Shown: piece by piece, positions 1-51,453 of the stretch | Layout of the letters: every line of letters starts with the position of its first letter | Position numbering within the stretch: the stretch's first letter is position 1 | Assembly (NCBI RefSeq): GCF_900156785.1 | Contig: NZ_FTOP01000020.1 | Location: 1 to 51,453 of the forward strand | Length of the DNA: 51,453 bases | DNA from: Belliella pelovolcani | GTDB taxonomy: Bacteria; Bacteroidota; Bacteroidia; Cytophagales; Cyclobacteriaceae | Direction of reading: 5' to 3' | Translations under genes and position numbers: made by a program | The notes under the pieces: generated by a model | Databases searched by the model: none | What the model was told of the DNA's origin: nothing | Seen by the model: the letters and a program-made list of their open reading frames with translations, nothing else

Positions 1-63
1 AAAAAGACCTTTATCAACTTCTCCCATCAAACTGGGAAGAATACCGTCCAAAATAAAATCCAT
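1..63 (-). CDS. Start of an unidentified protein, cut by the window edge
   Basis: An open frame begins with ATG at 63 and runs off the left edge without a stop, giving 21 residues that begin MDFILDGILPSLMGEVDKGL. It lies downstream of the methylase gene on the same strand, but about 185 bases of non-coding sequence separate them, so it is not clearly part of that operon. An A-rich stretch (GTAAAG) just before the ATG could serve for translation initiation. The fragment is too short to assign a family. The amino-acid composition looks natural, but chance cannot be excluded. Confidence 0.35.
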   Translation of the reverse strand, partial: MDFILDGILPSLMGEVDKGLF

Positions 64-66
64 TCT

Positions 67-138
67 TTACAAGATGGGGTTGGTCGGAGGGATACAAATG
101 TTAGGCCTTCGCCCTTCTTTTTCTGTCGTCTTTTTCAT
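67..138 (-). CDS. Tiny ORF or remnant, 23 aa
   Basis: A short frame starts with ATG at 138 and stops three bases before the ATG at 63. The product is basic at its N-terminus (begins MKKTTEKEGRRPNIC). I cannot assign a function. It may be a remnant or part of a dispersed repeat rather than a real gene; the sequence GGCCTAAC inside it resembles an integron-type core site but has no visible partner. Confidence 0.15.
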   Translation of the reverse strand: MKKTTEKEGRRPNICIPPTNPIL

Positions 139-248
139 TGTCAATTCTTGTCTGTTTTGGTGCGTAGGCTTAGTGGATCTTTTGCAAAAACTTTGGCTTG
201 TGAAATGGCTTGAGCGGTTTTGAAAAATGTGCCACAAATAGCGAGGGC

Positions 249-2087
249 TTATGTCACTTTTAATTCATACTTGTCTTCAAAAAATTCATTCAATACATTT
301 TGGTCTGTCTCTTCAATTAAAAATTTCCTTTCTTTTTCTGTCAGTTCACAAACTCCAAAATTCTTAATGTAATTTCCGTTCAATGAATAATATTCAGAAG
401 AGTAAGGCTTACTAGTCGTCTTGATGTAATACCAGAAGATGCTGGATTCCATTATTTTTTTTATAATTTCCATTTCTGTCTCTGAGCTACCAACTACCGC
501 AAGTCCGTTGTAAAAAAGCAAGTCGTCATCAGAATTAATGATGAAATTTGGTGTCCTGTCCGAATACTTTGGGAAGAACATTTTATTTTTTATCTTCTCT
601 AATGATTGCGTTCGGCCAAAAGCAAACCAGTTTTCATAATTCCCTTTTCCCTTATCTCTCTCTGCTAAAATCTTTCTTTTGTTCTGTAGATATTTATATG
701 CTTCAGGAAAACTTTCCTTCATTAGATTCTCATCAAGTAGCTTAGGTTTTTCTTGTTGGTCGTATGGGAAAATCACTTTCTCCTTAAGGTTATTTAGACT
801 AACCTCTCTGCTTAACTTATTCGAGTTTACAATATCCTTGCAAATGCCTTTTTCAATCTTGTAAAGACTTCCGTTTTGTAGATAGAAATAGTTCTCGTCT
901 TCGTAAACTGGTCTAAAAATATAAATATCATTCTTTAAGGTTGCTATACCGTGTCTCGTTTGATATAATTCACCAAATGGAATTCCTGTTGACTCAATTT
1001 TTGATATTGTTTTGTTGTCCTTTAAATTCCAACCTTTTTTAGAGTCAAGAATGTTGTATTTAATTTTCTTAAAAGAGTGTTTACCTGCCAGCTGTTTTGT
1101 TTCTGATTCTGCATATGAAATGAATTGCTGTTTCTTGTTTTCAATGAAACAAATACAAGTATAGGTGTTCTTTGATTTAAAAACCTGTTCAGAGCCAAAG
1201 TCTATAATTGAAATAGCAAGTTCTTTTCTTTGAAAATAATCTCTTAAAGCTCTTCCATTAAGACTTTTGAAAAATGAATTCATAGTGATGAATCCAAGAG
1301 TGCCATTTTCAGCCAAATTCTCAATTGCAATTTGGAAAAATGGAATGTATAAGTCTGAGTTACCTGATTTACAAACTTCCCAATTCTTTAATTTTTCTTT
1401 AGTTTCTTTGTCAAGATTTCTTGCACAAACATATGGAGGGTTTCCTAGTATAATGGAAAACCCATTGAAGTCAGCTATCGCAGTACTCCAATCAAAATCT
1501 AGGGAATCACCCTGAAATAAGTTGAACTGAAATTTTTCTATATCTTCTCCTGATTGCAAAGCCAATAAGGAGAGAAGCAACTTAGTTCGATTAACTGAAT
1601 ACTCTTGGATGTCTAAACCGAAGATGTGGTTTCTAAATATTTCTGAGTAAGTTTTGCCTGTTCTCTTTTTTAATTCAATAGATGCATTGAATAAAAAACC
1701 ACCACAGCCCATTGCGATATCAGATATTTTAATAGAATTATCTATGGCGTTGATTTTCTTAAACGCTTCTAAAACGATAAAAGACCTAATGTTTTGAGGT
1801 GTATAAATCGCACCGTTAATAATTCTGTCTGCTGGAGAAATAACAAATTCAAAAAGTTCAATGAGTTCTTCGAATCCAAATGCTTTTGTATCTGAATAGA
1901 TTGCTGATACAAATTCAAGAAGTGATGAGTGTTCCTCCTTACTTTTGCTACTAATGGAGTACAACTTAAGAAGTTTATTTTTCTTTAGCTCTAATTTGTT
2001 GATTTCAAGAAATGCAGAAATAATAAGCCTGTCCACATGTTCTGGAGTTGTAGAATATTGACTTAAATATTTGAAAGCGTTTTTCAT
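249..2087 (-). CDS. Eco57I/TaqI-like N6-adenine DNA methyltransferase with specificity domain
   Basis: The product (612 aa) should transfer a methyl group from S-adenosylmethionine to N6 of adenine in a specific DNA sequence. The SAM-binding motif I region (DIAMGCGGF, residues 123-131) and the catalytic NPPY motif (residues 216-219) are intact. The C-terminal third, beginning near a YQTRHGIATLKND stretch, looks like a target-recognition domain of the TaqI/Eco57I type. Classical type IIG enzymes carry an N-terminal PD-(D/E)XK nuclease. Here the first 90 residues are helical and show no such motif, so cleavage would have to come from elsewhere. Its start overlaps the HNH nuclease stop by four bases (ATGA), so the two are translationally coupled and this is the last gene of the operon. 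Known: the methylase family. Inferred: it protects self DNA, or serves as the specificity subunit for the HNH protein. Confidence 0.88.
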   Translation of the reverse strand: MKNAFKYLSQYSTTPEHVDRLIISAFLEINKLELKKNKLLKLYSISSKSKEEHSSLLEFVSAIYSDTKAFGFEELIELFEFVISPADRIINGAIYTPQNIRSFIVLEAFKKINAIDNSIKISDIAMGCGGFLFNASIELKKRTGKTYSEIFRNHIFGLDIQEYSVNRTKLLLSLLALQSGEDIEKFQFNLFQGDSLDFDWSTAIADFNGFSIILGNPPYVCARNLDKETKEKLKNWEVCKSGNSDLYIPFFQIAIENLAENGTLGFITMNSFFKSLNGRALRDYFQRKELAISIIDFGSEQVFKSKNTYTCICFIENKKQQFISYAESETKQLAGKHSFKKIKYNILDSKKGWNLKDNKTISKIESTGIPFGELYQTRHGIATLKNDIYIFRPVYEDENYFYLQNGSLYKIEKGICKDIVNSNKLSREVSLNNLKEKVIFPYDQQEKPKLLDENLMKESFPEAYKYLQNKRKILAERDKGKGNYENWFAFGRTQSLEKIKNKMFFPKYSDRTPNFIINSDDDLLFYNGLAVVGSSETEMEIIKKIMESSIFWYYIKTTSKPYSSEYYSLNGNYIKNFGVCELTEKERKFLIEETDQNVLNEFFEDKYELKVT

Positions 2088-2644
2088 TGAATGGCCCTGA
2101 GGTGTCTTTTGTAATTATTATACCGCATTGTAACTTCTACTAATAAGGATTTTGCAAGTTCGTTTTGTGAGTGTTCTATTAATTCTTGTAGGATAAACAT
2201 CCTCTGTTCAAGTTGGTCTAGCATCCAAATTATACTATGTCTTTTAAGATACAACTTCAATCTTATGTACATATATCTTGCCGCTTCAGATTCCGTTCTA
2301 GGGTAGATATTTCCTAATTCATCTCTGTAGAAATGTGTATTGTAATCTTCATTTACAGGGTCAAGGTATGAACCCACATCATCACTTTTAGCTCTATTAA
2401 CGAACGAGCAAGAATAAACTAGATTATCGTAATCTGTTTCCAAATCGGGAAACTTGGATTTGGGTTTAAAATGATCAATTTGAAAATTTGGTTTGCCTCC
2501 AAACCAAAAATCTAGACAATATGTATATCCACATCTATTTTCAAAGTCTTGAGCTAAGAAATCTTTGTACCTTCTATAGTCTGATAATTTTTTACCAGCA
2601 TAACTCCTTTTAGGCGGAACTTCTCTAAATGGTAATTCACTCAT
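2084..2644 (-). CDS. HNH endonuclease
   Basis: The 186-aa product has an HNH/beta-beta-alpha-metal nuclease core. Cysteines 38 and 43 (CGYTYC), Asp57-His58 in QIDHFKPKS, and YDNLVYSC (residues 72-79) followed by Asn83 form the expected series of metal and catalytic positions. The first cysteine pair is spaced CxxxxC rather than the usual CxxC. The C-terminal half is helical without a recognised domain. Similar small HNH proteins accompany ATPases in the Septu system and retron defence (family knowledge). Here the neighbour is instead a kinase/receiver pair plus a methylase. The gene overlaps the receiver gene upstream by eight bases and the methylase downstream by four, implying co-translation. 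The likely role is the DNA-cutting effector of the operon; that is inferred. Confidence 0.85.
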   Translation of the reverse strand: MSELPFREVPPKRSYAGKKLSDYRRYKDFLAQDFENRCGYTYCLDFWFGGKPNFQIDHFKPKSKFPDLETDYDNLVYSCSFVNRAKSDDVGSYLDPVNEDYNTHFYRDELGNIYPRTESEAARYMYIRLKLYLKRHSIIWMLDQLEQRMFILQELIEHSQNELAKSLLVEVTMRYNNYKRHLRAIQ

Positions 2645-3293
2645 CTTTCTTCCCTAATGATTTAGCCAGTTCATCAACCTTTTTTAGTAACTGAGAAAGT
2701 TCTGATGCTTCTTTATCATCCCTCAGAAGATTCGATATTCTACTTTCTTTATCTAATGCTTTTTCTATTTTAGAGTCTAATTCAGCCAATTCTTCTTTTT
2801 CCAAAGCATCAAGTTTTCTTTTTTTGCTCTCAGCAATTAATTCTAAAAGTCTTTTTTCGTCAGTTTCTAATTTGTGTTTGTATTTTTCAATTTGAAGTTT
2901 TATTCGTTCAATTAATCTTTGATTTTTTGTTATGTTTCCTGAGCCATCAGCTAAATATTTCTCACCTTTCTCGTATACAATATTTACATCATCACTTTTA
3001 CTTATAGCTTCGGGTTCATATGAAGTGAAAATAAAAACAGGAAACCCCTCTCTTTTAGATAAGAAAAGGTTGATGAGGTCTGTACCATCGTATTTAATAT
3101 CACTTACCTGTTCTGAAAATTCAAAATCAGATATTACTGCATCAACATGGTTTTCCAGAATAGTTAAACATGTTTCTTCTATTGAAGCTTTTGGAGTAAT
3201 TGGAATTACTTCAAAAGTGGGAAAACAAAATCGTTGAAATTTTCCGATTTCTTCATCTGATTCATCAATATATGCAATTTTGAATTTACTCAT
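2637..3293 (-). CDS. Receiver-domain protein with long C-terminal coiled coil
   Basis: Residues 1 to about 125 form a divergent CheY-like receiver. Asp10 and Asp13 sit in IDESD, the presumed phospho-acceptor is Asp56 in AVISDFEF, the switch Thr90-Ser91 is in FIFTSYE, and Lys109 is in VYEKGE. Residues from about 128 to 218 are a charged Lys/Glu-rich coiled coil. There is no DNA-binding or enzymatic output domain, so the output is probably a protein contact, for instance with the HNH nuclease or methylase (inference). It starts 11 bases after the kinase stop and overlaps the nuclease by eight bases. An unusual point is a response regulator embedded in a restriction-like operon. The identification as a receiver is fairly safe; its partner and output are unknown. 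Confidence 0.78.
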   Translation of the reverse strand: MSKFKIAYIDESDEEIGKFQRFCFPTFEVIPITPKASIEETCLTILENHVDAVISDFEFSEQVSDIKYDGTDLINLFLSKREGFPVFIFTSYEPEAISKSDDVNIVYEKGEKYLADGSGNITKNQRLIERIKLQIEKYKHKLETDEKRLLELIAESKKRKLDALEKEELAELDSKIEKALDKESRISNLLRDDKEASELSQLLKKVDELAKSLGKKDE

Positions 3294-3304
3294 CGATTTT
3301 CTAT

Positions 3305-5743
3305 TTAATAATGCGGCAAAAGAATTTTTATTTTAAAGTTTGGCCTAGCTTCTAATATTTCAACTTCTCCATTATAACCGTCAACATTAGATTTAATAAT
3401 CCACATTCCAAGTCCTGTACCTGTCTTTTCACCTGTTTTATCATCTCTTTTTGTAGTGAAAAAAGGTTGAAAAATTTTATTAGGTTCAATAATTTCATCT
3501 AAAAGACCTGGGCCTGTATCTTCGTAAACTGTACTTATTCCTAATTTTTCATTGAAATTAATCGAGAATCTTATTTTAATTTGTCGATCAGGGGAAGAAT
3601 CTTCCCGTTTAAATGCATCTACAGAATTTACTATAAGGTTATGAAATATTCCATCTAAATCGATTTCGTGACCTTTAAACCGAACATCCAAAAAATTGCC
3701 TTTGTCCACTATTAATTTAATATTTCGTCTTGATAGTAGAGGAGTCCAAATTCTTTTTAAACTTTCAACATAAGCCACTAAATTAATCACTTTGCTTGTG
3801 CGTTTATCTTTCCTGACAGATAAAATTGAAAAATCTAACCATGCTTTCAATCTGATATCTTGATTTTTCATATCCTCCAACATCTTGTAAGGATTAAAAA
3901 AATCAGGAAGTTGACTTACTTTAGCTTCGTCTACTACTTGATTAAGGACTTCCAAAAGCTCATATGTGCGAGGCAATATACTATCAGCATGATTTTTAAA
4001 TTCATGAGCAAAGGATGTCACGATCAAACCGGCGCTAGCCAATACTCTTAAAATCTTTTGCTCATCCTGCAACTCCTCAATATCTTCTTTATATGCTTCT
4101 ATTGCATTTATTAAAGTGTCTTTGTCAGCACTAGGATCAGATGAGTCAGAATCACTTTTTTTATCCTTTTTATTCTTAATTATCCTATCTGCCTCTTCTT
4201 TGGCTTTAGCTTTTTTATTATTCTCGTCATAGATCTTTTTGAGAGTCATCATTATTTGATTTCTGTCTTGCTCAAAAATTTCTATTACTGATTTCAATAT
4301 CTCTTTGAAAAGTGTAAATGTGTCGTTCTCTTGAAGTCCCTCTCGGCTTGACTTATCTTCAAAATTAATATTGTCAATTCTCGAAATATTTACAATACCA
4401 TATACTTGTTGTGGACGAACTCTATAACCTGGTCTTGTAACTGTTGGATTACTTAACGCTCTTTTACCTAAATCTAACCAGTCAAATGAGCTGCTTTTTG
4501 TTTCACCATATGGGCGTACTCTGAAATTGTCTCTAAAAATTTTGATTCCTCCAAATTTATCAAGCCAACTTGTTCTATTACTATAATTTACAGCCTTATA
4601 AGGATATTTGCCTACCTCTTCATCTTTTTCTTGGCCGCCACCTCTTTTCATAAAGTAAAATGAAAACGTAAATGCTCCAATTTTACTAAGGTTGTTGTTT
4701 TTATCAATTCCTTTGTATCCAGCTATCAGCGTTTCTAGCTTAGTTGTAATTTCAAACTCACCTTTCTCAAATGCACTAAATTGGTATTGCGGTTCATTGA
4801 GTTTGGATTTTTCAAAAAATCCAATTCTCCTTAAATCACCAAAGTTTAATTCGTTACGTGAAACTTTAATTGAAACCGATTGACTATCGTTTACGGTTGC
4901 AGTAACTTTATAATCATAATCGTCACATAACGTTGGTAGAACCTTACCATACTTATCAGGTTCTAAGGTGCTATAAAGAAATAATTGAAAAATATTCGTT
5001 TCTAAAGGTGGTACTAGAATTTCTAAATTGGAGTACAAAGATTGAGTAGCTCTTTCATCCCAAGTATCTTTAAGATTATCAATTGAAATTAAGGTTCCTT
5101 TTTCTTCCTTCCAATGGTCAATAATAGGTTCTTTTAATCCAGTGAAATTTTGCATTTCAATAATTTCACCCCAAAAATCACTATTACCAATTTGCAGAGT
5201 TGCTTTAATATCTGATATTACTGCTCCTGAGTTGTCAAACTGATTCCAATCAACATCCCAAACAAGGCTCTCAGAATCTAAAGTTTTGGTTATCATAACG
5301 CTAGATTTCCCGAGTCTATCCAATGCAAATCTACCAATCCCTTTAGCCCCTGTTTTTATTCTTGATTTCGTTTTAAAATTAACTTTCTTATCATCAGTTC
5401 CAATGGTCATCCATTGATTACGAATGATTTTTTCTGTCATTCCATCACCGTTGTCTAATATGCGAATACTGTCATTAACAGGGTCGATAATTATTATGCA
5501 AACAGAAGCATCTGCGTCATAACTGTTTTTTACTAACTCAATTATAGCTCCCTCAGCATTTGCGAAGTTTTCTTGTCCAATTAGTCGAGCCGTTCTTGCT
5601 GATACAGTAAATGGAATTTGAGTGATTTCTAATTCTTCGATTTCTTCATTAATGGATGCAATCAAAGCACTATCTGGCTGGACTTTTTGAGTTTCATCAG
5701 AGAGCCTTTTTTTTAGTTCTAATATTTTGGTTGCATTATCCAT
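3305..5743 (-). CDS. Double GHKL ATPase: HSP90/MORC-like ATPase fused to histidine kinase
   Basis: This 812-aa protein has two separate ATP-binding folds of the GHKL superfamily. The N-terminal one shows ELVKNSYDADA (residues 69-79), DNGDGM (97-102) and GAKGIGRFAL (132-141), as in HSP90/MORC/MutL-type ATPases, followed by a transducer-like middle region to about residue 500. A Lys/Glu-rich coiled coil (about 510-575) leads into a histidine-kinase core: H-box FAHEFKN with His580, N-box around 702-710 (NLIVNSVDA), G1 box DTGPGL (742-747), F-box FQPFFTT and G2 box GTGLGM (775-780). No transmembrane segment or signal peptide is visible, so it should be cytosolic. It heads the operon whose next gene is a receiver, the expected phosphotransfer partner. 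Family facts: GHKL ATPases clamp on ATP binding; histidine kinases autophosphorylate the H-box His. Inference: an intracellular sensor that controls the downstream nuclease. Confidence 0.85.
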   Translation of the reverse strand: MDNATKILELKKRLSDETQKVQPDSALIASINEEIEELEITQIPFTVSARTARLIGQENFANAEGAIIELVKNSYDADASVCIIIIDPVNDSIRILDNGDGMTEKIIRNQWMTIGTDDKKVNFKTKSRIKTGAKGIGRFALDRLGKSSVMITKTLDSESLVWDVDWNQFDNSGAVISDIKATLQIGNSDFWGEIIEMQNFTGLKEPIIDHWKEEKGTLISIDNLKDTWDERATQSLYSNLEILVPPLETNIFQLFLYSTLEPDKYGKVLPTLCDDYDYKVTATVNDSQSVSIKVSRNELNFGDLRRIGFFEKSKLNEPQYQFSAFEKGEFEITTKLETLIAGYKGIDKNNNLSKIGAFTFSFYFMKRGGGQEKDEEVGKYPYKAVNYSNRTSWLDKFGGIKIFRDNFRVRPYGETKSSSFDWLDLGKRALSNPTVTRPGYRVRPQQVYGIVNISRIDNINFEDKSSREGLQENDTFTLFKEILKSVIEIFEQDRNQIMMTLKKIYDENNKKAKAKEEADRIIKNKKDKKSDSDSSDPSADKDTLINAIEAYKEDIEELQDEQKILRVLASAGLIVTSFAHEFKNHADSILPRTYELLEVLNQVVDEAKVSQLPDFFNPYKMLEDMKNQDIRLKAWLDFSILSVRKDKRTSKVINLVAYVESLKRIWTPLLSRRNIKLIVDKGNFLDVRFKGHEIDLDGIFHNLIVNSVDAFKREDSSPDRQIKIRFSINFNEKLGISTVYEDTGPGLLDEIIEPNKIFQPFFTTKRDDKTGEKTGTGLGMWIIKSNVDGYNGEVEILEARPNFKIKILLPHY

Positions 5744-5780
5744 TTATCTATTTCTGTTCGTTGTTTATCAAGTCAGTAAT

Positions 5781-5957
5781 CTAAACACCAAGTAATTCAG
5801 CAATTGAAGCTAATGTATTCAAAGTAGGTTGTACGTCATTAGTGCACCACCTAGAAATTGTTGCTTCGTTTTTACCAAGTTGTTCGGCAAGCCATTTACT
5901 GCTCAGGTTCTCCTAAACTAGCACCACCTTGATTCTATTTATTGCTTTTAGGCTCAT
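5781..5957 (-). pseudogene. XRE-family HTH regulator interrupted by an in-frame TAG
   Basis: Reading from ATG at 5957 gives 14 residues (MSLKAINRIKVVLV), then TAG at 5915-5913. The same frame continues for 43 more residues with a textbook HTH_3/XRE fold (KWLAEQLGKNEATISRW, then PTLNTLASIAELLGV) and ends at TAG, 5783-5781. The frame is unbroken except for codon 15. Related small regulators normally have Glu or Lys there, and GAG to TAG is a single change. There is no ATG, GTG or TTG suitably placed after the stop, so a functional HTH protein is unlikely unless the stop is read through. The gene sits 37 bases upstream of the kinase gene on the same strand and looks like the operon's own controller. 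A sequencing error is an alternative explanation. Confidence 0.8.
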
Positions 5958-5973
5958 CTAAATTGCATTCGGT

Positions 5974-5982
5974 GCAAAGATA
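5974..5982 (-). promoter_or_regulatory. Bacteroidota-type -7 box for the kinase/nuclease operon
   Basis: On the minus strand the sequence TATCTTTGC matches the Bacteroidota -7 consensus TAnnTTTG. It lies 17 bases before the ATG of the broken XRE gene, which predicts a very short leader. I found no convincing -33 TTTG at the usual spacing, so the assignment rests on the -7 box and its position. Confidence 0.45.
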
Positions 5983-6145
5983 TTGATTTTAAAAGAAATT
6001 GATCTGGTTTTCTGTTTCTGCAAAAGAGCAAAATTAAATGTGTTGAATTTTTTTAAACTTTAATATTATATTTATTTCTTGAATTTAGGATTATTTGAAC
6101 TGAGTAAAATATAATGATAAACACTATCTTATTTTAAGAGATAGC

Positions 6146-6199
6146 TTACCAAACCTACCCATTCCCCCACAAACAAAAAATACCATGAACAGGGTATTT
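6146..6199. repeat. TACC...GGTA hairpin element, copy 1
   Basis: A hairpin (ATACC, loop, GGTAT) is followed on the minus strand by a T-run and the tail GGGGAATGGGTAGGTTTG. Nearly the same 54-bp sequence is present at 10548-10601, and the hairpin recurs near 23332 and 23989. It lies between the XRE pseudogene and the 86-aa gene. The hairpin plus T-run could end transcription, but the conserved tail beyond it suggests more than a terminator. Confidence 0.6.
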
Positions 6200-6236
6200 T
6201 TACGGATTAAATTAAGGTTTTTGTAAATATAGGGGA

Positions 6237-6497
6237 TTAATTGAATGGGGTTTTGATGATGAGCCCTTGTGAACTCAGTTCTTTTAGGTATAATTCAACT
6301 TTTTCAAATTCTCCTTGATCAAGGTATTGGATGGTTTGGCGGATTGAGTCTTTGAGTTGTCGGCCTTTGGAAAGTCTTTCGAAAGGAAGCTTTTTGTTGC
6401 TTAGGCAGAGGTGGATGATTTTCGCTTGAATTCTTGATTCAAGGGTACTGAGCTCGGCTCTAAGTCTCTCTTTGTTGATTTGATTGTCATTTTTCAT
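6237..6497 (-). CDS. Hypothetical helical protein, 86 aa
   Basis: The frame has natural codon use and composition and encodes a charged, probably all-helical protein without signal peptide, membrane segment or cysteines of note (one Cys at about residue 31). I do not recognise a family. It lies alone between the XRE pseudogene and a gene-free stretch, in the same direction as the island's other genes. The AT-rich sequence before the ATG is typical of initiation in this phylum. It could be a small DNA- or protein-binding accessory factor, but nothing in the sequence shows that. Confidence 0.5.
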   Translation of the reverse strand: MKNDNQINKERLRAELSTLESRIQAKIIHLCLSNKKLPFERLSKGRQLKDSIRQTIQYLDQGEFEKVELYLKELSSQGLIIKTPFN

Positions 6498-7018
6498 TCT
6501 AATAATATAAAATGATTATTGGGATTTTTTTGTTAGTAGAATAACCAAAGTGTATAAATCTTAGAAGGCGAAGACCAGAACAAGTTGAGTGAATTAGCCG
6601 ACATTAAACGACTAATTACCGTTTATTTAAGAATCAGTTTTTTAAACTTGAATATGAAAATGGGATTTATATTGTATGAAGCAATGGAGGATGGGGATCA
6701 ATAGAAAATCTTCAATTATCCAAAAACACTGATTCTTGAAATGTGTGAGAAAGTCATATTTGTAGTAAGACACTCTGAAGATAGCCAGGTAATTAGTAGA
6801 AAGCGGTTTAATCGCTCAAGCCAACTGTAGGCTGGTCCCCTACCTTTTCAAGGTGGGGGATATTTTTTTGATTGTTGTCATGGAGGCTAGTAGCAAGGCT
6901 AAGAAATAGTTTGAAAACTAGATTATACATGATCCAAACCCATCTGCATCGAGCAGGATTGAAGACTTTAACCACCTTGAGAACTATTTATATATACTTG
7001 ACCAATTTATCTTCCAAT
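6498..7018. other. Gene-free stretch ending in a terminator
   Basis: No convincing gene is present. A 16-codon frame (begins MKMGFILYEAMEDGD, near 6651) could be a remnant. The only clear structure is the terminator hairpin at 6837-6867. Confidence 0.4.
6837..6867 (+). terminator. Rho-independent terminator
   Basis: CCCCTACCTT and AAGGTGGGGG form a ten-pair stem with a three-base loop, followed by ATATTTTTTT. It reads as a plus-strand terminator, although no plus-strand gene is visible upstream; it may be left over from a lost gene. Confidence 0.7.
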
Positions 7019-7387
7019 ATGAAAAAATCAGCAGACAGAAATTGTAAAGATTGTGGAATCAGAACAACAAATCCGAGATACAACTATTACATGGTGACCA
7101 AAGATATTTGGAATAAGTATGGAGTAGGGAATGGAATGCTCTGTCTTGAATGCTTACAAAAAAGAATCGGGAGACCTTTCCGAAGGGAGGATTTCCCTCT
7201 TATACCTTTAAACTTTGAAAATCCCTTCACCAGATTGATTATCTTTCCTTCCGGTGACGATTATGCTCTTCTTAAGAAGAGTTTGGAAGAATATGATCGG
7301 GCTTATCTCGCAGCTAAAGAGCAAAGAAGGCTTACCAATATTGATATTAGTAAATTAGAAATAAATAAATCAAAAATAACCGTCTAA
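7019..7387 (+). CDS. Small zinc-ribbon-like protein, 122 aa
   Basis: The open frame reaches back to 6872, but the natural start is the ATG at 7019 (MKKSADRNCKDCG). The upstream part is a continuation through sequence of non-protein character. The product has two cysteine pairs, CKDC near residue 10 and CLEC about 40 residues later, spaced like a zinc ribbon or treble clef, then GRPFRREDFPLIPLNF and a charged helical tail. Such proteins are common as uncharacterised genes in phage-derived and accessory regions of Bacteroidota (general recollection). It is the only plus-strand gene in the island and is not in an operon. The function is unknown; zinc binding is inferred from the cysteines. Confidence 0.6.
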   Translation: MKKSADRNCKDCGIRTTNPRYNYYMVTKDIWNKYGVGNGMLCLECLQKRIGRPFRREDFPLIPLNFENPFTRLIIFPSGDDYALLKKSLEEYDRAYLAAKEQRRLTNIDISKLEINKSKITV

Positions 7388-7731
7388 TGCGGGACGGTTA
7401 CACGGGAGATCCAGGATTTCCTCCCGAATAGGGATGGCCTGCCTCCCGATAGGGATGGAGTTCCTCCTATCTGGGAAGCCAGCGATGGCCTTGAGCGCTG
7501 ATGTAACTTGTCCCAATTATATCAGAGCCTGTCCCGTGGCATCACGGGAACAAAAAGTAAAGAGCATCTCTACCTACCAAGCCCTTCACCCTGCGGATGT
7601 CAGTCAACAGCCACGTATCCCGATGGCTATCGGGACCCTAATAGATTTTCACATCAATCAGGGCTTTTTGCATGGACTTTTCTCTAGTGGGCTAAATGTT
7701 ATAGGGCGTTTTTCTTCTCTTCATCAATTGT
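7388..7731. other. Spacer with short inverted repeats and a cassette-edge core
   Basis: No gene. It contains several short palindromes (TCCCGTGGCATCACGGGA; ATCCCGATGGCTATCGGGA) and repeated CCCGATAGGGATGG-like phrases. GTTATAGGGC at 7698-7707 is the exact complement of GCCCTATAAC at 9228-9237, at the other side of the TIR module. Confidence 0.5.
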
Positions 7732-7938
7732 TCATTTCTTCATTTTACCTTTCCAGTAGTTTAATGTGTAGGCCAATAATGTCACGACAAATGAAATACT
7801 TGTTAAACTGCTCAGAATTATACCAAACCAATAAAGTGTGCATAATCTAAAATACTCAGCTGTCCCAAGAGTCAGTAATGCTAACAATAATCCCCAAAGA
7901 TTTTGGTTAAGATTAATTTTGAAATTATCTGCGTTCAT
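7732..7938 (-). CDS. Small two-helix membrane protein of the TIR module
   Basis: The 68-aa product has two hydrophobic helices (about residues 13-33 and 37-58) and a lysine-rich end (KGKMKK), so it should sit in the inner membrane with the basic tail in the cytosol. It begins 12 bases after the stop of the TIR gene upstream and lies inside the same core-bounded module, so it is probably co-transcribed. I do not recognise a family. A small membrane protein next to TIR genes could act in membrane disruption or anchoring (inference). The frame overlaps an antisense open frame with no coding character. Confidence 0.5.
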   Translation of the reverse strand: MNADNFKINLNQNLWGLLLALLTLGTAEYFRLCTLYWFGIILSSLTSISFVVTLLAYTLNYWKGKMKK

Positions 7939-7950
7939 AAAAAATACTTT

Positions 7951-8328
7951 TTAAAGTCCATTAACAAAATCTGCAATGTTTGCCCAAGTCCAAGTTACTT
8001 TTTTTATACCATTCAATTCGTTAGGAGAATCAAATATGTTACAACCTGTCATATAGACTCCTAATATTGGGATACCTTCTTCTTTTGCACAATTGATTTC
8101 CCAAATTGCTCCATCAGCATTTTTTAAGTTTTTTGAAATTAGAACTACGACACCATCACAACCCTTTATTTTAGTTCTGCATTTAGTTTTCCATTCACTA
8201 CTCCAAGGTTCCTTGACTGACATATCCACTAATTCATAAGGAACTTTGTCGTGTCTTGCTTGACCTACAAATAGGTCTCTAATTCTTGCATCTTCAATTG
8301 CAAAGCTTGTAAAAATTCTTTTTGCCAT
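7951..8328 (-). CDS. Stand-alone TIR-like (DUF1863/ThsB-type) domain protein
   Basis: The 125-aa protein is one compact domain of the MTH538/DUF1863 TIR-like fold. It begins AKRIFTSFAIEDARIRDLF, continues with YELVDMSVKEPWSSEW, then CDGVVVLISKNL and AIWEINCAKEEGIPILGVY. Glu77 in WEI is at the place of the conserved TIR glutamate. ThsB proteins of Thoeris, which make cyclic ADP-ribose-type signals on infection, have this fold (family knowledge). No ThsA-like SIR2 or macro-domain effector lies nearby. It sits 7 bases after the TIR-membrane fusion gene and 12 before the small membrane protein. A signalling or NAD-consuming role with the fusion protein as effector is plausible but inferred. Confidence 0.8.
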   Translation of the reverse strand: MAKRIFTSFAIEDARIRDLFVGQARHDKVPYELVDMSVKEPWSSEWKTKCRTKIKGCDGVVVLISKNLKNADGAIWEINCAKEEGIPILGVYMTGCNIFDSPNELNGIKKVTWTWANIADFVNGL

Positions 8329-8335
8329 TTTATTT

Positions 8336-9193
8336 TTATTTTAGATGATTGCACATACATTCTGCTAGATTGAAATTTTGAAATAATTCATAGAGCAAAT
8401 AAATAATTTCAATAATTAGGGTTAGATAAATGAATAGTCTGAAACGTGTTACTATTTTAGTTTCTGTTTTTGTATTTGGTTCATAATCTATTTCCTGAGT
8501 TAAGATTCGCCATTCTTCTTCGAACATATTAGTTCGTAACTCTTTTTCAATTCTGTCAATGACTTTAAATTTCCCTGTATTTAATTTTCCGTATGATTTT
8601 ACTAATTTTTCCCAAAAATAGGTCGTCAGTAATGCGAGGGCTGTTAGAATTGTCATTGCGACAACACTCAAAGGAATAAAACTGTATGTCTTGCCTAATA
8701 CAAAGGCTACTGATAATATTGATGATGTTATTGTGAAAAACAAGTTATTTACTTTCATCCTTGCATCAGTCACCTTCTCTGTTGAGCTTACCATTATTTT
8801 GTATTGCTCAATTTTAAGCAGTCGGTCACTAACAAAAATTTTGTCGAGATACTTCAATGTCTGATTAGAGTTGTCAAATACTTGAAAACCTTGGCAAAAA
8901 AGAATAGATTCTTCAGAAGCGTTTTTGAGTTTAATACCAACTATTTGTTTATTCAGGCTCTTTGCTTTTGCATATTCCCAAATTATCTGTTCGCTTTTAA
9001 ATGTTTCTTCTCCGATTAAGAATGCTACAAAATCACTTTCTTTTAGCTTAGCTTCAACAATTTCTTTCCAATTGTCAACGTGTTCAGTCTGTTTTAATAT
9101 TGCAACAGTATTTTCTGAATCTTTCAATAAAGCAGAAATGATGTCGTCTCCTTCATCTTTGTCAGTACTTCTGTAACAAATAAATATTTTCAT
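8336..9193 (-). CDS. TIR-like domain fused to RipA/SLATT-like membrane protein
   Basis: Residues 1 to about 100 are a TIR-like domain (MKIFICYRSTDKDEGDD; FVAFLIGEETF; IIWEYAKAKSLNKQIVGIKL, with Glu73 in WEY). From about residue 130 the protein resembles the RipA-family octameric membrane proteins: EQYKIMV, two adjacent membrane helices (about 150-170 and 172-192), the motif NTGKFKVIDRIEKEL, EEEWR, and a third membrane helix near 252-272. Such proteins and the related SLATT family are thought to form pores and often pair with nucleotide-signal or NAD-consuming modules (family knowledge). Inference: the TIR part senses or responds to infection and the membrane part kills the cell. It is the first gene of a three-gene module. 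The RipA assignment is by remembered motifs, not by a search. Confidence 0.75.
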   Translation of the reverse strand: MKIFICYRSTDKDEGDDIISALLKDSENTVAILKQTEHVDNWKEIVEAKLKESDFVAFLIGEETFKSEQIIWEYAKAKSLNKQIVGIKLKNASEESILFCQGFQVFDNSNQTLKYLDKIFVSDRLLKIEQYKIMVSSTEKVTDARMKVNNLFFTITSSILSVAFVLGKTYSFIPLSVVAMTILTALALLTTYFWEKLVKSYGKLNTGKFKVIDRIEKELRTNMFEEEWRILTQEIDYEPNTKTETKIVTRFRLFIYLTLIIEIIYLLYELFQNFNLAECMCNHLK

Positions 9194-9227
9194 TTCTGTC
9201 TTATTGTTGTTGGTCGTCTTTTAAATT

Positions 9228-9361
9228 GCCCTATAACGGTCAAGTATAAGCGTAGTGCGGGATTTCAAAGCGATTCACTGTCTGCCCGAGTAAAGTTTAT
9301 TTGGAAAAAAAATGCTTGATTTTAACTTTTCAGCTCGCATTATGCTTATACAATGTTGTGC
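9228..9361 (-). other. attC-like recombination site between two defence modules
   Basis: On the minus strand the site runs from GCACAAC (9361-9355) to GTTATAGGGC (9237-9228). Inside it, GTATAAGCATAATGCGAG and the complement of the other arm, GTATAAGCGTAGTGCGGG, match at 15 of 18 positions, giving an imperfect long palindrome around an unpaired centre. This is the layout of integron attC sites (outer cores, inner L boxes, variable middle). The outer cores deviate from the strict GTTRRRY consensus, and no integrase is in the window. Confidence 0.55.
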
Positions 9362-9369
9362 AAAGTTTT

Positions 9370-10446
9370 TCATAGTTTGAATGGTTTAATTTCTTTTTGT
9401 TGAATTTCTTCAATCTGTTCAGAGACATCTGTAAAATGAATTGTGTTTTTACTTTGAAGTTTGCTGTGTAAATTGACAAATTCAATATTTTGTTCTAATT
9501 TAAGGTTTAATATTTCTCTTCCTGCAATTCCTTTAGGTGTAATTTCATCTCTTTCGCTTTTTCCAAAATGAGCAAAAATGAATTTATTCTGATTAGTCTC
9601 AATTTCATCTAAAATCATAGAAAACTCAAAACCAACACCACCTTTCATTGAGTCTGCTTTTTGCTTATAAGTTGGAGAGAGTATTGTTATTATTTTCTGA
9701 TTAGACTCAAAGGCTTCAATCATCATTTTTTTGAAATGAATTGCAGTTTCTTCTTGAGTTTTTAATCGATCCATTGATGCGTTATAGCCTTTTTTTCTTA
9801 AGAAGTCTACAAATGAAATAACAGTATCATTGTGTTGGTCATTCTCCCAAGCATACGTTACAAATACATCAATTCTCTCCCTTACTACTTTAGTATTAGA
9901 TTCTTTTTGCACATTTTTTAGTGATGTTGGTTTTGCTGATTTTTGTAATCTTCTTAGGTGTTGAATCAGTTTTTCCCGTACAACTGTTAAAATATTTTGA
10001 AGGGTACTTTTCCCGAATTGATGGAAAGCTTCAAGTACGGTTATATTTGGATTATTGTAGTTAACAATTTGGTTAAGTGAACTCACGAGTTCTTGTGGAA
10101 GCTGTCTTTTTACTATATCTTTAGTAATGTTTTTTAGGTTGTCTTGAATAAAGCCAATACCATCAGGTATGTGAATGATATTAAAATCAAAACCCACTTT
10201 TTCTGACACAGTTGATAAATCAATTGGAGTATTGTTTTGGATACCATATGCAGTTTGAATTGTACATATAATTTCACCCTTAATTTTCCTGTAAGAAGGT
10301 ATTTCTGAATTGTATCCATTCAATTCGTTATTAATAAATTGTTCGAGTTCTGTATCATTATAGGACTCTGCATATTCATTAGCTTCAAGGAGTAATAGGT
10401 TTAATTCTCCTTCACCTTTTAACAGTCTTTGTATGAGTTCTTTCAT
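9370..10446 (-). CDS. AbiTii-SEFIR fusion protein
   Basis: The 358-aa protein begins with an AbiTii-like domain (ELIQRLLKGEGELNLLLLEA, then INNELNGYNSEIPSYRKIKG), about residues 1-105. A helical linker follows. A SEFIR domain from about 192 to 320 starts RIDVFVTYAWENDQHNDTV, then LRKKGYNASMDR, and ends with the conserved ADSMKGGVGFEFSMI block. SEFIR domains are TIR relatives and single-gene SEFIR proteins act in abortive anti-phage defence; AbiTii is named after an abortive-infection protein (both family knowledge). It lies between GTTGTGC (minus strand, 10466-10460), only 14 bases before its ATG, and GCACAAC just after its stop, so it forms a one-gene cassette-like unit. Inference: AbiTii is the trigger part and SEFIR the toxic part. 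Confidence 0.8.
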   Translation of the reverse strand: MKELIQRLLKGEGELNLLLLEANEYAESYNDTELEQFINNELNGYNSEIPSYRKIKGEIICTIQTAYGIQNNTPIDLSTVSEKVGFDFNIIHIPDGIGFIQDNLKNITKDIVKRQLPQELVSSLNQIVNYNNPNITVLEAFHQFGKSTLQNILTVVREKLIQHLRRLQKSAKPTSLKNVQKESNTKVVRERIDVFVTYAWENDQHNDTVISFVDFLRKKGYNASMDRLKTQEETAIHFKKMMIEAFESNQKIITILSPTYKQKADSMKGGVGFEFSMILDEIETNQNKFIFAHFGKSERDEITPKGIAGREILNLKLEQNIEFVNLHSKLQSKNTIHFTDVSEQIEEIQQKEIKPFKL

Positions 10447-10472
10447 TTTTTAAAATTTTGCACAACGAGTTT

Positions 10473-10544
10473 CTTCACGCCACTATGGCGTGAAGCATTC
10501 CAATTCGGAGTGATAGATGCCATTATGGCGTCTATTTCCGAATT
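10473..10544. repeat. Two consecutive long hairpins
   Basis: CTTCACGCCA (10473-10482) pairs perfectly with TGGCGTGAAG (10486-10495). Directly after it, AATTCGGA (10502-10509) pairs with TCCGAATT (10537-10544), enclosing a second stem of ATAGATGCCAT with ATGGCGTCTAT. They lie on the 5' side of the AbiTii-SEFIR gene and may be part of a neighbouring recombination site. Confidence 0.6.
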
Positions 10545-10547
10545 ATC

Positions 10548-10601
10548 AAACCTACCTATTCCCTCATAAACAAAAAATACCCTCTTCAGGGTATTTTCAT
10601 T
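10548..10601. repeat. TACCC...GGGTA hairpin element, copy 2
   Basis: Close copy of the element at 6146-6199: AATACCCT, short loop, AGGGTATT, with the same flanking AAACCTAC-type tail and CATAAACAAAA. It lies between the AbiTii-SEFIR gene and the HTH gene. Confidence 0.6.
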
Positions 10602-10657
10602 CTCAATAGTTAGTGCTCCTATTTTTTTGTTTTGATTCACTTTAATATTAGTTGATT

Positions 10658-11047
10658 CTATTGTTTTAGTAGCTTTTCGAGCTCAGATATTCTTTCTTTT
10701 AGTGAAATATTTGTTAAAAGAATTTCGTGATGCTTTTCTAAAAGAGTATGGTATTTTTCCTTCCATTCATTTTCAATATTATCACTTTTTATTGAATTCA
10801 AGCTATTTAACTTATTCTTAAAATTTGGATATGATGGTTCATTTATTATTTCTGGAAATTCAATTGAAACATCGTGGTTCATAGCTATACCATACTTCAT
10901 AATTATTTCAAAAGGTAAGTCTTGCTTTTGAAAATGCTTATATATAGTACCATCTTTATACCCTGCATCACTGGCTATTTTAGAACCAGTTTTAGCGTGT
11001 GCTTTTACTATTGATTTAAGAATTTTCCCCCTGTGTATTGTTTCCAA
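10658..11047 (-). CDS. HTH repressor-like protein with C-terminal coiled coil
   Basis: The 129-aa protein has an N-terminal helix-turn-helix (GKILKSIVKAHAKTGSKIAS, then AGYKDGTIYKHFQ) followed by DLPFEIIMKYGIAMNHD, and a coiled coil from about residue 85 to the end (EKYHTLLEKHHEIL, ISELEKLLKQ). Such HTH-plus-coil proteins are common in Bacteroidota mobile elements and near phage-type genes (general recollection). It is monocistronic in the same direction as the defence genes. The sequence before its start (11048-11200) is very AT-rich with repeated AAATATGTGTAAA and AAATATGTAAAAA phrases that could be its operators. Autoregulation is an inference. Confidence 0.7.
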   Translation of the reverse strand: METIHRGKILKSIVKAHAKTGSKIASDAGYKDGTIYKHFQKQDLPFEIIMKYGIAMNHDVSIEFPEIINEPSYPNFKNKLNSLNSIKSDNIENEWKEKYHTLLEKHHEILLTNISLKERISELEKLLKQ

Positions 11048-11295
11048 AATAACCCCGTTTATTACTATTAAATAGATTTACAAGTTAATCTTGAAATATG
11101 TGTAAATAAAATATGTAAAAAGTTGTATTTATATATAATAATATGTATTATTGTCTATTGATAATTCTTTAAGTTTGAAGGGTTATATGAAATTATCATA
11201 TTTTACAACTGAATTAAAGTTTATCATAGATTGAAAAATATTATATTCGTGAATAATTCGATTTGATTTTCGAAGCATTCGCACTGCTGTCTCTT

Positions 11296-11408
11296 AACTG
11301 AAAACCGCCAAATTCAATAAGGAACGAGACGAAGTGGGAAATGCTCACGCCATTGGCGTGAGCTACTCGCTTGCTTGTTCCAAGGTGCTTGGCGGTACCT
11401 CAGTTTAG
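11296..11408. repeat. Large nested inverted repeat
   Basis: The outer arms are AACTGAAAACCGCCAA (from 11296) and TTGGCGGTACCTCAGTT (to about 11405). An intermediate pair is GGAACGAGACGAAGT with ACTCGCTTGCTTGTTCC, and the core is a perfect 21-base palindrome GCTCACGCCA-T-TGGCGTGAGC (11343-11363). The core shares the TCACGCCA/TGGCGTGA stem with the hairpin at 10473. It could fold as a single cruciform or RNA hairpin of over 100 bases. Confidence 0.65.
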
Positions 11409-12206
11409 GCAAGAAAGAGGGCTCACACCAATGGCTTTATTTTTTGCTCAAGAGACGTTTTGATAAAATTTATTATTATGAAAGCGAGCACTACACACAT
11501 CAATCTTTTTGCGCGACCGCAGCACACCTTGCCAAGCAGGGTGGAGGGTTTGGCTTGCACTTCCCCTTATCAGCTCGGTAGAATCATCTCCCTACAAGAG
11601 ATTCAGCGCAATATCATCAAATCTCCTGTCTGAGATCTGCTTTCGGTCTTGACTATCCCATGGACTGCTAGCTAGAGCCCTCAGGATAGCTCAGGTATTC
11701 CCATTCGAGACGAGCCCCCGATGAACTTCGTTTTTCCAACCTATCTACGCTAATGGGTGCGCTCGCAATCTTTCTGATCATATAGCTCCTGCAGAAGCAC
11801 CATCCGAAAGATCCAATACTTATTTCTTAGCCATCAGGAACTTTTCCCTGTTCTTGTACCAGCTGAAAAAACGCAAGTTTTTCTAGCCTGATACAGCTAT
11901 GCCCTTTTTTTACAAGAAAGGATGCATAACCCAAGGAACAATGTGAAAAGTAAAGCCTCAATCATCCCCAAGATGATCAAAGGATACCCCTATGCCAAAT
12001 CTTAAATCTTCCCGATAGCTATCGGGACTAAGATCTAAGATTTAAAGTCACAACCCTGGCCAGTGTCTTCAATTTCTAACCCTAAAAACAAGTAATGCTA
12101 AACTGGTTGGCAGCGGTCCACATTGCTGCGCACTGCGCTGGGGTTTTTCTTACATGTCGACAAGCACGAAACTCAATAAGTCGAGGCAATTTCCTCAAAT
12201 CTCTAA

Positions 12207-12239
12207 AACCTTCGAGGTCAAAAAAAGACCTCAAAGGTT
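12207..12239. repeat. AACCTT-GAGGT hairpin
   Basis: AACCTTCGAGGTC, an A-run, GACCTCAAAGGTT. Related copies lie at 12875-12907, 33161-33193 and 33211-33246. All keep the same single mismatch in the stem. Confidence 0.55.
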
Positions 12240-12316
12240 AATGCACACACTTCAATCAACCAATAACCCAATTTTCTAATCCCTAATTCCCAATAACTAA
12301 ATCAACCATTAACTAA

Positions 12317-12935
12317 TCAACCCCGACCCCTCGGGGCTCAATCAACCAAAAACAAAAAACAACCCCCCATGAAACCTACCAAATTCCAAACCTTCAAACA
12401 CGAATCCAATCTTCCAATTTTCAAATCTTATAATCTTCCAATCTATGACCCCAACCTTCCAACATTCCAACTTTCTAATACCTAATAACCCAATAACTAA
12501 TCCCACCCCGACCCCTCGGGGCTCAATCAACCACCCCGACCCCTCGGGGCAACCCCGATCTTTCGGGGCAAATAACCACTAACCCCCAACTTTCAAACCT
12601 TTAACCTCCTTTCCCATGAAACCAACCCGTCCCCCTACCTTCCAATCACACCCCGATCCCTCGGGGCTGAAATCTCCCCGACCCCTCGGGGCTGAAATCC
12701 CCAGGGCCTCCCCGTCTACTTTCCTCATAAGGTTAAACGACGAATATAAACCCAAGTAGTCCGGATACACACACGGTGACGACACTACTGGACGGTGGAG
12801 TGGGGGAGTTCACTCCCCAGGCCGGCACAACCCCAAACAACCGTAACCCCGCCGGCCTCCCTTTCTTCTTGACGAGACCTTTGAGGTTTCCAAAAACCTC
12901 GAAGGTCTTCACTAAACCACTACCCCGACCCCTCG
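12317..12935. repeat. Cluster of CCCCGA...TCGGGG palindromes
   Basis: At least seven copies of the short palindrome CCCCGACCCCTCGGGG or close variants (CCCCGATCTTTCGGGG, CCCCGATCCCTCGGGG) lie here, at about 12323, 12506, 12535, 12553, 12651, 12677 and 12923. More copies occur around 20404 to 23050. They resemble REP-type palindromes. Confidence 0.65.
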
Positions 12936-12976
12936 GAGCAAATAACTATTAACCCAGTAACCAAATACCTAATCCC

Positions 12977-14335
12977 ATGAATCCAATTAAACTTCCCAAA
13001 TCACTTTTCAACAGTGTCCATCCGTGTTCATCTGTGGTAAAAATCCTTCTAACCCTCTTCCTCCTACTAGCTACAAAAGTAGCCTTCGCCCAATCCCCAC
13101 AAGCAGTCGGAGAACTGAAAATCGGCGACCAAATCCCCGACTTCAAATTCACCAATGTTATCAACAATGATGGAGAGCCTATTAAAATCTCCGACTATAA
13201 AGGCAAACTTCTGATCCTCGACTTCTGGGCAACTTGGTGTGCACCATGCATCGCGAGCTTTCCCAAGTTAGATAGCCTAGACAAAGCCTTCGGAGATGAT
13301 CTAGATATCCTTCCAGTCACCTATCAGGACAAAGAGGAGGTAGCAAAGCTTTTTTCTCGAATGCCCAAGCTGAAGGACATCAATAAGCCCATGGTTACGG
13401 ATGACCTTGTCCTCAAAACCATTTTCCCACATAAAATACTCCCACACTATGTATGGATAGATCAAGAAGGGAATGTGCTGGCATTTACCGAATCCTCTGA
13501 GGTCACAGCAGAGAATATCCAAAAAGCTTTAGAAGACAATGCCCCCATGCTCAACCAAAGAGACATGACTTTACTAACCTCATACCTCGAGCAGCCCTAC
13601 TTTGAATCCAAAATTATTAAGCCAGAATCACTGCTTTTTCAAAGTTCCATAGCTGGTTTTACAGAGGGGCTTATTGGGGCTTACAAAGTCCATTTTGACG
13701 AGCACAGAAAAGTCGAGCGAATCATTGTCAATAACATGGGAATCATCCAGCTCTACAAACTGGCCTATGGAGAACTTACAACTACTTTCTCTCAAAATCG
13801 GCTTCGACTAGAAGTTCAGCACTTAGACAATATCCAATTCGATGGTTCTGGCCAAAAATATACCGACTGGAAGAAACAAGGAAATGCCTTTTGCTACGAA
13901 CTCTTTTTGGCTGAGAATTTCAGAGATGCCGCTTTTGAAATCATGCGGGATGACCTCAATCGCTACTTCCCACAATATAAAGCCCAGGTAATCATGGAAG
14001 ATATAGATATCTGGGCCCTTGTAATTACAGATGAAGAAAAAGCAGCACAGTTGAAAACCAAGTGCTCTGAATCCACACTCAAAGACAGCTTCTCAGAATT
14101 CTCCATGACCAATAGGAAAGTAAGTTGGCTGATTTCCATACTCAATACCAAATACCTCCAAGACTTGGATGCCACCCTAGTGGATAAGTCAGGATTGAGT
14201 GACAATATCGATTTGCAGCTGCAAGGAAACATGACAGATATACAGAGCATCAGAAAAGCCTTAGAACCTTATGGCCTTGACTTCATAGCCCAGAAAGAAA
14301 AATTGCCAGTCCTAGTGATCTCAGATACATATTAA
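12977..14335 (+). CDS. Exported TlpA-type thioredoxin with DUF3738-like C-terminal domain
   Basis: A hydrophobic signal segment (about residues 21-38, ending AFAQ) leads into a TlpA/AhpC-type redoxin domain with the active-site motif WATWCAPC (Cys88, Cys91), so the domain should act on disulfides outside the cytoplasm. Residues from about 200 onward end with VDKSGLSDNIDLQLQG and ALEPYGLDFIAQ, which resembles the DUF3738 domain of other Bacteroidota TlpA fusions. The proposed start at 12977 lies in a dispersed repeat phrase (TCCATCCGTGTTCATCTGTGG); the GTG at 13034 would give a cleaner signal peptide. It is 52 bases before SusC and probably co-transcribed with it. Inference: redox handling of an imported or exported substrate of the SusC/D pair. 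Confidence 0.85.
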   Translation: MNPIKLPKSLFNSVHPCSSVVKILLTLFLLLATKVAFAQSPQAVGELKIGDQIPDFKFTNVINNDGEPIKISDYKGKLLILDFWATWCAPCIASFPKLDSLDKAFGDDLDILPVTYQDKEEVAKLFSRMPKLKDINKPMVTDDLVLKTIFPHKILPHYVWIDQEGNVLAFTESSEVTAENIQKALEDNAPMLNQRDMTLLTSYLEQPYFESKIIKPESLLFQSSIAGFTEGLIGAYKVHFDEHRKVERIIVNNMGIIQLYKLAYGELTTTFSQNRLRLEVQHLDNIQFDGSGQKYTDWKKQGNAFCYELFLAENFRDAAFEIMRDDLNRYFPQYKAQVIMEDIDIWALVITDEEKAAQLKTKCSESTLKDSFSEFSMTNRKVSWLISILNTKYLQDLDATLVDKSGLSDNIDLQLQGNMTDIQSIRKALEPYGLDFIAQKEKLPVLVISDTY

Positions 14336-14387
14336 TTACAAAAGAGTACCAAACTAATTCAATTGTCTCAATCTAAAATCAACAACC

Positions 14388-17300
14388 ATGAAGAAAATTT
14401 TACTCTCTTGCATGCTTGCCTTTGCTGTACAGTATAGCATGCTGGCGCAGAATGCCACACTACTCAAAGGAAAGGTGGTCAACCAATCGGATAACGCACC
14501 ACTTCCAGGAACCATCATCTATGCAGATGAAAATAGGGCAGTAGTCACTGATGAAAATGGGGAATTTCAAATTCAATTACCAGAAGGTAAAGTAGAATTG
14601 ACCATCAGTTACCTCGGCTTTGAAACCCAAAAAGTCACCCTTACAATTCCTTATAATGAAAACCTTATTATCAAAATGTCGGATGAAGGCTTGGCTATGC
14701 AGGAATTTGAATTGGTGTCGACAGGATACCAACAGTTGCCCAAGGAAAGAGCTACAGGTTCCTTTGTACAAATCGATGGAGAACTTGTCAACAGAAGAGT
14801 GTCTGTAGATATACTAGACAGGCTTGAAGATGTCACTCCTGGCTTAATATTCAATAGAAGGGTGCAAGGCAGAGATAGACCTGACCTAAGTATCCGTGGG
14901 AGAAGTACCATTTTCGCCAATGACCAGCCACTTATCGTCATTGACAACTTCCCCTATGAAGGAAATATCTCAACGCTCAACCCCAATGATGTAGAAAGTA
15001 TAACTGTCCTAAAAGATGCCGCAGCAGCTTCTATTTGGGGAGCAAGAGCTGCCAATGGCGTGATCATCATTACTACCAAACAAGGAGCTTTCGACAAAAA
15101 GATGAAGGTGACTTACAATGGTAATTTTACCTCAAGTGAAAGACCCGACCTCTTTTATAGACCTCAGATCAGCCCTGCTGATTTCATTGGCCTTGAAAGG
15201 GAACTCTTTGCCCAAGGAGTTTACAACAATGTTGAGAATTCTATCGTGAGAGCCCCAGTATCACCAGTCGTTGAACTATTGATTGCACAAAGAGATGGAC
15301 GTATTGATCAAAATACCCTGGATAGTCAATTAGCATTACTCGCCCAAAGGGATGTTAGGAATGACCTCCAGCAGTATTTCTATAGACCTTCAGCTCACCA
15401 GCAGCATAGTTTCAATATCTCAGGTGGATCAAAGAACCACAATTACGCAATTTCTCTTGGTCATGATAAGGTAGCCAACAACCTGATAGGAAATGGAAGA
15501 GATAGAACTTCAATAAACTTCACCAATACTTTCAAATCAGACAACAACAAACTTAAGGTCAATACAGGGATTTACTATACAAATGCCATTACCCAAAATA
15601 ACAACCAAGGTGAATCCCAAATGAATTCAACATCAGGACTAGGACTCTCACCTTATGCAGCTTTGGTAGATGATATGGGTAACCCTATCCATATTGTCAA
15701 GGATTACCGAAGAGAATTTATAGAGGAAAAAGAAGCCTTAGGTTACCTTGATTGGAGATATGCTCCATTGAATGACCTTGACGAAATTGACAACAAAAGC
15801 ACACTCAATGATTATAGAATTAACTTTAGAGGGTCTTATGAAATTATTCCAGGGCTTCAGGCTGAGTTAAGTTACCAATATTGGGGAAGCCAAAACACGC
15901 AAAACCATCATCGCTCTGCTGAAAGTTACTTTGTAAGAAACCTCATCAATAGATACACACAAGAAAACCCAGATGGAACCCTGACAAGACCAATTCCACT
16001 GGGTGGAATCTTAGATTTTTCACAAGGAAATTCCAGAGGTCACAATGGTAGGTTTCAAATAAACTACAATAGAATATACCAAGACAAACATCAGGTCACT
16101 GGTATCGCCGGGACGGAAATCAAAGATGTAATTTTTGACTTAACCAGAACCAGGTATTTTGGATACAGAGATGAGCTGGCTTTCTCCGAACCCGTTAATT
16201 TAATCTCCGAATTCCCGCTCTCAGTAAATAGAGCTACCCAATCTCGAATTCCTAACCTACAGGGTTTATCTGGCACTACCGATAGATTTCTTTCTTACTA
16301 TACCAATTGGGCTTATGTTTTCGACAATAAATACGGTCTTTCCGCAAGTGCAAGAAGAGACGCTTCTAACCTATTTGGTGTCAATGCAAACATGCGTGGA
16401 GTCCCGCTTTGGTCAGTAGGAGGATATTGGCAGGTTCAGGAAGAAGGCTTTTACAATAGCAGCTGGCTTCCATACCTCAAAGTCAGAGCGACCTATGGGT
16501 ACAATGGCAATTTAGATAGAACCATCTCTGCATACATCACTTCTGCATTCTCTGGCTTGAGCACCAATACAGGTTTGCCATTTGCCCGAATTCAAAACCC
16601 ACCAAATCCTAACCTAAGATGGGAAAGAGTGAGTACGACAAACCTCGCCCTAGATTTTGAAATGAAAAACAGCATTCTTTCTGGCTCTATTGAATACTTT
16701 AGCAAAAAGGGGATTGATTTGATAGGAAGCATCCCTTATGCACCTTCTACTGGGGTGACTACTTTCAGAGGGAATACAGCTTCTACGCTGACCAGAGGAC
16801 TTGACCTCACATTGAGATCAACACTTGTGGACAAAGGAGTCAGGTGGACTTCGGAGTTTTTCCTGACTACCTTGAAAGAGGAGGTATTGGATTATGAACT
16901 GCAAGCAGCAGTAGCATCCTATCTGCAGAATGGAGCTGGGGCTCAAAATTTCCCACCTGTACCATTGACAGGCAATCCATTGTTTGCAGTCTATAGCTAT
17001 CAATTTGCAGGCTTAGATCCCACCACAGGTGATCCAATGGGCTTTTTAGACGCAGAACCCAGCTCAAATTATTCCGCTGTAATGAATGCTGTGACACCCG
17101 AATCGCTGGTATTTCACGGAAGTGCTACCCCGACTGCATTTGGAGCTATGAGAAATAATGTCGAATGGAAAAACCTCTCCCTTTCTTTCAATATAGCATA
17201 TAGACTGGGCTATTACTTTAGAAGAGAATCTGTAAGGTATAGTATCATGTTTAGCGGCAACCCACTCCATGGAGATTACACAAGTAGATGGCAACAGCCA

Positions 17301-17606
17301 GGAGATGAACTCACCACAATCGTCCCTTCAAGGCCGCTGACAAATAATGCACAAAGGGATAATTTCTACAGCAATTCGTCCGCACTCGTCGAAAAGGGTG
17401 ATCACATCAGACTGCAAGATATTCGCATCGCCTATACACTTGATAGGAAAAGTTTCTCAAGTCTTCCTTTTCAAAGAGCCGAGATATATGCCTACATCAA
17501 TAACATAGGCCTATTATGGAAAGCGACAGATCAACCAATAGACCCTGATTTTAGATTATTGCCTCCGCAGAGAAGCCTTTCTCTAGGTCTTAGAATTGAC
17601 TTTTAA
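14388..17606 (+). CDS. SusC/RagA-family TonB-dependent outer-membrane transporter
   Basis: The product (1072 aa) starts with a signal peptide ending LAQN, followed by a carboxypeptidase-D-like regulatory beta-sandwich (LLKGKVVNQSDNAPLPGTII; residues about 24-105). The TonB plug domain has the family signature LSIRGRSTIFANDQPLIVID and LNPNDVESITVLKDAAAASI, and a long beta-barrel ends in LSLGLRIDF with a terminal Phe. It should import a ligand too large for porins, powered by TonB, with the SusD lipoprotein as lid. The plug sequence reads NGVIIITTKQG as in the family. Neighbours are a TlpA fusion upstream and SusD downstream, with no glycoside hydrolase, so the substrate may not be a glycan (inference). 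The length is normal. Confidence 0.93.
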   Translation: MKKILLSCMLAFAVQYSMLAQNATLLKGKVVNQSDNAPLPGTIIYADENRAVVTDENGEFQIQLPEGKVELTISYLGFETQKVTLTIPYNENLIIKMSDEGLAMQEFELVSTGYQQLPKERATGSFVQIDGELVNRRVSVDILDRLEDVTPGLIFNRRVQGRDRPDLSIRGRSTIFANDQPLIVIDNFPYEGNISTLNPNDVESITVLKDAAAASIWGARAANGVIIITTKQGAFDKKMKVTYNGNFTSSERPDLFYRPQISPADFIGLERELFAQGVYNNVENSIVRAPVSPVVELLIAQRDGRIDQNTLDSQLALLAQRDVRNDLQQYFYRPSAHQQHSFNISGGSKNHNYAISLGHDKVANNLIGNGRDRTSINFTNTFKSDNNKLKVNTGIYYTNAITQNNNQGESQMNSTSGLGLSPYAALVDDMGNPIHIVKDYRREFIEEKEALGYLDWRYAPLNDLDEIDNKSTLNDYRINFRGSYEIIPGLQAELSYQYWGSQNTQNHHRSAESYFVRNLINRYTQENPDGTLTRPIPLGGILDFSQGNSRGHNGRFQINYNRIYQDKHQVTGIAGTEIKDVIFDLTRTRYFGYRDELAFSEPVNLISEFPLSVNRATQSRIPNLQGLSGTTDRFLSYYTNWAYVFDNKYGLSASARRDASNLFGVNANMRGVPLWSVGGYWQVQEEGFYNSSWLPYLKVRATYGYNGNLDRTISAYITSAFSGLSTNTGLPFARIQNPPNPNLRWERVSTTNLALDFEMKNSILSGSIEYFSKKGIDLIGSIPYAPSTGVTTFRGNTASTLTRGLDLTLRSTLVDKGVRWTSEFFLTTLKEEVLDYELQAAVASYLQNGAGAQNFPPVPLTGNPLFAVYSYQFAGLDPTTGDPMGFLDAEPSSNYSAVMNAVTPESLVFHGSATPTAFGAMRNNVEWKNLSLSFNIAYRLGYYFRRESVRYSIMFSGNPLHGDYTSRWQQPGDELTTIVPSRPLTNNAQRDNFYSNSSALVEKGDHIRLQDIRIAYTLDRKSFSSLPFQRAEIYAYINNIGLLWKATDQPIDPDFRLLPPQRSLSLGLRIDF

Positions 17607-17616
17607 ATAAACAATC

Positions 17617-17760
17617 ATGCAGCAACTAATTTCAATTACAAGTTTAAACCCAAATCCCAAACCATTAATCGATATTTTGATCATTACAGATGCATTCCCA
17701 AATGATAAAATACCTGATAAAAATCCACAACAAAAACGAAATGCTCATACGCTTAGATGA
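17617..17760 (+). CDS. Possible 47-aa ORF between susC and susD
   Basis: An ATG 10 bases after the SusC stop opens a 47-codon frame (begins MQQLISITSLNPNPKPLIDI). The 229-base gap between SusC and SusD is unusually long for such a pair, and this frame fills its first two thirds. There is no recognisable family, and it could be chance. No coding conservation can be judged from a single sequence. Confidence 0.2.
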   Translation: MQQLISITSLNPNPKPLIDILIITDAFPNDKIPDKNPQQKRNAHTLR

Positions 17761-17835
17761 CTTTCAACCGTCGACAGACTTTGATGCTACAAGCATTACT
17801 GATGAGCTTATTTGAAACCTTAAATCGACATAATC

Positions 17836-19185
17836 ATGAAAAACATATCATATTTACTCTTGTCCCTAATCCTCCTTACTTCTTGTGAGGATTTTCTAGA
17901 TGTCAAGCCAGAAAAGTCTCTGCTATTACCCGAGAGCCTCATTGACTTGCAAGGTTTACTGGATTCAGATGCCTTGGTGATGAACATTACACCAGCGCTA
18001 CAAATTGCCGCTGCTGATGAATTACTCCCTACTCCGCAAGGGTGGAATGCCATTCCTGAAATTCAACGAAATGCCTTCACTTGGGCGGATGATATTTATG
18101 AAGGGGGCTTGGTTGGTGACTGGAATAGGCCCTTTGAGCAAATATTCTATGCAAATGTGGTTTTGGAAAGATTAGAGCAAGTTCAAATCAAACCAAACGA
18201 AATAGCTTGGAAGGAGGAAATCAAAGGTGCCGCTTTGTTCTTTAGAGCTCATGCCTATTTCCAGTTATCGCAAATGTTCATGCCTCATTACAGCAGAGAT
18301 GTTGCGAATGAACCATTGGGGATGCCTTTGAGAGATTTTTCAGATGTTTCAACTATTGTTCAAAGGGCATCTATTGAAGAAACTTATGAGTTTATGTTGA
18401 CTGATTTGAATGAAGCCATTAGCCTCCTTCCTGAATCAGCTCAATTCAAATCTAGACCTTCAAAACAAGCAGCTTATGCCTTACTAGCTAGGATTTACCT
18501 GATAAGAGGAGATTATCAAAACGCCGAAAAGTTTGCAGATCTTTCCTTAGCAATTAATAAGGAGCTAATGGATTATAATAACATTAATCCAGCACCTGCC
18601 AGACCTTTTCAGAGGTTCAATCAAGAGGTGGTTTTCAATACCAATTCCATAACCTATACATTTTCAGCATTTCCAACTATTCCCGTTGATCCAAATCTAT
18701 TGAACCTATATGAGCAGGGTGATTTAAGATCAATTCTGTTTTTTGCAGCCCCTACAGCTTTTGGAAGAGCATACAGAGGTTCATACATGGGTAATTTATT
18801 GTATTTCACAGGAATAGCCAATGATGAAATAATCATCATAGCTGCTGAAGCAAAGGCTAGGCAAAACAAAACCAGTGAAGCAATCGAACTTTTGAACTAC
18901 CTATTGGAACATCGGATTGATCACACTGTTTTTCAGCCATTAGCAAACCTCACAGCCCAAGAAACATTACAAAGGGTTCTCCTTGAAAGGAGGAAGCAAT
19001 TGGTATTAAGAGGTCTTCGCTGGTCTGATATTAGAAGATTAGCAAATGATCCAAATACAGCTATTACCTTACAAAAAGAGATTGTAGGAGAAACCTATAC
19101 CCTCCCAATTAATAGCCCCAAGTACACCTTTCAGATCCCTGATAATGAACTTCAAAGAAGTGGCATGACTCCTAATCCTAGATAA
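17836..19185 (+). CDS. SusD/RagB-family surface lipoprotein
   Basis: A lipoprotein signal with Cys16 (LLTSCEDFLDVKPEKS) is followed by the helical TPR-like SusD fold. The SusD-type C-terminal block is visible as LLERRKQLVLRGLRWSDIRRL, and the protein ends PDNELQRSGMTPNPR, typical of the family. It should bind substrate on the cell surface over the SusC barrel. At 449 aa it belongs to the shorter SusD group found with TlpA-linked, non-PUL SusC proteins. It is followed by a strong terminator, which ends the TlpA-SusC-SusD unit. Confidence 0.9.
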   Translation: MKNISYLLLSLILLTSCEDFLDVKPEKSLLLPESLIDLQGLLDSDALVMNITPALQIAAADELLPTPQGWNAIPEIQRNAFTWADDIYEGGLVGDWNRPFEQIFYANVVLERLEQVQIKPNEIAWKEEIKGAALFFRAHAYFQLSQMFMPHYSRDVANEPLGMPLRDFSDVSTIVQRASIEETYEFMLTDLNEAISLLPESAQFKSRPSKQAAYALLARIYLIRGDYQNAEKFADLSLAINKELMDYNNINPAPARPFQRFNQEVVFNTNSITYTFSAFPTIPVDPNLLNLYEQGDLRSILFFAAPTAFGRAYRGSYMGNLLYFTGIANDEIIIIAAEAKARQNKTSEAIELLNYLLEHRIDHTVFQPLANLTAQETLQRVLLERRKQLVLRGLRWSDIRRLANDPNTAITLQKEIVGETYTLPINSPKYTFQIPDNELQRSGMTPNPR

Positions 19186-19194
19186 TTAACAAAG

Positions 19195-19231
19195 AAAGGG
19201 TGAAATCAATGATCTCACCCTTTACTTTATT
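19195..19231 (+). terminator. Terminator after susD
   Basis: AAAGGGTGA (from 19195-19203) pairs with TCACCCTTT (to 19223), with further pairing ATCA/TGAT inside, and is followed by ACTTTATTT. Confidence 0.75.
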
Positions 19232-19256
19232 TAATTGATGATTTTATACCACATCG

Positions 19257-19544
19257 TTATTTTGTGGTCAGTCTAATGTAATCCCCTTCAACTATTGTTG
19301 TAAGAATAGGGTCTTCGTTTACTGGATCATCATTGATGTAGTTGGCAGTACAGATATTTGAGCTTTCGTTACAGATATAATCTGTCCCTATCACAAACTC
19401 TAATGCTGTCAAATTATCCCATTCTTGCGTCATTGGATTGAACGCAAATACAGGTGACTGTTTCGGCTGCGTAAATGCAAAAGCAAATACCGCTGCCAAC
19501 ATCAGCACACCTCCTCGTAGGAGGTTTTTAATCACATTGTTCAT
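19257..19544 (-). CDS. DUF6520-like small exported protein
   Basis: The 95-aa product has an N-terminal signal segment (LLRGGVLMLAAVFAFAFTQP), then a short mature part with two cysteines (CNESSNIC) and a C-terminus of DPILTTIVEGDYI. This is the layout of the DUF6520 family of small Bacteroidota exported proteins (recollection). It lies 127 bases after a MauE-like gene on the same strand and converges on the SusD gene. The function is unknown. Two cysteines in an exported peptide next to a thiol-redox membrane protein and opposite a TlpA fusion suggest disulfide chemistry (inference). Confidence 0.65.
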   Translation of the reverse strand: MNNVIKNLLRGGVLMLAAVFAFAFTQPKQSPVFAFNPMTQEWDNLTALEFVIGTDYICNESSNICTANYINDDPVNEDPILTTIVEGDYIRLTTK

Positions 19545-19671
19545 GGTTGTTAGTGTTTATTAATGAACTATCCAGTCGATTCAGCTTTCGCATTTTTGAG
19601 AGGGTCGACTGACTATCCCCCTGCTGTTGCTATGCTCCTACCTGGTAAGAGAGATAGCGTTACGGATTTGC

Positions 19672-20127
19672 CTATTTGATCTTTAATAGATGAGAATTTT
19701 GAGTTTTTCTTTTCTTCTTCACTAAGAAGAAGGCACTGATGGAAATAATTAGAAATACAATATTGAATAGCAAATGCGCTCCCCAACTTAGCTTACTGAT
19801 CACTCCGCCACATGAACAAGGAATTCTTCCAAAAAACCCAGTCATCACTATACCTATATACAAGGTGAATGCAGTCATAAATAGGATGCTTAGCTTGATT
19901 CCCAAACCTCTAAGTGGAGGAATTACCAAAAACACAGCAGTGATCAATTCCATAGGAGGGAGCGAGTAGTAGATCAAATTCACCATCCAATCAGCAAAAA
20001 CCTGATTTTTCAAACTGTAATAAGTCTGCTCAGCATCTATAAGCTTACTGATTCCGGTATAAAAAAATAATGCTGCAAGCAATAATACACAGATTTCCAA
20101 AACAATATTTCTAACCCCATCTCCCAT
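19672..20127 (-). CDS. MauE/DoxX-like redox membrane protein
   Basis: The 151-aa integral membrane protein has four hydrophobic helices, an early FFYTGISKLID segment, PPMELITAVFLV, and the cysteine motif FFGRIPCSCGGVISKLSWG, which are characteristic of MauE-type thiol-redox proteins. Family members pass electrons to periplasmic thioredoxin-like partners. A downstream DUF6520 gene on the same strand forms a pair commonly seen in Bacteroidota. The basic C-terminal tail should be cytosolic. Its likely partner in this window is the TlpA fusion at 12977, on the opposite strand (inference). Confidence 0.82.
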   Translation of the reverse strand: MGDGVRNIVLEICVLLLAALFFYTGISKLIDAEQTYYSLKNQVFADWMVNLIYYSLPPMELITAVFLVIPPLRGLGIKLSILFMTAFTLYIGIVMTGFFGRIPCSCGGVISKLSWGAHLLFNIVFLIISISAFFLVKKKRKTQNSHLLKIK

Positions 20128-20813
20128 AATTCAAGTTTTTCTCACCTTTGAGTTATGGCAATAAAGCTCAGATTCAGAATCAACATTTAAAAATCAAATC
20201 GACAAACATCAAAATTCAACGGTCAAACACCATCCCACAGCCGACAACCACCATCCCAAAAACTCAAAACCCAACTAGTTCATGCTCCTCCCAGCCTCCG
20301 TGGCAATTCCAATGAACCTCTACGCATTCCCTTTCGTGCCAATCCCAGCGCTACAGCGCTCCAAATTCAAAAACATTCCAACCCCAAACCCCTTACTTCA
20401 CCACCCCGACCCCTCGGGGCATCTCAAACTCCTAAAACTCCCCTTCGTGAAATTCGCGCAATTCGTGGTTCCCTTTTTTCTTTTACCTTTTTCTTTCCTC
20501 CTTTACTTGGTTCAACTTGTCCGCCGTGGCGGATTGTACTTTGTACCCTTTCCCCCTCAACAGTTAAGCAGCCCCGACACCTCGGGGCAATTAAACATTT
20601 TTTCCCTCATCCTTCCATCCCTTTGCCCCTCAGCTGTCCTTTGCGAGCCCCTTTAACCTTTAACCTTTTTTCCTCTTTTACTTGATTCACCTTGTCCACC
20701 GTGGCGGATTGTACTTTGTACCCCTTTTCTCTTTCCCCTTCCACTCCTTTGCACCTCAGCACCCTCCCGTACCGGGACAAGTTCTGCGAGTACGAGAGCC
20801 CTAGCAAAGTAGT

Positions 20814-20866
20814 ACCAAAGTAGTATCAAAGTAACACCAAAGTAGTACCAAAGTAAGGGATAGTGC
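20814..20866. repeat. Short tandem repeat, about 12-bp unit
   Basis: Four to five imperfect units of AAAGTAGTACC / AAAGTAGTATC / AAAGTAACACC in a row. No gene overlaps it. Confidence 0.7.
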
Positions 20867-20900
20867 GACCTTTATGTTTAATTCCTTTCTCCTCTTATCC

Positions 20901-21032
20901 CTTTTTTCTCCCGATCCCCCGGGACACCCCGACCCCTCGGGGAACCAACCTTACAACCTGGCCCGTCACTAAAATGATCCAATGGGATCATTTCTCAACG
21001 TTCCGTCCTCCTTTAACCTTTTTTCTTTTCCC
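20901..21032. repeat. 130-bp direct repeat, left copy
   Basis: Near-identical to 23010-23140: two palindromes, then CAACCTGGCCCGTCACTAAA, an ATGATCC/GGATCAT hairpin, and TTCCGTCCTCCTTTAACC. The two copies flank tviB in direct orientation. Confidence 0.8.
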
Positions 21033-21418
21033 TTAAACCCCCTAAACAGTTAAGCAGCCCCGACACCTCGGGGCAATTAAACAAATTCTTTCCCCTTCGT
21101 AATTCGATATTTTACTGATGAACTTCGAATTCTAACCAACTCTCCATATATCGTCGAAGGCAAATATCTACTTTATATCGCAAAGCATATATCAACCTCT
21201 ACCCCCTTTAACCTTTTTCCTTTTCCTCCCAACCCCTCCGTTGCGTTCGCCGCGCCATTCGTTGCGCCCGTTGCGAGAAATCCTTTACCCTTATCCTTTT
21301 TTCTCCCAACCCCTCGGCGCTGAAATCTCCCCGACCCCTCGGGACTGAAATCTGAAATCTAAAATTTAATCCCCAATCCCCTTTTTCCCTTATCTTTACC
21401 CTTCTTAAATTAAAAACA

Positions 21419-22714
21419 ATGCAAACAGCTTTTTCAAAAGACCTCAACAACTCCAAATTAGCAATCATAGGCCTAGGTTACGTAGGATTACCACTAGCAG
21501 TAGAATTTGCAAAAAAATATAAAGTATTTGGTTTTGATATCAACACCACAAGAATCAATGCCCTCAAAAAAGGCTTAGATGATACCTTGGAAGTGGAGGA
21601 AAGTATTCTAAAAGAAGTAGTTCATGCTGAATCATTGATGCTAACCAACCAAACAGTAGATCTGGCGGCAGCAAACATTTACATCATCACCGTACCCACA
21701 CCTACAGACAAACACCATAGACCAGACCTCAGCCCGCTGATAGCTGCTTCCAAGACTGTCGGACAAGTACTCAAAAGGGGAGATATTGTCATTTATGAAT
21801 CCACAGTGTACCCAGGCTGTACCGAAGAAGACTGTGTGCCAGTACTTGAGCAACAATCAGGACTAAGCTTCAATACGGACTTTTTTGTAGGATACTCACC
21901 AGAAAGAATCAATCCAGGAGACAAGCAACATACCCTTACCAAAATCAAAAAAGTAACCTCAGGGAGTACTCCTGAAGTTGCAACTTTGATAAACCAGCTA
22001 TATGCAAGTATTATAGAAGCTGGAACCTTCCAGGCATCTTCTATCAAAGTGGCAGAAGCAGCCAAGGTGATCGAAAACTCCCAAAGAGATATCAACATTG
22101 CATTTGTAAATGAACTCTCCAAAATCTTCAATCTACTTGAGATTGATACCAAAGAAGTGCTAGAAGCAGCAGGTACCAAATGGAACTTCTTGAATTTCTC
22201 CCCAGGGCTAGTAGGGGGACATTGTATTGGAGTAGATCCTTATTATCTAGCACAAAAAGCCCAAGAAGTAGGCTACCATCCAGATATCATCCTAGCCGGT
22301 AGAAGGGTCAATGATAGCATGGGCAAGCACGTCGCTACTGAGTTGATCAAACACATGATGCGAAAAGACCTCAAAGTCCTAGAGGCTAAGGTGCTTATTT
22401 TAGGTTTTGCCTTCAAAGAAAACTGCCCTGATTACCGCAATACCCGGGTGATTGATATCTATCATGAATTGCGTTCATTTGACATGGAAGTCGATATATA
22501 TGACCCATGGGTCAATAGGGGAGAGGTAAAGCGTGAATATGGTGTAGATCTGCTAGATCAATCACAACTCCCAAATCTAAATCAGTATTCAGCCATAGTA
22601 TTAGCCGTGGCACACCAAGATTTCCTCAAACTGAATCTCAAAAAATCCAACAACCAAGTCATCTTCGACGTCAAATCCACTCTTCCCAAACAAAACGTCG
22701 ACGCCAGACTATAA
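21419..22714 (+). CDS. tviB: UDP-N-acetyl-hexosamine 6-dehydrogenase (TviB/WbpO type)
   Basis: The 431-aa protein should oxidise C6 of a UDP-N-acetylhexosamine twice with NAD to give a uronic acid for surface polysaccharide. The NAD site is IIGLGYVGLPLAVEF (from residue 16). ITVPTPTDKHHRPDL and YESTVYPGCTEEDC are diagnostic for the TviB branch. The catalytic cysteine is Cys269 in GGHCIGVDPYY, and KVLILGFAFKENCPDYRNT lies in the C-terminal domain. The length is normal for the family. The gene stands alone, flanked by paralogous repeat blocks, with other polysaccharide genes 24 kb away in this window. That isolation suggests acquisition or relocation by repeat-mediated recombination (inference). 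The start is the ATG following an A-rich leader. Confidence 0.92.
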   Translation: MQTAFSKDLNNSKLAIIGLGYVGLPLAVEFAKKYKVFGFDINTTRINALKKGLDDTLEVEESILKEVVHAESLMLTNQTVDLAAANIYIITVPTPTDKHHRPDLSPLIAASKTVGQVLKRGDIVIYESTVYPGCTEEDCVPVLEQQSGLSFNTDFFVGYSPERINPGDKQHTLTKIKKVTSGSTPEVATLINQLYASIIEAGTFQASSIKVAEAAKVIENSQRDINIAFVNELSKIFNLLEIDTKEVLEAAGTKWNFLNFSPGLVGGHCIGVDPYYLAQKAQEVGYHPDIILAGRRVNDSMGKHVATELIKHMMRKDLKVLEAKVLILGFAFKENCPDYRNTRVIDIYHELRSFDMEVDIYDPWVNRGEVKREYGVDLLDQSQLPNLNQYSAIVLAVAHQDFLKLNLKKSNNQVIFDVKSTLPKQNVDARL

Positions 22715-23009
22715 ATCCCATCCCAAACCCTCAGACGTTTCACTTTCCCCCTAAACAATTAAGCAGCCCCGACACCTCGGGGCAATTAAACATTTTCATT
22801 CCCTTCCATCCCTCCGTCCTCCTCCAACCCTCCGTGGCAAATTACCAAAGAATCTATGCACGATCCATTCGTACCAATCCCAGCGCTTCAGCGCTCTAAA
22901 TTAAAAAACACCCCAAACTAGCTTATCCATTTTAAAAGCAACCTGAACATCTCAAACTCCTAAAGCCCTATTTAGTGCAATTAGAGTAATTCGTGGTACC
23001 CCTTTAACC

Positions 23010-23140
23010 TTTTTCTCCCGATCCCTCGGGACACCCCGACCCCTCGGGGAACCAACCCTACAACCTGGCCCGTCACTAAAATGATCCAATGGGATCATTT
23101 CTTAACATTCCGTCCTCCTTTAACCTTTTTTCTTTTCCCT
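23010..23140. repeat. 130-bp direct repeat, right copy
   Basis: Matches 20901-21032 with only a few substitutions over its length, including the ATGATCC/GGATCAT hairpin and the CAACCTGGCCCGTCACT phrase. Confidence 0.8.
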
Positions 23141-23164
23141 TTTTCTTTCTTTCCTTCCACTAAA

Positions 23165-23360
23165 AAAAGAAACGGGGCACAGGAAACCGTAAATCCCGTG
23201 CCCCAAAAAAATAAATAAGATCTTTGATAAGGTTCTAAAAATCAGTTCAAACTTCCCTTATATAGTGCCAGATGAAAATTAATATCAAAACGTTTAATCA
23301 CCTTCGTAAAATTACTTAGCCGTCAACCCAAAAAAAATACCCTGTTCAGGGTATTTTTCA
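23165..23360 (-). ncRNA. Candidate small-RNA-like unit A
   Basis: On the minus strand a TACCCTGAACAGGGTA hairpin with T-run (23332-23360) is followed about 130 bases later by a GGGGCAC...GTGCCCC hairpin (23174-23204) and then GTTTCTTTTTTT, a terminator shape. A second unit at 23832-24020 has the same order and a shared ACTGATTTTT phrase before its end hairpin. A small transcript is possible; no expression evidence exists. Confidence 0.3.
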
Positions 23361-23831
23361 TCTCAATTGCATCCAAAATTGTAACTTTTAAAGAGAATAA
23401 GACATTTCTCAGCCAGTCTATCACCTCTTCAACCCCCAACCTCCATTCCTTTCCAAGACTCCATTCTATTTCGCCGCAGGCATATTTCTATAGTATTTCG
23501 CAAAGCATATTTCACTCCATAACTTGTCATCCTTCCAACCTTCCAACCTTCCAACTTTCTACCCTTCCAACCCAATCTTCCAATCTTCCAATCTTCCAAT
23601 CCCTCTTCCCAAATCAACTAATAACTCAATAACTCAATAACTCAATCCCTAGCCTCTCCAATCCCCCAAAGAAAAAATCCGATCATTTACCTCCCACAGG
23701 GAGGATCTGCGTAATCTGTGCGCCCCCCAATCTTCCAATCTTCCAATTTTTCAATCTTCCAATCCTCATCTCCTAATCACTTTCCCGATTCCTCGGGGAA
23801 CTAAATCCCTCCAACCCCCATTCAACCACAT

Positions 23832-24020
23832 AAAAAAGGCGGGGTGATGAATCAAATCCATCACCCCGCCACACTCTCGTAGAATACCAAAAATCAGTCA
23901 AGCAATTTCTACATAGTTTTGGAATAAAATTAAACGAAAAAGTTGCTTAAATCACCCACAACAAAAGTAGACAGCCTATCACAAATAAAAAATACCCTGT
24001 TCAGGGTATTTTCACAATAA
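23832..24020 (-). ncRNA. Candidate small-RNA-like unit B
   Basis: It has the same layout as unit A: TACCCTGAACAGGGTA hairpin near 23989-24011, a 119-base interval containing GACTGATTTTTGG, and a perfect 12-pair stem GGCGGGGTGATG/CATCACCCCGCC (23838-23870) followed on the minus strand by TTTTTTA. The end hairpin alone is a strong minus-strand terminator. The stem sequence differs from unit A, so the shape is preserved rather than the sequence. Confidence 0.35.
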
Positions 24021-24081
24021 TTTATCCCAATTATCATCCATAAAGTTAAATTCTCTTAATCCTTTGCCCCTCTACACTCTT

Positions 24082-24549
24082 AGCAAGCCCTTTCACCTCT
24101 AACCTAATTAACTTAATCAACTCAATAACTAATTCCCCTTACCCTTCACATCCCCACGGGATCTCTCCTAAACAGTTAAGCGATTAAACAATTAAACAAT
24201 TTCTTTTCCCCTTAGCGAGCCCTTTCACCTCTAACCTAATTAACTTAATCAACTTAATAACTAATTCACCTTACCCCTCTCATCCCCACAGAATCTCTCC
24301 TAAACAGTTAAGCGATTAAACAATTAAACAATTTCTTTTCTCCTTAGCAAGCCCTTTCGCCTCTAACCTAATTAACTTAATCAACTCAATAACTAATTCC
24401 CCTTACCCCTCACATCCCCACGGGATCTCTCCTAAACAGTTAAGCAGTTAAGCGATTAAACAATTAAACAATTTCTTTTCCCCTTAGCAAGCCCTTTCAC
24501 CTCTAACCTAATTAACTTAATCAACTCAATAACTAATTCCCCTTACCCT
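24082..24549. repeat. 132-bp tandem repeat, about 3.5 copies
   Basis: Units begin with AGCAAGCCCTTTC at 24082, 24214, 24346 and 24486. The third unit has an extra 8 bp (a duplicated AGCAGTTA). The last unit is cut off at the stop codon of the DUF389 gene. Units differ by only a few bases, so the array is recent. Confidence 0.9.
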
Positions 24550-25932
24550 CTAATCCACAATCAACGCCACCGTATCAGCCTTCGTCCTCACCTTCAACCA
24601 TTCCTCAAAGCGCTTCAGCTCTTGATTTCCTGGTCTTTGGCGAAACCTCGCATATGCCATCAATAAAGTGTCTTGCTTATTCTCAGCAATATTGGCCAAT
24701 ACAGCCCTATTCATCGAGAAAGTCAACAGACCAGTATGATTCACCTTCGCTTCCTTGGCTAGATCCATGACCTGTCTACTAGATTCCGCATATTGGGACA
24801 GCTCACTCTCCAAAAAAGCAATCTTCTGATCCTTGCTTTGTAGCAATACCTCGTTACGCTCGTACAGATCCTTTAATACATCCGAACGCAGAAGATTCAA
24901 ATCAGGTGTGCCATCACCACTTTGTTTGATCTTTAAGTAAGTTTTAGGAAGATTCATGACAGGGAGTTTCTTCTGTAGGCGCTCTATTTCCTCATCAGAG
25001 ATCCGTTCGCCCACCAAAGACACCTCAATCCCACTACTATCAGAAGCGAAACTATAGGTACTGGCTATGACCTGTGTCCTTGGAAAATCCATCTCAGTTA
25101 AGACAAACTGTTTCGCATTTTTCTCCCAAAATGTCCTGGTTACAATATTGTAAGCAAGATAAATACTCGGAATGATTGTCAACAGGGTAAAAATGGTGAT
25201 GTAACGCTTTACAGTCTTTTCCCTGTTTGGATCCAAAAACTCCTTCTTGGGAAACTTCATAAATCTTACAATCAGATAAGTCGACAAGCTGATGAAAACA
25301 GAGTTGATGAAAAACAAGTAGAAGGCACCAAAGAAATAATACAAGTTACCAGTGGCCAAGCCATAGCCTGCGGTACAAAGTGGGGGCATCAAAGCGGTAG
25401 CGATTGCCACCCCTGGAATCGCATTCGACTTTTCTTTTCTTGAGCCAGCCACTATGCCAGCCAGTCCACCAAATAAGGCAATCAATACATCCCAAATACT
25501 AGGTTCTGTCCTTGCCAAGAGTTCCGATTGAGCATCATTCAAGGGCGTAAAAGAAAAGTATATCGTACTGGTCAAAATACTGATGACAACAGCAATCCCC
25601 AAGTTCTTCATGGATCGCTTCAGCAATTCAAAATCATTGATCCCAGCAGCCATGCCTATACCCATGATCGGACCCATCAAGGGAGAAATTAGCATAGCAC
25701 CAATAATCACTGCCGTGGAATTTACATTCAAGCCGACGGATGCAACGAAGATAGCAAAGATCAAAATCCAGAGATTGGCACCTCGAAACTCAATGTTTTT
25801 TTTGATATAATCTATGGTCTCTAACTCATCTTCCTTACCCTCATGCAAATCAAATCTATCTTTGAAAAAGAGTAAAACTTGTAGTATTCTATTCCTTAAT
25901 CCAATCGGTTGCTTATCCTCTTGCTGCTTCAT
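24550..25932 (-). CDS. DUF389 (TIGR00341-type) multi-pass membrane protein
   Basis: The 460-aa protein carries the DUF389 core: NVNSTAVIIGAMLISPLMGP, GIGMAAGINDFELLKRS and GVAIATALMPPLCTAGYGLA, spread over about five membrane helices between residues 50 and 270. A soluble C-terminal half (about 280-460) has a coiled-coil stretch (LESELSQYAESSRQV). The biochemical function of the family is unknown. The gene is monocistronic; its 3' end directly abuts a tandem array, and the nearest minus-strand terminator is the stem at 23838, nearly 700 bases downstream. Assignment to the family is secure; the role is not. Confidence 0.88.
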   Translation of the reverse strand: MKQQEDKQPIGLRNRILQVLLFFKDRFDLHEGKEDELETIDYIKKNIEFRGANLWILIFAIFVASVGLNVNSTAVIIGAMLISPLMGPIMGIGMAAGINDFELLKRSMKNLGIAVVISILTSTIYFSFTPLNDAQSELLARTEPSIWDVLIALFGGLAGIVAGSRKEKSNAIPGVAIATALMPPLCTAGYGLATGNLYYFFGAFYLFFINSVFISLSTYLIVRFMKFPKKEFLDPNREKTVKRYITIFTLLTIIPSIYLAYNIVTRTFWEKNAKQFVLTEMDFPRTQVIASTYSFASDSSGIEVSLVGERISDEEIERLQKKLPVMNLPKTYLKIKQSGDGTPDLNLLRSDVLKDLYERNEVLLQSKDQKIAFLESELSQYAESSRQVMDLAKEAKVNHTGLLTFSMNRAVLANIAENKQDTLLMAYARFRQRPGNQELKRFEEWLKVRTKADTVALIVD

Positions 25933-27079
25933 TTTCGTCTTTTAATTCCAACAACCAAGATATAGAATTTTTTAAAAACTACAGCCAAGCCCACCTTTTT
26001 CTGGTTCAAGACTTAGTCTTGGACCTCACATCCACGCAGTTTTCAAACTGCCCTTTAAACCTGTTTTATCACAGCTAAAACTCCTAATTACTCCTTCAAA
26101 TCCATTAAAATTAATATAACTACAATAACAAGCCTAGAGAAAAAATATACTTAAATAAAAATTAACACAAGAGGATCTAACGTATTGATATAATACACTT
26201 TAAATAAAGTTTAGGGCAACCATAATTTGCAAACACTAAATAATTTAGCTGTATCTAAATCGAGATTAACGCTATTTTGATCCCTTCCCAAAATCATTCC
26301 CCTAGTACCTGCCCCATTCCCCCCAAAAAAATCCAAGTATTTACCTCCCTCGGGGAGGATCTGGGTAATCTGTACGAGCCCCCAATCTTCCAATCTTCCA
26401 ATCTTCCAATCCTCATCCCCCAATCCCTCGTTAACTACTTCCTATTCCTATTTCGCCGCAGGCATATATCTACCATATTTCGCAAAGCATATTTCACTCC
26501 ACAACTTGTCATCCTTCCAACCCTCATTACTAATCCCTCAATAACCCTCCCGATTCCTCGGGGAACCCAATCCCCCAATCTTCCAATCTTCATCCCCCAA
26601 TCCTTCATTAACTACTTCCTATTCCTATTTCGCCGCAGGCATATATCTACCATATTTCGCAAAGCATATTTCACTCTACAACTTGTCATCCTTCCAACCC
26701 TCATTACTAATCCCTCAATAACCCTCCCGATTCCTCGGGGAACCCAATCCCCCAATCTTCCAATCCTCATCCCCCAATCCCTCATTAACTAGTTCCTATT
26801 CCTATTTCGCCGCAGGCATATATCTACCATATTTCGCAAAGCATATTTCACTCCACAACTTGTCATCCTTCCAACCCTCATTACTAATCCCTCAATAACC
26901 CTCCCGAATCCTCAGCGAACTAAATCCCCTAATAACTTCCCCTTCATCAGATAAAACCTTATTTTTGCAATAGGTATAATTTCCATTAATTAAGTGAACC
27001 ACTAGAATCGAAAACTCCGTAATTTCTTTTACTTTAATGGAAACTCGCAAAAACATAGACAGAACTCTTTTTTGAAACA
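25933..27079. repeat. Spacer with 177-bp tandem array
   Basis: No gene. From 25933 to 26280 the sequence is AT-rich and otherwise featureless. From about 26380 to 26910 there are three tandem units described separately. The final 150 bases before the receiver gene show nothing recognisable. Confidence 0.6.
26380..26910. repeat. 177-bp tandem repeat, 3 copies
   Basis: The phrase CGCCGCAGGCATATATCTAC starts at 26454, 26631 and 26808, exactly 177 bases apart each time. Each unit contains ACTTGTCATCCTTCCAACC and a GATTCCTCGGGGAA half-palindrome. Diverged single copies of the central element are near 21136, 23468 and 30243. An open frame across the array is a by-product of the repeat. Confidence 0.9.
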
Positions 27080-27454
27080 ATGAATAAAGCAATCAACAAA
27101 ATCATTTTTGTAGACGATGATAAAATCCAGCATATGATCAACAAGAAAAATATGCTACGGATCAAACCTGACCTGGAACTTATTTTCTTCCAGAATCCTT
27201 TTTCGGCATTAGAATGGCTAGAAGTCAACGCCACAGACCTATTGCTATTAGATATCAATATGCCTGAAATGAGTGGTTGGGAGTTTCTTGACCTTTTGGA
27301 GCAAAAGAAAATTCATGTTCCAGTCAACATGCTTAGCTCATCAATGGATCCAGATGACATCGCAAAAAGTAAAGATTACAAGATGGTGGAAGGTTTCTTA
27401 GTCAAACCCCTTCAAGTCGAAGTGATAGAAGAGCTACTCAATCCCTTAGAATGA
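27080..27454 (+). CDS. Single-domain response regulator (CheY-like)
   Basis: The 124-aa protein is a lone receiver domain: acidic cluster VDDDKIQ near residues 11-13, phospho-acceptor Asp in LLLLDINMPEMSGWEF (about residue 58), switch Ser in MLSSSMDP, and the invariant Lys in FLVKPLQ. No output domain follows, so it acts by protein contact in a phosphorelay. No kinase is adjacent. It is 54 bases upstream of the MlaE-like gene and could share its transcript. The assignment is secure; the pathway is unknown. Confidence 0.9.
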   Translation: MNKAINKIIFVDDDKIQHMINKKNMLRIKPDLELIFFQNPFSALEWLEVNATDLLLLDINMPEMSGWEFLDLLEQKKIHVPVNMLSSSMDPDDIAKSKDYKMVEGFLVKPLQVEVIEELLNPLE

Positions 27455-27508
27455 TATTCATCATTTTTAATTCAAATTGCTTACTTTCGTCAGTTAGAAA
27501 ATATACTT

Positions 27509-28306
27509 ATGTCAGAAATTATTGAAAGAAACAGACCTGTATTGTCAAAAAAACTGGATAAGTTTTTTACTGGACTGGCAGATGCATTTCGATTTGTCAA
27601 AAGGTTTTTTCAAGAAGTCTGGTTTCCCCCTTACGAGTTCAAGGAAATCCTACGCCAATGCTATGAAATTGGCTACAGGTCATTGCCCCTGATCTCCCTC
27701 ACAGGTTTTATCGTCGGAATTGTATTTACCAATCAGTCTAGACCCTCTCTTTCAGAGTTTGGCGCTACATCTTGGCTACCAGCCTTGATTTCTATCGCCA
27801 TCATACGAGCCATGGGACCTTTGGTCACAGCTTTGATTGCCGCTGGCAAAGTAGGATCCAGCATAGGTGCAGAAATAGGCTCCATGAAAGTGACAGAGCA
27901 AATTGACGCCATGGAAGTATCTGCCATCAACCCTTTCAAATACCTTGTGGTAACTAGAACCATTGCCACCACCTTAATGATTCCTGTACTGGTACTTTAC
28001 ACAGATTTTGTAGCGCTGATGGGCTCTTTTATCAATGTCAATCAAAATGAATTGGTCAGCTTATCCACTTTCTTTGTTCAAGTATTCGAAGCGATTTCAT
28101 TTTTGGATGTATTTTCATCCCTAATCAAATCCCTAGTCTTTGGTTTTACCATCGGTATCGTGGGTTGTTACAAAGGATACAACTCCTCAAATGGAACCGA
28201 AGGAGTAGGAAAAGCAGCAAATGCCTCTGTGGTCATGTCCATGTTCTTGATTTTTATAGAAGAGCTACTTGCACTCCAAATCGTAAACGCCATCCGATAT
28301 GCCTAG
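27509..28306 (+). CDS. MlaE-like ABC transporter permease
   Basis: The 265-aa inner-membrane protein belongs to the MlaE/YrbE permease family, shown by FTNQSRPSLSEFGATSWLPA, IRAMGPLVTALIAAGKVGSS and GAEIGSMKVTEQIDAMEVSA, followed by further membrane helices. In the family it works with an MlaF ATPase and MlaD to move phospholipids between the inner and outer membranes. Its last codons overlap the ATPase gene by eight bases, so the three genes form one operon. The protein has an extra N-terminal helix of about 45 residues, as is usual for Bacteroidota members. Confidence 0.92.
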   Translation: MSEIIERNRPVLSKKLDKFFTGLADAFRFVKRFFQEVWFPPYEFKEILRQCYEIGYRSLPLISLTGFIVGIVFTNQSRPSLSEFGATSWLPALISIAIIRAMGPLVTALIAAGKVGSSIGAEIGSMKVTEQIDAMEVSAINPFKYLVVTRTIATTLMIPVLVLYTDFVALMGSFINVNQNELVSLSTFFVQVFEAISFLDVFSSLIKSLVFGFTIGIVGCYKGYNSSNGTEGVGKAANASVVMSMFLIFIEELLALQIVNAIRYA

Positions 28307-29060
28307 TGACTACACCAACAAAATCGTAGAAATCAGAGGTGTCAGAAAGTCCTTTGATGATAATCACGTCCTCAGGGGTGTGGACCTAGATCTCTATGAA
28401 AGAGAAAACCTGGTTGTCTTGGGAAAATCAGGTAGCGGAAAATCAGTATTGATCAAATTGATGGTTGGATTACTTCGACAGGATGAAGGTACCATCAATA
28501 TCTTTGGTCAAGATACAAGCAAGCTTTCACTCAAGGAGCTCAATAAACTCCGTCTGAAGATCGGCTTTGCTTTTCAGGCTTCAGCGCTTTATGATAGTAT
28601 GACTGTCAGAGAAAATATGGAGTTTCCACTGGTGAGAAATGTCAAAAACCTGACAAGAAAAGAAATAGATAAAAAAGTGGAAGGGCTATTGGATTCAGTA
28701 GGCTTACCCAAGACCATCAATCAGATGCCTGCCGAACTCTCCGGAGGACAAAAGAAGCGGATTGGTATTGCTAGAACATTGATCTTAGAGCCAGAAATCA
28801 TGCTTTATGATGAACCTACGGCGGGTTTGGATCCCACTACCTGCATTGATATCAATAACCTGATCAATCAGGTAAGAGAAGAGTACAATACCTCTTCTAT
28901 CGTCATCACACATGACCTCACTTGTGCCAAAGTAACAGGTGACCGCATGGCGGTTCTGATAGAGGGACAATTCCAAGCCATTGGAAGCTTCGAAGAGGTT
29001 TTTGCACAAGCCAAAGACCCTAAAGTGAAATCATTCTACGACTATAACTTCATTCAATAA
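28299..29060 (+). CDS. MlaF-like ABC transporter ATPase
   Basis: The 253-aa ATPase has Walker A (LGKSGSGKSVLIKLM), the Q-loop in IGFAFQASALYDS, the signature ELSGGQKKRIGIAR, Walker B with LYDEPTAGLDP, and the switch His in VITHDL. The close spacing and overlaps with the permease (8 bases) and with the MlaD gene (one base) show a single transcription unit. It supplies ATP hydrolysis for lipid transport by the complex on the cytoplasmic face. Confidence 0.94.
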   Translation: MPSDYTNKIVEIRGVRKSFDDNHVLRGVDLDLYERENLVVLGKSGSGKSVLIKLMVGLLRQDEGTINIFGQDTSKLSLKELNKLRLKIGFAFQASALYDSMTVRENMEFPLVRNVKNLTRKEIDKKVEGLLDSVGLPKTINQMPAELSGGQKKRIGIARTLILEPEIMLYDEPTAGLDPTTCIDINNLINQVREEYNTSSIVITHDLTCAKVTGDRMAVLIEGQFQAIGSFEEVFAQAKDPKVKSFYDYNFIQ

Positions 29061-30028
29061 TGAGAAACGATAATAAAAAAACAGTTTTGGTTGGTGTATT
29101 CGTATTGATCGGAATCATCATCCTCGTGGCAGGAATCATGACCCTTGGGGGACAGCAGAAGAAATTCGTCAAAAGCATCAGCCTCAAAGCAGTATTTGAT
29201 GATGTGGCAGGGCTACAGACAGGTAACAATGTTTGGTTCTCCGGTGTGAAAATAGGTACCGTCAAAAAAATCAACTTCTATGGAGACTCTCAAGTAGAGA
29301 TCGAAATGAATGTTGAATCCAAGTCAAAGGAGTATATCCGCAAGGATTCCAAAGCAACAATCAGCTCTGATGGTCTGATTGGTAACAAAATCATCGTCAT
29401 CTATGGAGGTACTTCCCAAGCTCCAGTAGTAGAAAATGGCGACAGGTTGATCTCTGAAATGCCATTGGATACAGACAAAATGATGGAAACACTCCAAGAA
29501 AATAATAAGAACCTTGTATCCATTACCAATGACCTCAAAGTGCTGACAGGTAAAATTGCAGATGGCGAAGGTATCATTGGTGCTGTCTTGACAGATTCTA
29601 CCTTGGCGATGAATTTCAGAAACATTCTGCTCAACCTAGAGCGAACAGCAATCAGAAGCAATCAAATGGCCAATGATCTATCAAAGCTTTCCGCAAGTCT
29701 CAATCAAGAGGGAAATCTAGTACATGATCTCCTTACCGATAAGGAAATTTACGGCAATCTCCAAAAATCAATCATTGACCTTCAGTCAACTGCCGATAAT
29801 GCGAAGCAGATGACAGATAATCTGAATAATGTTACCAACAAACTCAATGGCACGGACAATGCTATCGGAACCCTATTGAATGATCCAGCTTTCAATGAAA
29901 CCTTGAAAAGTACTTTCATCAATCTTGATAGCTCTACGATGAACCTCAATCGTGGATTAGAAGCTTTAGAATACACTTGGCCTTTCCGCCGTGGCTTCAA
30001 ACGCATGAACAAAGCCAACGAAAACTAA
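29060..30028 (+). CDS. MlaD-family MCE-domain lipid-transport protein
   Basis: The 322-aa protein has one N-terminal membrane helix (VLVGVFVLIGIIILVAGI) and a single MCE domain (LKAVFDDVAGLQTGNNVWFS, GVKIGTVKKI, ISSDGLIGNKIIVIYGG, about residues 35-125). A long helical C-terminal part follows with repeated N/L/T-rich segments (TDNLNNVTNKLNGTDNAIG). MCE proteins form hexameric rings that carry lipid across the periplasm, here anchored to the inner membrane. The ATG overlaps the ATPase stop (TAATG). A terminator follows 25 bases after the stop. The helical tail may extend the tunnel, as proposed for longer MCE proteins (inference). Confidence 0.92.
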   Translation: MRNDNKKTVLVGVFVLIGIIILVAGIMTLGGQQKKFVKSISLKAVFDDVAGLQTGNNVWFSGVKIGTVKKINFYGDSQVEIEMNVESKSKEYIRKDSKATISSDGLIGNKIIVIYGGTSQAPVVENGDRLISEMPLDTDKMMETLQENNKNLVSITNDLKVLTGKIADGEGIIGAVLTDSTLAMNFRNILLNLERTAIRSNQMANDLSKLSASLNQEGNLVHDLLTDKEIYGNLQKSIIDLQSTADNAKQMTDNLNNVTNKLNGTDNAIGTLLNDPAFNETLKSTFINLDSSTMNLNRGLEALEYTWPFRRGFKRMNKANEN

Positions 30029-30460
30029 CCTGACTCACGTTCAATAAAATACCCAAACCCTTCCATCCGAAGGGTTTTTTTTACCCCCAATCCCCTATCC
30101 TTCAATAACTAGTTGATTCGTGTAATCGTGTAATCGATTAGAATCCTACACTTTACTCAATTCCCCAGTTACTCAATTCCCCAATCTAAAATCTGAAATC
30201 TAAAATTTAATCCCCAATCCCTTAATCAACTTATTCCCAGTCCTATTTCGCCGTAGGCCTATTTCTACTTTATATCGCAAAGCATATTTCACTCCATTTT
30301 CCATAAAAACTCGCCTTGGATTTATGTTTCACTCTCCAAATTACCTTGTTCTCAATTCTCCCTTCCTCCTTCCAAACCCATTTTTTCCCGATCATAGAGC
30401 CTTGTTTTGATTCGTTTAGGGCTTAGCGTATTTTCGTCCATAGACATTTATCATATAACC
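30029..30460. other. Spacer with terminator and one diverged repeat
   Basis: After the terminator at 30054-30081 there are pyrimidine-rich phrases, and near 30243 a diverged copy of the TATTTCGCCG...GCAAAGCATATTTCAC element. No gene. Confidence 0.6.
30054..30081 (+). terminator. Terminator of the MlaEFD-like operon
   Basis: AAACCCTTC and GAAGGGTTT form a nine-pair stem with a five-base loop, followed directly by a run of T. Confidence 0.85.
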
Positions 30461-33154
30461 ATGAAAAAAATATACCTCTCCTTTTTGGCGATCATGCTCT
30501 TTGCTGTCACCATGGCTCAGCAAATTCCATCACCAAAAGAACACTTTGGTTTCAATATCGGGGATGACTACATGCTCGCGACCTTTGAAGCTACGGATGC
30601 CTACTTTAGAAAAGTAGCCGAACTATCCGACAGAGTAAAGTTCGTAGAAATTGGACCATCTGAAGAAGGAAGACAGATGCCGATGATGATCGTCACTTCT
30701 CCTAAAAACCACCAAAACCTTGCGCAATACAAAGAGATTTCCCAAAAACTCGGTAGGGCAGAGGTGGCAGAAGATGAAGCCAAAAGACTTTCCAAAATAG
30801 GCAAGCCAGTAGTATGGATCGATGGAGGACTCCACTCCACTGAAACAGTAGCATCCCATCAATTGATCGAAACCTACTACCAATTGGTTACCAGAAATGA
30901 TGAGGAGACTCTCAGGTTATTGGATGACTTGGTGATTTTGCTAGTTCATACCAATCCCGATGGACAGGAGATCATCACCAACTGGTACATGAGTCAGGAA
31001 GATCCTGAGAAAAGAAACATGCGCTCTCCTTACATGTACCAGAAATATGTGGGGCATGACAACAACAGAGATTTTTTCATGAACAACATGAAAGAATCCA
31101 CCAACCTTTCCCTACAACAATATGTAGAATGGATTCCTCAGATCATCTACAATCACCACCAAACATCCCCAGCAGGAACTGTAGTAGCAGGGCCTCCATA
31201 CAGAGATCCTTTCAACCATGTCTTTGATCCACTGATCATGACCAGTTTGGATGGAGTAGGTGCTGCCATGATCAACAGGTTGAATGTTGAAGACAAGCCG
31301 GGCTATACCAGACTTAGCGGTTCAGTGTTTTCCTCTTGGTGGAACGGTGGCTTGAGAACAACCCCCTATTTCCACAACATCATCGGGATTCTAACAGAAA
31401 CTACCGGAAGCCCTACACCTTCTGAAATTCCACTAGTTCCTGAAAGATTGATTCCTACCCATGCGACTCCTTATCCAGTAGAGCCTCAAGCTTGGAATTT
31501 CCAGAGATCTATTGATTATTCGGTTTCGATGAATTATGCTGTTTTGGACTATGCCAGCAGAAATGCCGATGCCTTACTTTTCAATATTTACAAAATGGGT
31601 AAAAATGCCATCGATAGAGGCAATATGGATCACTGGACCAAGTATCCAAAAAGATCAGCCGCAGTCACAGCAGCTTTCGAAGCTGATAGATCCAATGACA
31701 GTGGTAATAATAACTGGAGAAGGGGTGTTCCTACTGAGTTTTTTGACAAAATCTACAAAGATCCTGAATTGAGAGACCCTAGAGGCTTTATCCTTCCAGC
31801 AGACCAAACAGATTTCCCTACAGCAGTAAAGTTCTTGAATGCTTTGATCAAATCAGGTATTCAGGTACACCAAGCCACTGAAGATTTCTCAGTCAATGGC
31901 AAGGCCTATCCAAAAGGTTCTTACATTGTCAAAACAGCACAAGCTTTCAGACCACATATCTTGGATATGTTTGAACCACAAGATCATCCAAATGACTTCC
32001 AATATCCAGGGGGACCTCCAGTTAGACCTTATGATGCAGCAGGCTGGACTTTGGCATTTTCCATGGGAGTTGAGTTCGATAGGATTTTAGATGGATTTGA
32101 TGGTCCTTTTGAAGCCTTGGCTTATGGTGAAGTGTTGCCTATGCCAGCTCAGACTGTGGCTGCTGGTTCAGGATTCATGTTAGATGTAAGAGTCAACAAT
32201 ACCTTTATAGCCATCAACGACTTACTCAAGGCTGGTGTGGATGTGCAAAGGACAACTGAAGATATAAATGGCATGCCGGCAGGTTCATTCTTTGTGGCAG
32301 CTAGAGGAAGAAATATCCTTCAAAAGGCAGCTCAAGAACATGGAGTCAAGGCTGTCCCTGCTTCCAAACCAAGAAATACAAAAAAAGTAACTCCTTCTAG
32401 AATAGCACTATTTGACTATTATGGAGGTTCTATGCCTTCTGGTTGGGTGAGATGGATGCTGGAGCAGTACAACTTCCCTTTCCAAGTGGTATATCCACAA
32501 GAGATTGACAAAGGAAACCTCAATGCCAAATATGATGTCATGCTATTTATCGGTCCTGGCATGCCAGGATTAGGTAATTCACCTTCTAGAAATCAAGCAG
32601 ACCCAGCTGATATCGCGGAAGAGTACCATGCACTACTGGGGACTTTGTCAACAGATACCTCCATACCTGCCATCAAGCAGTTTATGGAAAATGGAGGAAA
32701 GGTAGTCGCAGTAGGAGCAGCAACTTCTTTAGCTTATCATTTAGAACTGCCTGTAAAAAATGCGCTGGTAGAAACTACTGCTGATGGCAGAGAAAGGAGC
32801 TTGACTGGAGATAAATATTATATCCCTGGCAGTATCCTCAGAGCCAACATAGCAACAGATAGCCCAGTGAATTACGGGATGAATCAATCAGCCAACATGA
32901 TTTTCAATAACTCCCCTGTTTTCAAGTTGGCAGACAATGCACAAGGTGTAAAACCTTTGGCATGGTTTGATGAAACTTCCCCGCTTGTCAGTGGATGGGC
33001 ATGGGGAGAAGACTATTTGAAAAATGGCGTGGTAGCCTTTGAAGCTAATGTAGGAAAAGGTAAGCTTTATGCCTTTGGCCCCGAAATCACCTTCCGAGCT
33101 CAAGCACATGGCACCTTCAAAATGCTCTTCAACAACCTTTACCAAACAAAGTAA
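30461..33154 (+). CDS. Exported M14-family zinc carboxypeptidase-like protein
   Basis: The open frame extends upstream to 30407, but the ATG at 30461 gives a proper signal peptide (MKKIYLSFLAIMLFAVTMAQ), so this start is preferred (897 aa). The N-terminal half is an M14 metallopeptidase: zinc ligands His125 and Glu128 in GGLHSTE, then VHTNPDG and NHHQTSP with a further His. A long C-terminal part ends in a glutamine-amidotransferase-like fold region (LFIGPGMPG, GGKVVAVGAATSLA). Large proteins of this kind are common in Bacteroidota and probably trim peptides in the periplasm or on the surface. It is monocistronic, with hairpins downstream. Confidence 0.87.
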   Translation: MKKIYLSFLAIMLFAVTMAQQIPSPKEHFGFNIGDDYMLATFEATDAYFRKVAELSDRVKFVEIGPSEEGRQMPMMIVTSPKNHQNLAQYKEISQKLGRAEVAEDEAKRLSKIGKPVVWIDGGLHSTETVASHQLIETYYQLVTRNDEETLRLLDDLVILLVHTNPDGQEIITNWYMSQEDPEKRNMRSPYMYQKYVGHDNNRDFFMNNMKESTNLSLQQYVEWIPQIIYNHHQTSPAGTVVAGPPYRDPFNHVFDPLIMTSLDGVGAAMINRLNVEDKPGYTRLSGSVFSSWWNGGLRTTPYFHNIIGILTETTGSPTPSEIPLVPERLIPTHATPYPVEPQAWNFQRSIDYSVSMNYAVLDYASRNADALLFNIYKMGKNAIDRGNMDHWTKYPKRSAAVTAAFEADRSNDSGNNNWRRGVPTEFFDKIYKDPELRDPRGFILPADQTDFPTAVKFLNALIKSGIQVHQATEDFSVNGKAYPKGSYIVKTAQAFRPHILDMFEPQDHPNDFQYPGGPPVRPYDAAGWTLAFSMGVEFDRILDGFDGPFEALAYGEVLPMPAQTVAAGSGFMLDVRVNNTFIAINDLLKAGVDVQRTTEDINGMPAGSFFVAARGRNILQKAAQEHGVKAVPASKPRNTKKVTPSRIALFDYYGGSMPSGWVRWMLEQYNFPFQVVYPQEIDKGNLNAKYDVMLFIGPGMPGLGNSPSRNQADPADIAEEYHALLGTLSTDTSIPAIKQFMENGGKVVAVGAATSLAYHLELPVKNALVETTADGRERSLTGDKYYIPGSILRANIATDSPVNYGMNQSANMIFNNSPVFKLADNAQGVKPLAWFDETSPLVSGWAWGEDYLKNGVVAFEANVGKGKLYAFGPEITFRAQAHGTFKMLFNNLYQTK

Positions 33155-33160
33155 CTCAAG

Positions 33161-33246
33161 AACCTTTGAGGTTTTCCAAAACCTCGAAGGTTTCTTAACA
33201 TTTCTCTCTTAACCTTTGAGGTTTCCAAAACCTCGAAGGTTTTTTA
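33161..33246. repeat. Two tandem AACCTT-GAGGTT hairpins
   Basis: 33161-33193 and 33211-33246 are two copies of AACCTTTGAGGTTT...AAACCTCGAAGGTT. The second ends in TTTTTT and can act as a terminator for the peptidase gene. Further copies lie at 12207 and 12875. Confidence 0.7.
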
Positions 33247-33344
33247 CATTTACCTTCGCCTTTAATTTTCAGAATAGTAGATGAGATAAGTAATTGTAGA
33301 TGCAATCTACACTCAGGAATAATCACTAATCTTTCATTAATCCA

Positions 33345-33380
33345 AAAAAAGCCTTTGAGATCCCTCTCAAAGGCTTTTTT
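33345..33380. terminator. Bidirectional terminator
   Basis: AAAAAA GCCTTTGAGA, loop TCCC, TCTCAAAGGC TTTTTT: a perfect ten-pair stem with A-run before and T-run after, serving the convergent peptidase and OmpA genes. Confidence 0.9.
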
Positions 33381-33419
33381 CAATTTTATAATCTTCCAAT
33401 TTTCCAATCTTAAATCCCC

Positions 33420-34265
33420 TTATTCCATCAAGGCAAAGAACTTATCCAAATCAGGAATAATCACAATACGAGTTCTTCTGTTTTTCGCCATGTTTTCTGG
33501 GCTATCATTATCTACTAATGGCATGTAGCTGCTTCTTCCAGCGGCAATTAGTTTCTCTGGTGCTACATTGTATTTGCTCTGAAGCGCCCTTACAATAGAA
33601 GTTGCTCGTTTTACACTCAAGTCCCAGTTGTCTTGTAGTATCGCCGTATTGATACTTCTTGGGTCAGTATGTCCTTCGATCATGACCTCCATGGATGGCT
33701 CTGAATTGATCACCTCTGCCAATTTGCTAAGTAATCCATCTGCATTTCTGCTGACAACGTAGCTCCCCGTGTTGAAAAGTAGACGGTCAGAAACAGAAAT
33801 CATGACAACAGTCTTGTCTATATCGATCTGGATATCATCATTCTCCTGTGCAGAACCATCGGTGATTGATTTTTTGAGATTATGGGAAATGGCTAGATTC
33901 ACAGAATCTTCTAATGTCTGGGCATTGGCGAGCTTATTTGGATCTACATTGGCTAGCGTAGCCTTCAATTTGTCTCTGCCATTATTGGACATAGGAACAG
34001 CGCCATCCAAAGTATACTTGCTATCACTTTCTTCCCTGAGGGAATTGATCTTAGCATTGTACTCCTCAACCCTTCTTTCGATTCTAGCAAAGCGGTCTTC
34101 TAGAATTCGCTTTTCTTCTTCCAGCTTTTCTTTTTCAGCTGTAGTCTCAGACAACATATAAGCAGTAGTATTGTAGTCATTTTCAAGTGCTACATACTTC
34201 TTTTTCGACACACAGGAAGCTACCAAAGCCCCTGATAATAAAGTGATTGTTATGACTCTTTTCAT
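33420..34265 (-). CDS. OmpA-family peptidoglycan-binding lipoprotein
   Basis: The signal peptide ends in a lipobox (LVASC, Cys17), so the protein should be lipid-anchored. A coiled coil follows (about residues 40-80, EKEKLEEEKRILEDRFARIE). The C-terminal OmpA/MotB domain has VMIEGHTDPRS, DNWDLSVKRATSIVRALQ and MAKNRRTRIVI, the residues that bind diaminopimelate in peptidoglycan. It probably tethers the outer membrane to the cell wall. It is monocistronic, convergent with the peptidase gene and sharing its terminator. Confidence 0.92.
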   Translation of the reverse strand: MKRVITITLLSGALVASCVSKKKYVALENDYNTTAYMLSETTAEKEKLEEEKRILEDRFARIERRVEEYNAKINSLREESDSKYTLDGAVPMSNNGRDKLKATLANVDPNKLANAQTLEDSVNLAISHNLKKSITDGSAQENDDIQIDIDKTVVMISVSDRLLFNTGSYVVSRNADGLLSKLAEVINSEPSMEVMIEGHTDPRSINTAILQDNWDLSVKRATSIVRALQSKYNVAPEKLIAAGRSSYMPLVDNDSPENMAKNRRTRIVIIPDLDKFFALME

Positions 34266-34378
34266 AAGTTGGTTTGTTTTATTTTTACCAACTTTTTCAA
34301 AAACAAAGCCACAGAAAACCAGCTAGTATTTTTTACCCTATAATTGTTTATCTCACAGTGTATTTTGTCAAAAAATAA

Positions 34379-37231
34379 TCAAAACTTCAATATAAACTCC
34401 TGCAAATTATCTTCCCTCGTCAAGTTCAGCTTCTTCCTCAGTCGGTACCTGGCAATTTCCACCCCTCTCACCGAGATATTCATCAGATATGCGATCTCTT
34501 TGGTACTGAGATTCATTCTCAAATAAGCACTTAACTTGATTTCTTGAGGACTGAGATTCTCATGTATTTTCTTGAACCTCGACATAAAATCTCCATGTAC
34601 CTGATCAAAATGAATCTCAAACTGCTCCCAATCTTCATCTTCAGCGATGTTTTTTTCTATATTCTTGATGACTTTCTGGATTTCATTTTTGACCTCCTGG
34701 TTTTTACTTTTCTTGATAATCCCCGTGAGATTCCCTTTGACATGATCAATGAAGCCATTTTTGGTAATCAAATGCATGGTAGCAGATGCAAGTTCTTTAT
34801 CTTTCAATTGTATTTCCTGTTTGAGCTTTTCATTCTTCAACCTTTCTAGTTCTTCTTGGGAACTCCTAAGTTCTGAATCTTTAGCCTCTATCACTTTTCT
34901 AGAAGCGCTTTTCAGTTGTCTTGCCCTTTTCTGATATTTCTTTTCTATGGTCAGATAGCCCGTGAATCCAAATATACAGAGCATCAAAAAATAGACACCA
35001 TATGCTACTTGACTTCTATACCAAGGTGGCAGAACCTCAAAATCCCAGCTTGTTTCTTCAGCAAGTTCACCATATAGATTTCTACTTCTTACATGAAAAG
35101 TATATTTACCCTCTCTGAGATTCGTGTAGGCTTTCTCCCTTTTTTCTATCCACTCGCCATAGCCTGGTTCTAGACCTTCCAACCAAAATTGGAATTCCAG
35201 ATCTTTTTCATTGTTTGGTGTTGGATTACTACTTTCAAATCTAATGTTGGCCTTTTGATATGGAATTTTGATGGCCTCTTGCTTACCTTGATTAGGAATA
35301 GAATAGGCATTGCCATCAAAAATCAAAGAATCTACTGCTCCAGTTATGAAAACCGAGCGTAGCAAGGTCGGGAATTCATTGGGCTGATAGGTGTTTTGGT
35401 TGAGACTAAAGTGGATAAATCCTTCATTTGCCGCAAACAAAACTTCATTACCTCTAGTAGCTGCGATATTTTGAAGATCATCATTGAGTAAGGGAAGGAG
35501 CTGATTGAATAGCTGATGGTGCTTGATAAAACTCCCATCAACTTTTTTTTCTAATACACCAGCTTCATGTTCAGCAATAAAATAAATATTACCCAATTGA
35601 TCTTCTTGCATGTAATGAATGACATCTCCGGCTCCAAAATAATTCAAGAAAAAGGGATCTCTTTCGAATAACTGATCTGAGTCATTGAATTTAAAAATCC
35701 CTGCTTGTGTGGTGAAAATCAGTCTATTGCCTAATTTCCAGACATTGTTCAAAGTATTGGTTGGTAATCCTGATTCAGGCCCAAATGCAGTCACGTTTAC
35801 TGATTCCAGCGATTGATCCAATTGAAGTTTGTAGATTCCCTTATAGCCATGTGCTACCCAAATATTTCCCTTATCATCTTGTTCAATGATTCTACTGGAC
35901 TCAGAAAAACCTTTGATTTGTCTTAAAAATCTAACTTCCCCATGATTGATCTCATACAGATAAATGCCATTGTATCCACCAACCAGAATTAGATTTGGGT
36001 GATTTTTCAATCTTTGGAAATTCCATATCCCGGTAGGTCCTTCAATTTTATTTGCTTGGTTGCCTTTGATCACAAATGCCCCATCATTGTGAGCGATTAA
36101 AAGGTGATTTTCAATGGACTTCAGCTGATAAACCTGCCCTGTAGAATTTTCAATGAATTTAGCCTTTGGGTCGGAGTTTTGCACATATACCCCATTATTG
36201 GTTCCAAAATAGGTCTTATCATCATATAGAATTGCATGATAGCCAGTGCCAGTTAACCCAGAGAACTGATTGATTTTTCTAAATGGCTTACTCAACTCAA
36301 CCAAAGTGAGACCATTGTTATGCCCTATCCAAAGGTTACCTGAAAGATCCTCAAAAAGTGAAACAACAGAATTATTGTTTAGACCATTGTTATTGTTGAG
36401 ATAAAGAAGTGTTGCCCCACGTTCTGAAAGTATGTAGAGCCCATTACTCTGAGTACCTATGGCAATATTGCCATTTTTCAAGCGCAGTGCGGTATTGATG
36501 GCACTCTGAAAATTATCCTTCCATTTCTTTACCTCTTGACTTTGAAGTTCAAATACTCCAGCATCCCTAGTCAATACGATTTGTTGATTGGAAGAAAGCT
36601 GAAGCACCCCTGTGACAAGGTGGTCACTGAAAAGTTCCGAATTACTGATACTGACCAATTGACCATTTTGGAGGGTGTACAGGCCACTGCTGACTTCATT
36701 CACATATAGCTGACCATTTTGAAAGTGAAAACTCTCAAAAGCACTCTTGGAGGTGAGGTCATAGCGGTAGTTTTGTTTTTTGTCAAAGACAAAGATTTGT
36801 CGGGTTGTACAAAAAAGGATTTCTTCTGAGGTGATATAAACCTTCCATACCTCTTCTAGATTTTTAAAAGCTTCTGGTAGCTTATTTTTCAAGGATTGAA
36901 ATTCCAATTGCCCGATTCTGTTGGGTGTGAAGTACCCAAAATCTCCTTGACCTGTCACATAAATTTGCCCATCCTCATCCAATTGTACATGTCTCAGTTT
37001 TGTTCCTGAAGGTAGTGCATATCTCCTCCAAGTAGTTCCATCATATTCCAATAGCCCATAATTGTTGGCAATGTAGATCAGGCCTTTGGTACTTTGAGTA
37101 ATGGCATAATTCTGGATTCCCCCTTGATACTCTTGACTGGAGTAATATTTAGAAAAAGGCAAGCCAATATCTTGTGCAAAAATGCTGACTTGAAGAAAGA
37201 GAAAAACTAGGAGTAAATAGACCTTTTTCAT
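34379..37231 (-). CDS. Two-component-propeller sensor with LuxR-type HTH
   Basis: The 950-aa protein combines a signal peptide (about 1-19), two blocks of Reg_prop beta-propeller repeats (e.g. VVSLFEDLSGNLWIGHNNGL) to about residue 600, and a Y_Y_Y domain (about 650-735, ending in YTFHVRSRN). A single membrane helix (about 740-760) follows, then a cytoplasmic coiled coil and a LuxR/GerE-type HTH at the C-terminus (LSPQEIKLSAYL, TKEIAYLMNISVRGVEIAR). Unlike HTCS regulators there is no kinase or receiver, so signal should pass directly from periplasmic sensing to DNA binding. It is divergent from the SusC gene and separated by 243 bases holding 11-bp repeats. Inference: it senses a glucan fragment and activates the locus. 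Confidence 0.9.
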   Translation of the reverse strand: MKKVYLLLVFLFLQVSIFAQDIGLPFSKYYSSQEYQGGIQNYAITQSTKGLIYIANNYGLLEYDGTTWRRYALPSGTKLRHVQLDEDGQIYVTGQGDFGYFTPNRIGQLEFQSLKNKLPEAFKNLEEVWKVYITSEEILFCTTRQIFVFDKKQNYRYDLTSKSAFESFHFQNGQLYVNEVSSGLYTLQNGQLVSISNSELFSDHLVTGVLQLSSNQQIVLTRDAGVFELQSQEVKKWKDNFQSAINTALRLKNGNIAIGTQSNGLYILSERGATLLYLNNNNGLNNNSVVSLFEDLSGNLWIGHNNGLTLVELSKPFRKINQFSGLTGTGYHAILYDDKTYFGTNNGVYVQNSDPKAKFIENSTGQVYQLKSIENHLLIAHNDGAFVIKGNQANKIEGPTGIWNFQRLKNHPNLILVGGYNGIYLYEINHGEVRFLRQIKGFSESSRIIEQDDKGNIWVAHGYKGIYKLQLDQSLESVNVTAFGPESGLPTNTLNNVWKLGNRLIFTTQAGIFKFNDSDQLFERDPFFLNYFGAGDVIHYMQEDQLGNIYFIAEHEAGVLEKKVDGSFIKHHQLFNQLLPLLNDDLQNIAATRGNEVLFAANEGFIHFSLNQNTYQPNEFPTLLRSVFITGAVDSLIFDGNAYSIPNQGKQEAIKIPYQKANIRFESSNPTPNNEKDLEFQFWLEGLEPGYGEWIEKREKAYTNLREGKYTFHVRSRNLYGELAEETSWDFEVLPPWYRSQVAYGVYFLMLCIFGFTGYLTIEKKYQKRARQLKSASRKVIEAKDSELRSSQEELERLKNEKLKQEIQLKDKELASATMHLITKNGFIDHVKGNLTGIIKKSKNQEVKNEIQKVIKNIEKNIAEDEDWEQFEIHFDQVHGDFMSRFKKIHENLSPQEIKLSAYLRMNLSTKEIAYLMNISVRGVEIARYRLRKKLNLTREDNLQEFILKF

Positions 37232-37272
37232 ATGTGATATTATAATCTAGTTTCTAAGTTAATAAATTTTTA

Positions 37273-37415
37273 TTGATGTAGTCTTTTAGATCATCGAATG
37301 AGTTTTCTGAAAAATCAAAAATGCTTATTCATTTCATTTCAATCGATGTTTTTATTTGCAATGTTGAGTTTTTGTGAAATAGTAAAAATGCTTTTGATGT
37401 AGTATTGATGTAGTA
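37273..37415. promoter_or_regulatory. TTGATGTAGT repeats in the divergent regulator/susC spacer
   Basis: TTGATGTAGTA occurs twice head to tail at 37394-37404 and 37405-37415, exactly 11 bp apart (one helical turn), and a third TTGATGTAGT lies at 37273-37282. The pair is 60 bases before the SusC start. This is the arrangement of an activator binding site; the divergent LuxR-type protein is the natural candidate (inference). Confidence 0.5.
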
Positions 37416-37474
37416 CTTTTTTTCTAGTTATGGAAGTTTCAAACGACATTCGGAAATCAATAAATCCAAAACAA

Positions 37475-40400
37475 ATGAGAAAACTATTACTATTGTGTAT
37501 TGTGCTCTCACTCCAATACGGAGCATGGGCACAGGGAGAGGTAGTGAAAGGACAAGTCAAAGATGATACTGGCTTTCCTCTACCTGGTGTTAGTGTTTTG
37601 AAGCTGAAATCTACGGTAGGTACTGTCACAGACCTCGATGGAAACTTTTCGATCAATGCCTCGGCAGGAGATCAGCTTCAATTTACTTTTATGGGGTTCA
37701 AACCTCAGGTGATTACAGTAGGTGCCGCTGCTACCATTGATGTGACGCTGATCGAAGATGTTTCCAACCTCAATGAAGTTGTGGTCATCGGTTACGGTAC
37801 TGCAACCAAAAAAGAATTGACGGGAGCTACTTCTCAGGTCAAAGGTGATGCTATAGAGAGGATGAATATGCCTAGAGTAGATCAGGCTTTGCAAGGCCAA
37901 CTCGCCGGTGTCAACATCACTACCAATTCAGGTGCTCCTGGAGGTACCTCCAACATCCGAATCAGAGGTCTAGGCACTTTTGGAGACAATGACCCACTGA
38001 TTTTGGTAGATGGGGTGATCTACGATGCTGCTGGACTAAATGCCCTCAATCCAAATGATATAGAATCTGTCAACGTCCTCAAGGATGGTACAGCAGGTAT
38101 CTATGGTGTAAGAGCTGCAAATGGTGTAATCCTAATTGAAACCAAAAAAGGAAACCTTGGTACAAAACCAAGAATGGACTTTTCAGCTTTTTACGGTGTA
38201 CAGGAAACAGCCCGAAAGCTTGACCTACTCAATGCTAGAGAGTTTGCCATTTTGAAAAATGAAGCTTTTGCAGCAGGCGGACAACCTATGCCTTTCAACA
38301 ATGTAGAACTAGGTGAAGGGACGGATTGGCAGAATGCTGTATTCCAGACAGCACCCATTCAAGAATATAACATGACCGTAACAGGCGGTTCTGAAAAAAC
38401 TTCATACTCTATAGGTGGATCCTACTTTGGACAGCAAGGTATTGTGGGTGGTCCGAAGGCTAATTTTGAGAGATACACCGCTAGAATCAATTTCATCACA
38501 GAGCTTGCGCCGAGAGTGAAACTGACCAATGTCTTACTTTATACCAGAGAAGAAAGCAAAGGCTTGCCGCAAGGTGGTATAGGTTCGGTACTCTACAATA
38601 CAATCAATGCTTATCCAACTGAGCCAATATTTGTAGGAAATAGATTTTCATACCTGGACAATGTCAATGATATCATTAATCCATTGGCACAAATGCAAAA
38701 TACCTTCAATGATACTTGGGTAAATAAGCTCGTTGGTAAAGAAGAAATTGAATATAAGATCAATAGTAATTTCACAGCGACAGGTAGAGCAGGGTACAAC
38801 TTTGCGATGGTCGATTCCAAGGTTTTTAATCCACTGGTATGGTATGGCCCAGGTAAGTTTGCCAATACTTCAAGAAATGCGAATCTCGATCCGGTACTTG
38901 TGGATGTCGGTGGAGTGCAAATAGAAAGAGGTGCTAACGTCTTTGAATCCAGAAATACCTTTCTAGATTATAACCTTGAAGCCTTCTTGAATTATGAAAA
39001 TAAGTTTGGGGAGGACCATACCGTAAAAGGGATGTTTGGTGTTTCCTTGGTTGGCAACAGAAGTGAAGGATTGAATGGTACCGGATTCAATATCCCTAAC
39101 AATGATTTGAACTTCGCAGATATTTCTGCCAATCAGGCTCCCGGAGGATTTTTGAATAATGTAGGCTCTTTCCAAAGCAGACAACGATTGACCTCTGCCT
39201 TTTTGAGAGGTGAATACGATTATCAAAAAAGATATTTTGTATCAGCAATCTTGAGAAGAGACGGTTCGTCTAATTTCGGTCCTAACAATAGAATAGGGTA
39301 TTTCCCTGCGATCTCAGGTGCTTGGTTGATTTCTGACGAATCATTTTTCAATGTGAGTTTCATCGATTTCATGAAATTGAGAACCAGTTTTGGTATTTCT
39401 GGTAATGATCAGATTGGTCTTTTCAGATACAGAGGTTTGCTTAACGGTTCCGCAACTTATGTGTTCAATGACCTGATCATCAATGGAGCAGCTATCGGCG
39501 CTACCAGTAATCCTGACTTGAAATGGGAGACTACCTATCAAACTAACATCGGTTTAGATTTCTCTTTGTTCAATACCCTAGATTTCACAGCCAACTATTT
39601 CATCAAAAACACCAGAGATCTACTTTTCCAGCCTGATGTATCAGCCTTGCTAGGTTCTTATGGTCCGGGTGGATTTCCTCCTGTGATCAATGCAGGTGAT
39701 GTATTGAATAGAGGTTTGGAGTTGGAATTGGGATATGGAACATCTAAAAAAGAAGGTGTCAACTTCCGATTTGATTACAATGTAACCTTTTTGCACAATG
39801 AAGTAACGGCAGTACCGGAGGGATTTGAGTTTATCCCTGGTGCAGCCTTCAGTGTTGGAGGAAATGTAGCTACAAGATTCCAAAAAGGTTTTCCAATAGG
39901 ATATTTCATAGGCTATCAGACGGATGGTATTTTCCAATCACAAGAAGAGATTGCTTCAAGTCCAGTCACTCAAGCAGGTGCAAGACCAGGTGATTTGAGA
40001 TTTGTAGATCAAAATGGTGATGGGATCATCAATTTCGGAGATGATTCAGACAGAACCATGATCGGTTCTCCAATTCCAGACATGGTGATGGGTTTCAATT
40101 TCTCGGTAGATTTCAAAGGTTTTGATTTAGGAGCAAATATCTATGCAGCCTTGGGGCAGGACATCATCAGAAACTACGAGAGACAACAGCCTTGGGCGAA
40201 TCAGCTTGCTTACAACATCAATAGATGGACTGGTCCAGGTACTACCAATGAAGTGCCTAGATTGACTACTGGTCCTACAAGAAATACAGTGTTCTCTGAT
40301 TTTTATGTTGAAGATGGTTCTTTTGTGAGATTGAGAAATGTGCAGCTTGGATACACACTTCCTTCTACTGTATCTCAAAAAATCGGCATGCAATATTTTA

Positions 40401-40555
40401 GATTCTACGTTGCTGCCAACAACTTGGTAACCTTGACAAGATATCAAGGTTTCGATCCTGATGTGGGATCTGGTAATCCACTATTTGCAGGTGTGGATAA
40501 TGGTATCTACCCGCAAGCTAGAACCATCATGGCAGGTGTTAACATTAAATTCTAA
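37475..40555 (+). CDS. SusC-family TonB-dependent transporter of the glucan locus
   Basis: An upstream ATG at 37430 exists, but the one at 37475 gives a standard signal peptide (MRKLLLLCIVLSLQYGAWAQ), so it is preferred (1026 aa). After it come a carboxypeptidase-D-like domain (VKGQVKDDTGFPLPGVSVL), a TonB-box-like region (NEVVVIGYGTATKKELTGA), the plug (IRIRGLGTFGDNDPLILVDG), and a barrel ending PQARTIMAGVNIKF. It should take up oligosaccharides released at the cell surface. The gene is first in a unit with SusD, a PKD lipoprotein and GH16, separated by 5, 12 and 3 bases, so they are translationally close. Regulation by the divergent sensor is likely. Confidence 0.95.
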   Translation: MRKLLLLCIVLSLQYGAWAQGEVVKGQVKDDTGFPLPGVSVLKLKSTVGTVTDLDGNFSINASAGDQLQFTFMGFKPQVITVGAAATIDVTLIEDVSNLNEVVVIGYGTATKKELTGATSQVKGDAIERMNMPRVDQALQGQLAGVNITTNSGAPGGTSNIRIRGLGTFGDNDPLILVDGVIYDAAGLNALNPNDIESVNVLKDGTAGIYGVRAANGVILIETKKGNLGTKPRMDFSAFYGVQETARKLDLLNAREFAILKNEAFAAGGQPMPFNNVELGEGTDWQNAVFQTAPIQEYNMTVTGGSEKTSYSIGGSYFGQQGIVGGPKANFERYTARINFITELAPRVKLTNVLLYTREESKGLPQGGIGSVLYNTINAYPTEPIFVGNRFSYLDNVNDIINPLAQMQNTFNDTWVNKLVGKEEIEYKINSNFTATGRAGYNFAMVDSKVFNPLVWYGPGKFANTSRNANLDPVLVDVGGVQIERGANVFESRNTFLDYNLEAFLNYENKFGEDHTVKGMFGVSLVGNRSEGLNGTGFNIPNNDLNFADISANQAPGGFLNNVGSFQSRQRLTSAFLRGEYDYQKRYFVSAILRRDGSSNFGPNNRIGYFPAISGAWLISDESFFNVSFIDFMKLRTSFGISGNDQIGLFRYRGLLNGSATYVFNDLIINGAAIGATSNPDLKWETTYQTNIGLDFSLFNTLDFTANYFIKNTRDLLFQPDVSALLGSYGPGGFPPVINAGDVLNRGLELELGYGTSKKEGVNFRFDYNVTFLHNEVTAVPEGFEFIPGAAFSVGGNVATRFQKGFPIGYFIGYQTDGIFQSQEEIASSPVTQAGARPGDLRFVDQNGDGIINFGDDSDRTMIGSPIPDMVMGFNFSVDFKGFDLGANIYAALGQDIIRNYERQQPWANQLAYNINRWTGPGTTNEVPRLTTGPTRNTVFSDFYVEDGSFVRLRNVQLGYTLPSTVSQKIGMQYFRFYVAANNLVTLTRYQGFDPDVGSGNPLFAGVDNGIYPQARTIMAGVNIKF

Positions 40556-40560
40556 AAATC

Positions 40561-42033
40561 ATGAGACGAATATATAAATGGTTATTAATTGTTCCCTTGG
40601 GAATATTCTCAGCCTGCGACAGTTGGCTGGATATTGATCCTGAGTTTACTCAGGATGCAGAGAACTTCTTCAATACCCAAGAAGACTTCAACAGAGCCAT
40701 CATAGGGGTCTATGATATGATGCAGCCCGCCTATCTCAATATGTGGATAGGAGAGATTGCTTCGGACAACTCCATCGCTGGTGGTGAAAGTGTCAATGAT
40801 ACTAGAGGGCTTCACGAGATTCAAGACATGAATCATGGCGGAGTCAATGAAGAATTGAGAGCAGTGATGCGTGTAAATTATACAGGTATCGCTAGAGCCA
40901 ATTACATCTTTGAGAATCAGGATAAAATTGATTTTCCAGGTAAAGAATTGATCCTAGCAGAAGCCAAGATGATGAGAGCATACTTCTACTTCAACCTAGT
41001 GAAGTATTTTGGAGATATGCCTTTGATCATCGATAGAAGACTTTCAATCAATGAAATATCGGGTACACCCCGAGCACCAAAGGCTGAAGTCTATGCTCAA
41101 ATTGAAGCAGACCTTAGGGCTTCCATTGAAATACTTCCTGCTACTGTTAATGAAACAGGTAGATTGACCTCAGGTGCTGCTACAGCATTGTTAGGGCAAG
41201 TTTTGTTATATCAAAATAAATTCGCAGAAGCAGCTACTGTACTTGGTAATTTGATTGACACCAATGCAGGGGGATATGGTTTATTCCCTGATTATACCAC
41301 CATGTTTTTGGTAGCCAACCAAAATGTATCTGAAGATGTATTTACCATACAATTCTCGGGTCTGCAAGGTGGAGATTATGGCTGTCTGATTTGTCTAAAT
41401 GGAAATGCTGCAGTAGGTTTTCATGGTGTAAGACAATACGAAGGCCCTTTCTATGCTGATGGTAATAGCTACAATCTGCCAACGCAGGATCTATACGATG
41501 CTTTCGATGCAAATGACATCAGAAGAGATGCTACAATTTTGGACATTGATGCTTTCATAGCTTCACAGCCAAATGCTTCTGAAATCACATACGCAATTGG
41601 TGGAGGTGGTCATACAGGGTACTACCAAAACAAATACATCAAAAGAGCTGATGAAAGAGGCTTACCAGATGATGATTTGACGAGTCCATTGAACTACAGA
41701 GTGATCAGATGGGCAGATGTATTGTTGATGGCAGCAGAAGCATTCCAAAGGTCTGGAAATGATGGAAGAGCAAGAACTGAATTGAACAAAGTACGTGAGC
41801 GTGTCAATATGCCTGCAATCAATGCCTCTGGTGATGCTTTATACCAGGCTATTTTGAGAGAAAGGAGACTGGAATTGTCCGGAGAAGGATACAGATTCTG
41901 GGATTTGGTGAGAACGGGACAAGCTGCTGATCGCATCAGCGGGTTTGTAGTAGGCAAGCATGAATTATTTCCAATCCCTCAAGTTGAAATTGACCTAGCG
42001 GGTGGTATTTGGAATCAAAATCCAGGTTATTAA
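40561..42033 (+). CDS. SusD/RagB-family glycan-binding lipoprotein
   Basis: The signal peptide and lipobox (LGIFSACDSWLDIDPE, Cys19) anchor it at the surface. SusD fold signatures include NFFNTQEDFNRAIIGVYDMM, EAKMMRAYFYFNLVKYFGDM with PLI, and the C-terminal LRERRLELSGEGYRFWDLVR-type block (here AILRERRLELSGEG). It ends PIPQVEIDLAGGIWNQNPGY, typical of the family. It works as the lid of the SusC transporter encoded five bases upstream. The normal length (490 aa) and intact motifs indicate a functional protein. Confidence 0.95.
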   Translation: MRRIYKWLLIVPLGIFSACDSWLDIDPEFTQDAENFFNTQEDFNRAIIGVYDMMQPAYLNMWIGEIASDNSIAGGESVNDTRGLHEIQDMNHGGVNEELRAVMRVNYTGIARANYIFENQDKIDFPGKELILAEAKMMRAYFYFNLVKYFGDMPLIIDRRLSINEISGTPRAPKAEVYAQIEADLRASIEILPATVNETGRLTSGAATALLGQVLLYQNKFAEAATVLGNLIDTNAGGYGLFPDYTTMFLVANQNVSEDVFTIQFSGLQGGDYGCLICLNGNAAVGFHGVRQYEGPFYADGNSYNLPTQDLYDAFDANDIRRDATILDIDAFIASQPNASEITYAIGGGGHTGYYQNKYIKRADERGLPDDDLTSPLNYRVIRWADVLLMAAEAFQRSGNDGRARTELNKVRERVNMPAINASGDALYQAILRERRLELSGEGYRFWDLVRTGQAADRISGFVVGKHELFPIPQVEIDLAGGIWNQNPGY

Positions 42034-42045
42034 TCAGACATTACC

Positions 42046-44091
42046 ATGAAAAATATATTTAAATACCTTTGGCTATTGCTACCACTCGTGGTAGTCATGG
42101 CCTGTGTGGAGGAATATTCCTTAGATGGTGCTCCACCAACAGAAGCAGATGCAAATTTCACTTTCACACCTACAGCTGAAAGTGATAACATCCTCAGATT
42201 TACAGCAGATGGAGATTTCTTCATGATGAATTGGGACCTAGGTAATGGACAAACAGGTGAAGGAAAAACCATCACTGGTACTTATCCTTTGGCTGGTACG
42301 TATACCGTGTCCTTGACAGTTTTCAATTCTGGTGGTAGTGCTACTTTCACAAGAGATATTGTGATTGAGCAGACAGATCCATTATTGCTCGATAGGCCAA
42401 TATTCAATTTATTGACAGGAGGAGTGGATGCTGTGGAAGGAAAGACTTGGAAAATAGATGCAGGGCGAGCAGGACACTTTGGTGTAGGTCCAAATATCCC
42501 AACAAGTAATTTCCCTGAGTGGTACCAGGCAGTAGCCAATGAAAAAGCTGGCTCAGGAATGTACACAGATCGCTATACCTTTTTCCTTGATGGATTTAGA
42601 TTTGTGATGGAGACCAATGGCCTTGTTTATTTGAATAGTGCACAAGGCAGCAATTTCCCCGGTGCTTTTGATCCAGGAGTGGGCGATTTGTCTGCACCAT
42701 ACGAGGCGCCAGATAATCTAAGGTGGTCTTTGGTTGAGCCTGAGGGACAATTACCAGAACTTTCTGTAACACAGGGTGGCTTCTTAGGCTATTTTGCAGG
42801 AGGTAGAACTTACCAAATTGTAAGATTGGAAGAAAATGAAATGTTCTTACGATTCGTAGATCAAGCGAATACAGACTTGGCTTGGTATATCAGATTGATT
42901 CCAGAAGGTTTCGAACCTGATCCAGAACCTGAGCCAGAGCCAGAGCCTGTAAATCCGGATGTGAGTTTCACACAAAGTGATTTGGTTGGTAATGGAAGAA
43001 AAGTTTGGGTACTGAAGCCAGCTGCTGGTGCATTTGGTGTAGGACCTAGTAGAGGTAGTGACTCTTTCTTCCCTAATGGAGATGATATTTCGGGTGATCG
43101 ACCTTGTCTGTTCAATGACCTTTTTATCTTCAATTCTAATGGAACCTATGAGTACAATGCACAGGGTGATGTTTACGGAGAAGCTTACTTGGGTATTCCT
43201 GATGGCTGCCAACCAGAGGAAGACCTAATCGGTACTGCTGCGGAAGCTTGGGCATCAGGTTCTCACCAATTTAGCTTTACTCCAGGAACGCCTACAGAAT
43301 TCCCTAAAATCACCGTAACGGGCACAGGTGCATTCATCGCTTTGCCTAAAGCCTTTAACGGTGGAGAATACAGCGCTGCTCCTCCAAGAGCTAATGAATC
43401 CGTAACTTACGAAGTGATCGCTTATGACGAAGCTACAGAGGAAATGACCATCTCCATCGATATCACCAATGATGGTTCCGTTTTCTGGAATTTCACATTA
43501 ATTCCTGCTGCAGATCAGTCAGTAGGTCAAGAAGCTTTAACTGTTGCAGATCTAACGGGAGGTGGAGAGAGAGCTTGGAAATTGAAACCTGCCGCAGGTG
43601 CATTTGGCGTAGGTCCGCGTCCAGGAAGTGATGAGTTTTTCCCTAATGGAAATAATATTTCAGGTGAAAGAGATTGCTTATTCAATGACCTATTTATATT
43701 CAAGTCAAATGGAGAATACAGCTATGATCCACAAGGAGATATTTTTGCTGAAAGTTATATGGGTACTGGCTCTGAAGGTTGTCAACCAGCCAGCAACTTA
43801 GTAGGTACTGCGGGAGAAGCATGGGGTGCTGGAACGCACGAGTTTTCCTTTTCACCTGCTTCTGGTGGAGCAAATGCAAAAATTTCAGTGACAGGTACTG
43901 GCGCATTTATTGCGCTTCCAAAAGCCTACAATGGTGGAGAATATTCAGCAGGACCTCCTAGAACAAATGAAACGGTTACTTATGATGTGTTAAACTATAA
44001 TAGTAGCACGCAGGAGTTGACCATAGCCATTGATATTACAGATTCAGGGGCTGTTTGGTGGACTTTTGTCCTAGTTCCTGATAACGATTAA
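42046..44091 (+). CDS. Surface glycan-binding-type lipoprotein: PKD domain plus duplicated module
   Basis: The protein has a lipobox (VVVMAC, Cys20) and a PKD domain (about 35-105, YPLAGTYTVSLTVFNSGG). A first GKTWKIDAGRAGHFGVGP module follows, then an acidic proline linker (PDPEPEPEPEP, about 292-302), and two close copies of a 185-residue module (about 311-495 and 500-681). The copies share KPAAGAFGVGP, CLFNDLFIF and VTGTGAFIALPKA. The position between SusD and GH16 is that of SusE/F-like surface glycan-binding proteins (family knowledge). I do not know a family for the repeated module. Repeats with FGVGP and conserved aromatic positions suggest multivalent glucan binding (inference). Confidence 0.85.
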   Translation: MKNIFKYLWLLLPLVVVMACVEEYSLDGAPPTEADANFTFTPTAESDNILRFTADGDFFMMNWDLGNGQTGEGKTITGTYPLAGTYTVSLTVFNSGGSATFTRDIVIEQTDPLLLDRPIFNLLTGGVDAVEGKTWKIDAGRAGHFGVGPNIPTSNFPEWYQAVANEKAGSGMYTDRYTFFLDGFRFVMETNGLVYLNSAQGSNFPGAFDPGVGDLSAPYEAPDNLRWSLVEPEGQLPELSVTQGGFLGYFAGGRTYQIVRLEENEMFLRFVDQANTDLAWYIRLIPEGFEPDPEPEPEPEPVNPDVSFTQSDLVGNGRKVWVLKPAAGAFGVGPSRGSDSFFPNGDDISGDRPCLFNDLFIFNSNGTYEYNAQGDVYGEAYLGIPDGCQPEEDLIGTAAEAWASGSHQFSFTPGTPTEFPKITVTGTGAFIALPKAFNGGEYSAAPPRANESVTYEVIAYDEATEEMTISIDITNDGSVFWNFTLIPAADQSVGQEALTVADLTGGGERAWKLKPAAGAFGVGPRPGSDEFFPNGNNISGERDCLFNDLFIFKSNGEYSYDPQGDIFAESYMGTGSEGCQPASNLVGTAGEAWGAGTHEFSFSPASGGANAKISVTGTGAFIALPKAYNGGEYSAGPPRTNETVTYDVLNYNSSTQELTIAIDITDSGAVWWTFVLVPDND

Positions 44092-44094
44092 AAA

Positions 44095-45222
44095 ATGATT
44101 ATAATGACAAAAATGATTCAAGCAATATTCCTGTTCCTCACCCTTGCCGCAGCCAATAGCTGCAATCAAGACAATGGTGTGGAGCAGGTATTGCTCCCAA
44201 CCAACTTGAATGTAGTGGTGGAGGAATTAGGCGATGGGTTGGTAGAAGTCAATTTCTCAGCCGAAAGAACCAATTTCTTCCGTGTAGGATTTGGTGCAAA
44301 CAACCAAGAACCAGAAATTGTGACTGGCAGCAGAACTTCGTTTAGGTACACTGCTCCAGGTGAGTATACCATTACTGTACAAGCACATGCGACAGAAGCA
44401 GATTTTATTAAAGAGACCAGAACGGTAACCATAACTGAGCAAACCCTTGGCTTAGGGCTTCCATCTACAGGATTTGAATCCCCCATGGAGTATAATGGCT
44501 ATTCCTTGGTTTGGAATGATGAGTTCAATTCTAATAGTCTTTCTTCCGATTGGGTATTTGAAATTGGTGATGGTTGTCCAAATCTCTGCGGTTGGGGTAA
44601 CAATGAACAACAATTCTACAGAAGGGAAAATACAGAAGTGAAAGATGGGTATCTGATCATCACGGCAAAGCAAGAAAGTGTGGGAGGGAAGAATTACACT
44701 TCTTCGCGAATCAAAACCCAAGGTCGTAAGAATTTTACTTTTGGTAGAATTGATATCAGAGCTGCTATGCCAAGAGGTCAGGGGATTTGGCCAGCACTAT
44801 GGATGCTGGGTGAAAGTATCACGGATATCAGTTGGCCTGCATGTGGTGAGATCGACATCATGGAAATGATCGGTGGCAATGTTCCAGGAAGAGATAATAC
44901 AGTACATGGAACATTACATTGGGACAACAATGGTTCTTATGCCTATAGAGGTGGAGAGAAAAGACTCAGTGAAGGAGTTCTAGCTGATAATTTCCATGTT
45001 TATAGTATTATTTGGGATGAAAGAAAAATCACTTGGCTGCTAGATGATGTGGTATACCACGAGCAAGATATCACACCTACATCCATGAGTGAGTTTAGAG
45101 AGCCTTTCTTTTTTATCATCAACCTTGCAGTAGGTGGGAATTGGCCAGGTAATCCAGACAGTTCGACCATCTTCCCACAGCAGTTGGCGGTAGATTATGT
45201 CCGAGTATTTCAAAAAGATTAA
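44095..45222 (+). CDS. GH16 endo-beta-1,3-glucanase (laminarinase-like) lipoprotein
   Basis: The frame opens with ATG at 44095; a second ATG at 44104 is equally possible. A lipobox (AAANSC, Cys23) and a PKD-like segment (to about residue 115) precede a GH16 catalytic domain. It contains YSLVWNDEFNSNSLSSDW, GWGNNEQQFY, RIKTQGRKNFTFGRIDIRA and the catalytic EIDIME motif with Glu252 as nucleophile, Asp254, and Glu257 as acid/base. It ends INLAVGGNWPGNPD and VDYVRVFQKD. These features fit GH16 laminarinases that cut beta-1,3-glucan. It is the last gene of the locus and ends before a perfect terminator. Laminarin is the most likely substrate; related mixed-linkage glucans are possible. Confidence 0.93.
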   Translation: MIIMTKMIQAIFLFLTLAAANSCNQDNGVEQVLLPTNLNVVVEELGDGLVEVNFSAERTNFFRVGFGANNQEPEIVTGSRTSFRYTAPGEYTITVQAHATEADFIKETRTVTITEQTLGLGLPSTGFESPMEYNGYSLVWNDEFNSNSLSSDWVFEIGDGCPNLCGWGNNEQQFYRRENTEVKDGYLIITAKQESVGGKNYTSSRIKTQGRKNFTFGRIDIRAAMPRGQGIWPALWMLGESITDISWPACGEIDIMEMIGGNVPGRDNTVHGTLHWDNNGSYAYRGGEKRLSEGVLADNFHVYSIIWDERKITWLLDDVVYHEQDITPTSMSEFREPFFFIINLAVGGNWPGNPDSSTIFPQQLAVDYVRVFQKD

Positions 45223-45262
45223 ACCTATACCATTTTCGTAGATTCAGTTTGAATCACAGTTT

Positions 45263-45300
45263 ATCAAGGCCATTGGGGAACCAATGGCCTTGATTTTTAT
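45263..45300 (+). terminator. Terminator of the glucan utilisation operon
   Basis: ATCAAGGCCATTGG and CCAATGGCCTTGAT make a perfect 14-pair stem with loop GGAA and a T-rich tail. Confidence 0.93.
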
Positions 45301-45382
45301 AGGAATCAAGAAACCCATTTGAATCAATTGATTTTTAAAGAGATAATTTTAGCTTTACATAAAGGAAGCTAAGTAAACAAAT

Positions 45383-47074
45383 ATGAAGTTTTTAACAACA
45401 CAAGTAACGCTTTTTTTAAAAAATAGACCTGATAGAAGAAATCTCAAAACCTTATTCAGATTTTTGTTGGCATTGCTGGTGATGATCTCAGTTTTCTCCA
45501 TCATCTTTCATTTTTTGATGCTCAGAGAAGGACAAAATTTCTCTTATCTGACTGGTTTTTACTGGACTTTGACAGTCATGTCTACACTGGGTTTTGGAGA
45601 TATCACATTTTCTTCTGATGCTGGTAGATTATTTTCGATCGTAGTTTTGTTGTCTGGAATGCTTTTTTTGTTGGTGCTATTCCCCTTTACTTTTATCAAT
45701 TTCTTCTATTCTCCATGGATGAAAGCTCAAGAGCAGGCCAAAGTTCCAAGCGAACTCCCCGAAGACATGTCAGGTCATGTGATTTTGACCAAATATGGGA
45801 TTGTCACAGAAGCACTGATCAAAAAGCTCAAGAGGTTCAATTACAAATATGTGGTTTTGGTCTCTGATATTGCCGAAGGCTTACTGCTAAGAGATAAGGG
45901 GGTCAAAGTGATGTTAGGGAGCTTGGTTGACCCGAAAACTTACCAGGCTGCAAGGGTAACCCATGCAGCGCTCGTAGCATCTACTGAATCCGATGTGTTG
46001 AACACCAATGTGGCATTTACTATTAGGGAAATGTCCAAGGATGTTCCTATCATTACTACTTGTAATTTCGCCCATTCTGATGATATTCTTAAGCTTGCAG
46101 GGAGTACGCATGTGCTGCATTTGGGAGAGATTATGGGTGTTTTCTTATCAAGAAGAGCCAATGGAGGTGATGCTTGTGCCCATGTAGTGGGAAGGTTCGA
46201 TGATTTACAAATCGCAGAAGCTTTGGTAACAGGGTCATTTTTAGTAGGGAAAATGCTCAAAGAAACCCAACTCAGGCAAGAAGTTGGCGTGAGTGTGGTA
46301 GGTGTATGGGATCGCGGGAAATTCCTTACCGCCCAACCAAACACATTGATTTCAGAAAGTACCGTGCTAGTTTTGGCGGGTTCTGAAGAACAGGTCAAAT
46401 TATATAACAAAACGTACGGCGTAAAATCCGAGATCAATGCACCCATTATCATCATAGGTGGTGGTAGGGTAGGGAGGGCTACTGGAAAAGCCTTGGCAGG
46501 GAGAAACATTGACTATAGAATCATTGAAAAGGATCCACTGAGGATCTATGATAGAGAGACGACCATACTTGGTGATGCAGCAGAATTGGAGATTTTGAAA
46601 ATCGCAGGTATAGATAGCTCCCCTTGTGTGATCATTACTTCACATGATGATGATACCAATGTTTATCTTACAATTTATTGTAGAATGCTTCGTCCCGATA
46701 TTCAGATCATTACGCGATCAACTTTGGAACGAAACTTGGGAACAATGCACAGAGCAGGTGCAGACTTTGTGATGTCTTATGCTTCGATGGGTGCTACTAC
46801 AATATTGAACCTGCTACAACGCTCGGATATATTGATGGTGGCAGAAGGATTGGATTTGATTCGGGTAAAAGTTCCAAAACAATTGAATGGGAAAACAATC
46901 CTCGAATCCTCAATCAGAAAGGAAACAGGCTGTACTGTCATCGCAATCAAAGAAAACGATGCAACCGAAATCAATCCTGACCCTCAGGCAAAACTGAATA
47001 AAGGAGCTGAGATCATTTTGATTGGTACGGTTGAGGCTGAAAACAAATTCTTTGAAATATATGGCAAAGATTAG
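45383..47074 (+). CDS. Potassium channel with duplicated TrkA-N/TrkA-C (RCK) domains
   Basis: The 563-aa protein has two N-terminal membrane helices around a pore loop with the selectivity filter TLGFGD (residues 68-73, a variant of TVGYGD). Two RCK modules follow: the first from about residue 128 (GHVILTKYGIVTEALIKKL), the second from about 350 (APIIIIGGGRVGRATGKALA), each with a TrkA-C part after it. RCK domains gate the channel in response to nucleotides or ions. The first module lacks a full GxGxxG nucleotide loop (TKYGIV), so only the second probably binds NAD (inference). The gene is monocistronic. Confidence 0.92.
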   Translation: MKFLTTQVTLFLKNRPDRRNLKTLFRFLLALLVMISVFSIIFHFLMLREGQNFSYLTGFYWTLTVMSTLGFGDITFSSDAGRLFSIVVLLSGMLFLLVLFPFTFINFFYSPWMKAQEQAKVPSELPEDMSGHVILTKYGIVTEALIKKLKRFNYKYVVLVSDIAEGLLLRDKGVKVMLGSLVDPKTYQAARVTHAALVASTESDVLNTNVAFTIREMSKDVPIITTCNFAHSDDILKLAGSTHVLHLGEIMGVFLSRRANGGDACAHVVGRFDDLQIAEALVTGSFLVGKMLKETQLRQEVGVSVVGVWDRGKFLTAQPNTLISESTVLVLAGSEEQVKLYNKTYGVKSEINAPIIIIGGGRVGRATGKALAGRNIDYRIIEKDPLRIYDRETTILGDAAELEILKIAGIDSSPCVIITSHDDDTNVYLTIYCRMLRPDIQIITRSTLERNLGTMHRAGADFVMSYASMGATTILNLLQRSDILMVAEGLDLIRVKVPKQLNGKTILESSIRKETGCTVIAIKENDATEINPDPQAKLNKGAEIILIGTVEAENKFFEIYGKD

Positions 47075-47139
47075 CCCTATCTTAGAGAAACATACAAAAT
47101 ATCACGATGTCTAAAACCTGCGGATTGGGAATATTCTCC

Positions 47140-47147
47140 TATATTTG
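47140..47147 (+). promoter_or_regulatory. Bacteroidota -7 box before the GT4 gene
   Basis: TATATTTG matches TAnnTTTG and lies 22 bases before the ATG at 47169. No -33 element at correct spacing is evident. Confidence 0.35.
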
Positions 47148-47168
47148 AACTTTTAACCCGCTGTATTA

Positions 47169-48332
47169 ATGCCAAAGTTAATTCGAATTACAACTGTTCC
47201 GCTTTCACTCAAACTTTTGCTCAAGGGACAGATGAATTTCATGAAGTCTGCTGGTTGGGAAGTCTTGATTGTCAGTGCAGATGGTAGGGAGATTCATGAA
47301 ATCACCAAAAAAGAAGGATGCGAACACCAAGTCATTCCATTTACCAGGAAAATAACACCATTTTGGGATTTGTACTGTCTTTGGTTACTCTACAAGCTTT
47401 TGAGAAGAGAAAAACCTGATGTGGTACATACGCATACACCCAAAGCCGGTCTACTGGGAATGATTGCAGCAAAGTTGGCAGGAGTCAAAGTGAGAATCCA
47501 TACTGTGGCTGGTTTGCCCTATATGGTTGCTGAAAAAAATAAGAAAAATCTCTTGATCAAAGCAGAGCGCTGGACTTACAAATATGCAACAGAGGTATGG
47601 CCTAATTCATATTCACTTGGAGAGCTGATTATTAAGGAGAAACTTTGCGACCCCAATAAGTTGAAAGTCATTGGTGATGGCTCAAGCAATGGGGTGGATT
47701 TGCAGCACTACAGCAGAGAAGCTTTGAAAGAAAATCACTTGGTCGCTGCTACCATGCGTGTGATGCCTGGTGAAAATGAATTCATTATCTTAGCCGTTGG
47801 TAGATTGGTCAAGGATAAGGGGATAGAAGAGTTGGTCAAGGCTTTTCTTGACTCTAAGATTGTCAACAGAGCAAAGTTGGTTTTATTAGGTTCTTTTGAG
47901 CAAGATCTCAATCCAATCGATGACCATACTTTGAGGCAGATTCAAGACCATCCCAAGATCGTTCAGATAGATTGGACGGATCATGTGTCACATTACATGG
48001 CCATATCGGATGTTTTGGTTCACGCTTCTCATAGGGAAGGCTTCCCCAACGTCTTGCTAGAGGCAGGAGCAATGCAACTTCCCATCATTTGCTCCAACAT
48101 CATTGGAAATAAAGACATAGTGACAGATAGGAGCACAGGGTTGATGTTTCCAGTAAAGAAGGCAGATGTCTTGAAAGAAGCGCTAGAGTTTGCTTATGTC
48201 AAAAGAGAATACATGCAACAGCTAGCGGACAATTTGTACCAAGTAATCAAATCAAGTTTTGATCGCAGGAAAGTCCAATCGCTCATTAAAGAAAACTATG
48301 ATCGACTTCTAAAAAAGGAATCATCGAAATAA
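47169..48332 (+). CDS. Family 4 glycosyltransferase
   Basis: The 387-aa protein has the GT-B fold of GT4 enzymes: acceptor-side ADGREIHEITKKEG, DVVHTHTPKAGLLGMIAAKL, then a donor-side AVGRLVKDKGIEELVKAF and the EX7E-type segment SHREGFPNVLLEAGAMQLPI with TDRSTGLMFPV. It probably adds a sugar to a lipid-linked polysaccharide precursor on the cytoplasmic side; related to WbnK/PglA-type transferases by general appearance. The specificity is unknown. A TATATTTG -7-like box lies 29 bases before the ATG. It is separated from the next sugar gene by a 53-bp tandem array. Confidence 0.9.
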   Translation: MPKLIRITTVPLSLKLLLKGQMNFMKSAGWEVLIVSADGREIHEITKKEGCEHQVIPFTRKITPFWDLYCLWLLYKLLRREKPDVVHTHTPKAGLLGMIAAKLAGVKVRIHTVAGLPYMVAEKNKKNLLIKAERWTYKYATEVWPNSYSLGELIIKEKLCDPNKLKVIGDGSSNGVDLQHYSREALKENHLVAATMRVMPGENEFIILAVGRLVKDKGIEELVKAFLDSKIVNRAKLVLLGSFEQDLNPIDDHTLRQIQDHPKIVQIDWTDHVSHYMAISDVLVHASHREGFPNVLLEAGAMQLPIICSNIIGNKDIVTDRSTGLMFPVKKADVLKEALEFAYVKREYMQQLADNLYQVIKSSFDRRKVQSLIKENYDRLLKKESSK

Positions 48333-48643
48333 TTTCTTCTAGAGTTTGATTGATACCTGCCCGATGTCGGCATGTTGGATTCGTCACGGACAAGCTCTTC
48401 CAACCTTGTATCCTTCCAACTTTCCAACATATAAACAATCCACTATTAACTCAATAACCAGTAACAATTCCACTATTAACTCAATAACTAATCCCTAATC
48501 AACTCAATAACCAGTAACTATTCCACTATTAACTCAATAACTAATCCCCAATCAACTCAATAACCAGTAACAATTCCACTATTAACTCAATAACTAATCC
48601 CCAATCAACTCAATAACTAATTACTAATAGCCCCCATTCAAAG
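48333..48643. repeat. Spacer with 53-bp tandem repeat
   Basis: Units beginning CACTATTAACTCAATAAC start at 48471, 48524 and 48577 (exactly 53 bases apart), with a shortened unit at 48441 and a trailing partial one. The array fills most of the gap between the GT4 gene and the epimerase gene. No gene. Confidence 0.85.
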
Positions 48644-49696
48644 ATGAAATATTTTATAACTGGAACAGCTGGATTTATAGGTTTTCACTTGACCAATGCT
48701 TTGATACAGAGAGGAGATGAAGTGGTAGGCGTAGATAATATCAATGATTATTATGATGTCAATCTAAAATATAGCAGACTTGAGGCAGCTGGAGTTTCTA
48801 GAAAAGCTATTAAAGCTGGGATACCTGTCGATTCGAGCAGTCTAAAAGGATATACTTTCATCCAAATGGATATCTCAGATAAGCAATTGATGATGGACTT
48901 ATTCAAAAAAGAGAGATTTGATGTAGTCATCAATTTGGCGGCCCAAGCTGGTGTGAGGTATTCCCTTGAAAATCCTGATGCATATATTCAAGCTAACATT
49001 CAAGGATTTATGAATATTCTTGAAGCGTGTAGGGCATTTCCTGTAAAGCATTTGGTCTATGCTTCCTCGAGCTCGGTATATGGAGCTAACACCAAGATGC
49101 CTTTTGCGACCACAGACAATGTGGACCATCCAGTAAGTCTGTATGCAGCCACGAAGAAGTCCAATGAATTGATGGCGCATACATATAGTCACCTATTTCA
49201 AATCCCTACCACAGGGCTGAGGTTTTTTACCGTGTATGGACCATGGGGTAGGCCTGATATGGCGCTATTTCTTTTTACAGATGCTATGAAAAAGGGAGAA
49301 AAGATCAAGGTTTTCAATCATGGGAAAATGAAAAGAGATTTCACCTATGTGGATGATATTGTAGAGGGGATTGTTAGGGTATCTGATAGACCTGCCAAGC
49401 AAAACCCAACTTGGTCTGGAAACGATCCCGATCCAGGGAGTTCTTACGCACCCTTCAAGGTCTATAACATAGGGAACAACAATCCCGTGGAATTGATGGA
49501 TTATATCGGTGCATTAGAAAAGGCACTAGGAGTGGAGGCAGTGAAGGAAATGCTCCCAATGCAAAAGGGTGATGTGCCAGCTACATTTGCAGATGTAACT
49601 GATCTTAGCGAAGATACAGGATATAAGCCAAGCACCTCAGTAGAGGATGGAGTGGCCAAGTTTGTAGCTTGGTACAATGATTTTTACAAAAAATAA
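48644..49696 (+). CDS. UDP-glucuronate 4-epimerase-like SDR
   Basis: This 350-aa extended short-chain dehydrogenase has the NAD loop TGTAGFIGFHL, the segment VGVDNINDYYDVNLKYSRLE and AAQAGVRYSLENPDAYIQAN, both typical of UDP-glucuronate 4-epimerases (CapI/LspL). Its catalytic Ser is in YASSSSVYG and the Tyr-Lys pair in YAATKKS, with LRFFTVYGPWGRPDMALF following. It should interconvert UDP-glucuronate and UDP-galacturonate for surface polysaccharide. The dTDP-glucose dehydratase gene follows 12 bases later, so they are co-transcribed. Its own leader is the 53-bp tandem array. Confidence 0.9.
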   Translation: MKYFITGTAGFIGFHLTNALIQRGDEVVGVDNINDYYDVNLKYSRLEAAGVSRKAIKAGIPVDSSSLKGYTFIQMDISDKQLMMDLFKKERFDVVINLAAQAGVRYSLENPDAYIQANIQGFMNILEACRAFPVKHLVYASSSSVYGANTKMPFATTDNVDHPVSLYAATKKSNELMAHTYSHLFQIPTTGLRFFTVYGPWGRPDMALFLFTDAMKKGEKIKVFNHGKMKRDFTYVDDIVEGIVRVSDRPAKQNPTWSGNDPDPGSSYAPFKVYNIGNNNPVELMDYIGALEKALGVEAVKEMLPMQKGDVPATFADVTDLSEDTGYKPSTSVEDGVAKFVAWYNDFYKK

Positions 49697-49708
49697 AGTT
49701 TGCTCAAT

Positions 49709-50758
49709 ATGTCAAAGAATATTCTTATTACGGGTGGTGCGGGATTTATAGGCTGTCATGTGGTCAAACTCTTTGTCAATCGCTATCCTGCATACAAGAT
49801 TGTAAATCTAGATTGCCTGACTTATGCAGGCAATCTTGAAAATCTCAAAGATATAGAGCATGCTGAAAATTACTTTTTTGAAAAAGTCAACATCTTGAAT
49901 GCTGAGGAGCTCATGCGAGTATTTGAGCAATATCAAATCACAGATGTGATTCACTTAGCAGCTGAATCTCATGTAGATCGCTCGATTTCAGACCCACTTG
50001 CATTTGTCCAAACCAACGTGATAGGCACAGTGAATCTGCTGAATGTTTGCAAGCAAATCTGGCAGAGTCTTGAGCAGCATCTTTTTTATCATATTTCTAC
50101 TGACGAGGTTTATGGTTCTTTGGGAGAATCAGGGTATTTTCTCGAAACTACCCCTTATGATCCCCAATCTCCTTATTCGGCATCCAAAGCCTCGTCTGAT
50201 CATTTTGTGAGGGCTTATACCAATACATATGGGATGAATACTGTAATTAGCAATTGTTCCAATAATTACGGACCTAACCAGTTTCCTGAGAAGCTGATTC
50301 CGCTTTGTATCCATAATATTAGAAACAATAAACCACTTCCTATCTATGGGAAAGGTGAGAATATCCGCGATTGGTTATTTGTAGAAGATCATGCCAAAGC
50401 CATTGATTTGATATTTCATCGAGGGAAATCAGGTGAGACCTATAATATTGGAGGTTTCAATGAATGGAAAAACATTGACATCGTTCGCTTGATTTGCGAT
50501 AAAATGGATGAAAAGTTGGGGCGAGCAGCAGGTACTTCAAAGCAGCTGATCACGTTTGTCAAGGATAGGGCAGGACATGATATGCGTTATGCCATTGATG
50601 CCCACAAAATCAAGCAAGAGTTGGGCTGGGAGCCAAGCTTGCAGTTTGAAGAGGGCATTAGTAAAACCATAGACTGGTATATGGAGCATGAAGCTTGGTT
50701 GAATAATGTGACCTCAGGAAGTTATCAGAAGTATTACGAGGAGCACTATGGTAAGTGA
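49709..50758 (+). CDS. rfbB: dTDP-glucose 4,6-dehydratase
   Basis: The ATG at 49709 is chosen over a TTG at 49700 because it begins directly at MSKNILITGGAGFIG. The 349-aa SDR enzyme shows the family marks: NLDCLTYAGNLENL, HLAAESHVDRSI, STDEVYGSLG with the catalytic Thr-Asp-Glu triad, and YSASKASSDHFVRAY with Tyr-x3-Lys. NCSNNYGPNQFPEKLIP follows. It converts dTDP-glucose to dTDP-4-keto-6-deoxyglucose for rhamnose or other deoxysugars. RmlA, C and D are not in the window. It is co-transcribed with the upstream epimerase. Confidence 0.94.
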   Translation: MSKNILITGGAGFIGCHVVKLFVNRYPAYKIVNLDCLTYAGNLENLKDIEHAENYFFEKVNILNAEELMRVFEQYQITDVIHLAAESHVDRSISDPLAFVQTNVIGTVNLLNVCKQIWQSLEQHLFYHISTDEVYGSLGESGYFLETTPYDPQSPYSASKASSDHFVRAYTNTYGMNTVISNCSNNYGPNQFPEKLIPLCIHNIRNNKPLPIYGKGENIRDWLFVEDHAKAIDLIFHRGKSGETYNIGGFNEWKNIDIVRLICDKMDEKLGRAAGTSKQLITFVKDRAGHDMRYAIDAHKIKQELGWEPSLQFEEGISKTIDWYMEHEAWLNNVTSGSYQKYYEEHYGK

Positions 50759-51109
50759 ATGTAATCAGAATTAATAATCAAATCTTACTAGATTCGGATT
50801 CTTATCTACGGTTACTCCATAAATTGCTCTATTTTGTTCATCAATTGAAATTTATAATTTGCAAAATCCTGAAGGTTTTAGATAACTCATATTTTAATGT
50901 GAAGATTCTCCGCTTTCTTACTAGTAGAGTCATTACAATAGAATAAACCTTTGATTTATAGCCAATATCAATTAATATCTAGTATCTATCAATATCGGCT
51001 TGGTTCAAGTCCGATTATAAATTGGTTACTACTCTAATTGCGGAAATACATAATAAATAAAAAAAAAGCCACCCTTCCGGATGGCCTTTTTTGTTTAATA
51101 ATCAATGCA
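50759..51109. other. Gene-free spacer
   Basis: AT-rich sequence with no credible gene. A hairpin terminator for the minus-strand fragment is at its right end (51061-51095). Confidence 0.6.
51061..51095 (-). terminator. Terminator of the right-edge fragment
   Basis: On the minus strand AGGCCATCC, loop GGAA, GGGTGGC is followed by a run of T; a short A-run precedes it, so it may work both ways. Confidence 0.75.
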
Positions 51110-51372
51110 TCAATTGATGTCTACCATTTCAATTTCCTTGAAGATATCGATTTTAGTATTTCTAGCCTTTTCTTCAAAAGCTTTCCAGTCATTATCGAAG
51201 AAGACTTTCCAAACTTCCAATGCTTCAGCAGCACTTTCTTTGGCTTGATCAAATAAGCGTTGCTCAGTAGGACCTGGAGCACCATAAGATGATGCTGCGT
51301 AGCTTCTAGGAGTACCTAACCTGCTCATGGTAGTTGGATACAAGTTTCTGACGATTCCTCCTGACTTCGACA
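51110..51372 (-). pseudogene. Truncated C-terminal end of a large protein
   Basis: The frame reads upstream past its TTG at 51343 as SGGIVRNLYPTTMSR and meets a TGA a few codons earlier. The coding character starts abruptly next to a small inverted repeat (CTGACTTCGAC/GTCGTCAG). The 77-residue remainder (SRLGTPRSYAASSYGAPGP, then a charged helical tail ending KEIEMVDIN) looks like the C-terminus of a larger protein that lost its main part. It may be the helical end of a secreted propeller-type protein, but I am not sure. A following minus-strand terminator is intact. A recent deletion or insertion at about 51370 is inferred. Confidence 0.5.
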
Positions 51373-51429
51373 GTCGTCAGTCCCATTTAATCGTAAGGCT
51401 TTGATAGATAATGTTTTATATTTTTTGAT

Positions 51430-51453
51430 TTTGAATTTGGGTGTCCCAGAGGT
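51430..51453. mobile_element. Possible insertion-sequence end at window edge
   Basis: GGGTGTCCCAGAGGT at the very end resembles the GGGTGTCCCA-type termini of some insertion sequences. It lies 60 bases beyond the truncated gene. Only the edge is visible, so no transposase can be seen. Confidence 0.25.

Follow-up and report, generated by a model that had tools for sequence, protein, structure and literature searches.

A compact four-gene unit in Belliella pelovolcani is, on balance, best read as a restriction-modification (R-M) cassette whose HNH nuclease would be licensed by a dedicated kinase-receiver phosphorelay. The unit lies on the minus strand of the window, the 51,453-nucleotide contig analysed here (NZ_FTOP01000020.1 of assembly GCF_900156785.1), and comprises four intact open reading frames (ORFs) encoding a kinase, a receiver, an HNH nuclease and a methylase (Table 1). 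Its role is probably defence that tells self from non-self DNA, with a cutter switched by phosphate signalling. If this is true, a restriction cutter takes orders from a phosphorelay, and the cassette shows one bacterial way to separate 'mark' from 'cut', delaying self-cutting after entry into a new cell. Bacterial MORC-like kinases, which were placed beside R-M genes from sequence in 2008 and 2021, would gain a function as well. Plasmids and culturable species are among the carriers of the unit, and it gives clear point-mutant predictions.

Table 1. Features of the cassette and its upstream neighbour in the window
Feature	Length (aa)	Position	Strand	Basis
Kinase fusion	812	3305..5743	(-)	ORF list, Pfam
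Receiver with helical tail	218	2637..3293	(-)	AlphaFold, Foldseek, profile
HNH nuclease, PtuB-like	186	2084..2644	(-)	Pfam, PADLOC, profile
N6-adenine DNA methylase, Eco57I type	612	249..2087	(-)	Pfam, PADLOC
XRE-type HTH reading frame, small, controller-like, two in-frame TAG		5749..5957	(-)	

The four genes belong together, and their linkage is not chance. An earlier note on this DNA had described intact same-strand genes with overlaps or an 11-base gap. The ORFs confirm this: kinase and receiver are 11 bases apart, receiver and HNH overlap by 8 bases, and HNH and methylase by 4 (medians of gene spacing across loci are 3, -4, -4 and 9 bases). The same note had asked whether receiver, HNH and methylase stay linked to the kinase elsewhere. 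Indeed, among the best 80 of 281 relatives by score (the remaining 201 lie outside the sample), all four genes are adjacent on one strand in 76 of the 76 loci that are long enough; L031, L080, L101 and L103 stop at contig ends and are excluded. The cassette is spread over ten or more phyla, in bacteria and one archaeon. When 395 evenly sampled Bacteroidota genomes were searched, five had the kinase at E<=1e-40, each with the whole cassette. Four plasmid records were found, and the three inspected all carry the whole cassette; phage records gave just two kinase matches, weak and partial.

Our first-pass set held 83 loci (the 80, the window, plus L022 and L023 as duplicates of L033 and L062) and contained 79 full-length kinases, 71 of these with all four genes. 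Six-frame profile searches led us to reject the existence of incomplete loci in this set: the receiver or HNH was recovered in L048, L061, L083 and L094. The methylase start of L053 was located at the contig end, and L076 and L089 have all partners, with the kinase split over two ORFs (as is the methylase of L076). Comparisons of 69 rows use the first-pass four-gene loci minus the two duplicates. The kinase alignment was reduced for size to 58 of 77 kinases, the receiver alignment omits the cut L031 row and the methylase alignment omits L084; taking the L084 methylase as an adjacent 481-aa ORF or as its 1222-aa neighbour hardly alters the main figures.

The kinase is a fusion of two ATPases, as the earlier note had proposed. 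Its N-terminal part (about residues 40-500) is a MORC/Hsp90-type GHKL ATPase with a transducer domain, followed by a coiled linker, a HisKA-like dimerisation helix bearing His580 and a C-terminal HATPase_c kinase domain. Pfam identifies both ATP-binding domains (HATPase_c_3 at 63-177, E 3.7e-19; HATPase_c at 692-809, E 1.2e-15). Foldseek on the AlphaFold model (mean pLDDT 82) returns histidine kinases (ZraS, E 4.5e-12) together with MORC2, MORC3 and Hsp90, and the MORC structures that resemble the N-terminal half include MORC2 with DNA. The NCBIfam BbrUII/HgiDII model matches residues 47-235 (E 1.6e-13), and in PADLOC the kinase matches one model only, that of a type II restriction enzyme. His580, Asn702, Asn706 and Gly775/777/779 are each present in 69 of 69 aligned rows; Glu69, Asn73, Asp97, Gly99 and Gly101 are present in 67, the remaining two rows being gapped there.

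The partner protein is a receiver, with Asp56 the predicted phospho-acceptor, alongside Thr90 and Lys109, and then a long helical hairpin. The Pfam receiver family gives no match for the window sequence alone. The AlphaFold model (mean pLDDT 84.7) shows a receiver fold from which a helical tail extends; Foldseek on this model leads to receivers such as PorX (E 2.8e-5), a profile matches PDB receivers at E 6.7e-8, and Response_reg is detected at E<=0.1 in 46 of the 73 homologues in the alignment. The receiver-coil suggested earlier is borne out. Six of the 73 also match the PADLOC candidate PDC-M60B at E<=0.001. Asp56 is kept in every one of the 69 rows, giving the cassette the phospho-His and phospho-Asp pair of a two-component system, and position 90 is always Thr or Ser. 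Two findings weaken the phosphorelay reading: no more than 51 of 69 rows retain Lys109, and just 12 of 69 have the HisKA phosphatase motif, E/DxxN/T after the His.

Kinase and receiver could instead form a structural, ATP-driven clamp or adaptor, MutL/MORC-like and working with a nuclease, in which the kinase chemistry is incidental or serves assembly only and the whole is plain type II-like restriction. The likeness of the N-terminal half to MORC/Hsp90 clamps fits such a design, as does the linkage of MORC/paraMORC families with nucleases and R-M genes described in the excerpt of PMC2292703. However, His580, the C-terminal N-box asparagines, the G-box glycines and Asp56 are all invariant (69/69). 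We consider the clamp unlikely because a mere adaptor would not need His580, the C-terminal ATP site and Asp56.

The two remaining proteins are those of a putative R-M pair. The nuclease matches Pfam HNH (E 3.7e-5) and PADLOC PtuB (E 3.7e-14), its profile matches PtuB structures in the PDB (E 1.2e-5), and His58, Asn74 and Asn83 are each found in 69 of 69 aligned rows. The methylase matches Eco57I (E 2e-31) and N6_Mtase (E 1.2e-19) in Pfam and MTase_II in PADLOC (E 7.8e-103). Its NPPY motif at 216-219 is nearly invariant (NPP 69/69, Tyr219 68/69), so that the HNH and NPPY motifs of the earlier note both stand. The C-terminal part of the methylase should hold the target-recognition region. A toxin-like abortive system could be built from similar parts: the kinase would sense infection, the HNH would attack host DNA or RNA, and the methylase would protect or set the trigger level. 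That PtuB, the nearest relative of the HNH, is an effector of retron/Septu systems speaks for this, as do the TIR and SEFIR genes near the window copy; against it, the methylase is kept in all 76 testable loci, which favours DNA as the target, with self-marking. We regard the abortive scheme as quite unlikely.

By comparison of sequences, kinase, receiver and HNH co-evolve and the methylase moves separately. Identities of the three core proteins correlate pairwise (Spearman 0.66-0.77). Between the window and Belliella aquatica, the methylases are 93% identical, compared with 36% for the kinase, 23% for the receiver and 30% for the HNH. The reverse case also occurs, with kinases at 66% and HNH proteins at 62% identity and methylases at only 17%. 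The methylase is exchangeable between otherwise different cassettes. A search for the part of the core that varies in step with the methylase gave partial correlations that were all small (at most 0.14, with -0.13 for the HNH tail; computed with the 1222-aa neighbour as the L084 methylase). Nor is the methylase tied solely to the cassette core, an idea that we rejected on finding relatives without it: at E<=1e-60, the 395 Bacteroidota genomes hold five methylase matches, three of them in genomes without a listed kinase match, and one core-less relative adjoins a conventional type II nuclease gene. In L038 the slot is filled by a different class of methylase that carries a DPPY motif, and a methylase as such therefore seems needed.

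This separate movement bears on whether kinase and receiver are a conventional two-component system which, under stress, adjusts the transcription of a conventional type II R-M pair next to it. The kinase-receiver architecture would suit such a regulator, and HEF_HK signalling has been suggested to control R-M systems, directly or indirectly (PMC8011034). Yet the HNH co-evolves tightly with kinase and receiver while the methylase moves apart, and 13 of 77 loci have a separate XRE-type, HTH-related controller-like ORF immediately upstream of the four genes. Moreover, we looked for a DNA-binding output domain in the receiver model and saw none; output by protein contact is therefore likely. Transcriptional control of this kind is, in our view, very unlikely.

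For the licensed nuclease that we favour, the parts suggest the following sequence of events. The methylase would mark host DNA at its own target sites. The MORC-like ATPase end would load on or clamp DNA, and unmarked or foreign DNA is probably what it senses. The coiled linker would relay the state of this end to the histidine kinase at the C terminus, and phosphorylation of His580 and then of receiver Asp56 would follow. The helical tail of the receiver would license the HNH nuclease (holding it back is less likely), and the licensed nuclease would cut. Restriction, phosphotransfer and phage protection are predictions from sequence, as is any sensing of infection by the kinase. DNA as the signal, the direction of control and DNA as the HNH substrate are likewise presumed.

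A more specific version can be put forward only tentatively: a His-to-Asp phosphorelay may gate cutting, a MORC-type clamp may be the kinase sensor, the HNH may be non-specific with specificity coming only from the exchangeable methylase, and the C5/HEF_HK set described below and the N6/PtuB-like cassette may be two branches. How the nuclease would read the methylase site is a difficulty for our best explanation: a near-same methylase pairs with cores of 23-36% identity, and the 66%/62% kinase/HNH cores pair with the 17% methylases. If specificity does come only from the methylase, a methylase swap would retarget the whole machine. The occurrence of methylase relatives without the core also weakens it.

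The general theme is in print. In 2008, MORC-like ATPases (paraMORC1, GHKL) were linked with HNH and other nucleases, methylases and R-M operons (excerpt of PMC2292703), and in 2021 the kinase-receiver pair HEF_HK (PF19191)/Response_reg_2 (PF19192) was described as adjoining type II R-M genes (PMC8011034). The cassette is for this reason a variant rather than an unprecedented system. The earlier note knew of no described system with all four parts; the set is named in no title or abstract opening that we found in the open-licence literature. The excerpt of PMC12839542 has nothing on point; a figure legend in the excerpt of PMC13092281 includes HATPase and REC in the domains it names for systems that are predicted but not validated, where overlap is possible.

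The HEF_HK elements are the closest parallel. Like the window cassette, with its HATPase_c_3, kinase and HATPase_c architecture beside a receiver and R-M genes, they combine a double-HATPase kinase with N-terminal HATPase_c_3, a neighbouring receiver, a methylase and, in many cases, a nuclease of the HNH or another type. The locus L115 encodes, in a row, a C5 methylase, an HEF_HK kinase, Response_reg_2 and HNH_2, and this C5/HEF_HK set is parallel to the N6/PtuB-like cassette. However, the window has an N6-adenine Eco57I-type methylase in place of C5, a PtuB-like HNH (PF01844) in place of HNH_2, and a receiver of 218 aa compared with 528-570 in four HEF_HK loci. Membership of HEF_HK/Response_reg_2 was rejected on family matches. 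At E<=0.1 the window kinase does not match PF19191 and the window receiver does not match PF19192; nor does PF19191 match anything in the genome of the window at E<=0.001. PF19191 is absent from the 25 of 51 Pfam families listed for the 58 kinase homologues, and PF19192 from the 25 of 64 listed for the 73 receiver homologues. The paraMORC1 proteins share GHKL and S5-like domains with a C-terminal extension and are reported beside HNH nucleases and methylases, but the account in the excerpt of PMC2292703 has neither the kinase extension nor the receiver partner of the window.

Other known systems share single parts with the cassette. Septu likewise pairs an ATPase with a PtuB-like HNH. Its PtuA is an ABC/AAA type ATPase, whereas the window ATPase is GHKL, with receiver and methylase extra, and Septu membership was rejected. 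Detocs, a defence system, likewise uses a histidine kinase together with a receiver, and its effector is an ATP-degrading nucleosidase; the co-operonic enzymes of the window are instead an HNH nuclease and a methylase, and Pfam finds no nucleotide-degrading effector domain in the operon. PADLOC gives no Detocs-named match for the window kinase or the 73 receivers, although PADLOC 2.0 may not hold Detocs models. The nuclease of HgiDII is in the same chain as its GHKL ATPase. The cassette, HgiDII/BbrUII-type enzymes and VcSduA (GHKL Shedu) all couple a nuclease to a GHKL ATPase at the N terminus; in VcSduA the nuclease is in the same chain, and the excerpt of PMC12137116 mentions no histidine-kinase part or receiver. 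A methylase encoded together with a separate nuclease, as in all 76 loci, is a type II R-M arrangement. These separate ORFs exclude type IIG, whose PADLOC models align by their C-terminal parts only (for example, positions 519-935 of 1011).

The expectation of nearby defence genes holds for the window copy, which shares its low-GC surroundings with TIR, TIR-8xMP and AbiTii-SEFIR genes. For the wider flanks, a weak comparison that counts PADLOC families matched at E<=1e-10 rather than proteins gives 109 (110/289 proteins <=2.5 kb) versus 27 (110/165 >6 kb), a single retron reverse transcriptase accounting for 44.

The four-gene cassette of kinase, receiver, HNH and methylase is real and widely spread. 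A scan of GTDB genomes yielded 281 relatives, and we analysed the best 80 by score. The first pass covered 83 loci (these 80, the window and two loci duplicating members of the 80) and found 79 full-length kinases and 71 loci with all four genes adjacent. The methylase is last in 47 of the 71 and recorded upstream in 24, including one with a methylase on both sides (L086). Missing pieces were recovered on follow-up in L048, L061, L083 and L094, and the start of a methylase was found at the contig end in L053. Two loci have the kinase frame split over two ORFs with all partners present (L076 and L089; the L076 methylase is split too). At L038 the methylase slot following the core (9271-10107) holds a DPPY-class enzyme, not one of the Eco57I type. 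Leaving out four loci that end at contig ends (L031, L080, L101 and L103), we found kinase, receiver, HNH and some methylase in 76 of 76 testable loci among the best 80 of 281 relatives. The linkage that the earlier note proposed checking elsewhere is thus kept.

The cassette is rare yet broadly distributed. We detected the kinase at E≤1e-40 in five of 395 evenly sampled Bacteroidota genomes (its own genome counted), and all five carry the whole cassette. The 69 rows of our trees span Bacteroidota, Bacillota, Pseudomonadota, Melainabacteria, Campylobacterota, Thermodesulfobacteriota, Planctomycetota, Chloroflexota and Auribacterota, as well as an archaeon, a Methanolobus. Four plasmid records also matched. 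We inspected those of Bacteroides finegoldii, Salipiger profundus and Ensifer adhaerens, and in all three the cassette is complete.

In the window, 11 bases separate kinase and receiver, the receiver and HNH genes overlap by 8 bases, and the HNH and methylase genes by 4. The XRE-type frame is intact at the equivalent place in Algoriphagus ratkowskyi (L026; a 69-aa ORF), and in 13 of 77 loci a related ORF precedes the cassette. The first 11 kb of the window form a low-GC stretch, defence-like in character (31-35% GC with a single 1-kb step at 39%; 36-47% further on).

Features of the cassette and its surroundings in the window
Feature	Position	Strand	Remark
Kinase-like protein, 812 aa	3305-5743	-	first in transcription order
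Receiver, 218 aa	2637-3293	-	second in transcription order
HNH protein, 186 aa	2084-2644	-	third in transcription order
DNA methylase, 612 aa	249-2087	-	last in transcription order
Small XRE-type HTH frame, controller-like	5957 to 5749	-	upstream of kinase; two in-frame TAG codons
Three successive defence-type genes	7951-10446	-	ThsB-like TIR; TIR with 8xMP membrane part; AbiTii-SEFIR fusion

Domain searches and models identify the parts. The kinase matches Pfam HATPase_c_3 (63-177) and HATPase_c (692-809). Its AlphaFold model (mean pLDDT 82) matches histidine kinases (ZraS, E 4.5e-12), MORC2, MORC3 and Hsp90, and a profile search also had histidine kinases and MORC3 among its matches. The HNH protein matches Pfam HNH, with PtuB as its closest relative, and the methylase matches Eco57I/N6_Mtase. 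Searched singly against Pfam, the window receiver matched no receiver family; Response_reg was matched at E≤0.1 by 46 of 73 aligned receivers, and their alignment profile matched receivers in the PDB (E 6.7e-8). The AlphaFold model (mean pLDDT 84.7) combines a receiver fold with a long helical hairpin, and Foldseek matched it to PorX and other receivers. At E≤0.001, six of the 73 receivers also match PDC-M60B, a candidate family in PADLOC.

The motifs that the earlier note read as intact in the window are conserved, or nearly so, in the aligned cassettes. All 69 aligned cassettes retain kinase His580, Asn702, Asn706 and the G-box glycines 775, 777 and 779; receiver Asp56, with Thr or Ser at position 90; HNH His58, Asn74 and Asn83; and the methylase NPP. 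The N-terminal ATP-site residues of the kinase are present in 67 rows, the remaining two having gaps, and receiver position 109 is Lys in 51. Cysteines 41 and 82 of the HNH protein, of the zinc type, are both absent in 10 rows, the window among them, and kept in the other 59. The HisKA phosphatase motif occurs in only 12 of 69 rows (including the window), which may be a weak sign that most members switch one way only.

The core proteins have evolved together. Pairwise identities among kinase, receiver and HNH are correlated (Spearman 0.66-0.77), whereas those of the methylase follow the core less closely (0.23-0.35). Kinase identity is 0.55 or more in 134 pairs; methylase identity falls below 0.30 in 32 of these, and receiver or HNH identity in none. 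Conversely, methylase identity is 0.55 or more in 138 pairs, 62 of which show kinase identity below 0.42. The clearest case is Belliella aquatica (L062), which shares 93% identity with the window in the methylase, and 36%, 23% and 30% in kinase, receiver and HNH. At the DNA level the two are 91% identical from 2086, within the methylase start codon, to 98, and 77% alike over the XRE and promoter region (6041-5821); between these, only two short pieces align. FastTree trees of 69 rows (local supports) place the window with L026 in the core tree (97) and L062 in a separate 12-row clade (99), whereas the methylase tree unites all three (99); its L084 row is a 1222-aa neighbour, not that locus's methylase (an adjacent 481-aa ORF). 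Together, the trees, the identities and the L062 case indicate that core and methylase are modules that re-assort.

Is the cassette new? Apparently it is so far unnamed, as the earlier note supposed, but the theme of a kinase-receiver pair linked to R-M genes is known (Bellieny-Rabelo and colleagues, PMC8011034). Among the papers listed in searches of open-licence literature, none names the four-gene set in its title or abstract opening. No system name appears in the annotation of the B. finegoldii and S. profundus plasmids, where kinase, receiver and methylase are called 'sensor histidine kinase', 'hypothetical protein' and 'N-6 DNA methylase' and the nuclease is named as an HNH endonuclease. 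Passages of Iyer and colleagues describe MORC-like ATPases in R-M operons, one family of which may co-occur with HNH (PMC2292703), and a figure in a 2026 paper covers HATPase and REC among domains of predicted systems, which may overlap with this cassette. HEF_HK was matched in 8 of 198 Bacteroidota genomes, 4 above cut-off. One such locus (L115; C5 methylase, HEF_HK kinase, Response_reg_2, HNH_2) shares the four-slot plan but differs in methylase, HNH and receiver family. Neither the HEF_HK nor the Response_reg_2 Pfam model matched the window cassette proteins; we therefore treat the cassette as a sister variant rather than one of those elements. Judged from sequence, it would be a new form of the R-M-linked theme, with an unusual and testable mechanism. 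Two kinase relatives (L120 and L121) have a C5 methylase and, as a neighbour, a small protein resembling a receiver (Response_reg E 1.4e-4, under cut-off, and 9e-8, respectively), and are perhaps further variants of the plan.

How might it work? Sequence establishes the parts, their linkage, the motifs and the co-evolution; DNA sensing, phosphate flow, licensing, cutting and defence are predicted. Because a methylase is always present, even of another class at L038, DNA marking by this enzyme is probably part of the function. MORC and MutL clamps (PMC2292703) offer an analogy by which the MORC-like half of the kinase would be the natural sensor. The phosphotransfer residues retained in both proteins suggest that phosphate flows from kinase to receiver. 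Since the modelled receiver has no DNA-binding output, HNH, alone or in complex with the kinase, is its likeliest target; the receiver would license HNH, the obvious candidate cutter, presumably in defence.

Re-assortment favours site specificity residing only in the methylase. A counterpoint is L137, a relative of the window methylase that lacks this cassette and adjoins a conventional type II nuclease gene, whose product presumably recognises its own site. Two further such relatives outside the cassette adjoin IIG enzyme, SIR2 and HerA genes (L135) and PD-Lambda-5-like genes (L136).
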